From Vulcanimicrobiota bacterium (GTDB taxonomy: Bacteria; Vulcanimicrobiota; Vulcanimicrobiia; Vulcanimicrobiales; Vulcanimicrobiaceae), in assembly GCA_019240755.1 (NCBI GenBank), contig JAFAXS010000111.1, positions 1 to 50,291 of the forward strand: 50,291 nt of DNA, written 5' to 3'. Positions 1-50,291 of this stretch are shown here, piece by piece. The translations under genes and the position numbers were made by a program. Numbering within the stretch: position 1 is the stretch's first letter; the number at the start of each line of letters is the position of its first letter. The notes below the pieces were generated by a model. That model was not told the origin of the DNA. It was given only the letters and a program-made list of their open reading frames with translations, and searched no databases.

Positions 1-329
1 GTCAGCTCGCAGGTCGCGCAAACTTCGCCACTCTCGCCGTCGCGCATTTCGTGTACGAACACGCACTTTCGCTCGCCGAAGCTGACGAAGTGCGACCATA
101 CCTCGACGATGGCGCCGGCGAAGAGTTCGCGTTTGTAAGCGATGTTCTGCTGCACGCCGGCCATGCCACGATTGGTCTCGCGAAGGTACGCGGGCGTGAT
201 GCCCACCGCCGCCAGCAGATTCCAAGTGGCCTCGTCAAACTTGCCGACGTACCACATCACGTTCATGTGCCCCATGTGGTCGCACTGCCAGGGAAACACG
301 GTTCCGCGGTACGTCAGGATCGGCTTCAA
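1..329 (-). CDS. Acyl-CoA thioesterase, hotdog fold (partial, 3' end outside window)
   Basis: The reverse strand reads an open frame that runs off the left edge. Near its N-terminus it has the motif PWQCDHMGHMNVMWYV, the signature of 4-hydroxybenzoyl-CoA thioesterase-like hotdog proteins (catalytic Asp in the D-x-MGHxN context), followed by a long-helix segment (FDEATWNLL). Such enzymes hydrolyse acyl-CoA thioesters in the cytoplasm. I place the start at a TTG at 329 because the strand TYRGTVFPW leads into the motif; a GTG at 299 would cut into that strand. No ATG is available in frame. It lies 13 nt downstream of the RDD gene on the same strand and may be co-transcribed with it. The substrate cannot be told from sequence. 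Confidence 0.8.
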   Translation of the reverse strand, partial: MKPILTYRGTVFPWQCDHMGHMNVMWYVGKFDEATWNLLAAVGITPAYLRETNRGMAGVQQNIAYKRELFAGAIVEVWSHFVSFGERKCVFVHEMRDGESGEVCATCEL

Positions 330-342
330 CGGGAGTCCCGCA

Positions 343-1083
343 TCACAGCCGCTCCAGCAGCGATTCGCTATCGAGTCGCGCGAGTTCGGGCGGGACGCGG
401 TCGCGAATCCGATCCGCGAGCTGCCCCGCAAGAATGGCGCGGCGTTCGCGACTCAACTCGTCGCGGCGGTCCAGGAAGCGCTTGATGAGGGATCGTTCTT
501 CGCCGCTGAGATACGCCGTAGGCGAGTAGACGGGTTCGGTTGCGCGCGCGTTCAGTTGCGGCACCGCTAAGCGCGCGTCGCGCACCACGATCGTGCCGGC
601 CGCAAGGTCGCCCAACCGCTTGTTCTCGCTCGAAAGCAACGCGCTCACCATCGAGAGCAGGTAATAGCCCAGCGTCGCTTCGCCCACGCGAATCAGGTTG
701 CGAATCAGCGACGCGCCGAAGTCGATCGGATAGCCGCCGTCGCGCACGACGCGAATCCCCAGCAGTCTCTTCCCCGGCGTCTGACCGTTCCACAGCGCCT
801 CAAAGACGATGAAGTAGCCGAAAAATACCGCGAAGACGACGACGACCACGATTGCGAGGGCGATGCTCCGCACCACCTTGGCCTCGCCGGAGCTGAGCAC
901 GTGCATCCTCTGCGCCGGCGGAACGTGCTGTAACGCCAGCACCGCCCCCACGACGATCGCCAGCAGCGTCGCAAGCTGAATCAGCTGATCCAGCGCCAGC
1001 GCCAGAAAGCGACTGCCCAAGCCCGCGAGCTCGTAGGAGAATGCAATGCTCTCCGGCGTTCGAACGTCGATCGTGCGATCCAC
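343..1083 (-). CDS. RDD family membrane protein
   Basis: The 246-residue product opens with VDRTIDVRTPESIAF and then the RDD-type segment GLGSRFLALALDQLIQ, where the family name residues (Arg, Asp, Asp) are partly replaced. Hydrophobic helices follow at about residues 30-52 and 70-95, then the family hallmark WNGQTPGKRLLGIRVV and a third hydrophobic stretch. The tail of about 70 residues is charged and soluble (RRDELSRERRAILAGQLADR). I chose the GTG at 1083 because upstream residues do not resemble the family and would run into the divergent gene. RDD proteins commonly sit beside SpoIIM, MoxR and DUF58 genes, as here. The molecular role of the family is poorly defined; transport or membrane scaffolding are possibilities. 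Confidence 0.85.
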   Translation of the reverse strand: MDRTIDVRTPESIAFSYELAGLGSRFLALALDQLIQLATLLAIVVGAVLALQHVPPAQRMHVLSSGEAKVVRSIALAIVVVVVFAVFFGYFIVFEALWNGQTPGKRLLGIRVVRDGGYPIDFGASLIRNLIRVGEATLGYYLLSMVSALLSSENKRLGDLAAGTIVVRDARLAVPQLNARATEPVYSPTAYLSGEERSLIKRFLDRRDELSRERRAILAGQLADRIRDRVPPELARLDSESLLERL

Positions 1084-1127
1084 ACGGCATAGGTTCGACG
1101 GACGCCCGGCGCCAAACTCCGCCAGCG

Positions 1128-2138
1128 TTGGACCAGACACTCTTTGTCGAGCGGCGCTCGCCCACGTGGCAGCGCTTGGACGAGTTGCTGCGGCGCATCG
1201 AGCGCCGCGGCGTGCGCGCCTTGGGCTCCGATGAAGTCTTGGAGCTGGCGCGTCTCTACCGCGCGGTTACGAGCGATCTCGCGTGTGCCCAAGGACGCGG
1301 CTACGGTGAATCGCTGCTCGAATATTTGAACCGCAGCGTGGCGCGCGCACACGCGCAGGTCTACGCGCGCGCTCCGGAGAGCGGCCTCGCGCGCATCGGC
1401 GATTTTTATGCGCGAACGTTTCCGCGCGAGGTTCGGCGTTCACTGCCCTACGTCGCGCTGTGCGCGGCCCTCACCGTCGCGTGCGCCGTCGTCGCGTTCG
1501 TCTTGGTGCGCGATCATCCGGCCGACGCCTACGCGTTCTTGCCCAAGTTCATGGTCTCCGAGCACATCCGCAAGGGTTTGCACGACTCCAACTTCGCCGT
1601 TGATCCCTCGTTCGCACCGGCGATGTCGGCGGCGATCATCGCCAACAACGTGCGGGTGGCGATCGTCGCCTTCGCGGGGTGTGTGACGCTCGGCGCGCTG
1701 ACGCTCTACATCATCTCGTTCAACGGCTTGATGCTCGGCGGCACGGCTGCGCTCTTCACCAACGGCGGTTTCGGACGCGACTTCTGGGCGACGATCGCGC
1801 CGCACGGCGTGATCGAGCTCACCGCCATTCAAATCGCCGGCGGCGCGGGGCTGCTGATTGCGGCGGGCGTCGTGTTTCCGGGCCGCCTGCGCCGGCGCGA
1901 CGCAATCGTCGCCAACGCTCGGCGTGCCGGCACCCTGATCGTCGGTGTGGCTTCGATGTTGATCGTCGCGGGCACGATCGAGGCGTTCGTTTCACCGCGG
2001 CGGCTGCCGGAATCGGTGCGCATCCTCGTTGGGGTCATCACGTTGAGCGGGCTACTACTGTATTTTGCGAGCGCCTGGCAGCGCACGTCCTTCGACTCCG
2101 CTCAGGATGACAAAGCTAAAGTAGGGCGCGGCGCTTAG
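1128..2138 (+). CDS. SpoIIM (stage II sporulation protein M) family membrane protein
   Basis: The 336-residue protein has a soluble N-terminal part (LDQTLFVERRSPTWQRL, DEVLELARLYRAVTSDLA) typical of SpoIIM-like proteins, a first hydrophobic helix near residues 108-128, then several helices with the family features NNVRVAIVAFAGCVTLG and APHGVIELTAIQIAGGAGL. The start is a TTG at 1128; the frame stays open upstream to 1041 but that part is unlike the family. The divergent RDD gene begins 44 nt away. The C-terminal tail RTSFDSAQDDKAKVGRGA is encoded by an interspersed hairpin repeat at 2088-2112, so it is probably not native to the family. The 3' end overlaps the convergent DUF58 gene by 23 nt. 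The family name does not imply sporulation: it is widespread in non-sporulating bacteria beside MoxR genes. Confidence 0.87.
   Translation: MDQTLFVERRSPTWQRLDELLRRIERRGVRALGSDEVLELARLYRAVTSDLACAQGRGYGESLLEYLNRSVARAHAQVYARAPESGLARIGDFYARTFPREVRRSLPYVALCAALTVACAVVAFVLVRDHPADAYAFLPKFMVSEHIRKGLHDSNFAVDPSFAPAMSAAIIANNVRVAIVAFAGCVTLGALTLYIISFNGLMLGGTAALFTNGGFGRDFWATIAPHGVIELTAIQIAGGAGLLIAAGVVFPGRLRRRDAIVANARRAGTLIVGVASMLIVAGTIEAFVSPRRLPESVRILVGVITLSGLLLYFASAWQRTSFDSAQDDKAKVGRGA
2088..2112 (-). repeat. Hairpin repeat copy 1 (loop type GCGGAGT)
   Basis: On the minus strand it reads TGTCATCCTGAGC then GGAGTCGAAGGA; TCCT and AGGA pair around a 12-nt loop. It encodes the last residues of the SpoIIM protein on the plus strand and begins 3 nt after the DUF58 stop codon on the minus strand, so it may act as a terminator or mRNA end for both convergent genes. 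Confidence 0.85.
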
Positions 2139-3438
2139 CTCGGAGGTATTCGTCGATCAACGCGGTCGAGAGTTGCTTCGCCGGCACGTCGATCACGAGC
2201 GCTCCCGTGCGCTCGAGCAGCGCCTTCGCCGCGCGCCGTTCGTTTGACAAACCGACGGCAATGTCGTAGCGATAGGCTTGTGTGACGGTCTGCGGTTCGG
2301 TTGCGAGCGCCGCATTGACCGCCGCGTCGTTCATGAACACGCAGACCAGCAGGTGGCGGCGCGCTAGCGACGCGGCTTCCGCGAGCAGCGTCGCCTGCGC
2401 GAGCGGATCGATAACGTCGGTGAGCAGCACGATCATCGAGCGCTTGTGCAGGTGGTGGCGCAGATAGCCGAACGCGCGCGAGTAGTTGGCCTCTTCGAAA
2501 CGCGGCTCCAGATCGTACAGGGCGTTCGTCAGGTTCGAGATTGGCAAATGCGTGGAACGCGGCGCCTGCGCCGCGAGAATTCTCTGCGCGAACGCCACCA
2601 GGCCCACGCGGTCGCTAGCGAGGCCCGCGATCGTGGCGAGCGACAGGGCCGCTTGTACGGCGTAGTCGAGTTTGCGGCGATCGTCGATGCGCGCCGTCAT
2701 CAGGCGGCCGCAGTCGAGCAGCAGCATGATATTTTGGCTGCGCTCCACCTCGTACTGCGCGACCATCAGTTTGCCTCGGCGCGCCGTGGCCTTCCAATCC
2801 ACGGAACGAAACGGATCGCCGTCGGCCCATTCGCGGAGCGATTCGAACTCCGTGCCGATACCGCGCAGCTTCATGCGGCGCAGCCCCGCTTCGATCGTCC
2901 GGTTGCGTACGTGCAGCGCGCCGTAACGCTCGACGGCCGAAAGGTCGGGATAGACGCGAATCTTTCCTTGCGCCGGAATGCGGACGCGGCGGCGCAGCAG
3001 GCCCACGGGGCTTTCGTACCAGACGTACAGCGCGCCGAGCGTGTCGGCGCCGCGCGCGATCGGCACCACGGGACGCGTGGCGGTGACGCGGCTGCGCGGC
3101 GGCACGGCGGCGATCGTTTCGTCGGCGTCGAAGCGCAGCGTGCGCGCCGGTGTCTCGAGCACGCCGACGCGAACGGCCGCTGCGCTATGGTTTTCGACGG
3201 TGTATGCAATCGTCGTGGCCACACCCAGCGCGAAATGTTCGGGCGGGGTGCGCTTGACGACGATTTGCGACGCGTGCGGGCCGAGCAGCGCGTCGGCGAT
3301 CGTCGCGAGCGCTAACGCTGCCGCGAGCGCTTCGGCGAGCGGGATGAAAAACGCGACGCCCGGCGAGCATGCCAGCAGCAGCGCGATGACTGCCAGCGTC
3401 CAGAGGAAGCGCGGGGTGAACCACACCGGGAGCCACAT
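2116..3438 (-). CDS. DUF58 domain-containing protein (vWA-like, MoxR partner)
   Basis: The 440-residue product has two N-terminal hydrophobic helices (residues about 10-50), a beta-rich middle section, and the DUF58 core LREWADGDPFRSVDWKATAR followed by a von Willebrand A-like fold with NIMLLLDCGRLM in place of the metal-site strand. DUF58 proteins are encoded next to MoxR AAA ATPases and are thought to be their clients or adaptors. The ATG at 3438 overlaps the TAA stop of the upstream MoxR gene by one base (TAATG), so translation is probably coupled. It is the last gene of the five-gene operon. Its stop codon is followed within 3 nt by a hairpin repeat. Confidence 0.92.
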   Translation of the reverse strand: MWLPVWFTPRFLWTLAVIALLLACSPGVAFFIPLAEALAAALALATIADALLGPHASQIVVKRTPPEHFALGVATTIAYTVENHSAAAVRVGVLETPARTLRFDADETIAAVPPRSRVTATRPVVPIARGADTLGALYVWYESPVGLLRRRVRIPAQGKIRVYPDLSAVERYGALHVRNRTIEAGLRRMKLRGIGTEFESLREWADGDPFRSVDWKATARRGKLMVAQYEVERSQNIMLLLDCGRLMTARIDDRRKLDYAVQAALSLATIAGLASDRVGLVAFAQRILAAQAPRSTHLPISNLTNALYDLEPRFEEANYSRAFGYLRHHLHKRSMIVLLTDVIDPLAQATLLAEAASLARRHLLVCVFMNDAAVNAALATEPQTVTQAYRYDIAVGLSNERRAAKALLERTGALVIDVPAKQLSTALIDEYLRAKRRALL

Positions 3439-4394
3439 TAGCCGCGGGGGACCGCGACGGTCGAGAGGACGTCGCGGAGGATCTCGCGCGCGGAGATGCC
3501 TTCGATCTCCGCGTCGGGCGCGACGATGAGGCGATGTGGAATCACGAGGTCGGCAAGGTCTTTCACGTCGTCGGGCGTTACGAAGTCGCGGCCGCCGATC
3601 GCGGCGGCTGCCTGCGCGGCCGCGAGCAGTTGCACGCCGGCACGTGGTGACGCGCCGAGCGTAATGCGCGGGTGCGCGCGCGTTGTGGCGACGATGCGGT
3701 AGACGTAGTCGCGCACCGAGTCCGACAGATGCACGGCACGCACGGCGGCTTGCGCTTCAAGAATTTTGGCGCTGTTTGTAACGGCCGCAACGTTCGATTC
3801 TTCCAGCCTGCGCGGGTCGAAGCCGGCGGCGAAGCGCGCCAGCAGATCGAGCTCCTGCGCGGCCTGCGGATACCCCGATTCCACCTTGATCATGAAGCGA
3901 TCCACCTGTGCCTCCGGCAGCGGGTACGTGCCTTCGTACTCGATCGGATTCTGCGTCGCGCAGAGCAAGAACGGTTGCGGCAACGGATACGCCACGCCGT
4001 CGATCGTCACGCGGCCCTCTTCCATCGCCTCGAGCAGCGCCGCTTGCGTCTTGGGCGGCGTCCGGTTGACTTCGTCGGCCAGCACGACGTTGGCGACGAT
4101 CGGCCCCGTGCGCGTGGTGAACTGCGCCGTTTGCGGATTGAAGACCGTCGTGCCGACGACGTCCGACGGCATCAGATCCGGCGTAAACGCGATGCGCCGA
4201 AAATCAACGCCGAGCAGCAGCGCGAGCGCGCGGACCGCGAGCGTCTTGCCCGTGCCGGGCACGCCCTCGATCAGCACGTGGCCGCGCGCCAGCAACGCGA
4301 CCGTCAGGCCGAGCGTCACGCGCTCCGCGCCGACGAGCACGCGCTCCATGCCCGCGCCGATGCGGGCGGCGAGATTGGCAACGGAATCGTTCAC
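3438..4394 (-). CDS. MoxR family AAA+ ATPase
   Basis: The 318-residue ATPase has Walker A GVPGTGKT (residues 44-51), Walker B VVLADEVNR, the sensor-like segment ATQNPIEYEGTYPLPEAQ and the MoxR C-terminal lid (ITLGASPRAGVQLL, FVTPDDVKDLA). MoxR ATPases act as chaperones for assembly or metal loading of vWA-domain proteins and in envelope stress. The GTG start at 4394 overlaps the stop of the upstream DUF4350 gene (GTGA), fixing the start; the open frame continues upstream but that part is not MoxR-like. Length is normal for the family. The DUF58 partner follows at once. Confidence 0.95.
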   Translation of the reverse strand: MNDSVANLAARIGAGMERVLVGAERVTLGLTVALLARGHVLIEGVPGTGKTLAVRALALLLGVDFRRIAFTPDLMPSDVVGTTVFNPQTAQFTTRTGPIVANVVLADEVNRTPPKTQAALLEAMEEGRVTIDGVAYPLPQPFLLCATQNPIEYEGTYPLPEAQVDRFMIKVESGYPQAAQELDLLARFAAGFDPRRLEESNVAAVTNSAKILEAQAAVRAVHLSDSVRDYVYRIVATTRAHPRITLGASPRAGVQLLAAAQAAAAIGGRDFVTPDDVKDLADLVIPHRLIVAPDAEIEGISAREILRDVLSTVAVPRG

Positions 4395-5353
4395 GCCAGG
4401 CCCTTTCGCGTACGGAAGTCCAGCGCCGCTTGCCGGACGACGTCGTCGCCGGCTGCGCGCTTGCGGGAGCGGCGCAGCAGTTCGGCCACGGCGGTGATGT
4501 AATCCGACGAGTCGCGTTCGTCGTCGCGCGCGGCGCGATACGGCGGCGCGAACGGCACGTTGGCGCCGATCAGCGCGAGCAGCGCGATCGCCACGGCGAC
4601 CCACGCCGCGGCGCGAACCGTCGCCGGCAGCACGCTCCAGAGCGACGGCGTATCGCTGTAGCCATGCACGTATTCGTCGAACGCGACGGGGCCGGCGCCG
4701 GCGATCGCGTTGTACGCGAAGCACAGATTGCCGGCACTGCGCAGGTGCGCGTTACCGAAGAGCGCCGGCGCGGTAACCGCGATCACCTCGCCGCGGCCGA
4801 ACCGATACGCTAGCGCGACGATGCCTTGGCCGCTCGCCAGCAGCGGCACGCCGCGCGGCGTCGCGAACGGAAAGATCCAATCGATCGCGCCGGTCACCCG
4901 CCGCACGCCCAACGTGTAGGCGTTGCGCGCGAGCGCGATCGCGTCGCGTCCACCGCCGTTGCGCAGGGTCGTGCCGACGCCGGGCGTCACGTCGGCGCTG
5001 CCTGCGAACTCCGCGTCGATCGCCACCAGCCGTCCGCCGTTCTCAACGAACCGGCGCAGGCTCAGCGCGTCGTGTTCGTCGAGCGCAATCGCCGAGGGGT
5101 CGTTTTCGTATCCGGTGAGGATCAGCGTACGCACCGACGGCGCGAGGATGTCGAGCGGGCTTTCGAACCGCGTCACCGGAACGCCGGCCGCGCGCAGCAC
5201 TTCGTACAGCGCGCGATAACCGTTCGGGCCCGTATCGTAGCTGGAAAAGACGGACGGCGGTTGCTTCGGCGGTGCGCCGCTCGTCAGTGCGATCAGCGCT
5301 ATGACGGCGATGCCCGCGATGAAGAGTATAACCTCGAAGCGGAGCTTAGTCAT
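4391..5353 (-). CDS. DUF4350 domain-containing membrane protein
   Basis: The 320-residue protein has an N-terminal transmembrane helix (residues about 7-25), then the DUF4350 pattern PSVFSSYDTGPNGYRALYEVL, an extracytoplasmic domain including LILTGYENDPSAIALDEHD and GGRLVAIDA, and a second helix near residues 245-270 before a basic cytoplasmic tail. DUF4350 genes recur between DUF4129 and MoxR genes; the domain resembles a glutamine-amidotransferase-like fold and its function is unknown. The ATG at 5353 overlaps the DUF4129 stop (ATGA), and its own stop overlaps the MoxR start (GTGA). Confidence 0.88.
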   Translation of the reverse strand: MTKLRFEVILFIAGIAVIALIALTSGAPPKQPPSVFSSYDTGPNGYRALYEVLRAAGVPVTRFESPLDILAPSVRTLILTGYENDPSAIALDEHDALSLRRFVENGGRLVAIDAEFAGSADVTPGVGTTLRNGGGRDAIALARNAYTLGVRRVTGAIDWIFPFATPRGVPLLASGQGIVALAYRFGRGEVIAVTAPALFGNAHLRSAGNLCFAYNAIAGAGPVAFDEYVHGYSDTPSLWSVLPATVRAAAWVAVAIALLALIGANVPFAPPYRAARDDERDSSDYITAVAELLRRSRKRAAGDDVVRQAALDFRTRKGLA

Positions 5354-6126
5354 GCTTTGTCCCTCGACTCTGCTCGGGATGACAAAAAGTCAAAGGCTGT
5401 CGCAGCCGTCTGCCACTGCGGCGCGTCGATTGGGCGTTCGGCATAAGCCGTTTGCACGAACGGAGCGGCGACCGCATCGAACGCCGGAACCAGCGGTGCA
5501 CCCCTTGCGCGCAACGCGGCGCGCAGATCGCCGACCGTCGCGCTGGGAGCCCCCGCAATCAAACCGCGCCGGCTCAGCGCCGCGACGGCGGCGGCGAAGA
5601 GCCGCAGCGCGGCATTGCCGAACTCGCCCCGATTCGCGAAATAGCAGGCCTCGCGGTAGAGCGCGTCGGGATCGGCTCCCGCTTCGAGGGGTTCCGCGAT
5701 CGCGCGCCGGGCCCGGCGGCTGCGCTGCACGTTGCGCGTCAGCCGGACGCCGACCGCGAGCAGCGTCAGGCCGACGAGCGCCAACAATGCGTAGCCGATC
5801 GCGTTGGCCGCGCGTTCGCCGACGTGCGCGCGCGATGCAATGGAGCGCCACAGGTCATCCCACCGCCCCGCGATCCAGTTCCACGCGCGTTGCCACCACG
5901 GCACAGGCGGCACGTGCGCCGGAGCGAGCGTTAACCGGTAGCGGCCGGGAATCGAAAGCTCGCGGCGCGCGAGCGCGCCGAGATCCGGCGTACGCGGACG
6001 CACCCGCGACGGCGGTCCCGCAAGCCGTTCGGCTCGGTGCGCCGGGTTGGCGTGCAGCCACCGTTCGACCAGCGCCTCGCGCGACGGTGCCGCGACCGCG
6101 GTCGCGGCGACCAGCGCGGCGATCAC
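5350..6126 (-). CDS. DUF4129 domain-containing membrane protein
   Basis: The 258-residue product begins with a signal-like helix (VIAALVAATAVAA), has a short periplasmic region, a transmembrane helix near residues 123-143 (IGYALLALVGLTLLAVGV), and the cytoplasmic DUF4129 helix pattern CYFANRGEFGNAALRLFAAAVAAL. The GTG at 6126 overlaps the upstream stop (GTGA). The last residues, FLSSRAESRDKA, are encoded by an interspersed hairpin repeat (5361-5384), so the native C-terminus has probably been replaced or extended. The open frame continues upstream on the reverse strand but is a shadow of the preceding gene. Role unknown; the family is tied to MoxR/DUF58 clusters and sometimes to transglutaminase-like partners. 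Confidence 0.83.
   Translation of the reverse strand: MIAALVAATAVAAPSREALVERWLHANPAHRAERLAGPPSRVRPRTPDLGALARRELSIPGRYRLTLAPAHVPPVPWWQRAWNWIAGRWDDLWRSIASRAHVGERAANAIGYALLALVGLTLLAVGVRLTRNVQRSRRARRAIAEPLEAGADPDALYREACYFANRGEFGNAALRLFAAAVAALSRRGLIAGAPSATVGDLRAALRARGAPLVPAFDAVAAPFVQTAYAERPIDAPQWQTAATAFDFLSSRAESRDKA
5361..5384 (-). repeat. Hairpin repeat copy 2 (compensated stem)
   Basis: The minus strand reads TGTCATCCCGAGC then AGAGTCGAGGGACA. Relative to copy 1 the stem pair T-A is changed to C-G on both sides (CCC/GGG), so pairing is kept. Flanking TTTGTC and GACAAA also pair. It encodes the last residues of the DUF4129 protein and lies 8 nt upstream of the DUF4350 start codon, inside the operon. 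Confidence 0.8.
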
Positions 6127-7064
6127 GCCGGCTGGGCCGCAGTCAATTGTTCCAGGCCCGCCTCGAGATCGAACGCCTCGCGGCGAATACGCACGTCGAA
6201 ATAGTAGACGGCCAGCACTACTACCGTAAAGGGCGTCACCAGCGCCTGCGGCAGCGATTGCACGATGGCCTGCAGTGCGGGCAAGTGCACCAATGCGAGG
6301 AACATGCCGAGGGCGCTGAAGAGCATTGAGGCCGTGAAGATCATCGCCGTGGTGGCAATCGCGACGAGCAGCGCCCGCCAGAATTCGCCGCGGTTGAAGA
6401 TGCGCGCAAAGCCAAGCGCCAACGACGCGGCCACGCCGGTACCTTCGATGACGCACGAATACATCGCAAAGTTCATCGCCAAAACTAGCACTAAGAGGAG
6501 CGGCAGCATCACGCCGAAGATGATCAGCACCACGATCAGGCCGAAGACGATTGCGAGCGCTTTCGCCGCGGCGGCGAAGACGACGCTTACTGACACAATG
6601 AGCAGTACGCCGACGGCCAGCGTCGCGAGATACCACATCACGAACACGAGCAGCTCGACGCCGAGCAATCCCACTATCGCCGTCCAGCGACGCAACACCC
6701 GCTCGTAACACGCGCGAAATTCGACGGGGCGCCCGCGATAGAGCCGTGCGACGCCCACCGCGACGGCATTGAGCGCGAACGGCCAGATCGCATAAGTCAA
6801 CACGACCGTCGCCACGAGGGGTGCGAGGCCGCCCGGCGAGTTGTAGAAGGCCCACGGATTGACGCTGCCCGCCTGACCCGGATGCTGGAAGACGCGCAGC
6901 ATATCGGCCAGCTGCGATCCGGAGTTGAGATCCATGACGTACTCCAGAATTGCGGTGGGCAGCACCAGCACGAGCACGATCGCGACGAACGGCACGATGT
7001 TCCGGATATACAGTGTAACGGCTCGGTCGAAAATCTCGCCGAAGCCCAACGAGCGAAGCTCCAT
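6123..7064 (-). CDS. Polytopic membrane protein (glycerophosphodiester-phosphodiesterase membrane-domain-like), first gene of MoxR operon
   Basis: The 313-residue protein starts MELRSLGFGEIFDRAVTLY, a typical opening of DUF7544/GDPD-membrane-domain-like proteins, and has about six hydrophobic segments (for example LVFVMWYLATLAVGVLLIV and the long run after AKALAIVFGLIVV). It has no catalytic motif I can see. The ATG at 7064 is well supported by that conserved opening; the frame is open upstream but unlike the family. It shares base 7064 with the start of the divergent phosphoesterase gene, so neither gene has a conventional separate 5' leader. It overlaps the DUF4129 gene by 4 nt and probably leads the operon. 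Confidence 0.8.
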   Translation of the reverse strand: MELRSLGFGEIFDRAVTLYIRNIVPFVAIVLVLVLPTAILEYVMDLNSGSQLADMLRVFQHPGQAGSVNPWAFYNSPGGLAPLVATVVLTYAIWPFALNAVAVGVARLYRGRPVEFRACYERVLRRWTAIVGLLGVELLVFVMWYLATLAVGVLLIVSVSVVFAAAAKALAIVFGLIVVLIIFGVMLPLLLVLVLAMNFAMYSCVIEGTGVAASLALGFARIFNRGEFWRALLVAIATTAMIFTASMLFSALGMFLALVHLPALQAIVQSLPQALVTPFTVVVLAVYYFDVRIRREAFDLEAGLEQLTAAQPA

Positions 7065-8146
7065 TGCGCGCCAACTTCTGGCGGCTGTGCTCGGAGCCCC
7101 CTTCGAGCCGGCTGGCGTCCTGTAGCGGCGACGCGGGAAAGCCGCATCTCCAGTTGAACGCGCCCGACGTGGCAAACGGGTCGAGCCCGATCAAGACCGT
7201 CGTAATTATCGTCAAAGAAAATCACACGTACGATAACTATTTTGGAACGTTTCCCGGCGGAAACGGCGACGCGAGCCTGCCGCAAGCGCCGAACCCTCCG
7301 TCGTTCGATCCGAGCCACACGCACCAAGCGTGGCTCAATCGGGCGACCGGCGCGGTCCGCATGGGATACCGAGAGGCCGACATTCCGGCGTACTTTTCGT
7401 ACGCGCGGCAGTTCACGCTGTGCGATAACTACTTCACGGCGGTCGCCGGTCCGTCGACGCCCAATCATTTGATGCTGGTCGCGGCCGACTCTCCGGTGAT
7501 CAACAACGTGCCGTCGTCGACGCCGCCGTTCGATCTGAAATCGCTCCCGGATCAACTCGACGCGGCAGGCCTCACGTGGGGAAGTTATACGAGCGGCTAT
7601 CCTTTTACGCTGATCAAGAACCTGGGCCGGCGCAACATGCGGCCGCAGAGCGATTTTGCCGCGGATGCCGCAGCCGGAAAACTGCCCAGCGTCTCGTGGA
7701 TCTACGGGCCAAGCGGGCTCGACGAACATCCGACGGCCAACGTTACGGATGGGATGAACTGGACGGCCGGCATCGTCAACGCAATCGGACAGGGCCCCCA
7801 ATGGAGCGCCGCGGCGGTCTTCATCACGTGGGACGATTGGGGCGGCTGGTACGATCACGTGGATCCGCCGCAACTGGAGACCTGGAGCGACGGGACGCAG
7901 TTCTATCCCGGTGGGCGGGTGGGGTGCCTGGCTATCAGTCCGTACGCCAAGCGAGGCTTCGTCTCGCACGCGCAGCACACGCACGTGAGCGTCGTGAAGT
8001 TCTGCGAGAACGTCTTCGGGCTGTCCCCGATCAACGCTCGCGCAACAGCGTCCGACGGCATGGAGGACTGCTTCGACTTCACCGCGCCGCCGAATCTGAC
8101 GCCGCCGCAGGCTTTACAGTTTCTTCATCCCTCGGCCTTACCATGA
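7064..8146 (+). CDS. Phosphoesterase / phospholipase C-like protein (PF04185), alkaline phosphatase superfamily
   Basis: The 360-residue product carries the PF04185 features IKTVVIIVKENHTYDNYFG (Glu-Asn metal site), FTLCDNYFTAVAGPSTPNH, ITWDDWGGWYDHVDPP and ISPYAKRGFVSHAQHTH. These secreted enzymes hydrolyse phosphodiesters or phospholipid head groups. The only usable start in frame is a TTG at 7064; it gives LASC, a plausible lipobox, near residue 20, but without the hydrophobic core expected before it. That core (QLLAAVLGA) is present one frame away, so a frameshift near the C5 run at 7097-7101 is possible. A paralogue lies at 32553. The genes downstream converge on it. Confidence 0.88.
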   Translation: MRANFWRLCSEPPSSRLASCSGDAGKPHLQLNAPDVANGSSPIKTVVIIVKENHTYDNYFGTFPGGNGDASLPQAPNPPSFDPSHTHQAWLNRATGAVRMGYREADIPAYFSYARQFTLCDNYFTAVAGPSTPNHLMLVAADSPVINNVPSSTPPFDLKSLPDQLDAAGLTWGSYTSGYPFTLIKNLGRRNMRPQSDFAADAAAGKLPSVSWIYGPSGLDEHPTANVTDGMNWTAGIVNAIGQGPQWSAAAVFITWDDWGGWYDHVDPPQLETWSDGTQFYPGGRVGCLAISPYAKRGFVSHAQHTHVSVVKFCENVFGLSPINARATASDGMEDCFDFTAPPNLTPPQALQFLHPSALP

Positions 8147-8226
8147 GGCCATGGGACCGGAGCTGCCGCGCCGACGAGGTGGCAGAGTCTGGGGGATACC
8201 GGCCGAGCGCGGCATCCGGGCCCTCG

Positions 8227-8250
8227 TCCTTCGGCAGGCTCAGGATGACA
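8227..8250 (-). repeat. Hairpin repeat copy 3 (loop type GCCTGCC)
   Basis: The minus strand reads TGTCATCCTGAGC then CTGCCGAAGGA. It begins 3 nt after the stop codon of the minus-strand deacetylase and lies in the 107-nt gap before the convergent phosphoesterase stop; nothing else is evident in that gap. A terminator-like role is plausible, though no T-run follows. Confidence 0.85.
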
Positions 8251-8253
8251 ACG

Positions 8254-8982
8254 CTAGCGCCGGGGAGAGGCGCGAATCTTGATCGACGGCGGCGGAGCCA
8301 GGAGGCTCGCGAAGTCCGCCGTCGTCATTCCGTTCTTCACCCGGCGCCGCGTCAGCTCGTAGAGCGAGTCGGCGTCGCGTTGGAAACGCGGGTCGGTCGT
8401 GAAGCCCAGGAGCAATCCCGCCTGCTGTTCTAACCGGACGGTCCGCTCATCGAAGGCGCCGCTGGGGTAGGCATACGCGATCACGTTATCGTGCAGTTGC
8501 GCGCTGAGCACGTCGACGCAGCGCTCGATTTGATATTCCTGCGCCGCGACGCCCATCACCGCAAGATCGCTGTGCGTCACGCCGTGGCACCCGAAAGACA
8601 TGCCCTCTTGCGCCATCGTCGCAATCTGTTGCCACGTCATGTGTCGCGGCTTGCCGACCGATCCGACGTTCACGAAAAAAGTCGCGACGTCGCCGAAGCG
8701 ACGCAATATCGGAAACGCGTACTGATATTGATCGTCGTAACCATCGTCAAACGTCAGCAGCACCGCGTTGCTCGGCGATTGTCCACTTCGGACATCGGCC
8801 TCCAATTCGGCGACGCTCATCGTGCGCAAATGACGATCGCGCAGGTATTGCAGCTCCGCGGTGAACTGGTCCGGCGAAATCGTTAGCGATTGGGAAATGC
8901 GGTCGCTCGGCGCGGTGACGTCCACGCGATGGTACATTAATACTATTGGCAGCGATAGTAGTACCGCGAGCAGCGAGGTCAT
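8254..8982 (-). CDS. Polysaccharide deacetylase (NodB homology domain)
   Basis: The 242-residue protein begins with a short hydrophobic segment (MTSLLAVLLSLPIVLMYHRV), then shows the carbohydrate esterase 4 motifs TFDDG (77-81; catalytic and metal Asp) and HGVTH (133-137; metal His), and YAYPSGAF further on. Enzymes of this kind remove N-acetyl groups from chitin, peptidoglycan or poly-N-acetylglucosamine outside the membrane; the MYHRV start resembles PgaB/IcaB-type deacetylases. The ATG at 8982 follows the stop of the upstream lipoprotein gene by 20 nt, suggesting one transcript. A hairpin repeat begins 3 nt after its TAG stop. Confidence 0.9.
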   Translation of the reverse strand: MTSLLAVLLSLPIVLMYHRVDVTAPSDRISQSLTISPDQFTAELQYLRDRHLRTMSVAELEADVRSGQSPSNAVLLTFDDGYDDQYQYAFPILRRFGDVATFFVNVGSVGKPRHMTWQQIATMAQEGMSFGCHGVTHSDLAVMGVAAQEYQIERCVDVLSAQLHDNVIAYAYPSGAFDERTVRLEQQAGLLLGFTTDPRFQRDADSLYELTRRRVKNGMTTADFASLLAPPPSIKIRASPRR

Positions 8983-9002
8983 CGTGCTAGGCGACCGTGG
9001 CC

Positions 9003-9473
9003 CTATTCCACTCGCAGCGGCGCGCGTTCGATCATCTCGGTTCCCGCCGTATTGCGCGCGATGATGTCCAACTCGTACCAGTGCCGGCGCGAGAGCGGCG
9101 GAAGTTCCAGTACCCGCGTGTGAAAGCGGTAGACGCCCGGCCCCACGTGCTCGCTATTGATGGAAAAGGCGGCCGTGCGCACCTCGACGGACGCGACGTT
9201 CGTGCTGCAGATCATCGTTCCGTCGAACCAGATTCCCGGCCGAATCGTCAGCGTCGAAAACCGAATAGCCAGAATCCGCGGCGGGGCGTCGGGTTTGGCG
9301 ACGGCGGGGGCCGGTAGCCCGCGCACGTTCTGCGCCCCGACGGTGAGATTCGATGGAACGGCCACCGGCTTGCTTGAGCATGCCCCCAGCAGCGCACCGC
9401 AGAGAATCGGCACGGCGAAAATCGCGGTACCAAAAGGGTTTGGACGCACGCCGAAGCATTTTTGGCCAGACAT
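9003..9473 (-). CDS. Lipoprotein of unknown function
   Basis: The 156-residue product has a lipoprotein signal with lipobox LLGAC (Cys about residue 32) followed by SSKPVAV. The remainder is beta-rich, with alternating segments such as ILAIRFSTLTIRPG and GPGVYRFHTRVLELPP that look like an Ig- or fibronectin-like sandwich. The ATG at 9473 is part of the palindrome CATG (9471-9474) that also supplies the start of the divergent gene. Translation from a later codon is possible because the N-region before the hydrophobic core is long. It precedes the deacetylase by 20 nt and may help locate it in the envelope (inference). Confidence 0.7.
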   Translation of the reverse strand: MSGQKCFGVRPNPFGTAIFAVPILCGALLGACSSKPVAVPSNLTVGAQNVRGLPAPAVAKPDAPPRILAIRFSTLTIRPGIWFDGTMICSTNVASVEVRTAAFSINSEHVGPGVYRFHTRVLELPPLSRRHWYELDIIARNTAGTEMIERAPLRVE

Positions 9474-10614
9474 GGAAGTATTGGAGCCGCTTTCCGCTCC
9501 GGCGGGAGAGCAGCCTTCCCTTGTCCCACTTCTAGCGCCGCGTCCGCCGCGCGTCGATCTCCTTATACGGCGCGGCGGCGTACCGTCACTATTGGATTGG
9601 CTGATTACGTTGGCCGGCATCTGGATCGTGACGGGCCTGTTCATCGACGCGCATCAGCATCTCTTTCTAGCCGTCGAGTCGTTCCTGAATCCCTGGCACT
9701 TGACGATGTACACCGGCGGAATGGCCGCCGCGCTCATCTTGGGTGTAACGATCGCTCGCGGCTATCGCAGCACCGGTTCCTTTTGGAAGGCCATTCCGCC
9801 GGGATACGTTCAGAGCGTGTTCGGCGTCGCCGCGCTGCTCGTCGGCGGCGCGCTAGATTTCGTGTGGCACGGGTTCTTCGGCTTCGAGCATCAGCTCGAT
9901 CTGTTGCTCAGCCCGCCGCACCTGTTCTTGTTGACGGGACTCTTCTTTCTCGTCACTGGGCCCGTGCGCAGCGCGTTCCGTCGCGGCCAGTCGGAGCGCC
10001 TCGTGGACCAGTTGCCGATGATTCTGTGTCTTGGTCTGGCCTTTCAGATCATTCAGTTCGTGACGCAGTTCGGCTTCTATCCGGAGGCGCTGCGCCGCGA
10101 TCATCCGCTGTCGCAAATCGCGTTGCCTCACGAGCAGTTCGTGCTCTCGGTCTTTCTTTTCTATCGCCAAGCCTTAGAGATCTCGATCGTCCTATGGCAG
10201 AGCGTGCTGCTTGCCGCAGCGGTGCTCTACCTGACTGCACGGCGGCGGCCCTTGTTCGGCGCGCTCGTCGTCCTCTGCGTTGCACAGAAGCTCTGGATCG
10301 GCGGCGAACTGGCGAACGACTGGACGGAGCTGGCCCTCGTGGTGATGGCGTCGGTGACCGCGGGTCTGCTCGGCGACCTGATTGCGGCGATGTTCAAACC
10401 ATCGTTGCGAAACGCCAATGCCTTCCGGTTGCTCGCGTTCGTCGTGCCGGCGGCATATTTCGCGGCATACTTCGCGTTCGCGGTACCGATGTTCGGCGGC
10501 ACGTGGTGGGATGCGAGCTTCGTCTTCGGATCGATCGCCGAGGCCGGCCTCGTAGGATTGTGCGTCAGCCAGTTGTTCTTAGCGGGATGGCAGAGTAACG
10601 CCACTGCGTCCTGA
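9472..10614 (+). CDS. Polytopic membrane protein of unknown family
   Basis: The 380-residue protein has about nine to ten hydrophobic segments from residue 43 onward, after a Pro-rich cytoplasmic start. The first two segments carry histidines (IDAHQHLF, NPWHLTMYTGG), and others occur in DFVWHGFFGFEHQLDLLLSPPHLF; clustered intramembrane His could bind metal or haem, but I do not recognise the family. The ATG at 9472 overlaps the divergent lipoprotein's ATG; the longer open frame upstream runs antisense through that lipoprotein and is rejected. It slightly overlaps the following glycosyltransferase if that gene starts at 10604. Confidence 0.75.
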   Translation: MEVLEPLSAPAGEQPSLVPLLAPRPPRVDLLIRRGGVPSLLDWLITLAGIWIVTGLFIDAHQHLFLAVESFLNPWHLTMYTGGMAAALILGVTIARGYRSTGSFWKAIPPGYVQSVFGVAALLVGGALDFVWHGFFGFEHQLDLLLSPPHLFLLTGLFFLVTGPVRSAFRRGQSERLVDQLPMILCLGLAFQIIQFVTQFGFYPEALRRDHPLSQIALPHEQFVLSVFLFYRQALEISIVLWQSVLLAAAVLYLTARRRPLFGALVVLCVAQKLWIGGELANDWTELALVVMASVTAGLLGDLIAAMFKPSLRNANAFRLLAFVVPAAYFAAYFAFAVPMFGGTWWDASFVFGSIAEAGLVGLCVSQLFLAGWQSNATAS

Positions 10615-12157
10615 GCGCAGCGCCAAGCTACACGCAAGCGTCTACGTCCTCGCGGTTGCAGCCGCAGCTCTGCATCTCGCCCTCGCTCATCGCTTCGGCT
10701 ACTATCGCGACGAGTTTTACTTCATCGATTGCGCCAAGCATTTGGCCTGGGGCTACGTCGACCAGCCGCCGCTCGCGCCCTTCGTAGCATGGCTTACCGG
10801 GCCGTTCGGATATCCCGTGTGGGCGTTGCGCGCGCTCCCCGGAATTTTGGCGGGCGTCACGACGCTGATCGGCGCCGCCATCGCGGCGGAGCTCGGCGCA
10901 AGCGCCTTCGCGCAGGCGTTGACGGCGCTGACCATCGTGTTCGCGCCGGGCCTCATCGGGATCCACTACGGGCTATCCACGGAGTTTCTCTCTCCGGCGG
11001 CATGGAGCGCCTTGATCTACTTGACGATTCGCCTCGTCAAGACGCGGGACGAGCGGCTCTACCTGCCGATCGCGCTCGTCGTTACGCTCGGACTATACGC
11101 CAAATATTCCATCGCGGCGTGCGCGGTCGCGCTCGCGATCGGATTGTTGGTGACGGGCCACGCGCGACTGCTGCGTTCCAAGTGGCTCGCCGGCGCAGTC
11201 GCGCTCGTCGTGCTGCTCACGCTGCCCAACGCGCTCTGGCAGTTATCGCACGGCCTGCCGATGCTCGAAACGTTGCACAACGATCAACTGAACCGTCACG
11301 CGCTCGCGAACGGGATGGCCGACGAGTCGCCCAACCGGTGGATCAACGCGGTCTATATGTTCGCGCTGCAGTTTGCCTACAACAATCCGGTGTATGCGAT
11401 CGTGTGGATTTGGGGATTGGCGTGGTTATGGAGGGGCGCCGTAAGATTTCTGGCGGTTGCCTATCTTTTGTTATTCGTTCTTCTCATCATAACGATTGGG
11501 CGAGGGTACTACATTCAGGGATTCTATCCGGCCCTTTTTGCTGCGGGCGCCGTTGCCATCGAGCGCGCGATTAGCGGACGGGCGCGCTACCTAAAGCCCG
11601 CGATTCTGACAGCAACGTTCGTCGCAGGGTTGCCGATGTTTCCGTTATCGATTCCGCTGCTTTCGCTGCCGAGCTACATGGCGTACGAGCGCGCGATCGG
11701 CCTCAGCCGCCCCGCGCCCCCCGACAACACGTATCACCTGATCAATCCGATGTTCGCGGATCAACTCGGCTGGCCGACGATGACGCAGACCGTTGCGGGC
11801 GCGTATTGGGCCCTCCCGCGCGCGCAACGCGGAATTACCGCGCTCTTTGCCGATCGCTACGCCTATGCGGGAGCACTCAACTTTTACGGACCGCGCTACG
11901 GCCTGCCCGCGGCGATCAGTCCGAACAATACCTACTACTTGTGGGGGACTCGCGGCTACACGGGTCAATCGATGCTGGCGGTCGGCGCGACGGACTACCG
12001 TCTGCTCTTGCAATGGTTCGGCAGCGTGCAACAGGTCGCGGTCTATCGCAACAATCTGCGATGGATGCTGGAAGGGCCGCTGCCGATCTACCTCTGCACG
12101 CAGCCGCGGGTTCCGCTTGCGGCGATGTGGTCGCACTTCAAGTACTACGGCTTATAG
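10604..12157 (+). CDS. Glycosyltransferase family 39-type membrane protein (ArnT/PMT-like)
   Basis: The N-terminal motif YYRDEFYFIDCAKHLAWG then YVDQPPLAPF is the classic first-loop signature of GT39-type lipid-linked sugar transferases, with the catalytic Asp-Glu. About ten transmembrane helices and a soluble C-terminal domain follow. These enzymes move sugars from polyprenyl carriers onto envelope acceptors. A conventional start (TTG at 10742) would lie after the Asp-Glu motif and delete it and the first helix. The conserved frame is open back past 10604, where a CTG gives RPERSAKLHASVYVLAVAA, a good N-terminus overlapping the preceding stop by 11 nt. I use this CTG as the likely start; it is uncertain, and a sequencing error near 10590 is the alternative. 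Confidence 0.8.
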   Translation: MRPERSAKLHASVYVLAVAAAALHLALAHRFGYYRDEFYFIDCAKHLAWGYVDQPPLAPFVAWLTGPFGYPVWALRALPGILAGVTTLIGAAIAAELGASAFAQALTALTIVFAPGLIGIHYGLSTEFLSPAAWSALIYLTIRLVKTRDERLYLPIALVVTLGLYAKYSIAACAVALAIGLLVTGHARLLRSKWLAGAVALVVLLTLPNALWQLSHGLPMLETLHNDQLNRHALANGMADESPNRWINAVYMFALQFAYNNPVYAIVWIWGLAWLWRGAVRFLAVAYLLLFVLLIITIGRGYYIQGFYPALFAAGAVAIERAISGRARYLKPAILTATFVAGLPMFPLSIPLLSLPSYMAYERAIGLSRPAPPDNTYHLINPMFADQLGWPTMTQTVAGAYWALPRAQRGITALFADRYAYAGALNFYGPRYGLPAAISPNNTYYLWGTRGYTGQSMLAVGATDYRLLLQWFGSVQQVAVYRNNLRWMLEGPLPIYLCTQPRVPLAAMWSHFKYYGL

Positions 12158-12199
12158 GAAGGAAGGAATCGCTCTTCCGCGAGGCTGACTTAGAACGCT

Positions 12200-12904
12200 A
12201 TGGAGAACGTGCATGCGGAACGCTCCGCGGGCTGGTCAGTCCTCTGTTACATCGCGATTCAGATCATCGCAACCCTGATAACCGCGGGCTTACCTTCGGT
12301 GGAAGCTCGACCCGCAAACGCCGCGCTTGCGATCGACATACGCCACGTGCCGGTCTTGATCGCGGCCTGGCTGACGTTTCCGGCCGCAGGATTCTTTTTG
12401 TGGTTTCTCGTCGGCCTGCGCACCTACCTGAGTGCCGCACTGGAGGGCCGTCAAGAGGGGCTGCCCACGTTGGCGTTGGTCGCGGGGGTCGTCATGGTCG
12501 CGGGCTCCATCGTCGCCGCGTCGTTTGAAACGGCCGCAGTGTACGCAGCGCCCGACGCGTTCGCGCACCAGGGCCTATCGGGCATGTATAACGCCTTCAT
12601 CTTCACGCAAGGCTGTCTCGGCTACGCGCCGGTTTCCATCTTCCTCTTTGCGGCCGCGCACAGCATTCGCCGGCACGAATCCGCACCGGGCTGGCTCGCG
12701 TCGCTCGGCTACGTTGCGTCGTTCGGCGCCGCGCTCGCGACGCTCTCGATCTTCTTCTCGGGGCCGCCGCTCGGTCCGGGCGAGATCGGCTCCGGCATCG
12801 TCGGCGCGCTTCCGGCGGCAATCTGGCTCATCTGCACCGGCATCGTGTTGATTCAGAGCAAGCGCAGCTCTTCCGGACCCTCGAGCACGTCGGCCGCCTC
12901 GTAG
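12200..12904 (+). CDS. Six-helix membrane protein, DUF4386-like or unknown
   Basis: The 234-residue protein has about six to seven hydrophobic helices (VLCYIAIQIIATLITAG, PVLIAAWLTFPAAGFFLWFL and others) with little soluble sequence. The layout resembles DUF4386-type membrane proteins, but no diagnostic motif lets me assign it. The ATG at 12200 follows the glycosyltransferase stop by 42 nt. Its 3' end overlaps the convergent SRAP gene by 52 nt; the overlapping tail (KRSSSGPSSTSAAS) is low in hydrophobicity and probably dispensable. Confidence 0.7.
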   Translation: MENVHAERSAGWSVLCYIAIQIIATLITAGLPSVEARPANAALAIDIRHVPVLIAAWLTFPAAGFFLWFLVGLRTYLSAALEGRQEGLPTLALVAGVVMVAGSIVAASFETAAVYAAPDAFAHQGLSGMYNAFIFTQGCLGYAPVSIFLFAAAHSIRRHESAPGWLASLGYVASFGAALATLSIFFSGPPLGPGEIGSGIVGALPAAIWLICTGIVLIQSKRSSSGPSSTSAAS

Positions 12905-13476
12905 GTCGCATTGTTCACGCGGCGCGACACCTGACGCACGTCCATCTGCGCCGGATCCAACGGTCGCAATAACTGCTCCAGCAGCTCGCGCGGTAACGGG
13001 CCGGCCTCGAGCCAGAGCTCAAGCTGCGAACCCGTGAGAATTACCGGCATGCGGTCGTGCACCGGCGCAACCAACGCGTTCGGCTCGCAGGTAATCACGT
13101 CGCACGTCGGCGTCTCGCCCTCTTCCCACAGGCCCGCGAGCGCAAACGGCTCGCCGGAACGCAGCGTGTAGTAATAGGGGCGCCGGTCGCGCCACTCGTA
13201 GAAGCCGTCGGCAAACTCCGCGCAACGCCGCGCCACGGGCCCGCGACGCGCCAGCACGGATTCCGCGCGTATGTTCACGCGGCCCCGGATTCCCCAGCGA
13301 AAGATCTCGGCGGTATCGCGACCGTCGTTGCGCACTCCCAGCACTTCTTGCGTCGGCGCGATGTTGTAGCGCGGCTGCACCACGGGGATTCGCGTATCGC
13401 TAAATTCCGGGAAGCGAATAGCCGGAAAGGCGGCGCGAAGCCGCGCCGGATCCGCCAGCGAATAGCGCCCGCACAT
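12853..13476 (-). CDS. SOS response-associated peptidase (SRAP; YedK/HMCES family)
   Basis: The 207-residue protein starts MCGRYS, exposing the catalytic Cys2 that forms a thiazolidine link with abasic sites in single-stranded DNA. The other SRAP active-site residues are present: Asn38 in PRYNIAPTQ, Glu94 in GFYEW and His140 in HDRMP. The family shields abasic sites and its autoproteolysis removes Met1. At 207 residues it is slightly shorter than E. coli YedK. The start is fixed by the need for Cys at position 2. It diverges from the CsgG-like gene and overlaps the convergent membrane protein by 52 nt. Confidence 0.95.
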   Translation of the reverse strand: MCGRYSLADPARLRAAFPAIRFPEFSDTRIPVVQPRYNIAPTQEVLGVRNDGRDTAEIFRWGIRGRVNIRAESVLARRGPVARRCAEFADGFYEWRDRRPYYYTLRSGEPFALAGLWEEGETPTCDVITCEPNALVAPVHDRMPVILTGSQLELWLEAGPLPRELLEQLLRPLDPAQMDVRQVSRRVNNATYEAADVLEGPEELRLL

Positions 13477-13496
13477 GCCCCTAGGGAACCCCTTGG

Positions 13497-13525
13497 TTTA
13501 CCCAACGGTGGCGATGTGGCATAAT
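13497..13525 (+). promoter_or_regulatory. Predicted promoter of CsgG-like gene
   Basis: TTTACC (13497-13502) and an extended -10 TGGCATAAT ending at 13525 are separated by 17 nt, pointing to the gene that starts at 13583. This is a visual match to a sigma-70-type consensus only. Confidence 0.4.
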
Positions 13526-13582
13526 GGTGGTCGCCTTCATCGCCGAGGGCCTTTTCCGCTGCTGCAAATGAGGAGTCGTACC

Positions 13583-14518
13583 GTGTTCAAACACCGCCTT
13601 TCCATCGGAGTCCTAATAGCGTTGGCCGCACTTCCGCTGGCCGCATCGGCGCAGTCGCGCCCGACCGTCGCGGTGCTGGACTTCTCGACGCGCGGCCTCT
13701 CATCGAACTGGTGGGGTGCCGTCGAACCGGGGGTCGCCTTGAGCGATCTGGTCACCGATCAACTGGTCAACGGCGGGCGATTCAATGTGGTGGATCGCTC
13801 GCATCTGAGCTCCACGCTCGGCGAACATCAGCTGTCGGCCAGCGGCGAAGTCGATCCGCGTACGGCGATTCAGGCCGGAAGGATGACCGGCGCGCGCTAT
13901 CTTGTGACCGGTAACATTTTGCAACTCGACCAAACCGGCGCGAGCGGCGGCAGCGCAGGAAGTCTATTGCCCGGCTGGATCGGCGCGGCGGCCGGAGGCG
14001 TTTCGACGCATCGCGTCACGATCAAGGTGGCGGTTCGCGTCATCGATGCCAGCACCGGCCAGATCGTGCAGAGTTTCTCCGATGAAGAGACGCGCACGGG
14101 GACGTCGTGGAACGCCGGCGGTTTCGGCGGCGGCGTCGCGGGTTCGTACAACAATCAGACGTTTGTCAACAGCGACATGGGGCACCTCATCGACGATGAG
14201 GCGGGAAAGATCGTCGGCTCGATCGATCCGAGCCGCTTCGCCTCCGGTCCGGTTGCGCCCGCGATGAGCGGCCACATCGCCGCGATCGACGGCGGCAACA
14301 TCATCATCGACATCGGCGCCAACCTCGGCGTGCAGGCCGGTCAACAGTTCGACATCGTGAAAGTGAAGTCGCTCGTCGATCCGACGACGCACCAAGTGTT
14401 GCACGTCAACGAAAATATCGGGCGCCTGCAAATCGACACGGTCAGCTCGAATGCGTCGGTTGGGCACGTGATTTCGGGGAAGGCCGCGGTTAGAATGATG
14501 GTGACGGCGATACCTTAG
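13583..14518 (+). CDS. CsgG/HfaB-like secreted protein
   Basis: The 311-residue product has a Sec signal peptide (FKHRLSIGVLIALAALPLAASA) and then a CsgG-type fold: PTVAVLDFSTRG, LVTDQLVNGGRFNVVDRSHL, TGARYLVTGNIL and VRVIDASTGQIVQ. CsgG forms the curli export pore in the outer membrane; distant homologues such as this may only bind or assemble at the envelope. No lipobox Cys is present, unlike true CsgG. I prefer the GTG at 13583 because AGGAG (13571-13575) lies 7 nt before it; an in-frame ATG at 13568 is possible. A Gly/Asn-rich insertion (GGFGGGVAGSYNNQ) may be the membrane-hairpin region. The C-terminal 80 residues look like a beta-rich FlgT-type domain. Confidence 0.82.
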   Translation: MFKHRLSIGVLIALAALPLAASAQSRPTVAVLDFSTRGLSSNWWGAVEPGVALSDLVTDQLVNGGRFNVVDRSHLSSTLGEHQLSASGEVDPRTAIQAGRMTGARYLVTGNILQLDQTGASGGSAGSLLPGWIGAAAGGVSTHRVTIKVAVRVIDASTGQIVQSFSDEETRTGTSWNAGGFGGGVAGSYNNQTFVNSDMGHLIDDEAGKIVGSIDPSRFASGPVAPAMSGHIAAIDGGNIIIDIGANLGVQAGQQFDIVKVKSLVDPTTHQVLHVNENIGRLQIDTVSSNASVGHVISGKAAVRMMVTAIP

Positions 14519-14526
14519 TTGGCTCG

Positions 14527-14578
14527 GGGTGTGGCACCCTCGCTAATTCTGGAGGTTAATCGCTCGGGTGCCACACCC
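14527..14578. terminator. 13-bp perfect inverted repeat between convergent genes
   Basis: The arms GGGTGTGGCACCC (14527-14539) and GGGTGCCACACCC (14566-14578) are perfect reverse complements around 26 nt. Each arm can also fold on itself (GGGTG/CACCC). It sits in the 107-nt gap between the stops of the CsgG-like and M48 genes, where a bidirectional terminator is expected; no T-run is present, so a repeat element is the alternative. Confidence 0.6.
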
Positions 14579-14625
14579 ACTCGCCTACTAGCGCAATCAC
14601 CGCTTTAGATGTTGAGCAGAGGCGT

Positions 14626-16182
14626 TTAGGTTTGCGCAGAAGCGGGGCGAGTTAAAACGCGTTCTACTTTCACCACGCGCGTCTTCGAGAGGCGATCGTG
14701 CAACAGCACGCGGCGCGAGATCACGCTCAGCGGCATGATCAGCGGCCACAAGAACCCGACGATCAGATAGCGTAACAGCGTTCGCCCCAAACTGGGACGC
14801 CGGAACTCCGTCGTGACGACGCGCAAGCCGGTAATCATCATGCCGAAGGTCTGTCCGGCGAGAATCACCAGCAGCGCGAGATAGACGGGGAACGAAAAGA
14901 AGAAGCCGAGGCGATGAATCAGGTCACCGACGCCCCCGGCCGAGAGTGGGATGTCGCTTCCGAATACGTTGACCGCGGGTCCCTGATCGGTAAACTCGAT
15001 CGGGCCGAGCTTATCCGGCGACACCGTCGGTGCCGGGCTGGGTGCCGGGCTCGACGTCGCGCCACCGGTCATCGCCGGATTCTTCCACGCGAAGCCCGGG
15101 CGCTCCACATGGATGCCCGCGTTCGTTTTGTTCTTTCCACTGATCGTGACGCTGACCCCGGGCTCCGAGATCTTGACGTTGCCCCGCGAAACGGAGACGA
15201 CGCTGGAATCCGCGCGCTTACCGAGCGAAGAGGCGACCGTTCCTCCGAACGAGGTTATGATCGCGGTCACGACCACGGCATCGATCCCCCACGCGGCGAA
15301 GCGACGCCACCACCCGGCGCAATCGCGCGTCGCAACCTTCGTCTGTCCCGGGGCCGCCAGCGCCGGCGGCTCGGCGGCGCGTTCGCGTAGGAACCACGCT
15401 TCGGCTGCGGCGTACGACTGCGTCGCGATGAAGCGGCGCAGCGAGGCGATGCGCCGCGTCGCATACGGCTCGGAGCTCAGCCACTCGCCGAGCCGCAGCA
15501 CGGCATCGTTCTGGATCTCCGCATGTTGCTCGGCGAACGCCTGATAATCGACCCTGCGTCCGAACTCGTGAAACGCGGCGATCCCCATCGCGCGAATCGC
15601 GGCATCGAGCGTGCCGCAACAGAGCAACCCCACCTTGTCGCACGTTAAGGTGCAACGCCGGAGCCACGCGCCGAAAATCAGCGAGACCACCGGGTTCTCG
15701 TTGCCGCTCACGCTGAGCAGCGAGTGAAAGCGCGTGTGGCCCGCGGCGATGTGGCCGAGCTCGCGCCCGATGACGAACGACAACTCATCGTCGGAGAAAA
15801 GCTCGATCCAGTGGCTCGAGAGCACCAGCGCGTAGGGTTCGCCGAAGCCGAGCGCGACCGCCGGCACATAGTTGTCCTCGCGCACGAAGATCAACGGCAT
15901 CGGAATTTCGAGCGCGGCGCACGCGCGCTTAACGATCGCAAAGACGCGCGGGTACTGCAGCTCGTGGACGCGCACGCTCGATCCCAAGAGACGCCCGCGC
16001 GCGAGCGTCACGTAGACCATCGCGACGACGATGAACAGCGCCGCCTGCGACGCGCCGATCGATTCGTGCAACAGGTACCCGATGGCCAGCGCAGCCGGAA
16101 GCGAGAAGATCGCCGTCAGCCAAAACGCGATTCGTTCGCTCGGCTCTCGCAGCGACCGAGGGCCCTTGAAGAGTTCGTGCAC
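14626..16182 (-). CDS. M48 peptidase-like protein fused to RDD domain, altered zinc motif
   Basis: The 518-residue protein has two N-terminal helices (residues 18-62), an M48-type domain (residues about 70-270) and a C-terminal RDD-like domain with RRFAAWGIDAVVVTAIITS, FSFPVYLALLVILAGQTFGMMITGLRVV and a final helix. At the HExxH position the sequence is SFVIGRELGHIAAGH (Arg140, Glu141, His144), so the first zinc-binding His is Arg. The third-ligand region is TCDKVGLLCC. It is therefore either an inactive or differently coordinated protease; I recall such GRELGH forms as a subgroup of M48. Between the domains lies a Ser/Pro-rich stretch (SSPAPSPAPTVSP). It follows the hemerythrin gene by 38 nt on the same strand. 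Confidence 0.85.
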   Translation of the reverse strand: MHELFKGPRSLREPSERIAFWLTAIFSLPAALAIGYLLHESIGASQAALFIVVAMVYVTLARGRLLGSSVRVHELQYPRVFAIVKRACAALEIPMPLIFVREDNYVPAVALGFGEPYALVLSSHWIELFSDDELSFVIGRELGHIAAGHTRFHSLLSVSGNENPVVSLIFGAWLRRCTLTCDKVGLLCCGTLDAAIRAMGIAAFHEFGRRVDYQAFAEQHAEIQNDAVLRLGEWLSSEPYATRRIASLRRFIATQSYAAAEAWFLRERAAEPPALAAPGQTKVATRDCAGWWRRFAAWGIDAVVVTAIITSFGGTVASSLGKRADSSVVSVSRGNVKISEPGVSVTISGKNKTNAGIHVERPGFAWKNPAMTGGATSSPAPSPAPTVSPDKLGPIEFTDQGPAVNVFGSDIPLSAGGVGDLIHRLGFFFSFPVYLALLVILAGQTFGMMITGLRVVTTEFRRPSLGRTLLRYLIVGFLWPLIMPLSVISRRVLLHDRLSKTRVVKVERVLTRPASAQT

Positions 16183-16220
16183 CGTCGTGATGTTGTCTGA
16201 CGGTGCACGCCGCCGTTCCT

Positions 16221-16757
16221 CTAGCGGCTGCGGCTAGTCTTCTTCGCCCGTCCCGAACGCTTGGGGCCGCTCTTCTTGCGCGAGCCGGTGCGGCGGCCGT
16301 TGGCGGAGGCGCGCGACATCAGGCGCGCCTTGCCTGCTTCAAAGCGCTCGCCGAGCTCGTCGAGCTCGTCGCGTGAAAGAAGCTCGCGCGCGAGCGCAAA
16401 AATCGTCGACTCTTCTTCCTTCACGTGGTGCTTGACGCTTTCGCCCAAGACTTGCAGCTCGGCCTTGAATAGCTCGTCGCGCTTGCGTCCCGATTTCAAG
16501 AGCGCGATCAAATGCTTGACGACTTCGTGTTCGGTATACGCTTCGAAGACGTCGACCCGCTCGTCGGATTCCTCGGCACGGTCGCGCAACTCCGGATAAA
16601 AGAGCTTCTCCTCCAGCTCCGCGTGCACGGTCAACGCTTGTTCGATCTCCTTTCCGAGTTCGTCCAACTGCGGATCGTCGGATTCGCATTGCTGCACTTG
16701 GTCGATCAGACCGGCGACGGCGCGATGCTCTTGCTTGAGAACCGACAGAATATCCAT
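16221..16757 (-). CDS. Hemerythrin HHE domain protein with basic C-terminal tail
   Basis: The 178-residue protein contains a four-helix hemerythrin-like domain (residues 1-145) with the expected ligands: KQEHRAV, HAELEEKLFYPEL, HEVVKHL and KHHVKEEE. Such domains bind a di-iron centre and sense or store oxygen, iron or nitric oxide. The last 30 residues (SRKKSGPKRSGRAKKTSRSR) are Lys/Arg/Ser-rich, like histone-tail or nucleoid-binding extensions, suggesting nucleic-acid association (inference). It lies between an Nramp-like transporter and the M48 gene on one strand, with 34-38-nt gaps; linkage to metal uptake is plausible. Confidence 0.9.
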   Translation of the reverse strand: MDILSVLKQEHRAVAGLIDQVQQCESDDPQLDELGKEIEQALTVHAELEEKLFYPELRDRAEESDERVDVFEAYTEHEVVKHLIALLKSGRKRDELFKAELQVLGESVKHHVKEEESTIFALARELLSRDELDELGERFEAGKARLMSRASANGRRTGSRKKSGPKRSGRAKKTSRSR

Positions 16758-16791
16758 GGGCGCTCTATCCCCGGGGAACGGTGCGCTTAAA

Positions 16792-18054
16792 CTACGATGG
16801 ATGCGCCATGAAATAGAACATCGCGACCGTCGCGCCGCCCATCAACGCGACCGTGGCCCAACCCCAAGCCCGCGCCGCCAGCGAACTGACCCACTCACCC
16901 ATCACCTTGCGGCTCGAGGCGAGCCACACGATGAGCGCGATGAGCGGCACGGCCGCGATGCCGTTGAGGATGGCAGCCCAGAAGAGCGCCCGGATTGCGT
17001 CTATCTTCAGCAGGTTCATGCCGATACCCAAGAGCATTCCGGCGACGATGATCCCGTAAAACCGCGGCGCCCGGTGCAACGGCTCGCTCAGCCCCTCGCG
17101 GAACTTAAAGGTTTGCGCCGCAACGTATGCCGACGAGGTCGCCAGCACGGGAACCGCCAGAAACCCCGTCCCCACCATTCCCAGTGTGAACAGCAGCTCC
17201 GCGAAGCGGCCGGCCAGCGGCCGCAGCGCCTCGGCAGCCTGCTGCGCGGTCGAGATGTCGTGTTTACCGTGCGCGCCGAGGGTCGCCGCCGTCGTGACGA
17301 TGATGAAAAACGCGACGACGTTCGAAAAGATCATGCCCGTGTTGACGTCGGCATGCATGGTCTTCACGGAGCGCTCGTCGGTTCCGCGGCGCTCCGCGAT
17401 CGACGTTCTACCGGCCTCCTTCTCCTCTTCGACCATCAGCGATGATTGCCAGAAGAACAAGTAGGGCGTGATCGTCGTCCCCAAAACGCCGACCATCGTC
17501 GACAGCCAGCCGGAATCGAAACGCAGGCGCGGGACGGCGAAGTTGAGCAGCACCTGCCCCCACGGCGGCCGTACGACGAACGCCGTGATGACGTACGCGA
17601 AGAGCGCCAGCGTCAGCCACTTGAAGATCCGAGCGATTCGCGCGTATGGCAGCCAAATCTGCGCCGCGATCAGCCCGATGCCGAAGAAAAAGACGAATGC
17701 GTCGACCGGTACCGGCACCAAGAGGTGCGCCGCGTCCGCCATTCCGCCGATATCGGCCCCCAGGTTGAAGGTGTTGGCCACGATCACCAAGCCCGCGAGT
17801 CCGTAGGCCAGCCACAGCGGCAGGCGCTTGCGCATGATGGCGGCGATGCCTTCGCCGTTGACCATCGAGATGCGGGCGCACATGCCCTGAATCACGGCCA
17901 TCATGGGCGTCGAGACCAAGGTGAGCCAAAGCATCGAGAATCCCGTCGCGGCGCCGGCCACCGAGTACGTCGAGATGCCGGAGGGATCGTCGTCGGCGGC
18001 GCCCGTGATCAGGCCGGGGCCCAAGATGCGGAAAAATCTGACGATTGACTTCAC
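16792..18054 (-). CDS. Nramp-related divalent metal transporter, non-canonical metal site
   Basis: The 420-residue protein has about eleven transmembrane helices in the Nramp order. The first helix carries GAADDDPSGISTYS (residues 18-31) where manganese/iron Nramps have DPGN, and the sixth carries GTTITPYLFFWQSS where they have MPH; the metal-coordinating Met is absent. It therefore belongs to the divergent Nramp-like group, whose substrates may differ (the known Nramp-related magnesium transporters also lack that Met). The start is GTG at 18054, 42 nt after the ICL-type gene on the same strand. Confidence 0.87.
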   Translation of the reverse strand: MKSIVRFFRILGPGLITGAADDDPSGISTYSVAGAATGFSMLWLTLVSTPMMAVIQGMCARISMVNGEGIAAIMRKRLPLWLAYGLAGLVIVANTFNLGADIGGMADAAHLLVPVPVDAFVFFFGIGLIAAQIWLPYARIARIFKWLTLALFAYVITAFVVRPPWGQVLLNFAVPRLRFDSGWLSTMVGVLGTTITPYLFFWQSSLMVEEEKEAGRTSIAERRGTDERSVKTMHADVNTGMIFSNVVAFFIIVTTAATLGAHGKHDISTAQQAAEALRPLAGRFAELLFTLGMVGTGFLAVPVLATSSAYVAAQTFKFREGLSEPLHRAPRFYGIIVAGMLLGIGMNLLKIDAIRALFWAAILNGIAAVPLIALIVWLASSRKVMGEWVSSLAARAWGWATVALMGGATVAMFYFMAHPS

Positions 18055-18096
18055 GCAATTGACGTACCCTGGTCGTAAACCAGCCTCCAGCGCGCG

Positions 18097-18903
18097 TCAG
18101 CGCGGAAACAATGATGCTATCTCGCTTCCGGCGATCGCGCCGCGGACGGCGCCGGGGTTTCCGGCGCGCATTGACGTCGCCACCTCGTGTACCGCAGTCA
18201 TCGCGACGCGGTACAGCGCGCCGCCGACGCTGATGCGCCGCACTCCCGCCGCCGACAACTCGTCGAGCGACGCGGTCGCGTCCTCGGGACCGATCAGCAC
18301 GTTGACCGGCTTGGGCGCGACCGCGCGAACCACCGCGACGATGGAACGCATATCGGGGAGACCCGGCGCGTAGAGCACGTCGGCGCCCGCCTCGGCGAAG
18401 GCGCTCAAACGCCGAATCGTATCGTCGAGATCGGTTCGATCGTGCAGATAGTTGTCGGTGCGGCCGGTAAGCAGGATGCGGCCCTTCGCGGCGGTCGCCG
18501 CCGCGCGCACGCGCGCAACGGCGGCGTCGAAATCGTGGATCGGACGCGCGGCGTCCGCGGTCGTGTCCTCGATACCGAGCCCGGCGAGTCCGGCCGCGAT
18601 CGCGGCGCGCACCGTCGCCGCGCAGTCTTCGGGTTCGGCGCCGAAGCCGTCTTCGAGGTCGCCGTTGACCGGCAGGCCGCTGATGCGCTGTAAGAGCGCC
18701 GCGTGTTCGACGGCCTGGTCGCGCGGGACCGCGTGCGTTCCATCCTGCCGTCCGAGCGAAAACGCGAATCCGAGCGACGTGCTTCCCAACGCTTCGAATC
18801 CGGCGCGTTTGAGCAGGACGGCCGACGCGCCGTCCCACGCGTTCGGCATGATGAAGGCCTGCGCGCGCTCGTGCAGCGCTCGGAAGCGTTCGTACGGGGT
18901 CAC
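18097..18903 (-). CDS. Isocitrate lyase/phosphoenolpyruvate mutase superfamily protein
   Basis: The 268-residue TIM-barrel protein has the ICL/PEPM motifs GDLEDGFG (metal-binding Asp), GIEDTT and LTGRTDNYL, and ends with ISVGGALYRVA. Members catalyse C-C or P-C bond cleavage or formation at alpha-oxo acids; the Cys of the KKCGH loop typical of isocitrate lyase is not seen, so the substrate is open. The GTG start at 18903 overlaps the DUF885 stop (GTGA), supporting translational coupling. The open frame extends much further upstream only as a shadow of DUF885. Confidence 0.9.
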   Translation of the reverse strand: MTPYERFRALHERAQAFIMPNAWDGASAVLLKRAGFEALGSTSLGFAFSLGRQDGTHAVPRDQAVEHAALLQRISGLPVNGDLEDGFGAEPEDCAATVRAAIAAGLAGLGIEDTTADAARPIHDFDAAVARVRAAATAAKGRILLTGRTDNYLHDRTDLDDTIRRLSAFAEAGADVLYAPGLPDMRSIVAVVRAVAPKPVNVLIGPEDATASLDELSAAGVRRISVGGALYRVAMTAVHEVATSMRAGNPGAVRGAIAGSEIASLFPR

Positions 18904-20663
18904 TCGGCCAGCATCTCGCTCGCGATGATGCTCACGGGAACGGTGCCGTGCGAGAGCAGGTCGTCGTGGAACGCCTGCAGATTGAACGCGGCGCCCTTCT
19001 TCGCTTTGTATGCCCGCAGCAGTTCTTCGATCTGCGTCTTGCCGACCGCGTAGTCGTACGCCTGCCCCGGCCCTAGGGCAAAGCGGCTCACTTCGCCCCG
19101 CGCCGTGGCGGCGTCGACACCCGCGTTCTCCGTAAACCACTTGACGGCTTGTTCGTAGCTCCACTGCCCCGTCGCGAGCATCGGATCGACGATCGCCCTC
19201 GCGCCGCGAAGGCGCTCGAACTGGGCGACGGCGTAGCGGCCGTCGAGGTCCTTACCGTACAGGCCGTCGCGCTCCAACAGCGCCTCTTCATAGAACGCCC
19301 AACCCTCGGCGAAGACGCCATCGAACGAAAAGCGCCGTACCGGATCCTCGCTGTGCTTGGCGATCGAGAACTGCAGGAAGTGCCCGGGGAAACCCTCATG
19401 GCCGCTCGTCATCAGAACGCGATCGCGATCGAAGTCTTCAAAAATCGCGCCCGCCGCGGCGGCCTTCGCCATCTGCGGATTGGGTGGTGGAACGAAGTAG
19501 ACGCCGTCGACCTGCTTCGAAAGTATCGGGGGCGGATTCATGGACGGCCCGGGCAGAATCGGCTGCAGAAACGGCGGAGTCTCCACGATCTTCATCCGGC
19601 CGACGTACGCCGGAATCGTCACGATGCGCCTGCGATTGATGAAGTCGCGCAACGTGTCGAGCTGCGCCTGAAAGAAGGTGAACTGTGCGTCCTTCGTGGT
19701 CGGCGTCATCCCCCCGCCGTTCGCCGCGGCCTGCGCGGGATTGGAGAGGTTGACGCCCTTCGCCTTTGCTTCGGCTTTGATGCGCTGTTCCTGCGCCATC
19801 GCGGCTGCGAGCGTCGTGCGCCCGATCGCGGCGATCTGATCGGCCGTGTAGGGCAAGAGCTGTTCGTCGCGCAGCATGGCGTTGTACGCCGCGGCACCCA
19901 TCGCGTAGTTGACCGGCCACGACGCCGCGTTGGCCTTCATCCAGCTCATCCATTGCGTGACGGCGGCCACGGTTGCGTCGCGCGCCTTCACGAACCTGGC
20001 CTGCTGCTCTTTGGAGAGTCCCGCCGCCATCGGCGTCAAGATGCCGTTGAACAGCGCGGGCGCCATCGCGAGCTGCTGCAAGCCGACTTCGGCCTGCAAA
20101 CGGCCCGGATGCGTGATCAGCGGACGCTGTGCCGTCATCCACGCCGGGGCCTTTTCCAGGCGCGAGATCAGGTTGTTCCACCACACGGCAGGATCTTGCT
20201 CGTCCTTGTGCAGCATCATCGTGAAGACGGCGCCCATCATTGTGAGCGGCGGTCCCGACGGATCCTTCCCGGCCTCCAGGTCGGCAATCTGCCGCTTCTG
20301 CGCGGCGATGAAGGCGCGCATTATCTTGATATCGTTGCGGTCGTGCAGCGTCGCGCCTGTCATGTCGATCGCATCCACGTGCTGCTCGTAACTCGCAATC
20401 AGCTGCTTGAAGTGCGCGATGCCGGCCGGCGAAGGATCGCTCCAATCGGCATCGTGCGTGTAATCTCCCAAAAAGGTCGCGACCTCAGGTGACGCCGCCA
20501 AGAAGTCATTAAGCGCCTGCATCTGCACGGCGGCGATCTGCTGCGACGGCGACGTTTGCGCCGGCGCTTGCAGCGGCCACAACACAAAAAGCGAAGCCGC
20601 TAGAGCGGCAACCATCCGTTCTATCATGCGGCTGTTACGGGTGCGACGACTGGATTGTTTCAT
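18900..20663 (-). CDS. DUF885 family metallopeptidase-like secreted protein
   Basis: The 587-residue protein has a signal peptide near residues 14-36 (RMVAALAASLFVLWPLQAPAQ) and the DUF885 body with GHEGFPGHFLQ at 421-431, a zinc-binding HExxxGH motif (His422, Glu423, His428), and FAEGWAFYEE, which supplies the third ligand. DUF885 proteins are predicted metallocarboxypeptidase-like hydrolases of the cell envelope. The length is typical. The start may be ATG 20663 or the nearer Met13 or Met17. It begins 8 nt after the upstream serine-hydrolase-like gene stops and overlaps the ICL-like gene by 4 nt, so the minus-strand genes from 23047 down to 18097 look like one operon. Confidence 0.9.
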   Translation of the reverse strand: MKQSSRRTRNSRMIERMVAALAASLFVLWPLQAPAQTSPSQQIAAVQMQALNDFLAASPEVATFLGDYTHDADWSDPSPAGIAHFKQLIASYEQHVDAIDMTGATLHDRNDIKIMRAFIAAQKRQIADLEAGKDPSGPPLTMMGAVFTMMLHKDEQDPAVWWNNLISRLEKAPAWMTAQRPLITHPGRLQAEVGLQQLAMAPALFNGILTPMAAGLSKEQQARFVKARDATVAAVTQWMSWMKANAASWPVNYAMGAAAYNAMLRDEQLLPYTADQIAAIGRTTLAAAMAQEQRIKAEAKAKGVNLSNPAQAAANGGGMTPTTKDAQFTFFQAQLDTLRDFINRRRIVTIPAYVGRMKIVETPPFLQPILPGPSMNPPPILSKQVDGVYFVPPPNPQMAKAAAAGAIFEDFDRDRVLMTSGHEGFPGHFLQFSIAKHSEDPVRRFSFDGVFAEGWAFYEEALLERDGLYGKDLDGRYAVAQFERLRGARAIVDPMLATGQWSYEQAVKWFTENAGVDAATARGEVSRFALGPGQAYDYAVGKTQIEELLRAYKAKKGAAFNLQAFHDDLLSHGTVPVSIIASEMLAE

Positions 20664-20670
20664 ATATCTC

Positions 20671-21870
20671 CTATGGAAGTTTGGGGAGCGTGCCTGGTGC
20701 GAGACTATTAGCGATTTCGGCGAAAACAGTTTGAGAGGGGTTGGGATAGTTGCCCTTTGAATCGAACGCTTCGGGCAAATAGGTCGTCACGACGGCTATC
20801 GTCAGGCGACGCGCGGGGAGATAGCCGACGGTTCCACCGCAACCTGCAAAACTTTTGATCTGCGAAATCCACGGACCCAGATTGAGCAGGCCAAGCCCGT
20901 AATTGGCTGCGACCGTGTTTTGCCGGCACGCGACACAACCCGCCTGGCTGTGCCCGAATCCCACCAGGTTCGGCCGAACTTGGGCCTCAAACGACGCGCG
21001 AGAGAGGAGCGTACCTCTGCCGGTGAGTTCCATGGATTTCGCCATGTCGGTGATGTCGGTGACTTGAACCGCGCCGTTGCCCGTCGTCCACGACGGATCC
21101 CAAAACGTGGCGTCTTCATAAAACGACTCGCCGGCTGGTATCTTCAGGTCTTCGCGCCGTTCAGAACTGTACGTGTGCAAGGCCGGAGCAGGAATTGCCG
21201 GCGTATCGATGCTACGCGTTTGAGTGAGCCGCATAGGCGTCATGATGTAGGTTTGCAGCGCCTGCGCCAGCGGCATGCCCGTAATCTTTTCGATCACGCG
21301 GCCGAGGATGACGTAGTTGGTATGCGAGTAACCCCAATTCGTTCCGGGTTCGAACATCATCGGTTTCCGAACGCCGATCAGGATCAGTTCGTCGGACGTC
21401 CAGTGCCGAAAGGGATTGAGATCGACGCCGTGCAGCACCTCAGGTTGGTAGACGTAGTCGGCGTACCCGGAGGTCATGTTGGCGAGGTTGCGCAGCGTGA
21501 TGCGACTCGCGTATGGCAGACTCGGAAAGAATCGCGCAAGTTTGTCGTCGAGCCGCACTTTTTTCCGGTCGACGAGTTCGAGGAGCGTGGTGGCCATGTA
21601 GTTAAACGCCATGGCACCGTTGCGAAAGTGCATTTGAGTCGTCGCCGGCACCCCGTACATCGACTCGCCGAGCGCCGCCGTGTAGACATTGCGGCCGTCC
21701 GAGGTTACTCGCAGGATGACGGCCTTGAGATGATCGCGCGCCATGGCGGTTCGCGCGATCTCCGCAACCACACTCGCCTGCGGGTCACCCGCGGCAAGGC
21801 CACCGGCGGGGCCCCCGAGCACCACAACGATAACCGCGACGAGCGCGAGTTTACAGCTTGCCGGCCGCAT
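20671..21870 (-). CDS. Serine beta-lactamase-fold protein lacking catalytic Ser and Lys (probable pseudoenzyme)
   Basis: The 399-residue secreted protein (signal LALVAVIVVVLGGPAGGLAA) aligns with its neighbour through LDDKLARFFPSLP, ITLRNLANMTSGYADYV and the second-box equivalent WGYSHTNYVILGRVIEK. At the SxxK motif, where the neighbour has GSNTK, it reads GAMAF (residues 85-89), replacing both Ser and Lys. The YxN box is YSH. The third box region is AGCGGTVGY. It cannot work as a normal serine hydrolase; binding or regulation is more likely. The gene overlaps the upstream active-looking paralogue by 20 nt and has the same strand. Confidence 0.87.
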   Translation of the reverse strand: MRPASCKLALVAVIVVVLGGPAGGLAAGDPQASVVAEIARTAMARDHLKAVILRVTSDGRNVYTAALGESMYGVPATTQMHFRNGAMAFNYMATTLLELVDRKKVRLDDKLARFFPSLPYASRITLRNLANMTSGYADYVYQPEVLHGVDLNPFRHWTSDELILIGVRKPMMFEPGTNWGYSHTNYVILGRVIEKITGMPLAQALQTYIMTPMRLTQTRSIDTPAIPAPALHTYSSERREDLKIPAGESFYEDATFWDPSWTTGNGAVQVTDITDMAKSMELTGRGTLLSRASFEAQVRPNLVGFGHSQAGCVACRQNTVAANYGLGLLNLGPWISQIKSFAGCGGTVGYLPARRLTIAVVTTYLPEAFDSKGNYPNPSQTVFAEIANSLAPGTLPKLP

Positions 21871-23047
21871 GCAGCGTGTTGTAGATGGCGACGGCCAGCT
21901 TACCGGCGCGGTCTTCCTTGCTATCGCATTGGCTGTTGAGGCCGAACGCGATTACGGCATCCTGACGCGGAAAGTAGACGTGGACCATGCGATAACCGAG
22001 CGTTATCCCCTCGTAATACCACACCGTCCCGGTTTCGGCCGTCGTGAGCTGCGCCACGCCGAGCCCGAAGCCGCGCGGGTCGTCGAGCGTCGTCGTCGCG
22101 ATCGGCTTACCGTTCTTGAGTGAGACCAGGCTCAATAGTTCGGCGCGCTGCTTCGCCGGGAGTACAGGTCCGCTGTAGAGCGCGCGCGCCCAGCGCGTGA
22201 GGTCTTCGGGATCGGAAACGATGCCGCCGGCGCCCTGCATCCACGAGACGCTAAAATCCTTCACGTCCTGACCGAGCAACGGCAGCAAGGGTGCGTTGTC
22301 GGCGTCGTGGCTGAAGAAATACCCTGAGGTCATTCGGTCGCGAATGCTCTTGGGATAGTCGTATGGCTCGTAATTCGTATCGTCCAAGCCGAGGCTGCTG
22401 CTGCGGAAGAAACGCCGTGCGAGTTCGTCGCCGTAGGTATGTCCGGTCACTCGCTCGACAATCTTCTCCGCCAAAAGATAGTTCGTGTTGGAATAGGCGT
22501 AACCGGTCGTCGGCGGCGGCGCGCCCGCGGTCGTGGGATAGGCGTACGCAATCAGCTCTGCCAGCGTAAAATGGCGCTGCGGATCGCGCGCATATGCGCG
22601 CAACATGGCGGGAGCGTTGTCGTATCCGGGTATGCCGCTCGTCATGTTGAGCAGCCGGCGAATCGTCACGTGCTTCCACGCCGGATACTGCGGCAGCCAT
22701 TGCCCGACCGTCTGATCGATCGTGAGTTTGCCTTCGGCCTCCAGCTGCAGGATCGTCGCGGCCGTAAAGGCCTTCGTGTTGCTCCCGATTTGCCACAACG
22801 TTTCGCCCGTCAGCGGGGTGCCGGCGGCCGGATACTGGGTCGTTCCGGCGGTAACCTCGATGTTGTCCGCAAGGCCACGCAGGCTGACGCTGAGCGCGAT
22901 GCCGGAGATGTGCTCCACTCGAGCGCGCGCCTGCAGATAGGCTTGCAGATCGCGCGCAAGCAGCACGTGGAGCGACGGATGAACGGCCGGCGGGCCTACG
23001 CCCAGCAGCGCAACGGCGACGAGCGCGACGCCCAAGAATCGAGGCAT
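21851..23047 (-). CDS. Serine hydrolase, beta-lactamase class C/penicillin-binding-protein-like
   Basis: The 398-residue protein has a signal peptide (RFLGVALVAVALLGVGPPAVHP), the catalytic SxxK in QIGSNTKAFTAATI, the YxN in YAYSNTNYLLAEKI, and TIRRLLNMTSGIPGYD between them. The KTG box is replaced by YEGITLGYR, as often in esterase or D-aminopeptidase members. It is exported and may act on D-amino-acid peptides or esters. I chose the ATG at 23047 because the signal peptide starts there; the open frame upstream is antisense to the next gene. It diverges from the small secreted protein at 23109 with a 61-nt gap that must hold both promoters. Confidence 0.9.
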   Translation of the reverse strand: MPRFLGVALVAVALLGVGPPAVHPSLHVLLARDLQAYLQARARVEHISGIALSVSLRGLADNIEVTAGTTQYPAAGTPLTGETLWQIGSNTKAFTAATILQLEAEGKLTIDQTVGQWLPQYPAWKHVTIRRLLNMTSGIPGYDNAPAMLRAYARDPQRHFTLAELIAYAYPTTAGAPPPTTGYAYSNTNYLLAEKIVERVTGHTYGDELARRFFRSSSLGLDDTNYEPYDYPKSIRDRMTSGYFFSHDADNAPLLPLLGQDVKDFSVSWMQGAGGIVSDPEDLTRWARALYSGPVLPAKQRAELLSLVSLKNGKPIATTTLDDPRGFGLGVAQLTTAETGTVWYYEGITLGYRMVHVYFPRQDAVIAFGLNSQCDSKEDRAGKLAVAIYNTLHAAGKL

Positions 23048-23108
23048 GGGTCGCTTGCCTTCGAGTGGGTATAGAATTGGCACCTTCAGCTTTAGTGAGG
23101 ATGCCAGA

Positions 23109-23516
23109 ATGATACGCGCCTCTTTTGTTCTCTTCGCGGCGCTGGGCTTGAGCGCGGCGGCCGCGCCGGCCGCGACGTGCTCGGGTCCGAATCCTGCGAT
23201 CGTCTCCGTCGCCGTGAGCAACGTAACGACCAACGGCTCGCTCAATACCTACAACATCGCCGGAACCGTGCGCAACCTGGGCAGCCAAGGTCAGCCCAGC
23301 AATACGCTGCAGTTCGTCGACATCTATCAGTACGGCAACAAGCTCGACAGCAAGGGAATCCCGCCGCTCGCCGCCGGGCAATCGTATCGCTTCAACTATC
23401 AGTGGCAACGCAACGTTGAAGCGCGGCGCGGCTCGACGCCCCTGGAGTTTCGCGTCCGCATGGCGCAAGGCTCCGACTGCAACCCGGCCAACGGCGTCGC
23501 CCACCTCACCTTATAA
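23109..23516 (+). CDS. Small secreted protein, CARDB-like beta-sandwich
   Basis: The 135-residue product has a signal peptide (IRASFVLFAALGLSAAAAPA) and a single beta-rich domain with the pattern NIAGTVRNLGSQGQPSN, QFVDIY and GIPPLAAGQSYRFNY, as in CARDB/adhesion-like domains, with two Cys that could pair (TCSG and SDCN). No enzymatic motif is present. The ATG at 23109 begins the signal peptide. Expression partners are unknown; the neighbours are a divergent serine hydrolase and the DoxX-like operon. Confidence 0.78.
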   Translation: MIRASFVLFAALGLSAAAAPAATCSGPNPAIVSVAVSNVTTNGSLNTYNIAGTVRNLGSQGQPSNTLQFVDIYQYGNKLDSKGIPPLAAGQSYRFNYQWQRNVEARRGSTPLEFRVRMAQGSDCNPANGVAHLTL

Positions 23517-23599
23517 GAAAACCATAGGCCTCGGAGACCCGCCCCGGGCCTCACTCGCGAGATCGGCGCGCCGGGCAATGGCTTTTATTTTTATAAATC

Positions 23600-23631
23600 A
23601 CTTGCTTTTTACAAGTACACTTTAGTATAAT
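23600..23631 (+). promoter_or_regulatory. Promoter with dyad operator upstream of DoxX/VOC operon
   Basis: In an unusually AT-rich stretch, TTGCTT (23602-23607) and TATAAT (23626-23631) are 18 nt apart. The dyad ACTTG-N7-CAAGT (23600-23616) covers the -35 box, placing a repressor site of the size bound by HxlR/MarR-type regulators (inference). No regulator gene is adjacent. Confidence 0.6.
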
Positions 23632-23667
23632 GCGGTCAACCCCACACGTCGTCAGGAGGTTCACCGC

Positions 23668-24096
23668 ATGCTTCTCACCGTCGCCGCCCCCAGGCCCGTC
23701 TCGCCGCCCGCATGGCTCGCACGGTACGGCGTCGCCGCCGCCCGGATCGCGCTCGGGCTCGTCTTCACGCTCGCCGGCGGATCGATCTTGTTCCTTATCG
23801 GGCATCCGCCGGCGCCGCCCCCGGGACTCGCGGGGACGTTCTTTCATGCGTTCTTCGCATCGCGCTGGGTCGTCTTCGTCGATCTCGTCGAGCTGCTCGC
23901 CGGCATCTTGCTGCTGATCAACCGCTTCGTCCCCTTCGCTCTCGTGCTGCTTGCCGCGATTCTCTGCAACATTTTAGTCTTTCATGTCACAATGCAGCCT
24001 CAAACGATCGCTCTGCCGTTGATCCTCACCGCGTTGTGGTTCGTGCCGGCCTATCGGCATCGCGCCCCGCTGCTCTCGCTCTTTACGAAAGGATAA
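23668..24096 (+). CDS. DoxX-like four-helix membrane protein
   Basis: The 142-residue protein has four hydrophobic helices in the DoxX arrangement: RIALGLVFTLAGGSILFLIG, VVFVDLVELLAGILLLIN, FVPFALVLLAAILCNILVF and IALPLILTALWFVPAY. DoxX family members are linked to oxidative or thiol stress and are often under HxlR or MarR control. A strong ribosome-binding site AGGAGG lies 10 nt before the ATG at 23668. It leads a probable three-gene operon with two VOC proteins. Confidence 0.85.
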   Translation: MLLTVAAPRPVSPPAWLARYGVAAARIALGLVFTLAGGSILFLIGHPPAPPPGLAGTFFHAFFASRWVVFVDLVELLAGILLLINRFVPFALVLLAAILCNILVFHVTMQPQTIALPLILTALWFVPAYRHRAPLLSLFTKG

Positions 24097-24100
24097 TGAA

Positions 24101-24919
24101 TTGAGCCGACGCAGCGAGTATCCATCCGGTGTCCCCTGTTGGGTCGACACGCTCCAGCCCGATCCGCGCGCCGCAACGCAGTTCTACGGCAAGCTCTTCG
24201 GGTGGGAGTTTGCCGGACCCGGACGCATGCCGGACGGCGGCGAGTATTACGTGGCACGGATGCGCGGCCTCGACGTCGCCGGCGTCGGTTCGGCGCCGAA
24301 GGAAAATGCCGGGCCGCCCGCGTTCTGGAACACGTACGTCGCCGTCGACGACGTTGCCGCCGCGTGCGAAAAGGTTCGCGCCGCGGGAGGCTCGGTCGTT
24401 GCCGGTGCGAGTGACGCGCTGCCCGCGGGCCGGTTGGCGGTCGTGACCGATCCGGCGGGCGCGGCGTTCTGTCTGTGGGAAGCGCGCGAGCGCTGCGGCG
24501 CGCACGTCGTCAACGAATCGGCGGCCTGGTCCATGAGCGCGCTGATCGTCGCCGACACGCAACGAGCCGCGCACTTCTACGCCGAGATATTCGGTTGGCA
24601 AACCGAACCGTTCAGCGCCGGGGGGACGACGTTGACGCTCCTGCGCCGGCCCGGATACTTCGGCGGCGAACCGGAACAGCCGGTGCCACGCGACGTGGTC
24701 GCCGTCATCTTACCGATGGGTGCCGAGTTCCCCGCGGGCACGCCCGCGCATTGGAGGGCCGGCTTTTGGATCGGCGACGTCGACGCCGCCGCGGCAACCG
24801 CTGCGTCAGCCGGCGCAACGCTCGTCGAGCCTCCGAACGATGCCGCGGGCTTTCGCAGAACGATTATCCGCGATCCTCAAGGCGCCGTCTTGATGCTCAG
24901 TCAGTCACCTCGATCTTAG
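24101..24919 (+). CDS. VOC family protein, two glyoxalase-like domains
   Basis: The 272-residue protein has two vicinal-oxygen-chelate modules: residues about 8-127 (CWVDTLQPDPRAATQFYGKL, FWNTYVAVDDV) and 137-269 (WSMSALIVADTQRAAHFYAE, GFWIGDVDAAAATAA). Each begins with the beta strand and FY-G/E-IFGW motif of glyoxalase/bleomycin-resistance folds. Such proteins bind metal and act as lyases, dioxygenases or antibiotic binders; the substrate is open. The TTG at 24101, 4 nt after the DoxX stop and preceded by GAAAGGA, is the only close start. Likely co-transcribed with DoxX. Confidence 0.87.
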   Translation: MSRRSEYPSGVPCWVDTLQPDPRAATQFYGKLFGWEFAGPGRMPDGGEYYVARMRGLDVAGVGSAPKENAGPPAFWNTYVAVDDVAAACEKVRAAGGSVVAGASDALPAGRLAVVTDPAGAAFCLWEARERCGAHVVNESAAWSMSALIVADTQRAAHFYAEIFGWQTEPFSAGGTTLTLLRRPGYFGGEPEQPVPRDVVAVILPMGAEFPAGTPAHWRAGFWIGDVDAAAATAASAGATLVEPPNDAAGFRRTIIRDPQGAVLMLSQSPRS

Positions 24920-24932
24920 AAAGGATTCTACG

Positions 24933-25448
24933 ATGCAAAACATCACGCCGTTTCTGTGGTTCGACGACAACGCGGAAGAGGCCGCGAAATACTACGTTTC
25001 GCTGTTCGAAGATTCCAAGATCACGCACGTCACGTATTACGACGGGGCCGGTCCCGGTGACGACGGTGACGTGATGACCGTCAGCTTTAGCCTGCGCGGA
25101 CTGGATTTCGTCGCGCTCAACGGCGGCAGGCAAGGCCCGGACGGAACGGAGCTCGGCTCGCGTTTCGATCTCGCGGCGTCCTCCGCGGTGTCGTTCGTCG
25201 TGAACTGTCCGACGCAAGACGAAGTCGATCGTCTGTGGGGCGAGCTCGGCAAAGACGGCAAGCCGATGCAGTGTGGGTGGATCACCGACAAGTTCGGCGT
25301 CACGTGGCAGATCGTGCCCGAGGGATTCATCGATCTGATCGCCGGCGACGACGAAGAGAAGTCCACGCGCGCGCGGACCGCCATGATGGAGATGGAGAAG
25401 CTCGACATCAACGTGCTACGGCGCGCCTACGACGGAGCCGCCGTCTAG
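24933..25448 (+). CDS. VOC family protein, PhnB/3-demethylubiquinone methyltransferase-like
   Basis: The 171-residue protein begins MQNITPFLWFDDNAEEAAKYY, the standard opening of the PhnB-like '3-demethylubiquinone-9 3-methyltransferase' domain (PF06983), and has FVALNGG, SFVVNCPTQDEVDRLW and the fold-ending FGVTWQIVPEGF. Despite the family name it is a VOC-fold protein of unknown activity. It follows the preceding VOC gene by 13 nt, with GAAAGGA as ribosome-binding site. Its stop overlaps the convergent hydrolase gene by 4 nt. Confidence 0.9.
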   Translation: MQNITPFLWFDDNAEEAAKYYVSLFEDSKITHVTYYDGAGPGDDGDVMTVSFSLRGLDFVALNGGRQGPDGTELGSRFDLAASSAVSFVVNCPTQDEVDRLWGELGKDGKPMQCGWITDKFGVTWQIVPEGFIDLIAGDDEEKSTRARTAMMEMEKLDINVLRRAYDGAAV

Positions 25449-26356
25449 CGTTCGAGCGCGGCGTCGAGCGCGCGCTCGAACTCTTCCGGCTCGTCGAACA
25501 TCACGAAGTGCCGCGCCGGTTGAATCAGAATCACTTTCGGGTTGCGAGCGTGAGCGGCCCAACGAACGTACGCCGCTCGTTTCGCGTCGGCGGTGGCAAA
25601 GCCGACGTACGGATCGATTCTCGGCTCGAAGGGAACGATGACGGTGAACGGCGCCCGGATCTTGCTCAGCCCCGGCGTGAGGTCGAGCAAGAAGGCCGCG
25701 CGCATCCAGTCTACGATTGCCTGCGGTTGACTGCGCGACGCATAGCGTTCGATCGTGACGACGTCGGCCTTACCGGTGATCGTGTACTGCAGCTGCTGCT
25801 CGCGTAGCACGGCGCCGAGCCGGCTCGCCGGAATCCCGCGGAAAGGCGCAGTCTCCCTCGCAACGGCTTGCTCGCGTTCGGCCCGCGTCGCCCCCTCCGG
25901 CATCCCTCCCTCGACCGTCACGACGTTGCTCACGTCGCTGGGATACCGCTCCGCAAGGAAGACCGCGAGCGTTCCACCGAGGCTGTGGCCCACGACGATT
26001 GGACGGCTCAAATGATGCGCGACGATCAAGGCCGTTATGCTTCGCGCCGCGCGATTCATCAGATCGTCGCCCGAAATCATCGGCCGTCCATCGAAACCCG
26101 GCAGCGTGACGACGAAAACGTCGTAGGATTTTGAAAGCGCGTTAATCTGCGCGTTCCACTGCCAGGAGCCGCAGAAGAGTGCCGGGATGAAGACGATGGC
26201 CCGCGCCCCCGCCCGCCCGAAACGCTCCACGCGCAGAATGCCGCTCTCGAACGTCGCCGTCGCGGCGACGTGGTGCGCCGACACCGTGGCTCGCGCGCCA
26301 ACGGGCGGGTTGCACAGTAACGCGAGGAGGGTAATTCCTACGGCGAGCCTTCTCAT
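25445..26356 (-). CDS. Secreted alpha/beta hydrolase
   Basis: The 303-residue enzyme has an N-terminal signal (RRLAVGITLLALLCNPPVGA), an oxyanion-strand region VFIPALFCGSWQW, the nucleophile elbow GHSLGG (Ser125), and a C-terminal catalytic His in PARHFVMFDEPEEF. It hydrolyses an ester or similar bond outside the cytoplasm; the substrate is open. The ATG at 26356 is 56 nt from the divergent hyuA start. Confidence 0.9.
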   Translation of the reverse strand: MRRLAVGITLLALLCNPPVGARATVSAHHVAATATFESGILRVERFGRAGARAIVFIPALFCGSWQWNAQINALSKSYDVFVVTLPGFDGRPMISGDDLMNRAARSITALIVAHHLSRPIVVGHSLGGTLAVFLAERYPSDVSNVVTVEGGMPEGATRAEREQAVARETAPFRGIPASRLGAVLREQQLQYTITGKADVVTIERYASRSQPQAIVDWMRAAFLLDLTPGLSKIRAPFTVIVPFEPRIDPYVGFATADAKRAAYVRWAAHARNPKVILIQPARHFVMFDEPEEFERALDAALER

Positions 26357-26412
26357 GGTGTGCCTCTTGCGCGTAACAGGTAAGCCGGTTGCATTGTGAC
26401 AAGCGCTGGCCG

Positions 26413-28515
26413 ATGGCGGCGCGGCGAACTCTTCGCGTAGGAATCGACGTTGGCGGCACCTTTACCGATTTGGTCGCGACAGAATCGTGGAGCGGGCGCG
26501 TCGCCACGCGTAAGGTTCCGAGCACGCCGCGGGAGCCGCAGCGCGCGGTCATTAACGCGCTGACATCCCTGCTCGCCGAATACGAGTCGCCGGCCGTCGA
26601 GTTCCTAGCGCATTCGACGACGATCGCCACCAACGCGCTGCTCGGCCAGGTCGGGCTAGAGCCGCCGCGCGTCGTGCTGATCACCACCGAGGGATTTCGC
26701 GACCTGATCGAAATCGGGCGCCAAAATCGCAGCGCGGTCTACGATCTCTTCGTCGAGCGTCCACCTCAGTTGGTCGCGCGCGGCGACCGCCTGACGGTGC
26801 GAGAGCGCCTCGACCACCGTGGAAACGTGATCGTACCGCTCGATGACGCCGGCGTGACCGGCGTGTGCGAAAAAGTTCGCGCGCGCGACGCGGCATCGGT
26901 CGCGATCTGTCTGCTTCACTCGTACGCCAACGACGTGCACGAGCGGCGCCTCGCCGAGGCCCTTGCACGCGCGCTGCCGCGCGTGCGCATCGCGCTTTCG
27001 TCGCACGTCGATCCGCAGTACCGAGAGTACGAACGCTGCTCCACGACGGTCGTCAACGCCGCGCTGGCGCCGATCGTCGAAGGCTACCTCGAGCGGCTCA
27101 TCGCGCAGCTTCGCGCGGACGGAATCGAGGCGCCCCTCTACGTGATGCGCAGCGACGGCGGGATGTCTCGCGCGACTCACATACTCACTCGGCCGGCGGC
27201 GCTGCTCGAGAGCGGTCCGGCGAGCGGCGCGATTGCAAGTGCTGCGCTGGGCGTGCGCGTGGGCGCTCGACGCCTCCTCTCGTTCGACATGGGCGGAACG
27301 ACGGCGAAGGCCGGCACCATTCTCGACGGCGTCGCGCAGGTAGCGTACGAGTTCGAGGCCGCGGGCGCGGCGCACAGCGGCCGCGCGATCAAGGGCAGCG
27401 GATACCCGGTCCGGTTTCCGTTCGTCGATCTGGCCGAAGTGAGTGCGGGCGGAGGCACGATCGCATGGCTTGACGATGCCGGCGCGCTACGCGTCGGCCC
27501 CCACTCCGCCGGCGCGGATCCCGGCCCGGCGTGCTACGGTGAGTCCGATCGAGCCACCGTCACCGACGCGAACGTCGTACTGGGACGACTGAATCAGACG
27601 CATCTGCTCGGAGGTGGCTTCCCGATCGACGCCGCGCGCGCTCGCGCGGCGATTCTGCCGCTCGCGAACGCGCTTGACGGACCGGTCGAAGCGGCGGCGG
27701 CCGGTATCGTCGCGCTGATTGACGACGCGATGGCCAAGGCGCTGCGCATCGTTACGATCGAACGCGGCATCGATCCGCGTGATTTTACGCTCGTCGCATT
27801 TGGCGGCGGCGGCCCGCTGCATGCGTGCGCGCTCGCCGACGAGCTGGAAATTCACCGCATCATCGTTCCCGCGCACCCGGGCCTCTTCTCGGCCTTCGGC
27901 CTATTGGACGCCGAGTTGCGCGTCAACGAGCTGTGGCCCGTGCTGGCCGCGGCCGATGCGCTCGACATGGATTCGATGGAGCACAACTTTGCGGACGGCG
28001 AGCAGCGCGCTCGCGCCGAGCTGCTGCAGCAGGGCGCGCACGCCGGCACGATCGCGTTTCGACGAGAGTACGACGCGCGCTATCGGGGACAGAGCTTCGA
28101 GCTTACGGTTGCGCACGATTCGGACCGCGAGCGAATCGCTCGAGAATTTCACGCCGCGCACCGGGCGCGATACGGCTACGACGCGCCGGGCGAGGTGGTG
28201 GAAATTGTGAACGCGCGCCTTACGGCGACCGGCTCAGTCATGCTTCGACAGGCTCAGCATGACACGGGGCGCACGCATCTCGCGGAGAGCGACTCCGTCG
28301 TCCTTCGACAGGCTCAGGATGACAATGAGCGCAAGGTTTGGATCGATGGCGCGTTCGTGGCCGTTCCTGTATTTGCGCGGCAAGCGTTGGCGCCCCGTAG
28401 AAAAATCGAAGGGCCGGCGATCGTCGAACAGTACGACACGACGACGTACCTCGCGCCGAGCTGGGAGATGACCGTCGAAGAAGATCTCCTTCTGCTCCAT
28501 AAAGGCAACCTATGA
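26413..28515 (+). CDS. hyuA: Hydantoinase/oxoprolinase subunit A (N-methylhydantoinase A-like)
   Basis: The 700-residue ATP-dependent subunit starts RRTLRVGIDVGGTFTDLVA (phosphate-binding loop of the ASKHA fold), continues with HSTTIATNALL, SSHVDPQYREYERCSTT and FDMGGTTAKAG, and ends with the family's IEGPAIVEQYDTTTYLAP. With HyuB it hydrolyses hydantoin, 5-oxoproline or related ring amides using ATP. The ATG at 26413 is chosen by fit to the family. Near residues 610-640, between NARLTATG and KVWIDGAF, two hairpin repeats lie in frame and encode MLRQAQHD and VLRQAQDD; the reading frame and the downstream conserved segment survive. It overlaps hyuB by 4 nt (ATGA). Confidence 0.92.
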   Translation: MAARRTLRVGIDVGGTFTDLVATESWSGRVATRKVPSTPREPQRAVINALTSLLAEYESPAVEFLAHSTTIATNALLGQVGLEPPRVVLITTEGFRDLIEIGRQNRSAVYDLFVERPPQLVARGDRLTVRERLDHRGNVIVPLDDAGVTGVCEKVRARDAASVAICLLHSYANDVHERRLAEALARALPRVRIALSSHVDPQYREYERCSTTVVNAALAPIVEGYLERLIAQLRADGIEAPLYVMRSDGGMSRATHILTRPAALLESGPASGAIASAALGVRVGARRLLSFDMGGTTAKAGTILDGVAQVAYEFEAAGAAHSGRAIKGSGYPVRFPFVDLAEVSAGGGTIAWLDDAGALRVGPHSAGADPGPACYGESDRATVTDANVVLGRLNQTHLLGGGFPIDAARARAAILPLANALDGPVEAAAAGIVALIDDAMAKALRIVTIERGIDPRDFTLVAFGGGGPLHACALADELEIHRIIVPAHPGLFSAFGLLDAELRVNELWPVLAAADALDMDSMEHNFADGEQRARAELLQQGAHAGTIAFRREYDARYRGQSFELTVAHDSDRERIAREFHAAHRARYGYDAPGEVVEIVNARLTATGSVMLRQAQHDTGRTHLAESDSVVLRQAQDDNERKVWIDGAFVAVPVFARQALAPRRKIEGPAIVEQYDTTTYLAPSWEMTVEEDLLLLHKGNL
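28238..28264 (-). repeat. Hairpin repeat copy 4, in frame inside hyuA (compensated stem)
   Basis: The arms TCATGCT (28238-28244) and AGCATGA (28256-28262) pair perfectly around the 11-nt loop TCGACAGGCTC. Compared with the common stem, the C-G pair is switched to G-C on both sides, keeping pairing. It translates to LRQAQHD in hyuA. Confidence 0.85.
28301..28324 (-). repeat. Hairpin repeat copy 5, in frame inside hyuA
   Basis: The minus strand reads TGTCATCCTGAGC then CTGTCGAAGGA. It lies 63 nt (21 codons) from copy 4 in the same frame and translates to LRQAQDD. Confidence 0.85.
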
Positions 28516-30158
28516 TGGATCGGATCTCGGCGGAGATCGTCAAGAACGCGCTCGTGTATGCCGGCGAAGAGATGGGATTGGCGGTGCGCAACAGCGCCTA
28601 TTCGCCGAACATCAAGGAGCGACTCGATCACTCGTGCGCGCTCTTCGACCGGTTCGGACGGTTGATCGCCCAGGCCGAGCACATTCCCGTGCATCTCGGC
28701 TCGTTGCCCTGGGGCTTGCGGCGAATGCTTGAGATCGTCGAACGCGAGCACGGCGGCATGCGCCCAGGCGAGATGTGGGTGGCGAACGACCCGTACGTCA
28801 CCGGCACGCACCTCAACGATGTGACGGTCGTGCGCCCGATCTTCCATCGCGGCGCGCTGCTCGGCTATGCGGCCGGTAAGGCGCATCACGCGGACGTCGG
28901 AGGATCGGTGCCGGGCTCCATGCCGGCGACCGCCACGGATCTCTTTGCAGAAGGCGTCGTCGTTCCGCCGATGCGCCTCGTGCACGACGAGCGAATCATC
29001 GGCCAGACCGTCGCGCTTTTTCGTGAAAACTCGCGCACGCCCGATGCCCGCAGCGGCGATCTGCGCGCGCAGGTCGCCGGCAATTACACCGGCGAGCGGC
29101 GGCTGTTGGAGTTGTGCGAACGCCACGGCGTCAACGCCTTGGAAGAAATGATCGCGCACGCGCTCGACTCGAGCGAGCTGCGGATGCGTGCCGCCCTCCG
29201 CGCGCTCGGCGACGGAATCTTCGAGGCCTGCGACTATCTGGAAGACTTGGACGGCAATCCGACGATTCGCATCGCGCTGCGTCTCGAGCTGCGCGATGGG
29301 AACGCGCATTTCGATTACGCGGGCACGTCGGAGCAAGTTGCGTTCCCACTCAACGCCGTCTTCGGAGTGACGCTCTCGGGCGTGTACTATGCCGCGCGCG
29401 CCGTCACCGACCCCACGATTCCGATGAACGACGGCTTCTTTCGACCGATCACGGTCCGAGCGCCGGAAGGATCGTTGCTCAATCCACACCGGCCGGCGCC
29501 CGTCTCCGGAGGAAACGTCGAGACCAGCATGCGCAACGCCGACGTCGTGCTGCTCGCTCTTGCGCGCGCCGCGCCGGGCCGCGTTCCCGCATGCAGCGGC
29601 GGCACGATGAGCAACGTCATGCTGGGCGGAACGCTCGCCGGCGGCAGAACGTGGTCGTTCTACGAGACGAATGGGTGCGGAATGGGCGCTCGCCCTACGA
29701 AAGACGGACTCAGCGGCATCCACGCGCACATGACCAATACGCTGAACACACCGATCGAGGCGATCGAGCGCGAGTTTCCGCTGCGCGTCGTTCGCTACGA
29801 GCTCGCCGACGAAACGGGCGGCAGCGGGCGGTATCGCGGAGGTGACGGATTGATTCGCTCGCTCGAGCTGACCGAAGGCTGCGCGCACGCAACGCTGCTC
29901 GCGGATCGGCACGCGGTGCAACCGTGCGGCGCAGCGGGCGGGGAGCCCGGCGCGTGCGGCCGTCACTCCTTGGTCCGCGACGGCCGCGAAACTCGGCTCC
30001 CGGCAAAAGTCAGTTTGCCCATCGAACCCGGCGACGTTCTAACGATTCAAACGCCGGGAGGCGGCGGCTACGGCTCCGCGCCGGCCGATCGCTCCACGCC
30101 GAAGCGCGCGGTGCAGAGTAAGTCAACCACGCGTATCGCGCTGCGCCGCGGCGAGTAG
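28512..30158 (+). CDS. hyuB: Hydantoinase/oxoprolinase subunit B (N-methylhydantoinase B-like)
   Basis: The 548-residue partner of HyuA begins DRISAEIVKNALVYAGEEM and shows the family features SPNIKERLDHSCALFD, DPYVTGTHLNDVTVV, GKAHHADVGG (metal-ligand His), SGGNVETSMRN and TPGGGGYG near the end. It carries the hydrolytic centre of the complex. The start overlaps the hyuA stop; a second ATG at 28515 is equally possible. Beyond TPGGGGYG there are about 30 extra residues (APADRSTPKRAVQSK and on) that overlap the convergent GT2 gene by 91 nt. Confidence 0.93.
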   Translation: MMDRISAEIVKNALVYAGEEMGLAVRNSAYSPNIKERLDHSCALFDRFGRLIAQAEHIPVHLGSLPWGLRRMLEIVEREHGGMRPGEMWVANDPYVTGTHLNDVTVVRPIFHRGALLGYAAGKAHHADVGGSVPGSMPATATDLFAEGVVVPPMRLVHDERIIGQTVALFRENSRTPDARSGDLRAQVAGNYTGERRLLELCERHGVNALEEMIAHALDSSELRMRAALRALGDGIFEACDYLEDLDGNPTIRIALRLELRDGNAHFDYAGTSEQVAFPLNAVFGVTLSGVYYAARAVTDPTIPMNDGFFRPITVRAPEGSLLNPHRPAPVSGGNVETSMRNADVVLLALARAAPGRVPACSGGTMSNVMLGGTLAGGRTWSFYETNGCGMGARPTKDGLSGIHAHMTNTLNTPIEAIEREFPLRVVRYELADETGGSGRYRGGDGLIRSLELTEGCAHATLLADRHAVQPCGAAGGEPGACGRHSLVRDGRETRLPAKVSLPIEPGDVLTIQTPGGGGYGSAPADRSTPKRAVQSKSTTRIALRRGE

Positions 30159-31618
30159 CGCCGTTTCGAATCCCCCGCGAGTCGCGCGCCGTGCTCGGCT
30201 CGCAGCGACGGATCGTGACACATTCGCGAGATCAGCGGCGCGAGATTGGCTTGTGGTCCAATCAGTGCGACGTCTTCCTGAAAGAGCGCAAGCAGGTCAT
30301 CGCGCGCCGCAACGATCGCCGAAATGCCGGCTTGCGCGAGCAGCACGTTTCCGAAAGCGCTCGGGTCGCTCAACCCCAAGTGCACGGCGCAGGCGAGGGG
30401 ATAGCGATCTTTCCCCAGGAGCATTCCGGGCGTGATGCGGGTCAACACGACGCCTCCGGCCGAAGCGCTCGCCTCCGCCTCCAGTCGCGCAACGTCAGCT
30501 TCACTTCCGATCACCCCGACGCTTGCGCACTTTGGATCGTCGCTGCGGACAACGCCCAGCGATTCGAGTCTTTGCGGCGACGCGCAGGGAAGGAATGGGA
30601 CGGAAACGTCAGTCGCCCCCGCCGTTCGAATTACCGGGACACCCGAGCCGTCTCCGTGGATCGAAACTCCGGGCGGACCGGCGTCGCAAAACCACGCGAG
30701 CGTTGCCGCGCGCCGAAACCGCCGATCGTATTTGCGCCATGCGGCCACGCGATTACGCACGATGGGGTGTCCGAAGGCCCGCAAGGCGTCCTGTAGATCT
30801 TCGAGACCTGCGGCCAGCAGTGGATCCCCGTTCGACCCGTTTCGAACGGAGACTGCGCCTACGTCGCCGCGGAGCGTTCGGGGAAACGCCGCGAGCTTCG
30901 CGGACCACCGCCGGCGAAACAACCGCTCGTTTTCATCCTCGTGTGCGAAGCGGTTCTCCGACGCCGCCTCGTAGTGCGCGAAGCGCGAACCGGCCACGTA
31001 AACGATCGTGCGACCCTGCTCGTGCGCGCGCATGCAGAGATCGACGTCTTCGAATCCGTTGACGAAGGCTTCATCGAAGCCGCCGGTATCGAGAAACCAC
31101 TGCGTTCGCACGGCCATCGCCGCCCCCGAGACGCCGAGCGTGTCGCGGGACCGGTTGACGTCGTCGAGCGACGGCGGCAGGTTTCGGCACGAATAATGCC
31201 AGTGGTCGTTGGGAAGCATCACGAGCCCCGCCGCCTGCGTCACCCCGTCTTCGAAGAAGAGCGCCCCGCCCGCGATCGCGACGTCGCTACGGTCGAAGGC
31301 GCGGACCAACGGCGCGAAGGAATCGCCGAGCGGATACGCGTCGTTGTTCAGAAAGAACGTCAGCGGCGTCTGCGCCGCCCGGGCGCCGGCGTTGCACGCG
31401 CCGGCAAAGTTTTCGTTGATCTCGTGACGCACGTAGCGCGCCCAGGGAAAGTGCGCGATTGCCTCAGGCGTTTCGTCGCTCGACGCGTTATCAACGACGA
31501 TCGTTTCAAAGGCGACGGCCGACTGGGCGCGCAGTGCATCCAGCTCGCGCAGGCAGCGCGCGGTGAGCCACCAGTTGTTATAGACCGGAATGACGACGCT
31601 AAGCTCCGGGCGAGCCAT
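30068..31618 (-). CDS. Glycosyltransferase family 2 with degenerate C-terminal domain
   Basis: The 516-residue protein has an N-terminal GT-A domain (ELSVVIPVYNNWWLT, TIVVDNASSDETPEAI, FLNNDAYPL, GGFDEAFVNGFEDVDL) like rhamnosyl- or polysaccharide-chain transferases. Residues about 300-500 form a second domain (SVPFLPCASPQRLESLGV, VALIGPQANLAPLISRMCHD) whose end resembles the C-terminal half of GT-B transferases, without a clear catalytic pair. It is cytoplasmic and would add a sugar to a surface glycan. The ATG at 31618 is 38 nt from the divergent serine hydrolase. Its 3' end overlaps hyuB by 91 nt. Confidence 0.88.
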   Translation of the reverse strand: MARPELSVVIPVYNNWWLTARCLRELDALRAQSAVAFETIVVDNASSDETPEAIAHFPWARYVRHEINENFAGACNAGARAAQTPLTFFLNNDAYPLGDSFAPLVRAFDRSDVAIAGGALFFEDGVTQAAGLVMLPNDHWHYSCRNLPPSLDDVNRSRDTLGVSGAAMAVRTQWFLDTGGFDEAFVNGFEDVDLCMRAHEQGRTIVYVAGSRFAHYEAASENRFAHEDENERLFRRRWSAKLAAFPRTLRGDVGAVSVRNGSNGDPLLAAGLEDLQDALRAFGHPIVRNRVAAWRKYDRRFRRAATLAWFCDAGPPGVSIHGDGSGVPVIRTAGATDVSVPFLPCASPQRLESLGVVRSDDPKCASVGVIGSEADVARLEAEASASAGGVVLTRITPGMLLGKDRYPLACAVHLGLSDPSAFGNVLLAQAGISAIVAARDDLLALFQEDVALIGPQANLAPLISRMCHDPSLRAEHGARLAGDSKRRYSPRRSAIRVVDLLCTARFGVERSAGAEP

Positions 31619-31656
31619 GCAGCGCTGTTGCCGTCGCGCGCAGAACGCTCCTCTTC

Positions 31657-32556
31657 ATGCCGTCACAGTACGCTGCGATCTCCGTGGACCGTGCCGTCGA
31701 ATATTCGCGCGCGCACGGTTTGCAGGCGCTCGTGATCAGCCGCGGCGGCGAGGCGATCGCAGCGGAGTACGCCGACGGCTTCGCCGCCGACGCGCCGCAC
31801 GCGCTCTATAGCGGGACGAAGAGCTTTTGGGGCGTCACCGCGCTGACGGCGCGCGCCGACGGATTGCTCGACCTCGACGAGCCGGTGGCGGAAGCGGTCG
31901 AAGCATGGCGCGACGATCCTTGGAAGCGGCGCGTCACGATTCGCATGCTGCTCTCGCTGACCGCAGGCTTCGGGTTCGGCGGTCTGGGCGCGAGCGTGCC
32001 AACTTATCAAGCCGCGCTTGCGATACCGCTCAAAAACGAGCCGGGGACGCGCTTTACTTACGGCGGGATTCCGCTCCAGGTCTTTGGCGCCGTGCTTGCA
32101 CGGAAACTCGCTGCTCAAAAACTGACCCCGCACGAGTATCTGAGCCGCCGGATCCTCGAGCCGGCCGGCGTGCGGGTGGAAAAATGGCGCACATTACCGG
32201 ACGGCACGCAGCCCTTGCCGACGGGTGCTTACTTGAGCGCCGATAATTGGCTTGCCTACGGTTGCTTCATCTTACGTAATCGTCAGACGCTCGCGGAGTG
32301 CTTCCAAGGTTCGGTTGCCAATCCATGGTACGGCTTGGGATGGTGGCTAGGCTCGAAGGCCGCGCCGTACGATCTCGTCTATGCCAGCGGATCCGGCGGC
32401 CAGGCGCTCTACCTAGTGCCGTCGCTCGATCTGGCGGCCGTGCATTTTTCAGCGGGCCGAACCTACCGTCACGAGGCATTTCTGAAGCGTCTGTTTTCGG
32501 AGCCCGCGCGCGCGCACAGGAGTCGCTCCCGGCAGCGGCATAGTGCGGCGCAATGA
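31657..32556 (+). CDS. Serine hydrolase, beta-lactamase fold (cytoplasmic form)
   Basis: The 299-residue enzyme has no obvious signal peptide. The catalytic SxxK is in LYSGTKSFWGVTALTA, and YGG in RFTYGGIPLQVFG replaces the YxN box; SGSGGQALY takes the KTG place. It differs from the two secreted relatives at 20671 and 21851 in being shorter and leaderless. The ATG start is 38 nt from the divergent GT2 gene. Its TGA overlaps the ATG of the following phosphoesterase (ATGA), implying coupled translation and perhaps joint function. Confidence 0.85.
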   Translation: MPSQYAAISVDRAVEYSRAHGLQALVISRGGEAIAAEYADGFAADAPHALYSGTKSFWGVTALTARADGLLDLDEPVAEAVEAWRDDPWKRRVTIRMLLSLTAGFGFGGLGASVPTYQAALAIPLKNEPGTRFTYGGIPLQVFGAVLARKLAAQKLTPHEYLSRRILEPAGVRVEKWRTLPDGTQPLPTGAYLSADNWLAYGCFILRNRQTLAECFQGSVANPWYGLGWWLGSKAAPYDLVYASGSGGQALYLVPSLDLAAVHFSAGRTYRHEAFLKRLFSEPARAHRSRSRQRHSAAQ

Positions 32557-33923
32557 AGCACCGTTACGTTGCACGGGCTGCGGCTTTGTTCGCCGCCCTC
32601 GGACTGTTGAGCGCATGCTCCTCGACGAACGCCATACCGTACATGCAGGGCGACACGACGCTGCACCAGCTGCATAAGGTCGGCGTCGGCAAGATCAAGC
32701 ACATCGTCTTCATCGTTCAGGAGAATCGCTCGTTCGATAACCTTTTCCAGGGCTATCCGGGAGCGGACACGCAGTCGTACGGTTACACCCATACGGGCGT
32801 GAAGGTCAACCTCGTTCCCGTCAGCCTCTCGGCATTTTACGTGATCGATCACTCCGCCCATTCGATGTTTGCCGCGTGCAACGGAACGGGGAAGCTTCCC
32901 GGCACGAAATGCCGCATGGACGGCTTCGATAAGGAGCCGACGTTCAACGGCCCCAGGGGCGTACAATATCCTCAGTACGTTTACGCGCCGCATAATGAAA
33001 CCAAGCCGTACTTCGATATGGCGCATCAGTGGGTGCTCGCCGACCGAATGTTTCAGTCGCACCTCGACGAGAGCTTCGTCTCCCACCAGTACGTCATTGC
33101 GGCCCAGGCCGACCGCGCCGTAGATCTGCCGTACGGCGGCTACGGGACGTGGGGATGCGGCGCCGGTCCGTCGGCCATGGTTGCGACGCTCACGAACAAG
33201 CGAAAGTACGGACCCTACGAGTCTCCATGCTTCGATTATCAGACGCTCGGGGACGAGCTCGATAAGGCGCATCTCAGCTGGCGCTTTTACGCCAGCTCCT
33301 ACGGGAGCAATCAGAGCGGCGCCGGCGCGTACTGGTCGGGTTACCAGGCAGTAAAGCACATCTACTATGGGCCCGACTGGAAGAACGACGTCATCTCGCC
33401 GAATTGGAAGTTCATCACCGACGTACGCGCCGGAAAGCTGGCGAACATGACCTGGATCACGCCGGTGTGCGACGATTCGGATCACGTGAACTGTCCGAAC
33501 GGTTATGGACCGTCCTGGGTGAGTGCTCTGGTCAACACCGTCGGCAAGAGCAGGTTCTGGGATACGACCGCCATCTTTATCATGTGGGACGACTGGGGCG
33601 GAACGTACGACCACGTGCCGCCGCCGTACGAGGATTTCGACGGCCTCGGCTTCCGCGTGCCGTTGCTGATCATCTCACCTTACGCCCACCAGAACTACGT
33701 ATCGCACGTGCAGTACGAAACGGGCAGCGTCCTGCGATTCGTCGAGGATCTTTTCGGGCTCGGCCAGCTGGCGGCGTCCGACGCGCGCGCGAACAATCCC
33801 GCCTTGGACTGCTTCGACTTCTCGCGCAAGCCGCGGCCGTTCACGAAGATCTCGGCCCCGCTGCCGCCGCGATTCTTCATGCATCAATATCCCGACGACT
33901 ACTGGGCGCCCGACTACGAATAG
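32553..33923 (+). CDS. Phosphoesterase / phospholipase C-like lipoprotein (PF04185)
   Basis: The 456-residue lipoprotein (lipobox LSAC, Cys about residue 22) has the PF04185 sequence features IKHIVFIVQENRSFDNLF, MAHQWVLADRMFQSHLDESF, IMWDDWGGTYDHVPPP and ISPYAHQNYVSHVQYETGS. It is anchored in the envelope and should cleave phosphodiester bonds. It carries about 95 residues more than the paralogue at 7064, including CDDSDHVNCPNGYGPSW, with extra Cys pairs. The ATG overlaps the stop of the upstream serine hydrolase. It ends 6 nt before the convergent BNR gene. Confidence 0.92.
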   Translation: MKHRYVARAAALFAALGLLSACSSTNAIPYMQGDTTLHQLHKVGVGKIKHIVFIVQENRSFDNLFQGYPGADTQSYGYTHTGVKVNLVPVSLSAFYVIDHSAHSMFAACNGTGKLPGTKCRMDGFDKEPTFNGPRGVQYPQYVYAPHNETKPYFDMAHQWVLADRMFQSHLDESFVSHQYVIAAQADRAVDLPYGGYGTWGCGAGPSAMVATLTNKRKYGPYESPCFDYQTLGDELDKAHLSWRFYASSYGSNQSGAGAYWSGYQAVKHIYYGPDWKNDVISPNWKFITDVRAGKLANMTWITPVCDDSDHVNCPNGYGPSWVSALVNTVGKSRFWDTTAIFIMWDDWGGTYDHVPPPYEDFDGLGFRVPLLIISPYAHQNYVSHVQYETGSVLRFVEDLFGLGQLAASDARANNPALDCFDFSRKPRPFTKISAPLPPRFFMHQYPDDYWAPDYE

Positions 33924-33929
33924 GTCGCG

Positions 33930-36900
33930 CTAAGGCGTAACCGGTTTCGCGCCCTCTACCGGCTTGAGACCGGCTTGCTGCAGCTCCGCTTGCAGCGGAC
34001 GCAGCGAAGCGACGTACGCGTTGTACTTCGCGACCGCGGCGTTGTACGCCGCATCGAAGCGCCGGCCGTAATCGAGCTGCGCCGCGGTCGGCGGCAGCTG
34101 CGTTCCGGCGAAGCCGGTGCGCGGCACCGACTCGCGCAGCGAGCCCGAGCGCTGGATCGAGTCTTCGTCGTTATGGTAATCCGCGGTGAAGGCCGCGAAG
34201 ACGTCGCTCCATTGCGCCTGCGCGCCGGCGACCTGCGCCCGCAGCGCGGCGGTAGCCCGCGGAGATGAGGCTGCGGCCGCCAGTGACTTCTTCATCGCGT
34301 CGAGGTTGTTGAGCGCCTCGTCGATCTTGCCGTAGATCGTCGCGTACTTGCGCGCGTAGGCGTAGCCCGCGAGGTATTCGGTTTGCGTCCAGCTGTCCCG
34401 CGGGTCGGAGGCGACGGTGAAGGATTGCTGGAGCGTCTGACCGTTCAGCGCGATGCGCGCCGTGTAGGTGCCGGGCACCACGAGCGGCCCCGCCGTCGGC
34501 CCCTGATACTCTTCCTTGGCGGCGCCGTACCATTTCAGCGGCGGATCTTCGGTGAAGTTCCAAACGTACCGGTTGATGCCGGACTTGTTGGGTATGAACG
34601 GCTCTTCCTTACCGTTGACCTTGTGCGTGCCTTTCACCGTCCGCAGCAGATGGCCGGCGGCATCGAGAATTTGCAGCTCGGGCGCCGATCGTTGCGGTGC
34701 GCTCTGATAGAAGTCAATGATCGCGCCGCGGCTCGGATTCTCGCCCGCAAAGCGGGTGTAGTTGCCCAAGTCGTTGGAGTGGTCGTGATACTCGTAGGAG
34801 GTCCGGGGCGCAAACAGCATCGCGCCGGCGCGCTCCGCGTTGCCCAGCTGTTGAATCGAACCCAGGTCGTCGAACACCCACACATCGCGCCCGTGCGTGC
34901 CGATCACGAGGTCGTTGAACTGCGGCTGGATGCGGATGTCGCGCACGGAAACGGTCGGCAAGTTGATTTTGAAACTCTCCCAGTGCGCGCCGCCGTCAAA
35001 GGAGATCCATAGGCCGTTCTCCGTGCCGGCGTAGAGGAGATACGGGTTGCGACTGTCGGGGCGCACCGTGCGCGCGTACTGGTTGGGCGGCAGGCCGTTG
35101 ACGATCTTCGTCCACGTCGAGCCTCCGTCGCGCGTCACGAAGATGTACGGCGCATAGTCGCCCATGCGGTGATTGTCGGCGACGACATACGTGGTGCTGG
35201 GCACCAGCGGCGACGGTGCGACCGTCTCGATACGCGCATACTCCGGCGTTTCCGGCGGCGTCACGTTGCGCCAGTGCGCAAGTTGTGCCGAGCCGGTCGA
35301 CGCATCGCTGGTCACCTGCACGTACCCGTCGTCGGTGCCGGCCCAGATCTCTCCACGCCGCAGCGGCGAGCCTTCGATGTCCAAGATCGTGTCGGAGTAC
35401 TCGGCGCCGGAGACGTCCTTCGCGAGCGGGCCGCCGGAGGGAACCTGATGCGCCTTCACGTCGCGCGTCAAGTCCGGACTGATCGGCGCCCACGTTTCAC
35501 CGCGGTCGCTCGACTGAAACACGACGTTGCCGCCGAACCACGCAACGGATCCACCGCCTCCGCCCGCATAGCCGCCACCTCTGCCCGACGACGATGCCCA
35601 GGGTGCGAACGCCACGGGCGAATCCCAGTTGAAGCGATACGGCACGACGCTCAGGTCGAAGGGACCGAGAAAACTCCCGGGATAGGCGTCGTAGGGGCGG
35701 ATGAAGCGGCTGACTTGCGTCGTGCGGTCGAAAACCGTCAGCGCACCATCTTCGAGATCGGCGAAGACGTAGCGGGGGTTCCCGGGATCGGGAACCGTCC
35801 ACTCACCATCGCCGCCGACGACGTCCGTCCAGTGGCGGTCGAGAATTCCCTCGCTATCGAGCGAGTTGGTCGGACCACAGAATCCGCCGTTGTCTTGAAA
35901 CGCGGCGCAGACCGCGTACGGATTCTCGTCGGAGAGACCGACGTGATATACCTGTCCGATCGTGAGGTTGCGCGAGAACGACCAATGCTTGAGGTCGTTG
36001 GTCAGCGCGTACCCGCCGTCTTCTCCCACCATGACGCGTTTGGAGTTGGTCGGATCGATCCAGATGGCGTGGTAGTCGACGTGCACGCCCTTGGCGATCT
36101 CCTTGAACTTTCGTCCGCCGTCGGTGCTCTCGGCCAGCATCTCTGAGACGGCATAGACGTGGTTGGGATTCTTCGGGTCCACGGCGATGTGGCTGAAATA
36201 AAAGGGCCGCTGATCGACGAGCGTGTCGCTGCTCGTCATCGCCCAGTGGTTGCCGGCATCGTCCGTGCGCCACAGAATGCCGCCTTTCGCCTCGATGAGC
36301 GCGAAGACGCGATTCGGACGGCTCGGCGCGATCGCGAGGCCGATGCGACCGGTCAAGCCGCTCGGCAGCCCGTTGCCCGTGAGCTTATGCCAGCTTCGCC
36401 CGCCGTCGGTTGATTTATAGAGACCGTCGTCCGGGCCGCCGCTCGTAAAGGTCCATGGCAGCCGCCGAAAGTGCCACATCCCGGCGTAGACGACGCGGGG
36501 ATCTTGCGGATTCATCGCGACGTCGCTGGCACCACTCGAAGGACTTACGTACAACGACTTGCTCCAGCTTGCGCCGCCGTCGAACGTCACAAAGACGCCG
36601 CGATCGGGTGAATCTTTGAACGGATCGCCGAACGCACCAACGACGACGTGGCGCGGATCCTTCGGATCGATCGCGATCCGTGAAATACTCCATACGCCCG
36701 CGAGCCCCACGCGCCGCCACGATCTGCCCCCGTCGGTCGATTTGTAGAGGCCGTCGCCGTAGCTCACGTCGTTGCGCGGATTCGACTCGCCGGTTCCGGC
36801 CCAAACGATGCGCGCGTTCGTCGGATCGATCGCCACCGCGCCGATCGCGGCGACCGGCTGCTTTTCGAAGACCGGCTCCCACGTCGCGCCGCCATTCGCC

Positions 36901-37064
36901 GATTTCCAGACGCCGCCGCCGGCGCTGCCGATGTAGTAGAGTTGGTCGTCTTGCGGGGTGCCCGCCACCGACGTGACGCGCCCGCCGGAGACGGCCGGAC
37001 CGATCGAGCGCCACGTCAGGTTCGCATACGCCGCCGCGGCAAACAGAACGGTGGAGAGCAGCAT
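33930..37064 (-). CDS. Large secreted BNR/VPS10-like beta-propeller protein (paralogue 2)
   Basis: The 1044-residue protein has a short signal (MLLSTVLFAAAAYA), then repeated Asp-box motifs (SANGGATW, STDGGRSW, TFDGGASW, SSDRGETW, SFDGGAHW) typical of sortilin/VPS10 and sialidase-type propellers. The first blade starts WRSIGPAVSGGRVTSVAG. The C-terminal 200 residues contain an Ig-like strand-rich part (GTYTARIALNGQTLQQSF) and a helical tail. Families of this size are often annotated glycosyl hydrolases without proven activity. The ATG at 37064 overlaps the upstream stop (TGATG), so it is coupled to the paralogue. Confidence 0.9.
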   Translation of the reverse strand: MLLSTVLFAAAAYANLTWRSIGPAVSGGRVTSVAGTPQDDQLYYIGSAGGGVWKSANGGATWEPVFEKQPVAAIGAVAIDPTNARIVWAGTGESNPRNDVSYGDGLYKSTDGGRSWRRVGLAGVWSISRIAIDPKDPRHVVVGAFGDPFKDSPDRGVFVTFDGGASWSKSLYVSPSSGASDVAMNPQDPRVVYAGMWHFRRLPWTFTSGGPDDGLYKSTDGGRSWHKLTGNGLPSGLTGRIGLAIAPSRPNRVFALIEAKGGILWRTDDAGNHWAMTSSDTLVDQRPFYFSHIAVDPKNPNHVYAVSEMLAESTDGGRKFKEIAKGVHVDYHAIWIDPTNSKRVMVGEDGGYALTNDLKHWSFSRNLTIGQVYHVGLSDENPYAVCAAFQDNGGFCGPTNSLDSEGILDRHWTDVVGGDGEWTVPDPGNPRYVFADLEDGALTVFDRTTQVSRFIRPYDAYPGSFLGPFDLSVVPYRFNWDSPVAFAPWASSSGRGGGYAGGGGGSVAWFGGNVVFQSSDRGETWAPISPDLTRDVKAHQVPSGGPLAKDVSGAEYSDTILDIEGSPLRRGEIWAGTDDGYVQVTSDASTGSAQLAHWRNVTPPETPEYARIETVAPSPLVPSTTYVVADNHRMGDYAPYIFVTRDGGSTWTKIVNGLPPNQYARTVRPDSRNPYLLYAGTENGLWISFDGGAHWESFKINLPTVSVRDIRIQPQFNDLVIGTHGRDVWVFDDLGSIQQLGNAERAGAMLFAPRTSYEYHDHSNDLGNYTRFAGENPSRGAIIDFYQSAPQRSAPELQILDAAGHLLRTVKGTHKVNGKEEPFIPNKSGINRYVWNFTEDPPLKWYGAAKEEYQGPTAGPLVVPGTYTARIALNGQTLQQSFTVASDPRDSWTQTEYLAGYAYARKYATIYGKIDEALNNLDAMKKSLAAAASSPRATAALRAQVAGAQAQWSDVFAAFTADYHNDEDSIQRSGSLRESVPRTGFAGTQLPPTAAQLDYGRRFDAAYNAAVAKYNAYVASLRPLQAELQQAGLKPVEGAKPVTP

Positions 37065-40000
37065 CAAATCGCGCTTACGGTTTTGAGCGCAGGCAACTCC
37101 TTCATGCCGGCCTGCCGCAACGCGGCGTTAACGCCGGGCACAACGTTCGTGACGAAGGCGTTATACCGGCCGACGCCCGCCCGATACTCGGCATCGGTCC
37201 GCGCGAGCCCATCGGTAACCGCAGGGGTGATCAGGCCCTGTGCCGCGTTGAACGCGCCGAAGAGATCCTCGTGCAGTCTCCCTTCGTCCATCGTGCCTTC
37301 ACCCCGAATGTTCACGGCGAGCGAATCGAACAGCGTCTGGCGTGCCGTCTGCGCGTCCTGCAGTTTCGCTGATAGCGCTGCATTGTTCGCCTTCGTCGCC
37401 GTGCCGGCGGCCGTATCCAGCGCCTTCTTGAGACCGTCGAGATTGTTGAGGATTGTGTCGACGTTCGACAAGTGCGCCATCTGCCGCATCGCCGTATCGA
37501 AGGTCCGCTGATACTCGGCTTGCGTAAACTGCGAGCGCGGGTCGGGCGCGACCCGGAAACGCTGCAGATAGGTGTGACCCGAAAGCGTCATGCGAACCGC
37601 ATACTCCCCGGGCACGACTCCGGGACCGGTCTCCGGACCCTTGCTGAAGTCGTTGCCGCCATTCCATCGCACCGGACCGTTGACCGTAAAGTCCCAAGTA
37701 TAGCGGTTCAAACCTACCTTGTTCGTTACGTAGGGCTCGTCTTTGTCGTTGACCTTGTGCGTGCTGGAAACTGTGCGCATCACTCGGCCGTGCGAATCGA
37801 GGATCTCGAGCTTCGGTGCGCCCTTCTGCGGCTCGCTTTGATAGAACGTGATCACGACGCCGTTTGGCGGGTTGTTCGCCGCATAGTTGGTGTAGGTGCC
37901 CTCATCGTTCTCGTGGAGCGACCACTCGTAGGAGGTGCGCGGCGTAAACAGCCACGTTTTTTGCGCGATCGCTCGTTGCAGTTCTTGCAGCGGCCGCACG
38001 TCGTCCATGACGTAGACGCTGCGGCCGTGCGTCGCGATCACGAGATCGTCGTCGCGCGGCTGCAGGCGAATGTCGTGAACGGAGACCGGCGGCAAGTCGT
38101 TCTTAAAGGACTGCCAGTGCGCGCCGCCGTCGAAAGAGATCCAAATTCCCTCTTCCGTTCCTGCATACACGAGATTGCGATCGCGAATGTCGGGACGCAC
38201 GGCGCGCGCCCACTGATCGGCCGGCAGCCCATCTACGATCTTCGTCCAGTGCCGGCCGAAGTCGTGCGTGACGAAAACGTACGGCGCGTTATCGCCCATC
38301 TCGTGGGCGTCGGCGATGGCGTACGCCGTTCCATCCACCAGCGTCGAGGGCGCGACCGTCGCGAAGCGCCCGAACTCCGGCGCGCCGGTCGGAGTGACGT
38401 TCGACCAATGTTTGCCGCCGTCGCGCGTCATCTGCACCAACCCGTCGTCGGTGCCGACCCAGATCTCGCCTCGCGTGCGTTGCGAGCCTTCGATGTCAAG
38501 GATCGTATCGCTGTACTCGGCGCCCGACACGTCGTTGACGATCGGCCCGCCCGCGGGCTGCTGATACGCCTTGACGTTGCGCGTTAAGTCGGGACTGATG
38601 ACCGTCCACGAGCGCCCGCGATCCGTGGTTTGAAACACGACGTTGCCGCCATACCATCCGATGACCTTGTTGTTCGACGAGCGCCACGGTGCGAACGCGA
38701 TCGGCGATTCCCAGTTGAAACGATACTTGCTCTTCGCGAGCGTCCACGACTCCGCTCCGGAGAGCAGATACGGTTGCGCGAACCAGCCGTCTTGCGTCAC
38801 GCGGTTGTAAATCGCGAGCGCGCCGTCTTGCGAGTCGGACCAGATCCAGTTGGGATCGTCCGGCTCCGGAATGCCCCACGTTCCGTCACCGCCCACGGTC
38901 ACGATCCAATATTTGTTCTGAATGCCGGACGGATCGAGCGAGTTCGATGGGCCGCACCAGCCATTGTTGTCTTGCAAGCCGGCGCAGACCGTATACGGGT
39001 TGTCGCTGCCCAAACCGACACGGTACACCTGCCCGATCGGAACGTTCGCGGAGAAGAACCAGTTCTGGCCGCCGTCGAGCGTCAGCACATAACCGCCGTC
39101 TTCGCCGAGGATGATCCGCGAGGGATCGTTCGGCGCGATCCAGATGGCATGGAAATCGGAGTGGACGCTGTCGCCGACCGTTCTGAAAGTCTGACCTCCA
39201 TTCGCACTCATGCGAACTTCAAAGGAGACCGCGTAGACCCGATTCGGATTGCGCGGATCGACCTCGACGTGCGAAAAGTAAAAGGGCCGCGCGTCCACTC
39301 GGGAATCGTTGCTGACCATCTTCCACGATCCGCCGCCGTCATCGGAGCGCCAGAGAACCCCTTCCTTCGACTCGATCACGGCGTAGACGCGGTTGCCGTC
39401 GCTCGGAGCGACGGCGACGCCGATCCGGCCCATCGGAGACGCCGGCAAACCGTGACCCTCGAGCTTGGTCCACGTTGCTCCGCCGTCGGTTGATTTGTAG
39501 AGGCCGTCCTCCGAACCGCCGCTGACGAACGTCCAGGGGCGCCGTTGAAACTTCCAAATTCCCGCGTAGACGACGCTCGGGTTCTGCGCGCTCATCGCGA
39601 GATCGGAGGCGCCGCTCTCCGGGCCGACGGCCAGCGTCTGCTTCCACGTTCGGCCGCCGTCATCGGTGACGTAGACGCCGCGTTCCGTGTTATCGTGGAA
39701 GACGTCGCCGAGCGCGCCGACGATTACGTGGTTGTGGTTGCGCGGGTCGACGAGAATCCGAGAGATGTAGCGCGTCGCTTCGAGCCCCACGTGAGACCAA
39801 TGCTCGCCGCCGTCGGTCGTCTTGTAGACGCCATCGCCGTAACTGACGTCGTTGCGCGGATTGGATTCGCCCGTTCCGACCCACACGATCTTCTCGTCGG
39901 TCGGATCGATCGTGACGGCGCCGATCGCCGCGATATTTTCCTTGTCGAAGACGGGGTCCCACGTTTGACCGCTGTTCTCAGATTTCCACACGCCACCGCC

Positions 40001-40279
40001 GGCTGCGCCGAGGTAGTACAGCTTCGAATTCGCCGCGGTTCCCGCAACGGACGTGACGCGGCCGCCGGCGGTCGCCGGCCCGATCTCTCGCCAGCTCATG
40101 TTGCCGAACGGCGGACCCGGCGACGGGGACGGCGTGGGCGACGGCGTCACAACGGGCTTTGGCGGCGACGGCGATGGGGGCAACGGCGACGCCGTTGGAT
40201 TGGCGGCGTACGCGCGAGCGCCGGCGCTCGATGCAACAATCAAAAAAAACGCCGCTACACGCAGCACGCTCTTCAACAA
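37064..40279 (-). CDS. Large secreted BNR/VPS10-like beta-propeller protein (paralogue 1)
   Basis: The 1071-residue protein has a signal peptide (LKSVLRVAAFFLIVASSAGARA), a Pro/Ser linker of about 25 residues, then the same propeller order as its downstream paralogue: WREIGPATAGGRVTSVAG, GTGESNPRNDVSYGDGVYKT, and Asp-boxes TTDGGEHW, TDDGGRTW, STDGGATW, TRDGGKHW. The two proteins align end to end, so they arose by tandem duplication. The start is TTG at 40279, preceded by AGGAGG 9 nt upstream. Only this copy has the Pro/Ser linker. A surface role such as glycan or peptide binding is likely; catalysis is unproven. Confidence 0.9.
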   Translation of the reverse strand: MLKSVLRVAAFFLIVASSAGARAYAANPTASPLPPSPSPPKPVVTPSPTPSPSPGPPFGNMSWREIGPATAGGRVTSVAGTAANSKLYYLGAAGGGVWKSENSGQTWDPVFDKENIAAIGAVTIDPTDEKIVWVGTGESNPRNDVSYGDGVYKTTDGGEHWSHVGLEATRYISRILVDPRNHNHVIVGALGDVFHDNTERGVYVTDDGGRTWKQTLAVGPESGASDLAMSAQNPSVVYAGIWKFQRRPWTFVSGGSEDGLYKSTDGGATWTKLEGHGLPASPMGRIGVAVAPSDGNRVYAVIESKEGVLWRSDDGGGSWKMVSNDSRVDARPFYFSHVEVDPRNPNRVYAVSFEVRMSANGGQTFRTVGDSVHSDFHAIWIAPNDPSRIILGEDGGYVLTLDGGQNWFFSANVPIGQVYRVGLGSDNPYTVCAGLQDNNGWCGPSNSLDPSGIQNKYWIVTVGGDGTWGIPEPDDPNWIWSDSQDGALAIYNRVTQDGWFAQPYLLSGAESWTLAKSKYRFNWESPIAFAPWRSSNNKVIGWYGGNVVFQTTDRGRSWTVISPDLTRNVKAYQQPAGGPIVNDVSGAEYSDTILDIEGSQRTRGEIWVGTDDGLVQMTRDGGKHWSNVTPTGAPEFGRFATVAPSTLVDGTAYAIADAHEMGDNAPYVFVTHDFGRHWTKIVDGLPADQWARAVRPDIRDRNLVYAGTEEGIWISFDGGAHWQSFKNDLPPVSVHDIRLQPRDDDLVIATHGRSVYVMDDVRPLQELQRAIAQKTWLFTPRTSYEWSLHENDEGTYTNYAANNPPNGVVITFYQSEPQKGAPKLEILDSHGRVMRTVSSTHKVNDKDEPYVTNKVGLNRYTWDFTVNGPVRWNGGNDFSKGPETGPGVVPGEYAVRMTLSGHTYLQRFRVAPDPRSQFTQAEYQRTFDTAMRQMAHLSNVDTILNNLDGLKKALDTAAGTATKANNAALSAKLQDAQTARQTLFDSLAVNIRGEGTMDEGRLHEDLFGAFNAAQGLITPAVTDGLARTDAEYRAGVGRYNAFVTNVVPGVNAALRQAGMKELPALKTVSAI

Positions 40280-40337
40280 CGGAAAGAACCTCCTGTGTTT
40301 GTCTCTAGTGCTGCACCGTGTGGCAATCCTGCGCTCG

Positions 40338-40355
40338 GATGGTCAAAGAACCATC
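40338..40355. promoter_or_regulatory. Small inverted repeat upstream of BNR operon
   Basis: GATGGT and ACCATC (40338-40343 and 40350-40355) pair around 6 nt, just after the stop of the 67-residue ORF and 58 nt before the BNR start. It could be an operator or a weak terminator. Confidence 0.3.
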
Positions 40356-40361
40356 AAAGTG

Positions 40362-40565
40362 CTAGGGCAGCGGTGGCGCTCGATGCTGATACTTTGGCAC
40401 GTTCACGTGAACCGCGTACCACTGCGCCCAGCCGATGATCGCGCACAACGCCGCAAGCGACACGAGGATGATTGCGAGCGCCCAGCGGCGGCGGTCCGGC
40501 GAACGCTGGGGCGGTTCTCGGCCGGGAGGCGCCTCCGGCGGTTGACGCGAACCCACGGGCCCCAT
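40362..40565 (-). CDS. Small single-span membrane protein (hypothetical)
   Basis: The 67-residue product has a Pro/Arg-rich N-terminus (SRQPPEAPPGREPPQRSPDR), a single transmembrane helix (ALAIILVSLAALCAIIGWAQ) and a short outer tail ending QHRAPPLP. I do not recognise it. The ATG at 40565 is directly back-to-back with the ATG of the divergent transglycosylase (CATATG, 40563-40568). It would be the first gene of the BNR operon, 82 nt upstream. A small ORF with an intact helix and positive-inside charge is plausible but not proven. Confidence 0.5.
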   Translation of the reverse strand: MGPVGSRQPPEAPPGREPPQRSPDRRRWALAIILVSLAALCAIIGWAQWYAVHVNVPKYQHRAPPLP

Positions 40566-41213
40566 ATGCGCAGGTCCATCGCTGCCGTCCTGGCAGCCGT
40601 GAGCTTCATATTTGCCGCCGGCTTTGCTTTGCCCATCCCGGCTCGGGCGTCACACGCGACGGTGCCGGCCACGCCGCCCGCGATCGCGGCGTATGCCTCG
40701 CTCTTACATAAGATCAATCCCCAAATGCCGAGCTGGCAAAGTCACACCCTGGCCAAGCGCGTTCTCGTGAACGCGGCGCGCTGGCACCTCGACGCGACCA
40801 TGCTCGTTGCCATCGTGGCGGTCGAATCGAGCTGGCACACCCATGCGATCTCACCCGCGGGGGCGATCGGTTTGGGACAGCTGATGCCGGGGACGGCCGC
40901 ACTGCTCCGCGTCAACCCGCGGGACCCGGCGCAGAATCTGTACGGCGCGGCGCGGTACCTGCGCGGCCTGATGCAGCGCTTCGGCTCGAAACGCTACAAC
41001 CTGATATTCGCGGCGTACAACGCGGGGCCGAAGGCCGTCAAAGAGTACGGCGGCATCCCGCCGTACGATGAAACCGAGCATTACGTGACGCGCGTCACGG
41101 CCACGTGGGAGCGCCTTGCCAAGACCGTGCACATCCCGGCGAGCGCCTACGCCGGATTGCGCGCCCACGGATTAGATATCGACTACTGGCTCGAGGGACA
41201 GCCCAACCCCTAG
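40566..41213 (+). CDS. Lytic transglycosylase (SLT family)
   Basis: The 215-residue enzyme has a signal peptide (RRSIAAVLAAVSFIFAAGFA) and a goose-type lysozyme-like domain: catalytic Glu87 in VAVESSWHTHAISPAGAIG, GLGQLMPGTAALL, NLYGAARYLRGLMQRFG and FAAYNAGPKAV. It cleaves peptidoglycan between MurNAc and GlcNAc in the periplasm. The start is ATG 40566; the open frame upstream is antisense to the BNR gene. Its stop overlaps the convergent lipocalin-like gene by 4 nt. Confidence 0.93.
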   Translation: MRRSIAAVLAAVSFIFAAGFALPIPARASHATVPATPPAIAAYASLLHKINPQMPSWQSHTLAKRVLVNAARWHLDATMLVAIVAVESSWHTHAISPAGAIGLGQLMPGTAALLRVNPRDPAQNLYGAARYLRGLMQRFGSKRYNLIFAAYNAGPKAVKEYGGIPPYDETEHYVTRVTATWERLAKTVHIPASAYAGLRAHGLDIDYWLEGQPNP

Positions 41214-41647
41214 GCTCGCCTCCATACCAGCACGTTGGAGCCGCCCCAGATTTCCGGGGGCAGCGTGCGAATCGTCAGCGTGTCCCCCGAAATCTTGAAC
41301 TGCCGCTCCAGCGTCGTTCCGATGAGGTTAGTAAAAACGCTCACCTCGACGTGATGAAAGACGCGGTCGCCGCGGATCTCGTAGCGCCCCGCGTACGCGA
41401 GAAAGTTCAACACCGAATCGTTGCACTGCGCCTCCGTGCCGGCCGCAGCGCCGCTCGGGGCTCGCAACGGCGCGCGGCGCGTGCCGGCGAGCACCGCCGC
41501 CATGCGCCGATCCGCGCTGTAAATCAAATAGCCCACCGGGTTCGGCCCGAATCGTGGCTTTTCGCCGCCTTTGCCTTCGTCGATGTCGAATCTTACCAAG
41601 CTCCACGCGCCGACGACGCCCTCGGTACCAGCAGTCTGTGCCCTCAC
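41210..41647 (-). CDS. Lipocalin-like domain protein
   Basis: The 145-residue protein matches the lipocalin-like domain (PF13924) pattern: VVGAWSLVRFDID, VGYLIYSADRRMAAVL, FLAYAGRYEIRGDRVFHHVEVS and GTTLERQFKISGDTLTI. Such small beta-barrels bind hydrophobic ligands. The start is GTG at 41647, 51 nt after the GmhB-like gene on the same strand. No signal peptide is evident. Confidence 0.82.
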   Translation of the reverse strand: MRAQTAGTEGVVGAWSLVRFDIDEGKGGEKPRFGPNPVGYLIYSADRRMAAVLAGTRRAPLRAPSGAAAGTEAQCNDSVLNFLAYAGRYEIRGDRVFHHVEVSVFTNLIGTTLERQFKISGDTLTIRTLPPEIWGGSNVLVWRRA

Positions 41648-41698
41648 CGTGCCGACGGTTTCGAGCAGGCCGAAGACGCCGCGGCTTCGAGTAGATTC

Positions 41699-42172
41699 TT
41701 ACGAGAGAATTGCATTGACGGCGTCTTCCAAGCCGTGTGGTCCTTCAACCTTCAGCGGAATCGCGCCCGCGTTGCGCGCCGCTTCGACGTCGCTCTGGCG
41801 GTCGCCGACGTAGACGCAACACGCTGGATCGACGCCGAGCGCCGCGGCGGCGTCGAGGATCAGCTTGGGCTTCGGCTTGCGGCACTCGCACGCGTCCTGC
41901 GGAGTATGCGGACACACGAAAAATCCGGCAAACGGTCCCAGCAGCTCCTCGATCTTGCGGTTGACCGCGTCGACGGCTTCGAGCGTTAACAGCCCGCGCC
42001 CGACGCCGCTCTGATTGCTAACGACGGCGAGCGGCAAGCCCGCGGCGCGCAACCGGTCGAGCAGCGCCCGCGCATTCGGCGCCGGCTGCACCTTTTCGGG
42101 ATCGCCGTTGAACGGCACGTCGACGACCAGCGTTTCATCGCGATCGAAGAGCACCGCACACGGCTTATTCAT
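41699..42172 (-). CDS. gmhB: D-glycero-beta-D-manno-heptose-1,7-bisphosphate phosphatase-like (HAD IIIA)
   Basis: The 157-residue HAD phosphatase has the nucleophile motif FDRDETLV (Asp10, Asp12), SNQSGVGRG (motif II), a zinc loop CPHTPQDACECRKPKP and GDRQSDVEAA (motif IV), all typical of GmhB. GmhB removes the C7 phosphate in ADP-heptose synthesis for LPS core; no other heptose gene is nearby. It is slightly shorter than E. coli GmhB (191). The start is ATG 42172, and it probably shares a transcript with the lipocalin-like gene. Confidence 0.85.
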   Translation of the reverse strand: MNKPCAVLFDRDETLVVDVPFNGDPEKVQPAPNARALLDRLRAAGLPLAVVSNQSGVGRGLLTLEAVDAVNRKIEELLGPFAGFFVCPHTPQDACECRKPKPKLILDAAAALGVDPACCVYVGDRQSDVEAARNAGAIPLKVEGPHGLEDAVNAILS

Positions 42173-42539
42173 CTGCGGCGTTCGAGTCTACGACGCTGAG
42201 CCGCTTGGCGACGCGCAAGTCCGGGCCCCTAATGATGTAGCTGCAAATATTCGTGCGAAGGAAGCTGAGCGCGATCAACCATCAAGTCTTCTTATCGGGT
42301 TTGGCCGACACGATGACATCCCCTGTGGCATGATCCTTCCGCACGACTTGAGAGGATTCGAAGCGGTATTCCGCCGGCAGCCCCACGGCCTCGCTGCGGC
42401 CGTTCTGAAAGGTCTGAGCAAGCGCCGAGACCGATCAAAGGAGCCATCGGTGCCCGGCGCCATTATGCAAGCCAAGGGGAGCCTGCTTACGAATGCGAAC
42501 GCTGTACCGTCTTCACAGAATTGAAAGGCGCGGTGAGCC
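42173..42539. other. Non-coding or unassigned gap, lower GC
   Basis: This 367-nt gap separates divergent genes (gmhB and the Gly-rich lipoprotein). The GC content looks lower than the surroundings. Open frames run through it on both strands, but none has a recognisable motif or good start context. It should hold the promoters of both genes; GAAAGG precedes the plus-strand start by 12 nt. It may include remnants of a decayed gene. Confidence 0.5.
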
Positions 42540-45983
<3,444 letters not shown>

Positions 45984-46000
45984 TAACGTTACCCTTCGCC

Positions 46001-46030
46001 TGTCGTCCTTCGACTCCGCTCAGGATGACA
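46001..46030 (-). repeat. Hairpin repeat copy 6, full 9-bp stem
   Basis: TGTCGTCCT and AGGATGACA pair with one G-T wobble around TCGACTCCGCTC. It begins 2 nt after the TAG stop of the propeller lipoprotein and ends 17 nt before the TPP riboswitch, so it separates the two transcripts; a terminator role is likely. Confidence 0.88.
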
Positions 46031-46032
46031 GG

Positions 46033-47043
46033 CTAGGGGCCGAGGGCCATGTCGAAGACGTTGTGCGGCTGGTTATTCTCGACGTACAGGATTGACAACG
46101 GCGTCTGCGGCGTGCCGGTCGTTTTGAGCGTAAAGACGGCGCCGCCTTGGCCGTAAAATACGTCGCACACGTAGAGGTACGGGTAGGCAACCTTGATGTA
46201 AACCGGCTCACGCAACACCGGATTCGTGGTCGTGATCGTGCGCGACGGGCTGATCGGGCATTTGTCGGCAGCGGCGGGATAAACCTGAACCGAACCGAAT
46301 GGATATGAATTCACGAAATAGGTGTGCGCGGAGAAAGCGTTGCCCTTCCCGTCGAGAGCAATACCGAAATCAATGCCGGAAGCGGTTTCTTCGTAACCGC
46401 AGAATTCGCGAATTCGCTTGACGCTCGGCGGCGGCGCATAGACCGATACATGCGTCTGGAAGATGCGATACGGATCCATCTCTTGCGAAGTGCCGAGCAC
46501 ATTCAGATTGCCGGACGCATCGATCGCAAGACCGCTCGGATAGCCCTTCGGCTTGAGAATTGCGAACGGCGTCGCGCGGCCATGCGCGCCCGGCGCGTAG
46601 ACGTACACGTGGCCCTTCTGGCCGATGTAAACGTAACCGTTCGCGTCGACGGCGAGCGTGCCGATGTTCAGAAAGTTAGGAACGTGAATGGTGCGAATCG
46701 GTCGCGCATGCCCCGAGGCGCCGGGTGCAAACTCTTTGATCGTCCGATAATCTAAGACGTAGAGGTTTCCAGCGCCGTCGAGAGTCAGTGCGTTGGGGGC
46801 GAAGAATCCTGTCACCTCGCGATCGGGCGTCGACTGCGGAATCCCCTTTTTGATCGGATACTCCGCGACAAACCGCGTCGAAGTCGTCACGATAAGGTAC
46901 AGGTGTCCGATCGCCGCCTGCGTCGAGGCCGGCGGTATGGGGGTCGCGGGGAGATCCTGCTTGCCAGACGGCTGCGAACACGCCGTCATCATCGTTGCGA
47001 ACGCTAGGGCCGTCAACCGGCGAAAGAAGGCGCAAGTCGTCAT
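46033..47043 (-). CDS. Propeller lipoprotein (NHL/YncE-like), unknown function
   Basis: The 336-residue lipoprotein (lipobox MTAC, Cys about residue 22) has repeated strand units such as NALTLDGAGNLYVLD, TLAVDANGYVYIG, GLAIDASGNLNVL and IALDGKGNAFSAH, which are blades of an NHL-type beta-propeller. Such proteins are common in this kind of genome and their ligands are unknown. The start is ATG 47043. A hairpin repeat follows its stop at 2 nt; thiC with its riboswitch lies downstream on the same strand. Confidence 0.85.
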   Translation of the reverse strand: MTTCAFFRRLTALAFATMMTACSQPSGKQDLPATPIPPASTQAAIGHLYLIVTTSTRFVAEYPIKKGIPQSTPDREVTGFFAPNALTLDGAGNLYVLDYRTIKEFAPGASGHARPIRTIHVPNFLNIGTLAVDANGYVYIGQKGHVYVYAPGAHGRATPFAILKPKGYPSGLAIDASGNLNVLGTSQEMDPYRIFQTHVSVYAPPPSVKRIREFCGYEETASGIDFGIALDGKGNAFSAHTYFVNSYPFGSVQVYPAAADKCPISPSRTITTTNPVLREPVYIKVAYPYLYVCDVFYGQGGAVFTLKTTGTPQTPLSILYVENNQPHNVFDMALGP

Positions 47044-47137
47044 GCGGTGACCTCCAGGAAGGCTCGTAGCATCAGTCTAGACCGCCCCACCTGCGCGCGC
47101 AAGAGATCCTCCCGCGGCGCTGAATCCTGCGCAGGCT

Positions 47138-49807
47138 ATGGCGATCACCGCTCGCGACCCGGATCCACAAGAGACGCAAGAATGGGTTGACGCAATCCGC
47201 GGCGTTCTCGCGGTCGAGGGGCCGGGCCGCGCGCGCGAGCTGATAGCGCGACTCGTCGATGAAGCGCAACGCAACGGAGCGCACGTTTCCCTCGGTCGGC
47301 AGACGCCTTACGTGAACACGATTCCGGTCCAACGTCAGCCCGCGATGCCGGGCGATCGGGATCTGGAGGCGCGGCTACGCCACTATACGCGGTGGAACGC
47401 GCTCGCGACGGTCGTGCGCGCCAATAAGGTCAGCTCGGAACTGGGCGGCCACGTTGCGAGTTTCGCGTCGGCCGCAACGCTGTACGACGTCGGATTCAAC
47501 CACTTCTTTCGGGCGCGCAGCGAATCGTTCGGCGGCGATCTGGTTTTCTTCCAGGGACACTCTTCGCCGGGGATTTACGCGCGCGCGTATCTCGAGGGCC
47601 GCATCAGCGAGGAGCAACTCGAAAACTTTCGCCAGGAGGTAGAGGGAAAGGGCCTCTCGTCCTATCCGCATCCCTGGCTGATGCCGTCGTTCTGGCAGTT
47701 TCCCACCGTCTCGATGGGATTGGGCCCGATCATGTCGATCTATCAGGCACGCTTCATGCGCTACCTTCACGACCGCGGATTGCTCGATGCGACGGGACGG
47801 AAGGTGTGGGCCTTCGTCGGCGACGGTGAGATGGACGAGCCTGAATCGCTCGGCGCGATCTCGTTAGCCGGACGCGAAAGGCTCGACGATTTGATCTGGG
47901 TCGTCAACTGCAATCTTCAGCGGCTCGACGGCCCGGTGCGAGGCAACGGCAAGATCATCCAAGAGCTCGAGGGCGTCTTCAAAGGCGCGGGCTGGAACGT
48001 GATCAAGGTGATTTGGGGCAGCCGTTGGGATCCGCTGCTGGCCGCCGAGGGGAACGGCAAGCTGGTGCAGTTGATGAACGAGTGCGTCGACGGCGACTAT
48101 CAGACGTTCAAGTCGCGCGACGGCAAGTACGTGCGCGATGAGTTCTTCGGACGCTATCCCGAGACGACGGCGATGGTCGAGGCCTGGACCGACGAAGAGA
48201 TTTGGAACCTGCAGCGTGGCGGCCACGATTCGACCAAGGTGTACGCGGCGTACAAGGCGGCGAGCGATCATCGCGGCGCGCCGACCGTGATCTTGGCCAA
48301 AACGATCAAGGGCTATGGTATGGGCGAGGCGGGCGAGGCCCAGAACATCGCGCACCAGGCCAAGAAAATGGAGCTCGAGGCGATTCGCATCTTCCGCGAC
48401 CGCTTCGCGATTCCGATCAGCGACGAGCAGATCGCCGGCGAAAAGATTCCGTTCCTGCGGCCCGCCGACGACGCGCCTGAGATGCGCTATCTGCGCGAAC
48501 GCCTCGCGGCGCTGGGCCACGTGCCCGAGCGCCGCCGCACGTCGGTTTCGCTCACGGTACCGGAGCTATCGGCCTTCGACACCCAACTCCAGGGAACGGG
48601 GGACCGCCACGTCTCGACGACGATGGCATTCGTGCGCATACTGACGACGATCGCACGCGACAAGGACATCGGTCCGCGCGTGGTCCCGATCGTTGCCGAC
48701 GAGTCGCGCACGTTCGGCATGGAAGGCATGTTCCGCCAACTCGGCATCTACTCGTCGGTGGGGCAGCTCTATCATCCGCAAGATGCCGAACAGCTGATGT
48801 GGTATCGCGAGGACAAGCTCGGGCAGATTCTGCAAGAGGGCATCAACGAAGCCGGAGCGCTCTCGTCGTGGATCGCCGCGGGCACGTCGTATTCAAACCA
48901 CAACCTGCCGATGATTCCATTCTACATCTTCTATTCGATGTTCGGATTTCAACGCGTCGGGGATCTCACGTGGGCCGCCGGCGACAGTCGCACGCGCGGC
49001 TTCCTCTTGGGCGCGACCGCCGGTCGCACAACCCTCAACGGCGAGGGCCTGCAACACGAAGACGGCAGCAGCCAAGTTGCGGCATCGTTCGTTCCGAACT
49101 GCGTGAGCTACGACCCGACGTACGCATACGAGCTCGCCGTCATCGTGCAGGACGGCTTACGCCGCATGCTGCGCGAGCAGCACGACGTGTACTACTACAT
49201 CACGCTGATGAACGAGAACTATCAGCATCCCGCGATGCCGCAAGGCGCCGCGGAAGGGATTTTGCGGGGCATGTATTTGCTGCGAGACTCGGGTTCGTCC
49301 AAAGGGAAGGCGCCGCGGGTGCAACTCTTCGGCTCGGGCACCATTCTGCGCGAAGTGCTGGCCGCAGCCGACCTGCTGGCCGATGAATGGAACGTGGGCG
49401 CCGACGTCTGGAGCGTGACGAGTTTCAACGAGTTGCAGCGCGACGGTGCCGACACGCGGCGCTGGAACTTGCTGCATCCGGGGGAGAAACCGCGGCGCTG
49501 CTACGTCGAGGAGTGCTTGGCCGACCGCGCGGGTCCCGGCGTCGCGGCGACCGATTACGTTCGCGCGTTTGCAGAAGCGATTCATCCGTACGTAAGACGG
49601 CCGTATATCGCGCTCGGGACCGACGGCTTCGGGCGCAGCGATTTCCGCCGGCGGCTACGCGCGTTCTTCGAAGTCGATCGGCATTTCGTGACGCTGGCCG
49701 CCCTACGCGCGCTCGCCGACGACGGCAAAGTGCCGGCCGCCACCGTCGGAAAGGCGCTGCAAAAGTACGGCATCGATCCGAACAAGCCTAATCCCATCAC
49801 CGTGTAG
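47138..49807 (+). CDS. aceE: Pyruvate dehydrogenase E1 component, homodimeric type
   Basis: The 889-residue enzyme decarboxylates pyruvate using thiamine diphosphate and hands the acetyl group to E2. It shows the thiamine-diphosphate motif GDGEMDEPESLGAISLAG ending near NCNLQRLDGPVRGNGK, the channel segment HSSPGIYARAYLEG, AKTIKGYGMGEAGE and LNGEGLQHEDGSS. The length equals E. coli AceE (887). The start is ATG 47138, 94 nt from the divergent lipoprotein gene; the gap should hold the promoter. It is followed by aceF after 12 nt. Confidence 0.98.
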   Translation: MAITARDPDPQETQEWVDAIRGVLAVEGPGRARELIARLVDEAQRNGAHVSLGRQTPYVNTIPVQRQPAMPGDRDLEARLRHYTRWNALATVVRANKVSSELGGHVASFASAATLYDVGFNHFFRARSESFGGDLVFFQGHSSPGIYARAYLEGRISEEQLENFRQEVEGKGLSSYPHPWLMPSFWQFPTVSMGLGPIMSIYQARFMRYLHDRGLLDATGRKVWAFVGDGEMDEPESLGAISLAGRERLDDLIWVVNCNLQRLDGPVRGNGKIIQELEGVFKGAGWNVIKVIWGSRWDPLLAAEGNGKLVQLMNECVDGDYQTFKSRDGKYVRDEFFGRYPETTAMVEAWTDEEIWNLQRGGHDSTKVYAAYKAASDHRGAPTVILAKTIKGYGMGEAGEAQNIAHQAKKMELEAIRIFRDRFAIPISDEQIAGEKIPFLRPADDAPEMRYLRERLAALGHVPERRRTSVSLTVPELSAFDTQLQGTGDRHVSTTMAFVRILTTIARDKDIGPRVVPIVADESRTFGMEGMFRQLGIYSSVGQLYHPQDAEQLMWYREDKLGQILQEGINEAGALSSWIAAGTSYSNHNLPMIPFYIFYSMFGFQRVGDLTWAAGDSRTRGFLLGATAGRTTLNGEGLQHEDGSSQVAASFVPNCVSYDPTYAYELAVIVQDGLRRMLREQHDVYYYITLMNENYQHPAMPQGAAEGILRGMYLLRDSGSSKGKAPRVQLFGSGTILREVLAAADLLADEWNVGADVWSVTSFNELQRDGADTRRWNLLHPGEKPRRCYVEECLADRAGPGVAATDYVRAFAEAIHPYVRRPYIALGTDGFGRSDFRRRLRAFFEVDRHFVTLAALRALADDGKVPAATVGKALQKYGIDPNKPNPITV

Positions 49808-49819
49808 AAACGGCAAGGC

Positions 49820-50291
49820 ATGAGCGACGCAATCGAAGTCCGCGTTCCCGACATCGGCGACTTCAAGGACGTGCCGGTCATAGAAGTGCTCGTCAAGAAC
49901 GGCGACCGGATCAAGAAGAACGATCCATTGATCGTGCTCGAGAGCGACAAAGCGTCGATGGACGTTCCCGCCGATCGCGAGGGCGTCGTCCAGGACGTCA
50001 AAGTCAAGGTCGGCGACAAAGTGTCCGAGGGTTCGGCGATCGTATCGCTCGCCGCCGGCGATGGTGCGGCCAAAGAGGCCCCTGCGCCGACGCAACCGAC
50101 GGCGGCGCCCGAAGCCAAACCTGCGCCGGCGGCTTCGCCCGCACCGCGACCCGCGCCGCCGCCTTCCCCTGCACCGGCGCAAGAGGTTCCGACCGGTGAC
50201 GGCATGGTTCACGCGGGACCGTCGATTCGGCGTTTCGCGCGCGAGCTCGGCGTCGATCTGGCGCAGTTGCGCGGCAGCGGCCCGAACGGGC
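49820..50291 (+). CDS. aceF: Dihydrolipoamide acetyltransferase E2 (partial, cut by window edge)
   Basis: The visible 157 codons encode an N-terminal lipoyl domain (EVRVPDIGDFKDVPVIEVL, lipoyl Lys in ESDKASMDVP), an Ala/Pro-rich flexible linker from about residue 75 to 122, and the start of the peripheral-subunit-binding domain (GPSIRRFARELGVDL, GSGPNG). This single-lipoyl layout is E2 of the pyruvate complex. The catalytic domain lies beyond the edge. The ATG at 49820 is 12 nt after aceE, so the two genes form an operon. Confidence 0.95.
   Translation, partial: MSDAIEVRVPDIGDFKDVPVIEVLVKNGDRIKKNDPLIVLESDKASMDVPADREGVVQDVKVKVGDKVSEGSAIVSLAAGDGAAKEAPAPTQPTAAPEAKPAPAASPAPRPAPPPSPAPAQEVPTGDGMVHAGPSIRRFARELGVDLAQLRGSGPNG

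Follow-up and report, generated by a model that had tools for sequence, protein, structure and literature searches.

The RPEs of Rickettsia are palindromic repeats that lie in frame in conserved protein genes, where they are tolerated, and that also occur as intergenic copies (Ogata et al. 2000, reviewed in PMC2229807). Two of them, RPE-4 and RPE-6, are counted among the CGTC-tagged REPs, in which CGTC is often altered to TGTC (Di Nocera et al. 2013, PMC3733652). Intragenic REPs of both the GTAG and CGTC classes are known in several bacteria, and REPs located at about the same site of recB in two Xanthomonas species provide a precedent for the sharing of a site (PMC3733652). A survey of the open-access literature returned nothing relevant on palindromic repeats in Eremiobacterota or on the exact repeat string described below.

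The element analyzed here resembles the Rickettsia RPEs in forming in-frame palindromes within conserved protein genes and in having intergenic copies as well. It differs from them in size and host, measuring 27-28 nt in another phylum as compared with 105-146 bp and 12-bp terminal repeats for the RPEs (PMC2229807), and, unlike RPEs as described, it recurs across a genus at a single protein linker, in both orientations. The window corresponds to the full length of contig C10 (50,291 nucleotides) of the source genome G000, an assembly of 2.59 Mb in 174 contigs.

Two palindromes in frame in hyuA

The hyuA open reading frame (26389..28515, plus strand) encodes a subunit A of the hydantoinase/oxoprolinase/carboxylase type with the Pfam domains Hydant_A_N, Hydantoinase_A and Hydant_A_C. 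Its relatives in the PDB include N-methylhydantoinase (7hk5) and caprolactamase (6yra), and acetone and acetophenone carboxylases are further solved relatives. The downstream gene hyuB (28512..30158, plus strand; Pfam Hydantoinase_B) overlaps the hyuA stop by 4 nt and adjoins hyuA in all relatives examined by tblastn (14 genomes including its own, the others at 73-80% identity).

A sequence-only reading had placed two in-frame hairpin repeats in hyuA, encoding LRQAQHD and LRQAQDD. Both indeed lie inside the frame, which stays open through them, and translate as VMLRQAQHD and VVLRQAQDD; their start-to-start spacing is 60 nt instead of the 63 nt claimed. Each is a 27-nt imperfect palindrome. Copy 1 (GTCATGCTTCGACAGGCTCAGCATGAC; 28237..28263, plus strand; codons 617-625) has perfect 8-nt arms and belongs to the GTCATGC..GCATGAC subfamily, and copy 2 (GTCGTCCTTCGACAGGCTCAGGATGAC; 28297..28323, plus strand; codons 637-645) has one mismatch in the arms and belongs to the CC..GG subfamily. 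The same reading equated the AQDD frame with that of a copy in the C-terminal tail of a SpoIIM-family gene (2086..2112, plus strand). This is correct for the 3' half of the element and incorrect for the 5' half (SFDSAQDD versus LRQAQ(H/D)D), because the SpoIIM copy has a longer loop and is one base longer.

An element family dispersed through the genus

With up to three mismatches allowed, the 21-nt core matched the window at three positions (8229, 28243 and 28303) as compared with 0.00 expected from 100 dinucleotide shuffles; the longer-loop form gave three further matches (2090, 5362 and 46008). In the 2.59-Mb genome, the exact pattern CTTCGAC N2-5 GCTCAGGRTGAC was found 23 times and its reversed-pattern control 0 times. 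A chance origin of the matches is thus excluded. Besides the hyuA pair and the SpoIIM tail, the window holds one copy between ORFs (8221..8251, plus strand), a diverged copy close to where two ORFs of the minus strand meet (5358..5384, plus strand) and a copy that separates ORFs of the minus strand and lies 2 nt ahead of an ORF end (46004..46030, plus strand). Elsewhere in the genome, the start of contig C13 (locus L005) and the end of contig C89 (L016) carry the element within one shared 45-nt context; the assembly was therefore probably interrupted at this point, and C13 and C89 may adjoin one another. The window also contains two adjacent minus-strand ORFs of 1045 and 1071 aa (33930-40279). 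Several blocks of their DNA, spaced about 3.1 kb apart, are 70-83% alike; on this evidence the pair is a gene duplicated in tandem, with short internal repeats.

The element is present in all 18 genomes of the genus, with 10-162 exact copies each on both strands and 0 hits of the reversed-pattern control. Within the family, its occurrence in the other genera is sporadic, with few copies or none, and it is almost absent from the remainder of the class and phylum. Being 27-28 nt long with 8-nt arms, it falls within the broad sense of REPs, that is, dispersed high-copy palindromes of 20-40 bp. Many copies are intergenic, the intragenic share being judged from the retrieved loci alone by ORF and Pfam. 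Stem changes are compensated: 187 copies read CATCC..GGATG, 47 read CATGC..GCATG and three are mixed. It is thus the hairpin itself that spread preserves. On each strand, two frames of the short form are open, and a TGA within the element closes the third.

To place the element among the tagged REPs, we profiled the ends of 102 loci. TGTC was found in 85 and CGTC in three, followed by AT in 55 or AC in 34; the loci were partly selected by a GAC pattern, and the end is often paired. With this reservation the TGTC end may be shared with the CGTC REPs, which the element resembles as a short high-copy palindrome with intragenic units and no dedicated transposase. Unlike the CGTC REPs, it has an interrupted stem into which GTC/GAC is often paired as part of the palindrome (31/102), and an unpaired CCA-like tail is seen in only one of the 102 copies. 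Arrangement differs too, since CGTC REPs are mostly head-to-head with negligible head-to-tail pairs (PMC3733652), whereas adjacent pairs in the genus comprise 38 in the same and 7 in opposite orientation. Same-orientation arrays of three to six copies at about 30-nt spacing occur on contig C1 of G010 (e.g. 2189291-2189431 and 2626051-2626292), in a layout that differs from the dimers reported for tagged REPs; G006 likewise carries same-orientation arrays. GTAG REPs with a RAYT are similar to the element in size, dispersal and intragenic copies and different in their GTAG end, which was not seen here, and in their transposase. The Y1_Tnp/RAYT domain (PF01797) was detected in 0 of the 18 genus genomes and only in other families of the class, and a RAYT mobilizer was rejected on this ground. 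The organism is a member of a Candidatus Eremiobacterota genus without a detectable RAYT transposase. The missing CCA tail and head-to-head arrangement together set the element apart as a REP-like family of its own.

The HyuA linker as a recurrent site

Both hyuA copies lie in a hypervariable linker (28231..28335, plus strand) of 35 aa, bounded by a conserved strand (..NARLTA) and by the motif (K/R)(V/L)W(I/L)DG. Its length ranges from 24 to 39 aa among 34 Eremiobacterota orthologues. In the predicted HyuA structure (mean pLDDT 84), the repeats are positioned between the strands 604-615 and 647-652, with pLDDT below 50 at residues 621-644; the alignment behind the model held 21 sequences, and the low linker values may partly be due to this shallowness. 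The variable length and the predicted disorder between strands agree with the proposal of a tolerated linker.

We located the linker by alignment columns in the 34 orthologues and scored element matches by a local-alignment scan. Strong matches with scores of 27-49 were obtained in seven orthologues (this genome, G013, G004, G006, G001, G015 and G026). These scores exceed every other window of the respective gene, the maximum elsewhere being 24 over all genus genes, and all seven reached the smallest possible shuffle p value of 0.005. Weaker, decayed forms were found in G002, G014, G017 and, by eye, G009, and G022 was borderline (score 22, p 0.010). The scan gave no linker element above background in G008, G005, G016, G007, G010 and nearly all more distant genomes. 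In x79, from a neighboring genus (locus L079), the hyuA linker contains two copies of a related palindrome, GTCATCCCGAGCGCAGCGCG. In this linker the palindrome family, GTCATCCCGAGCGCAGCGCGAAGCGC, is a different one and lies in direct repeat at 27-nt spacing. Orientation and reading frame of the linker copies differ across species; G000 and G013 both encode VMLRQAQHD, with two synonymous differences. Relatives therefore do not all carry one identical stretch devoid of insertion signs: at the same linker the number of copies is zero, one or two, and copies may be nested, on the opposite strand or decayed. This comparison supports the earlier view of a palindrome turned into coding sequence within a tolerated linker, tolerance being judged from the open frames.

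A HyuA tree built without the linker columns was used to follow this history. The sisters G013 and G004 (support 100/100) carry the element in opposite orientations, plus and minus, respectively. The sisters G017 and G015 have a common outer minus-strand element, to which G015 adds a plus copy in the loop, lengthening the linker by 27 nt; the G001 linker copy is also nested. In G026 and x79, a minus element occupies one and the same point. The minimum number of changes on the tree is five for presence/absence and seven for the states none/plus/minus. Part of the occupancy may be inherited, as suggested by the common element of G026 and x79 and by the shared VMLRQAQHD of G000 and G013. Overall, the history of the linker is one of turnover at a single site, through either new insertion or local rearrangement or a combination of the two. 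Because identity to the nearest orthologues is about 70%, this genome's own copies have no clean pair of empty and filled sites.

Copies at other coding sites

The phaC gene of G000 (L019 19-1845, minus strand, contig C123) contains a tandem overlapping pair, PFDSAQPFDSAQGD, in the linker just before PhaC_N. A comparison of 15 orthologues showed that G017 has a clear copy in this phaC linker and that G001 and G003 have looser matches there, whereas the remaining orthologues lack the element at this site. By sequence comparison, phaC shows the same behavior as hyuA, at one linker, and in both genes the insertions are in frame in a conserved gene with the frame kept. Further copies are located in C-terminal tails, in the SpoIIM-family gene of the window and in an MmyB-like regulator. 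In G013, a copy was observed at about residue 500 of a 932-aa ORF (L119) encoding a nuclease-helicase, between the RNase_H_2 and AAA helicase parts and directly ahead of the latter; this is possibly another interdomain linker site.

Discussion

A mobile-like REP palindrome has very probably spread through this Eremiobacterota genus and been repeatedly inserted or turned over at a permissive linker of HyuA. The element would spread as a single-stranded DNA hairpin, with some transposase or replication template-switching as the candidate agent. Insertions that hit essential parts of a protein or bring in the stop-bearing frame would not persist. In the flexible linker, which connects two strands of the C-terminal domain, insertions would survive, the roughly nine added residues being harmless. 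Given losses elsewhere and two open frames per strand, the linker can be understood as a survivor site that gains and loses copies and in which they become nested or duplicated, the peptide itself being presumably under little selection or none. The pair in this genome would then stem from two insertions, or from a single insertion followed by an in-frame tandem duplication of 60 nt.

For a tandem duplication, to which we give slightly less than an even chance, the units would be 28214..28273 (containing copy 1) and 28274..28333 (containing copy 2), both on the plus strand. They are identical at 46/60 positions, and their flanks outside the palindrome at 22/33, with a mean of 10.1 expected from in-frame pairs of the same gene (p about 9e-5); moreover, 60 nt is 3 x 20, which preserves the frame, and same-orientation neighbors are common in the genus. 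The two copies nevertheless belong to separate subfamilies, both genus-wide and told apart by a compensated pair in the stem, and a duplication would leave the earlier linker with just 15 aa, as against 24-39 in relatives. Flank identity thus suggests duplication and the different stem subfamilies suggest separate origins; at 28214-28333 no one history accounts for both features. A single ancestral linker insertion, inherited genus-wide and reshaped by inversion, nesting, duplication and decay with few or no new insertions, would fit the clustering of linker copies in one clade (the genus plus G026/x79), the mere five presence/absence changes and the shared forms, namely one decayed form in G002, G014 and G009, one outer element in G017 and G015 and one element in G026 and x79. 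We nonetheless consider it rather unlikely, since clean palindromes with different loops are hard to derive from one copy at such high divergence, close sisters (G013 and G004) differ in orientation, two compensated subfamilies are present and the three-state minimum rises to seven changes.

Repeats in a metagenome-assembled genome may also invite assembly errors, and several contig ends do coincide with element copies. An artefact is, however, the least credible account of the hyuA repeats: neither copy interrupts the reading frame, hyuB comes next with its usual overlap and the same linker is also occupied in independent genomes, some of which, such as G013, are assembled in few contigs. Repeated insertion or turnover at a permissive site also fares far better than co-option, whereby the peptide would be a functional linker or the mRNA hairpin a pausing or stability element before hyuB. 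The identical VMLRQAQHD of G000 and G013 despite synonymous differences would favor co-option, as would the predicted RNA folding of the two copies (-10.9 and -10.7 kcal/mol; z about -2.4 and -2.1). We hold it to be very improbable, as other species have other frames and orientations or lack the element, and Rfam gave no match in 28000-28600. The variation of frame and orientation among species was the reason for rejecting peptide co-option as the main reading. With the peptide not conserved across species, "tolerated" is better supported than "co-opted", and neutral tolerance is our preferred reading.

In-frame palindromes are already known from Rickettsia and other bacteria; as an instance of them, the series seen across the genus at this one linker is unusually clear. 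It widens the range of protein-coding palindromes to Eremiobacterota, an uncultured phylum, through an element that cannot be placed cleanly in either of the published classes of tagged REPs. The host is described as a genus of soil bacteria, through whose genomes the repeat is dispersed. Improbable as we judge it, REP palindromes could even act as a standing generator of linker variation, certain linkers in housekeeping enzymes (HyuA, PhaC) being repeatedly rewritten by insertion, nesting and duplication, that is, by REP turnover and not point mutation, perhaps with a site preference of the mobilizing machinery. Sister species with their own copies in the same linker provide another case of "selfish" palindromes tolerated as coding sequence. 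Because a single protein site presents the whole series of empty, one-copy, two-copy, opposite-strand, nested and decayed states, the survival rule for in-frame selfish palindromes can be read directly from it.
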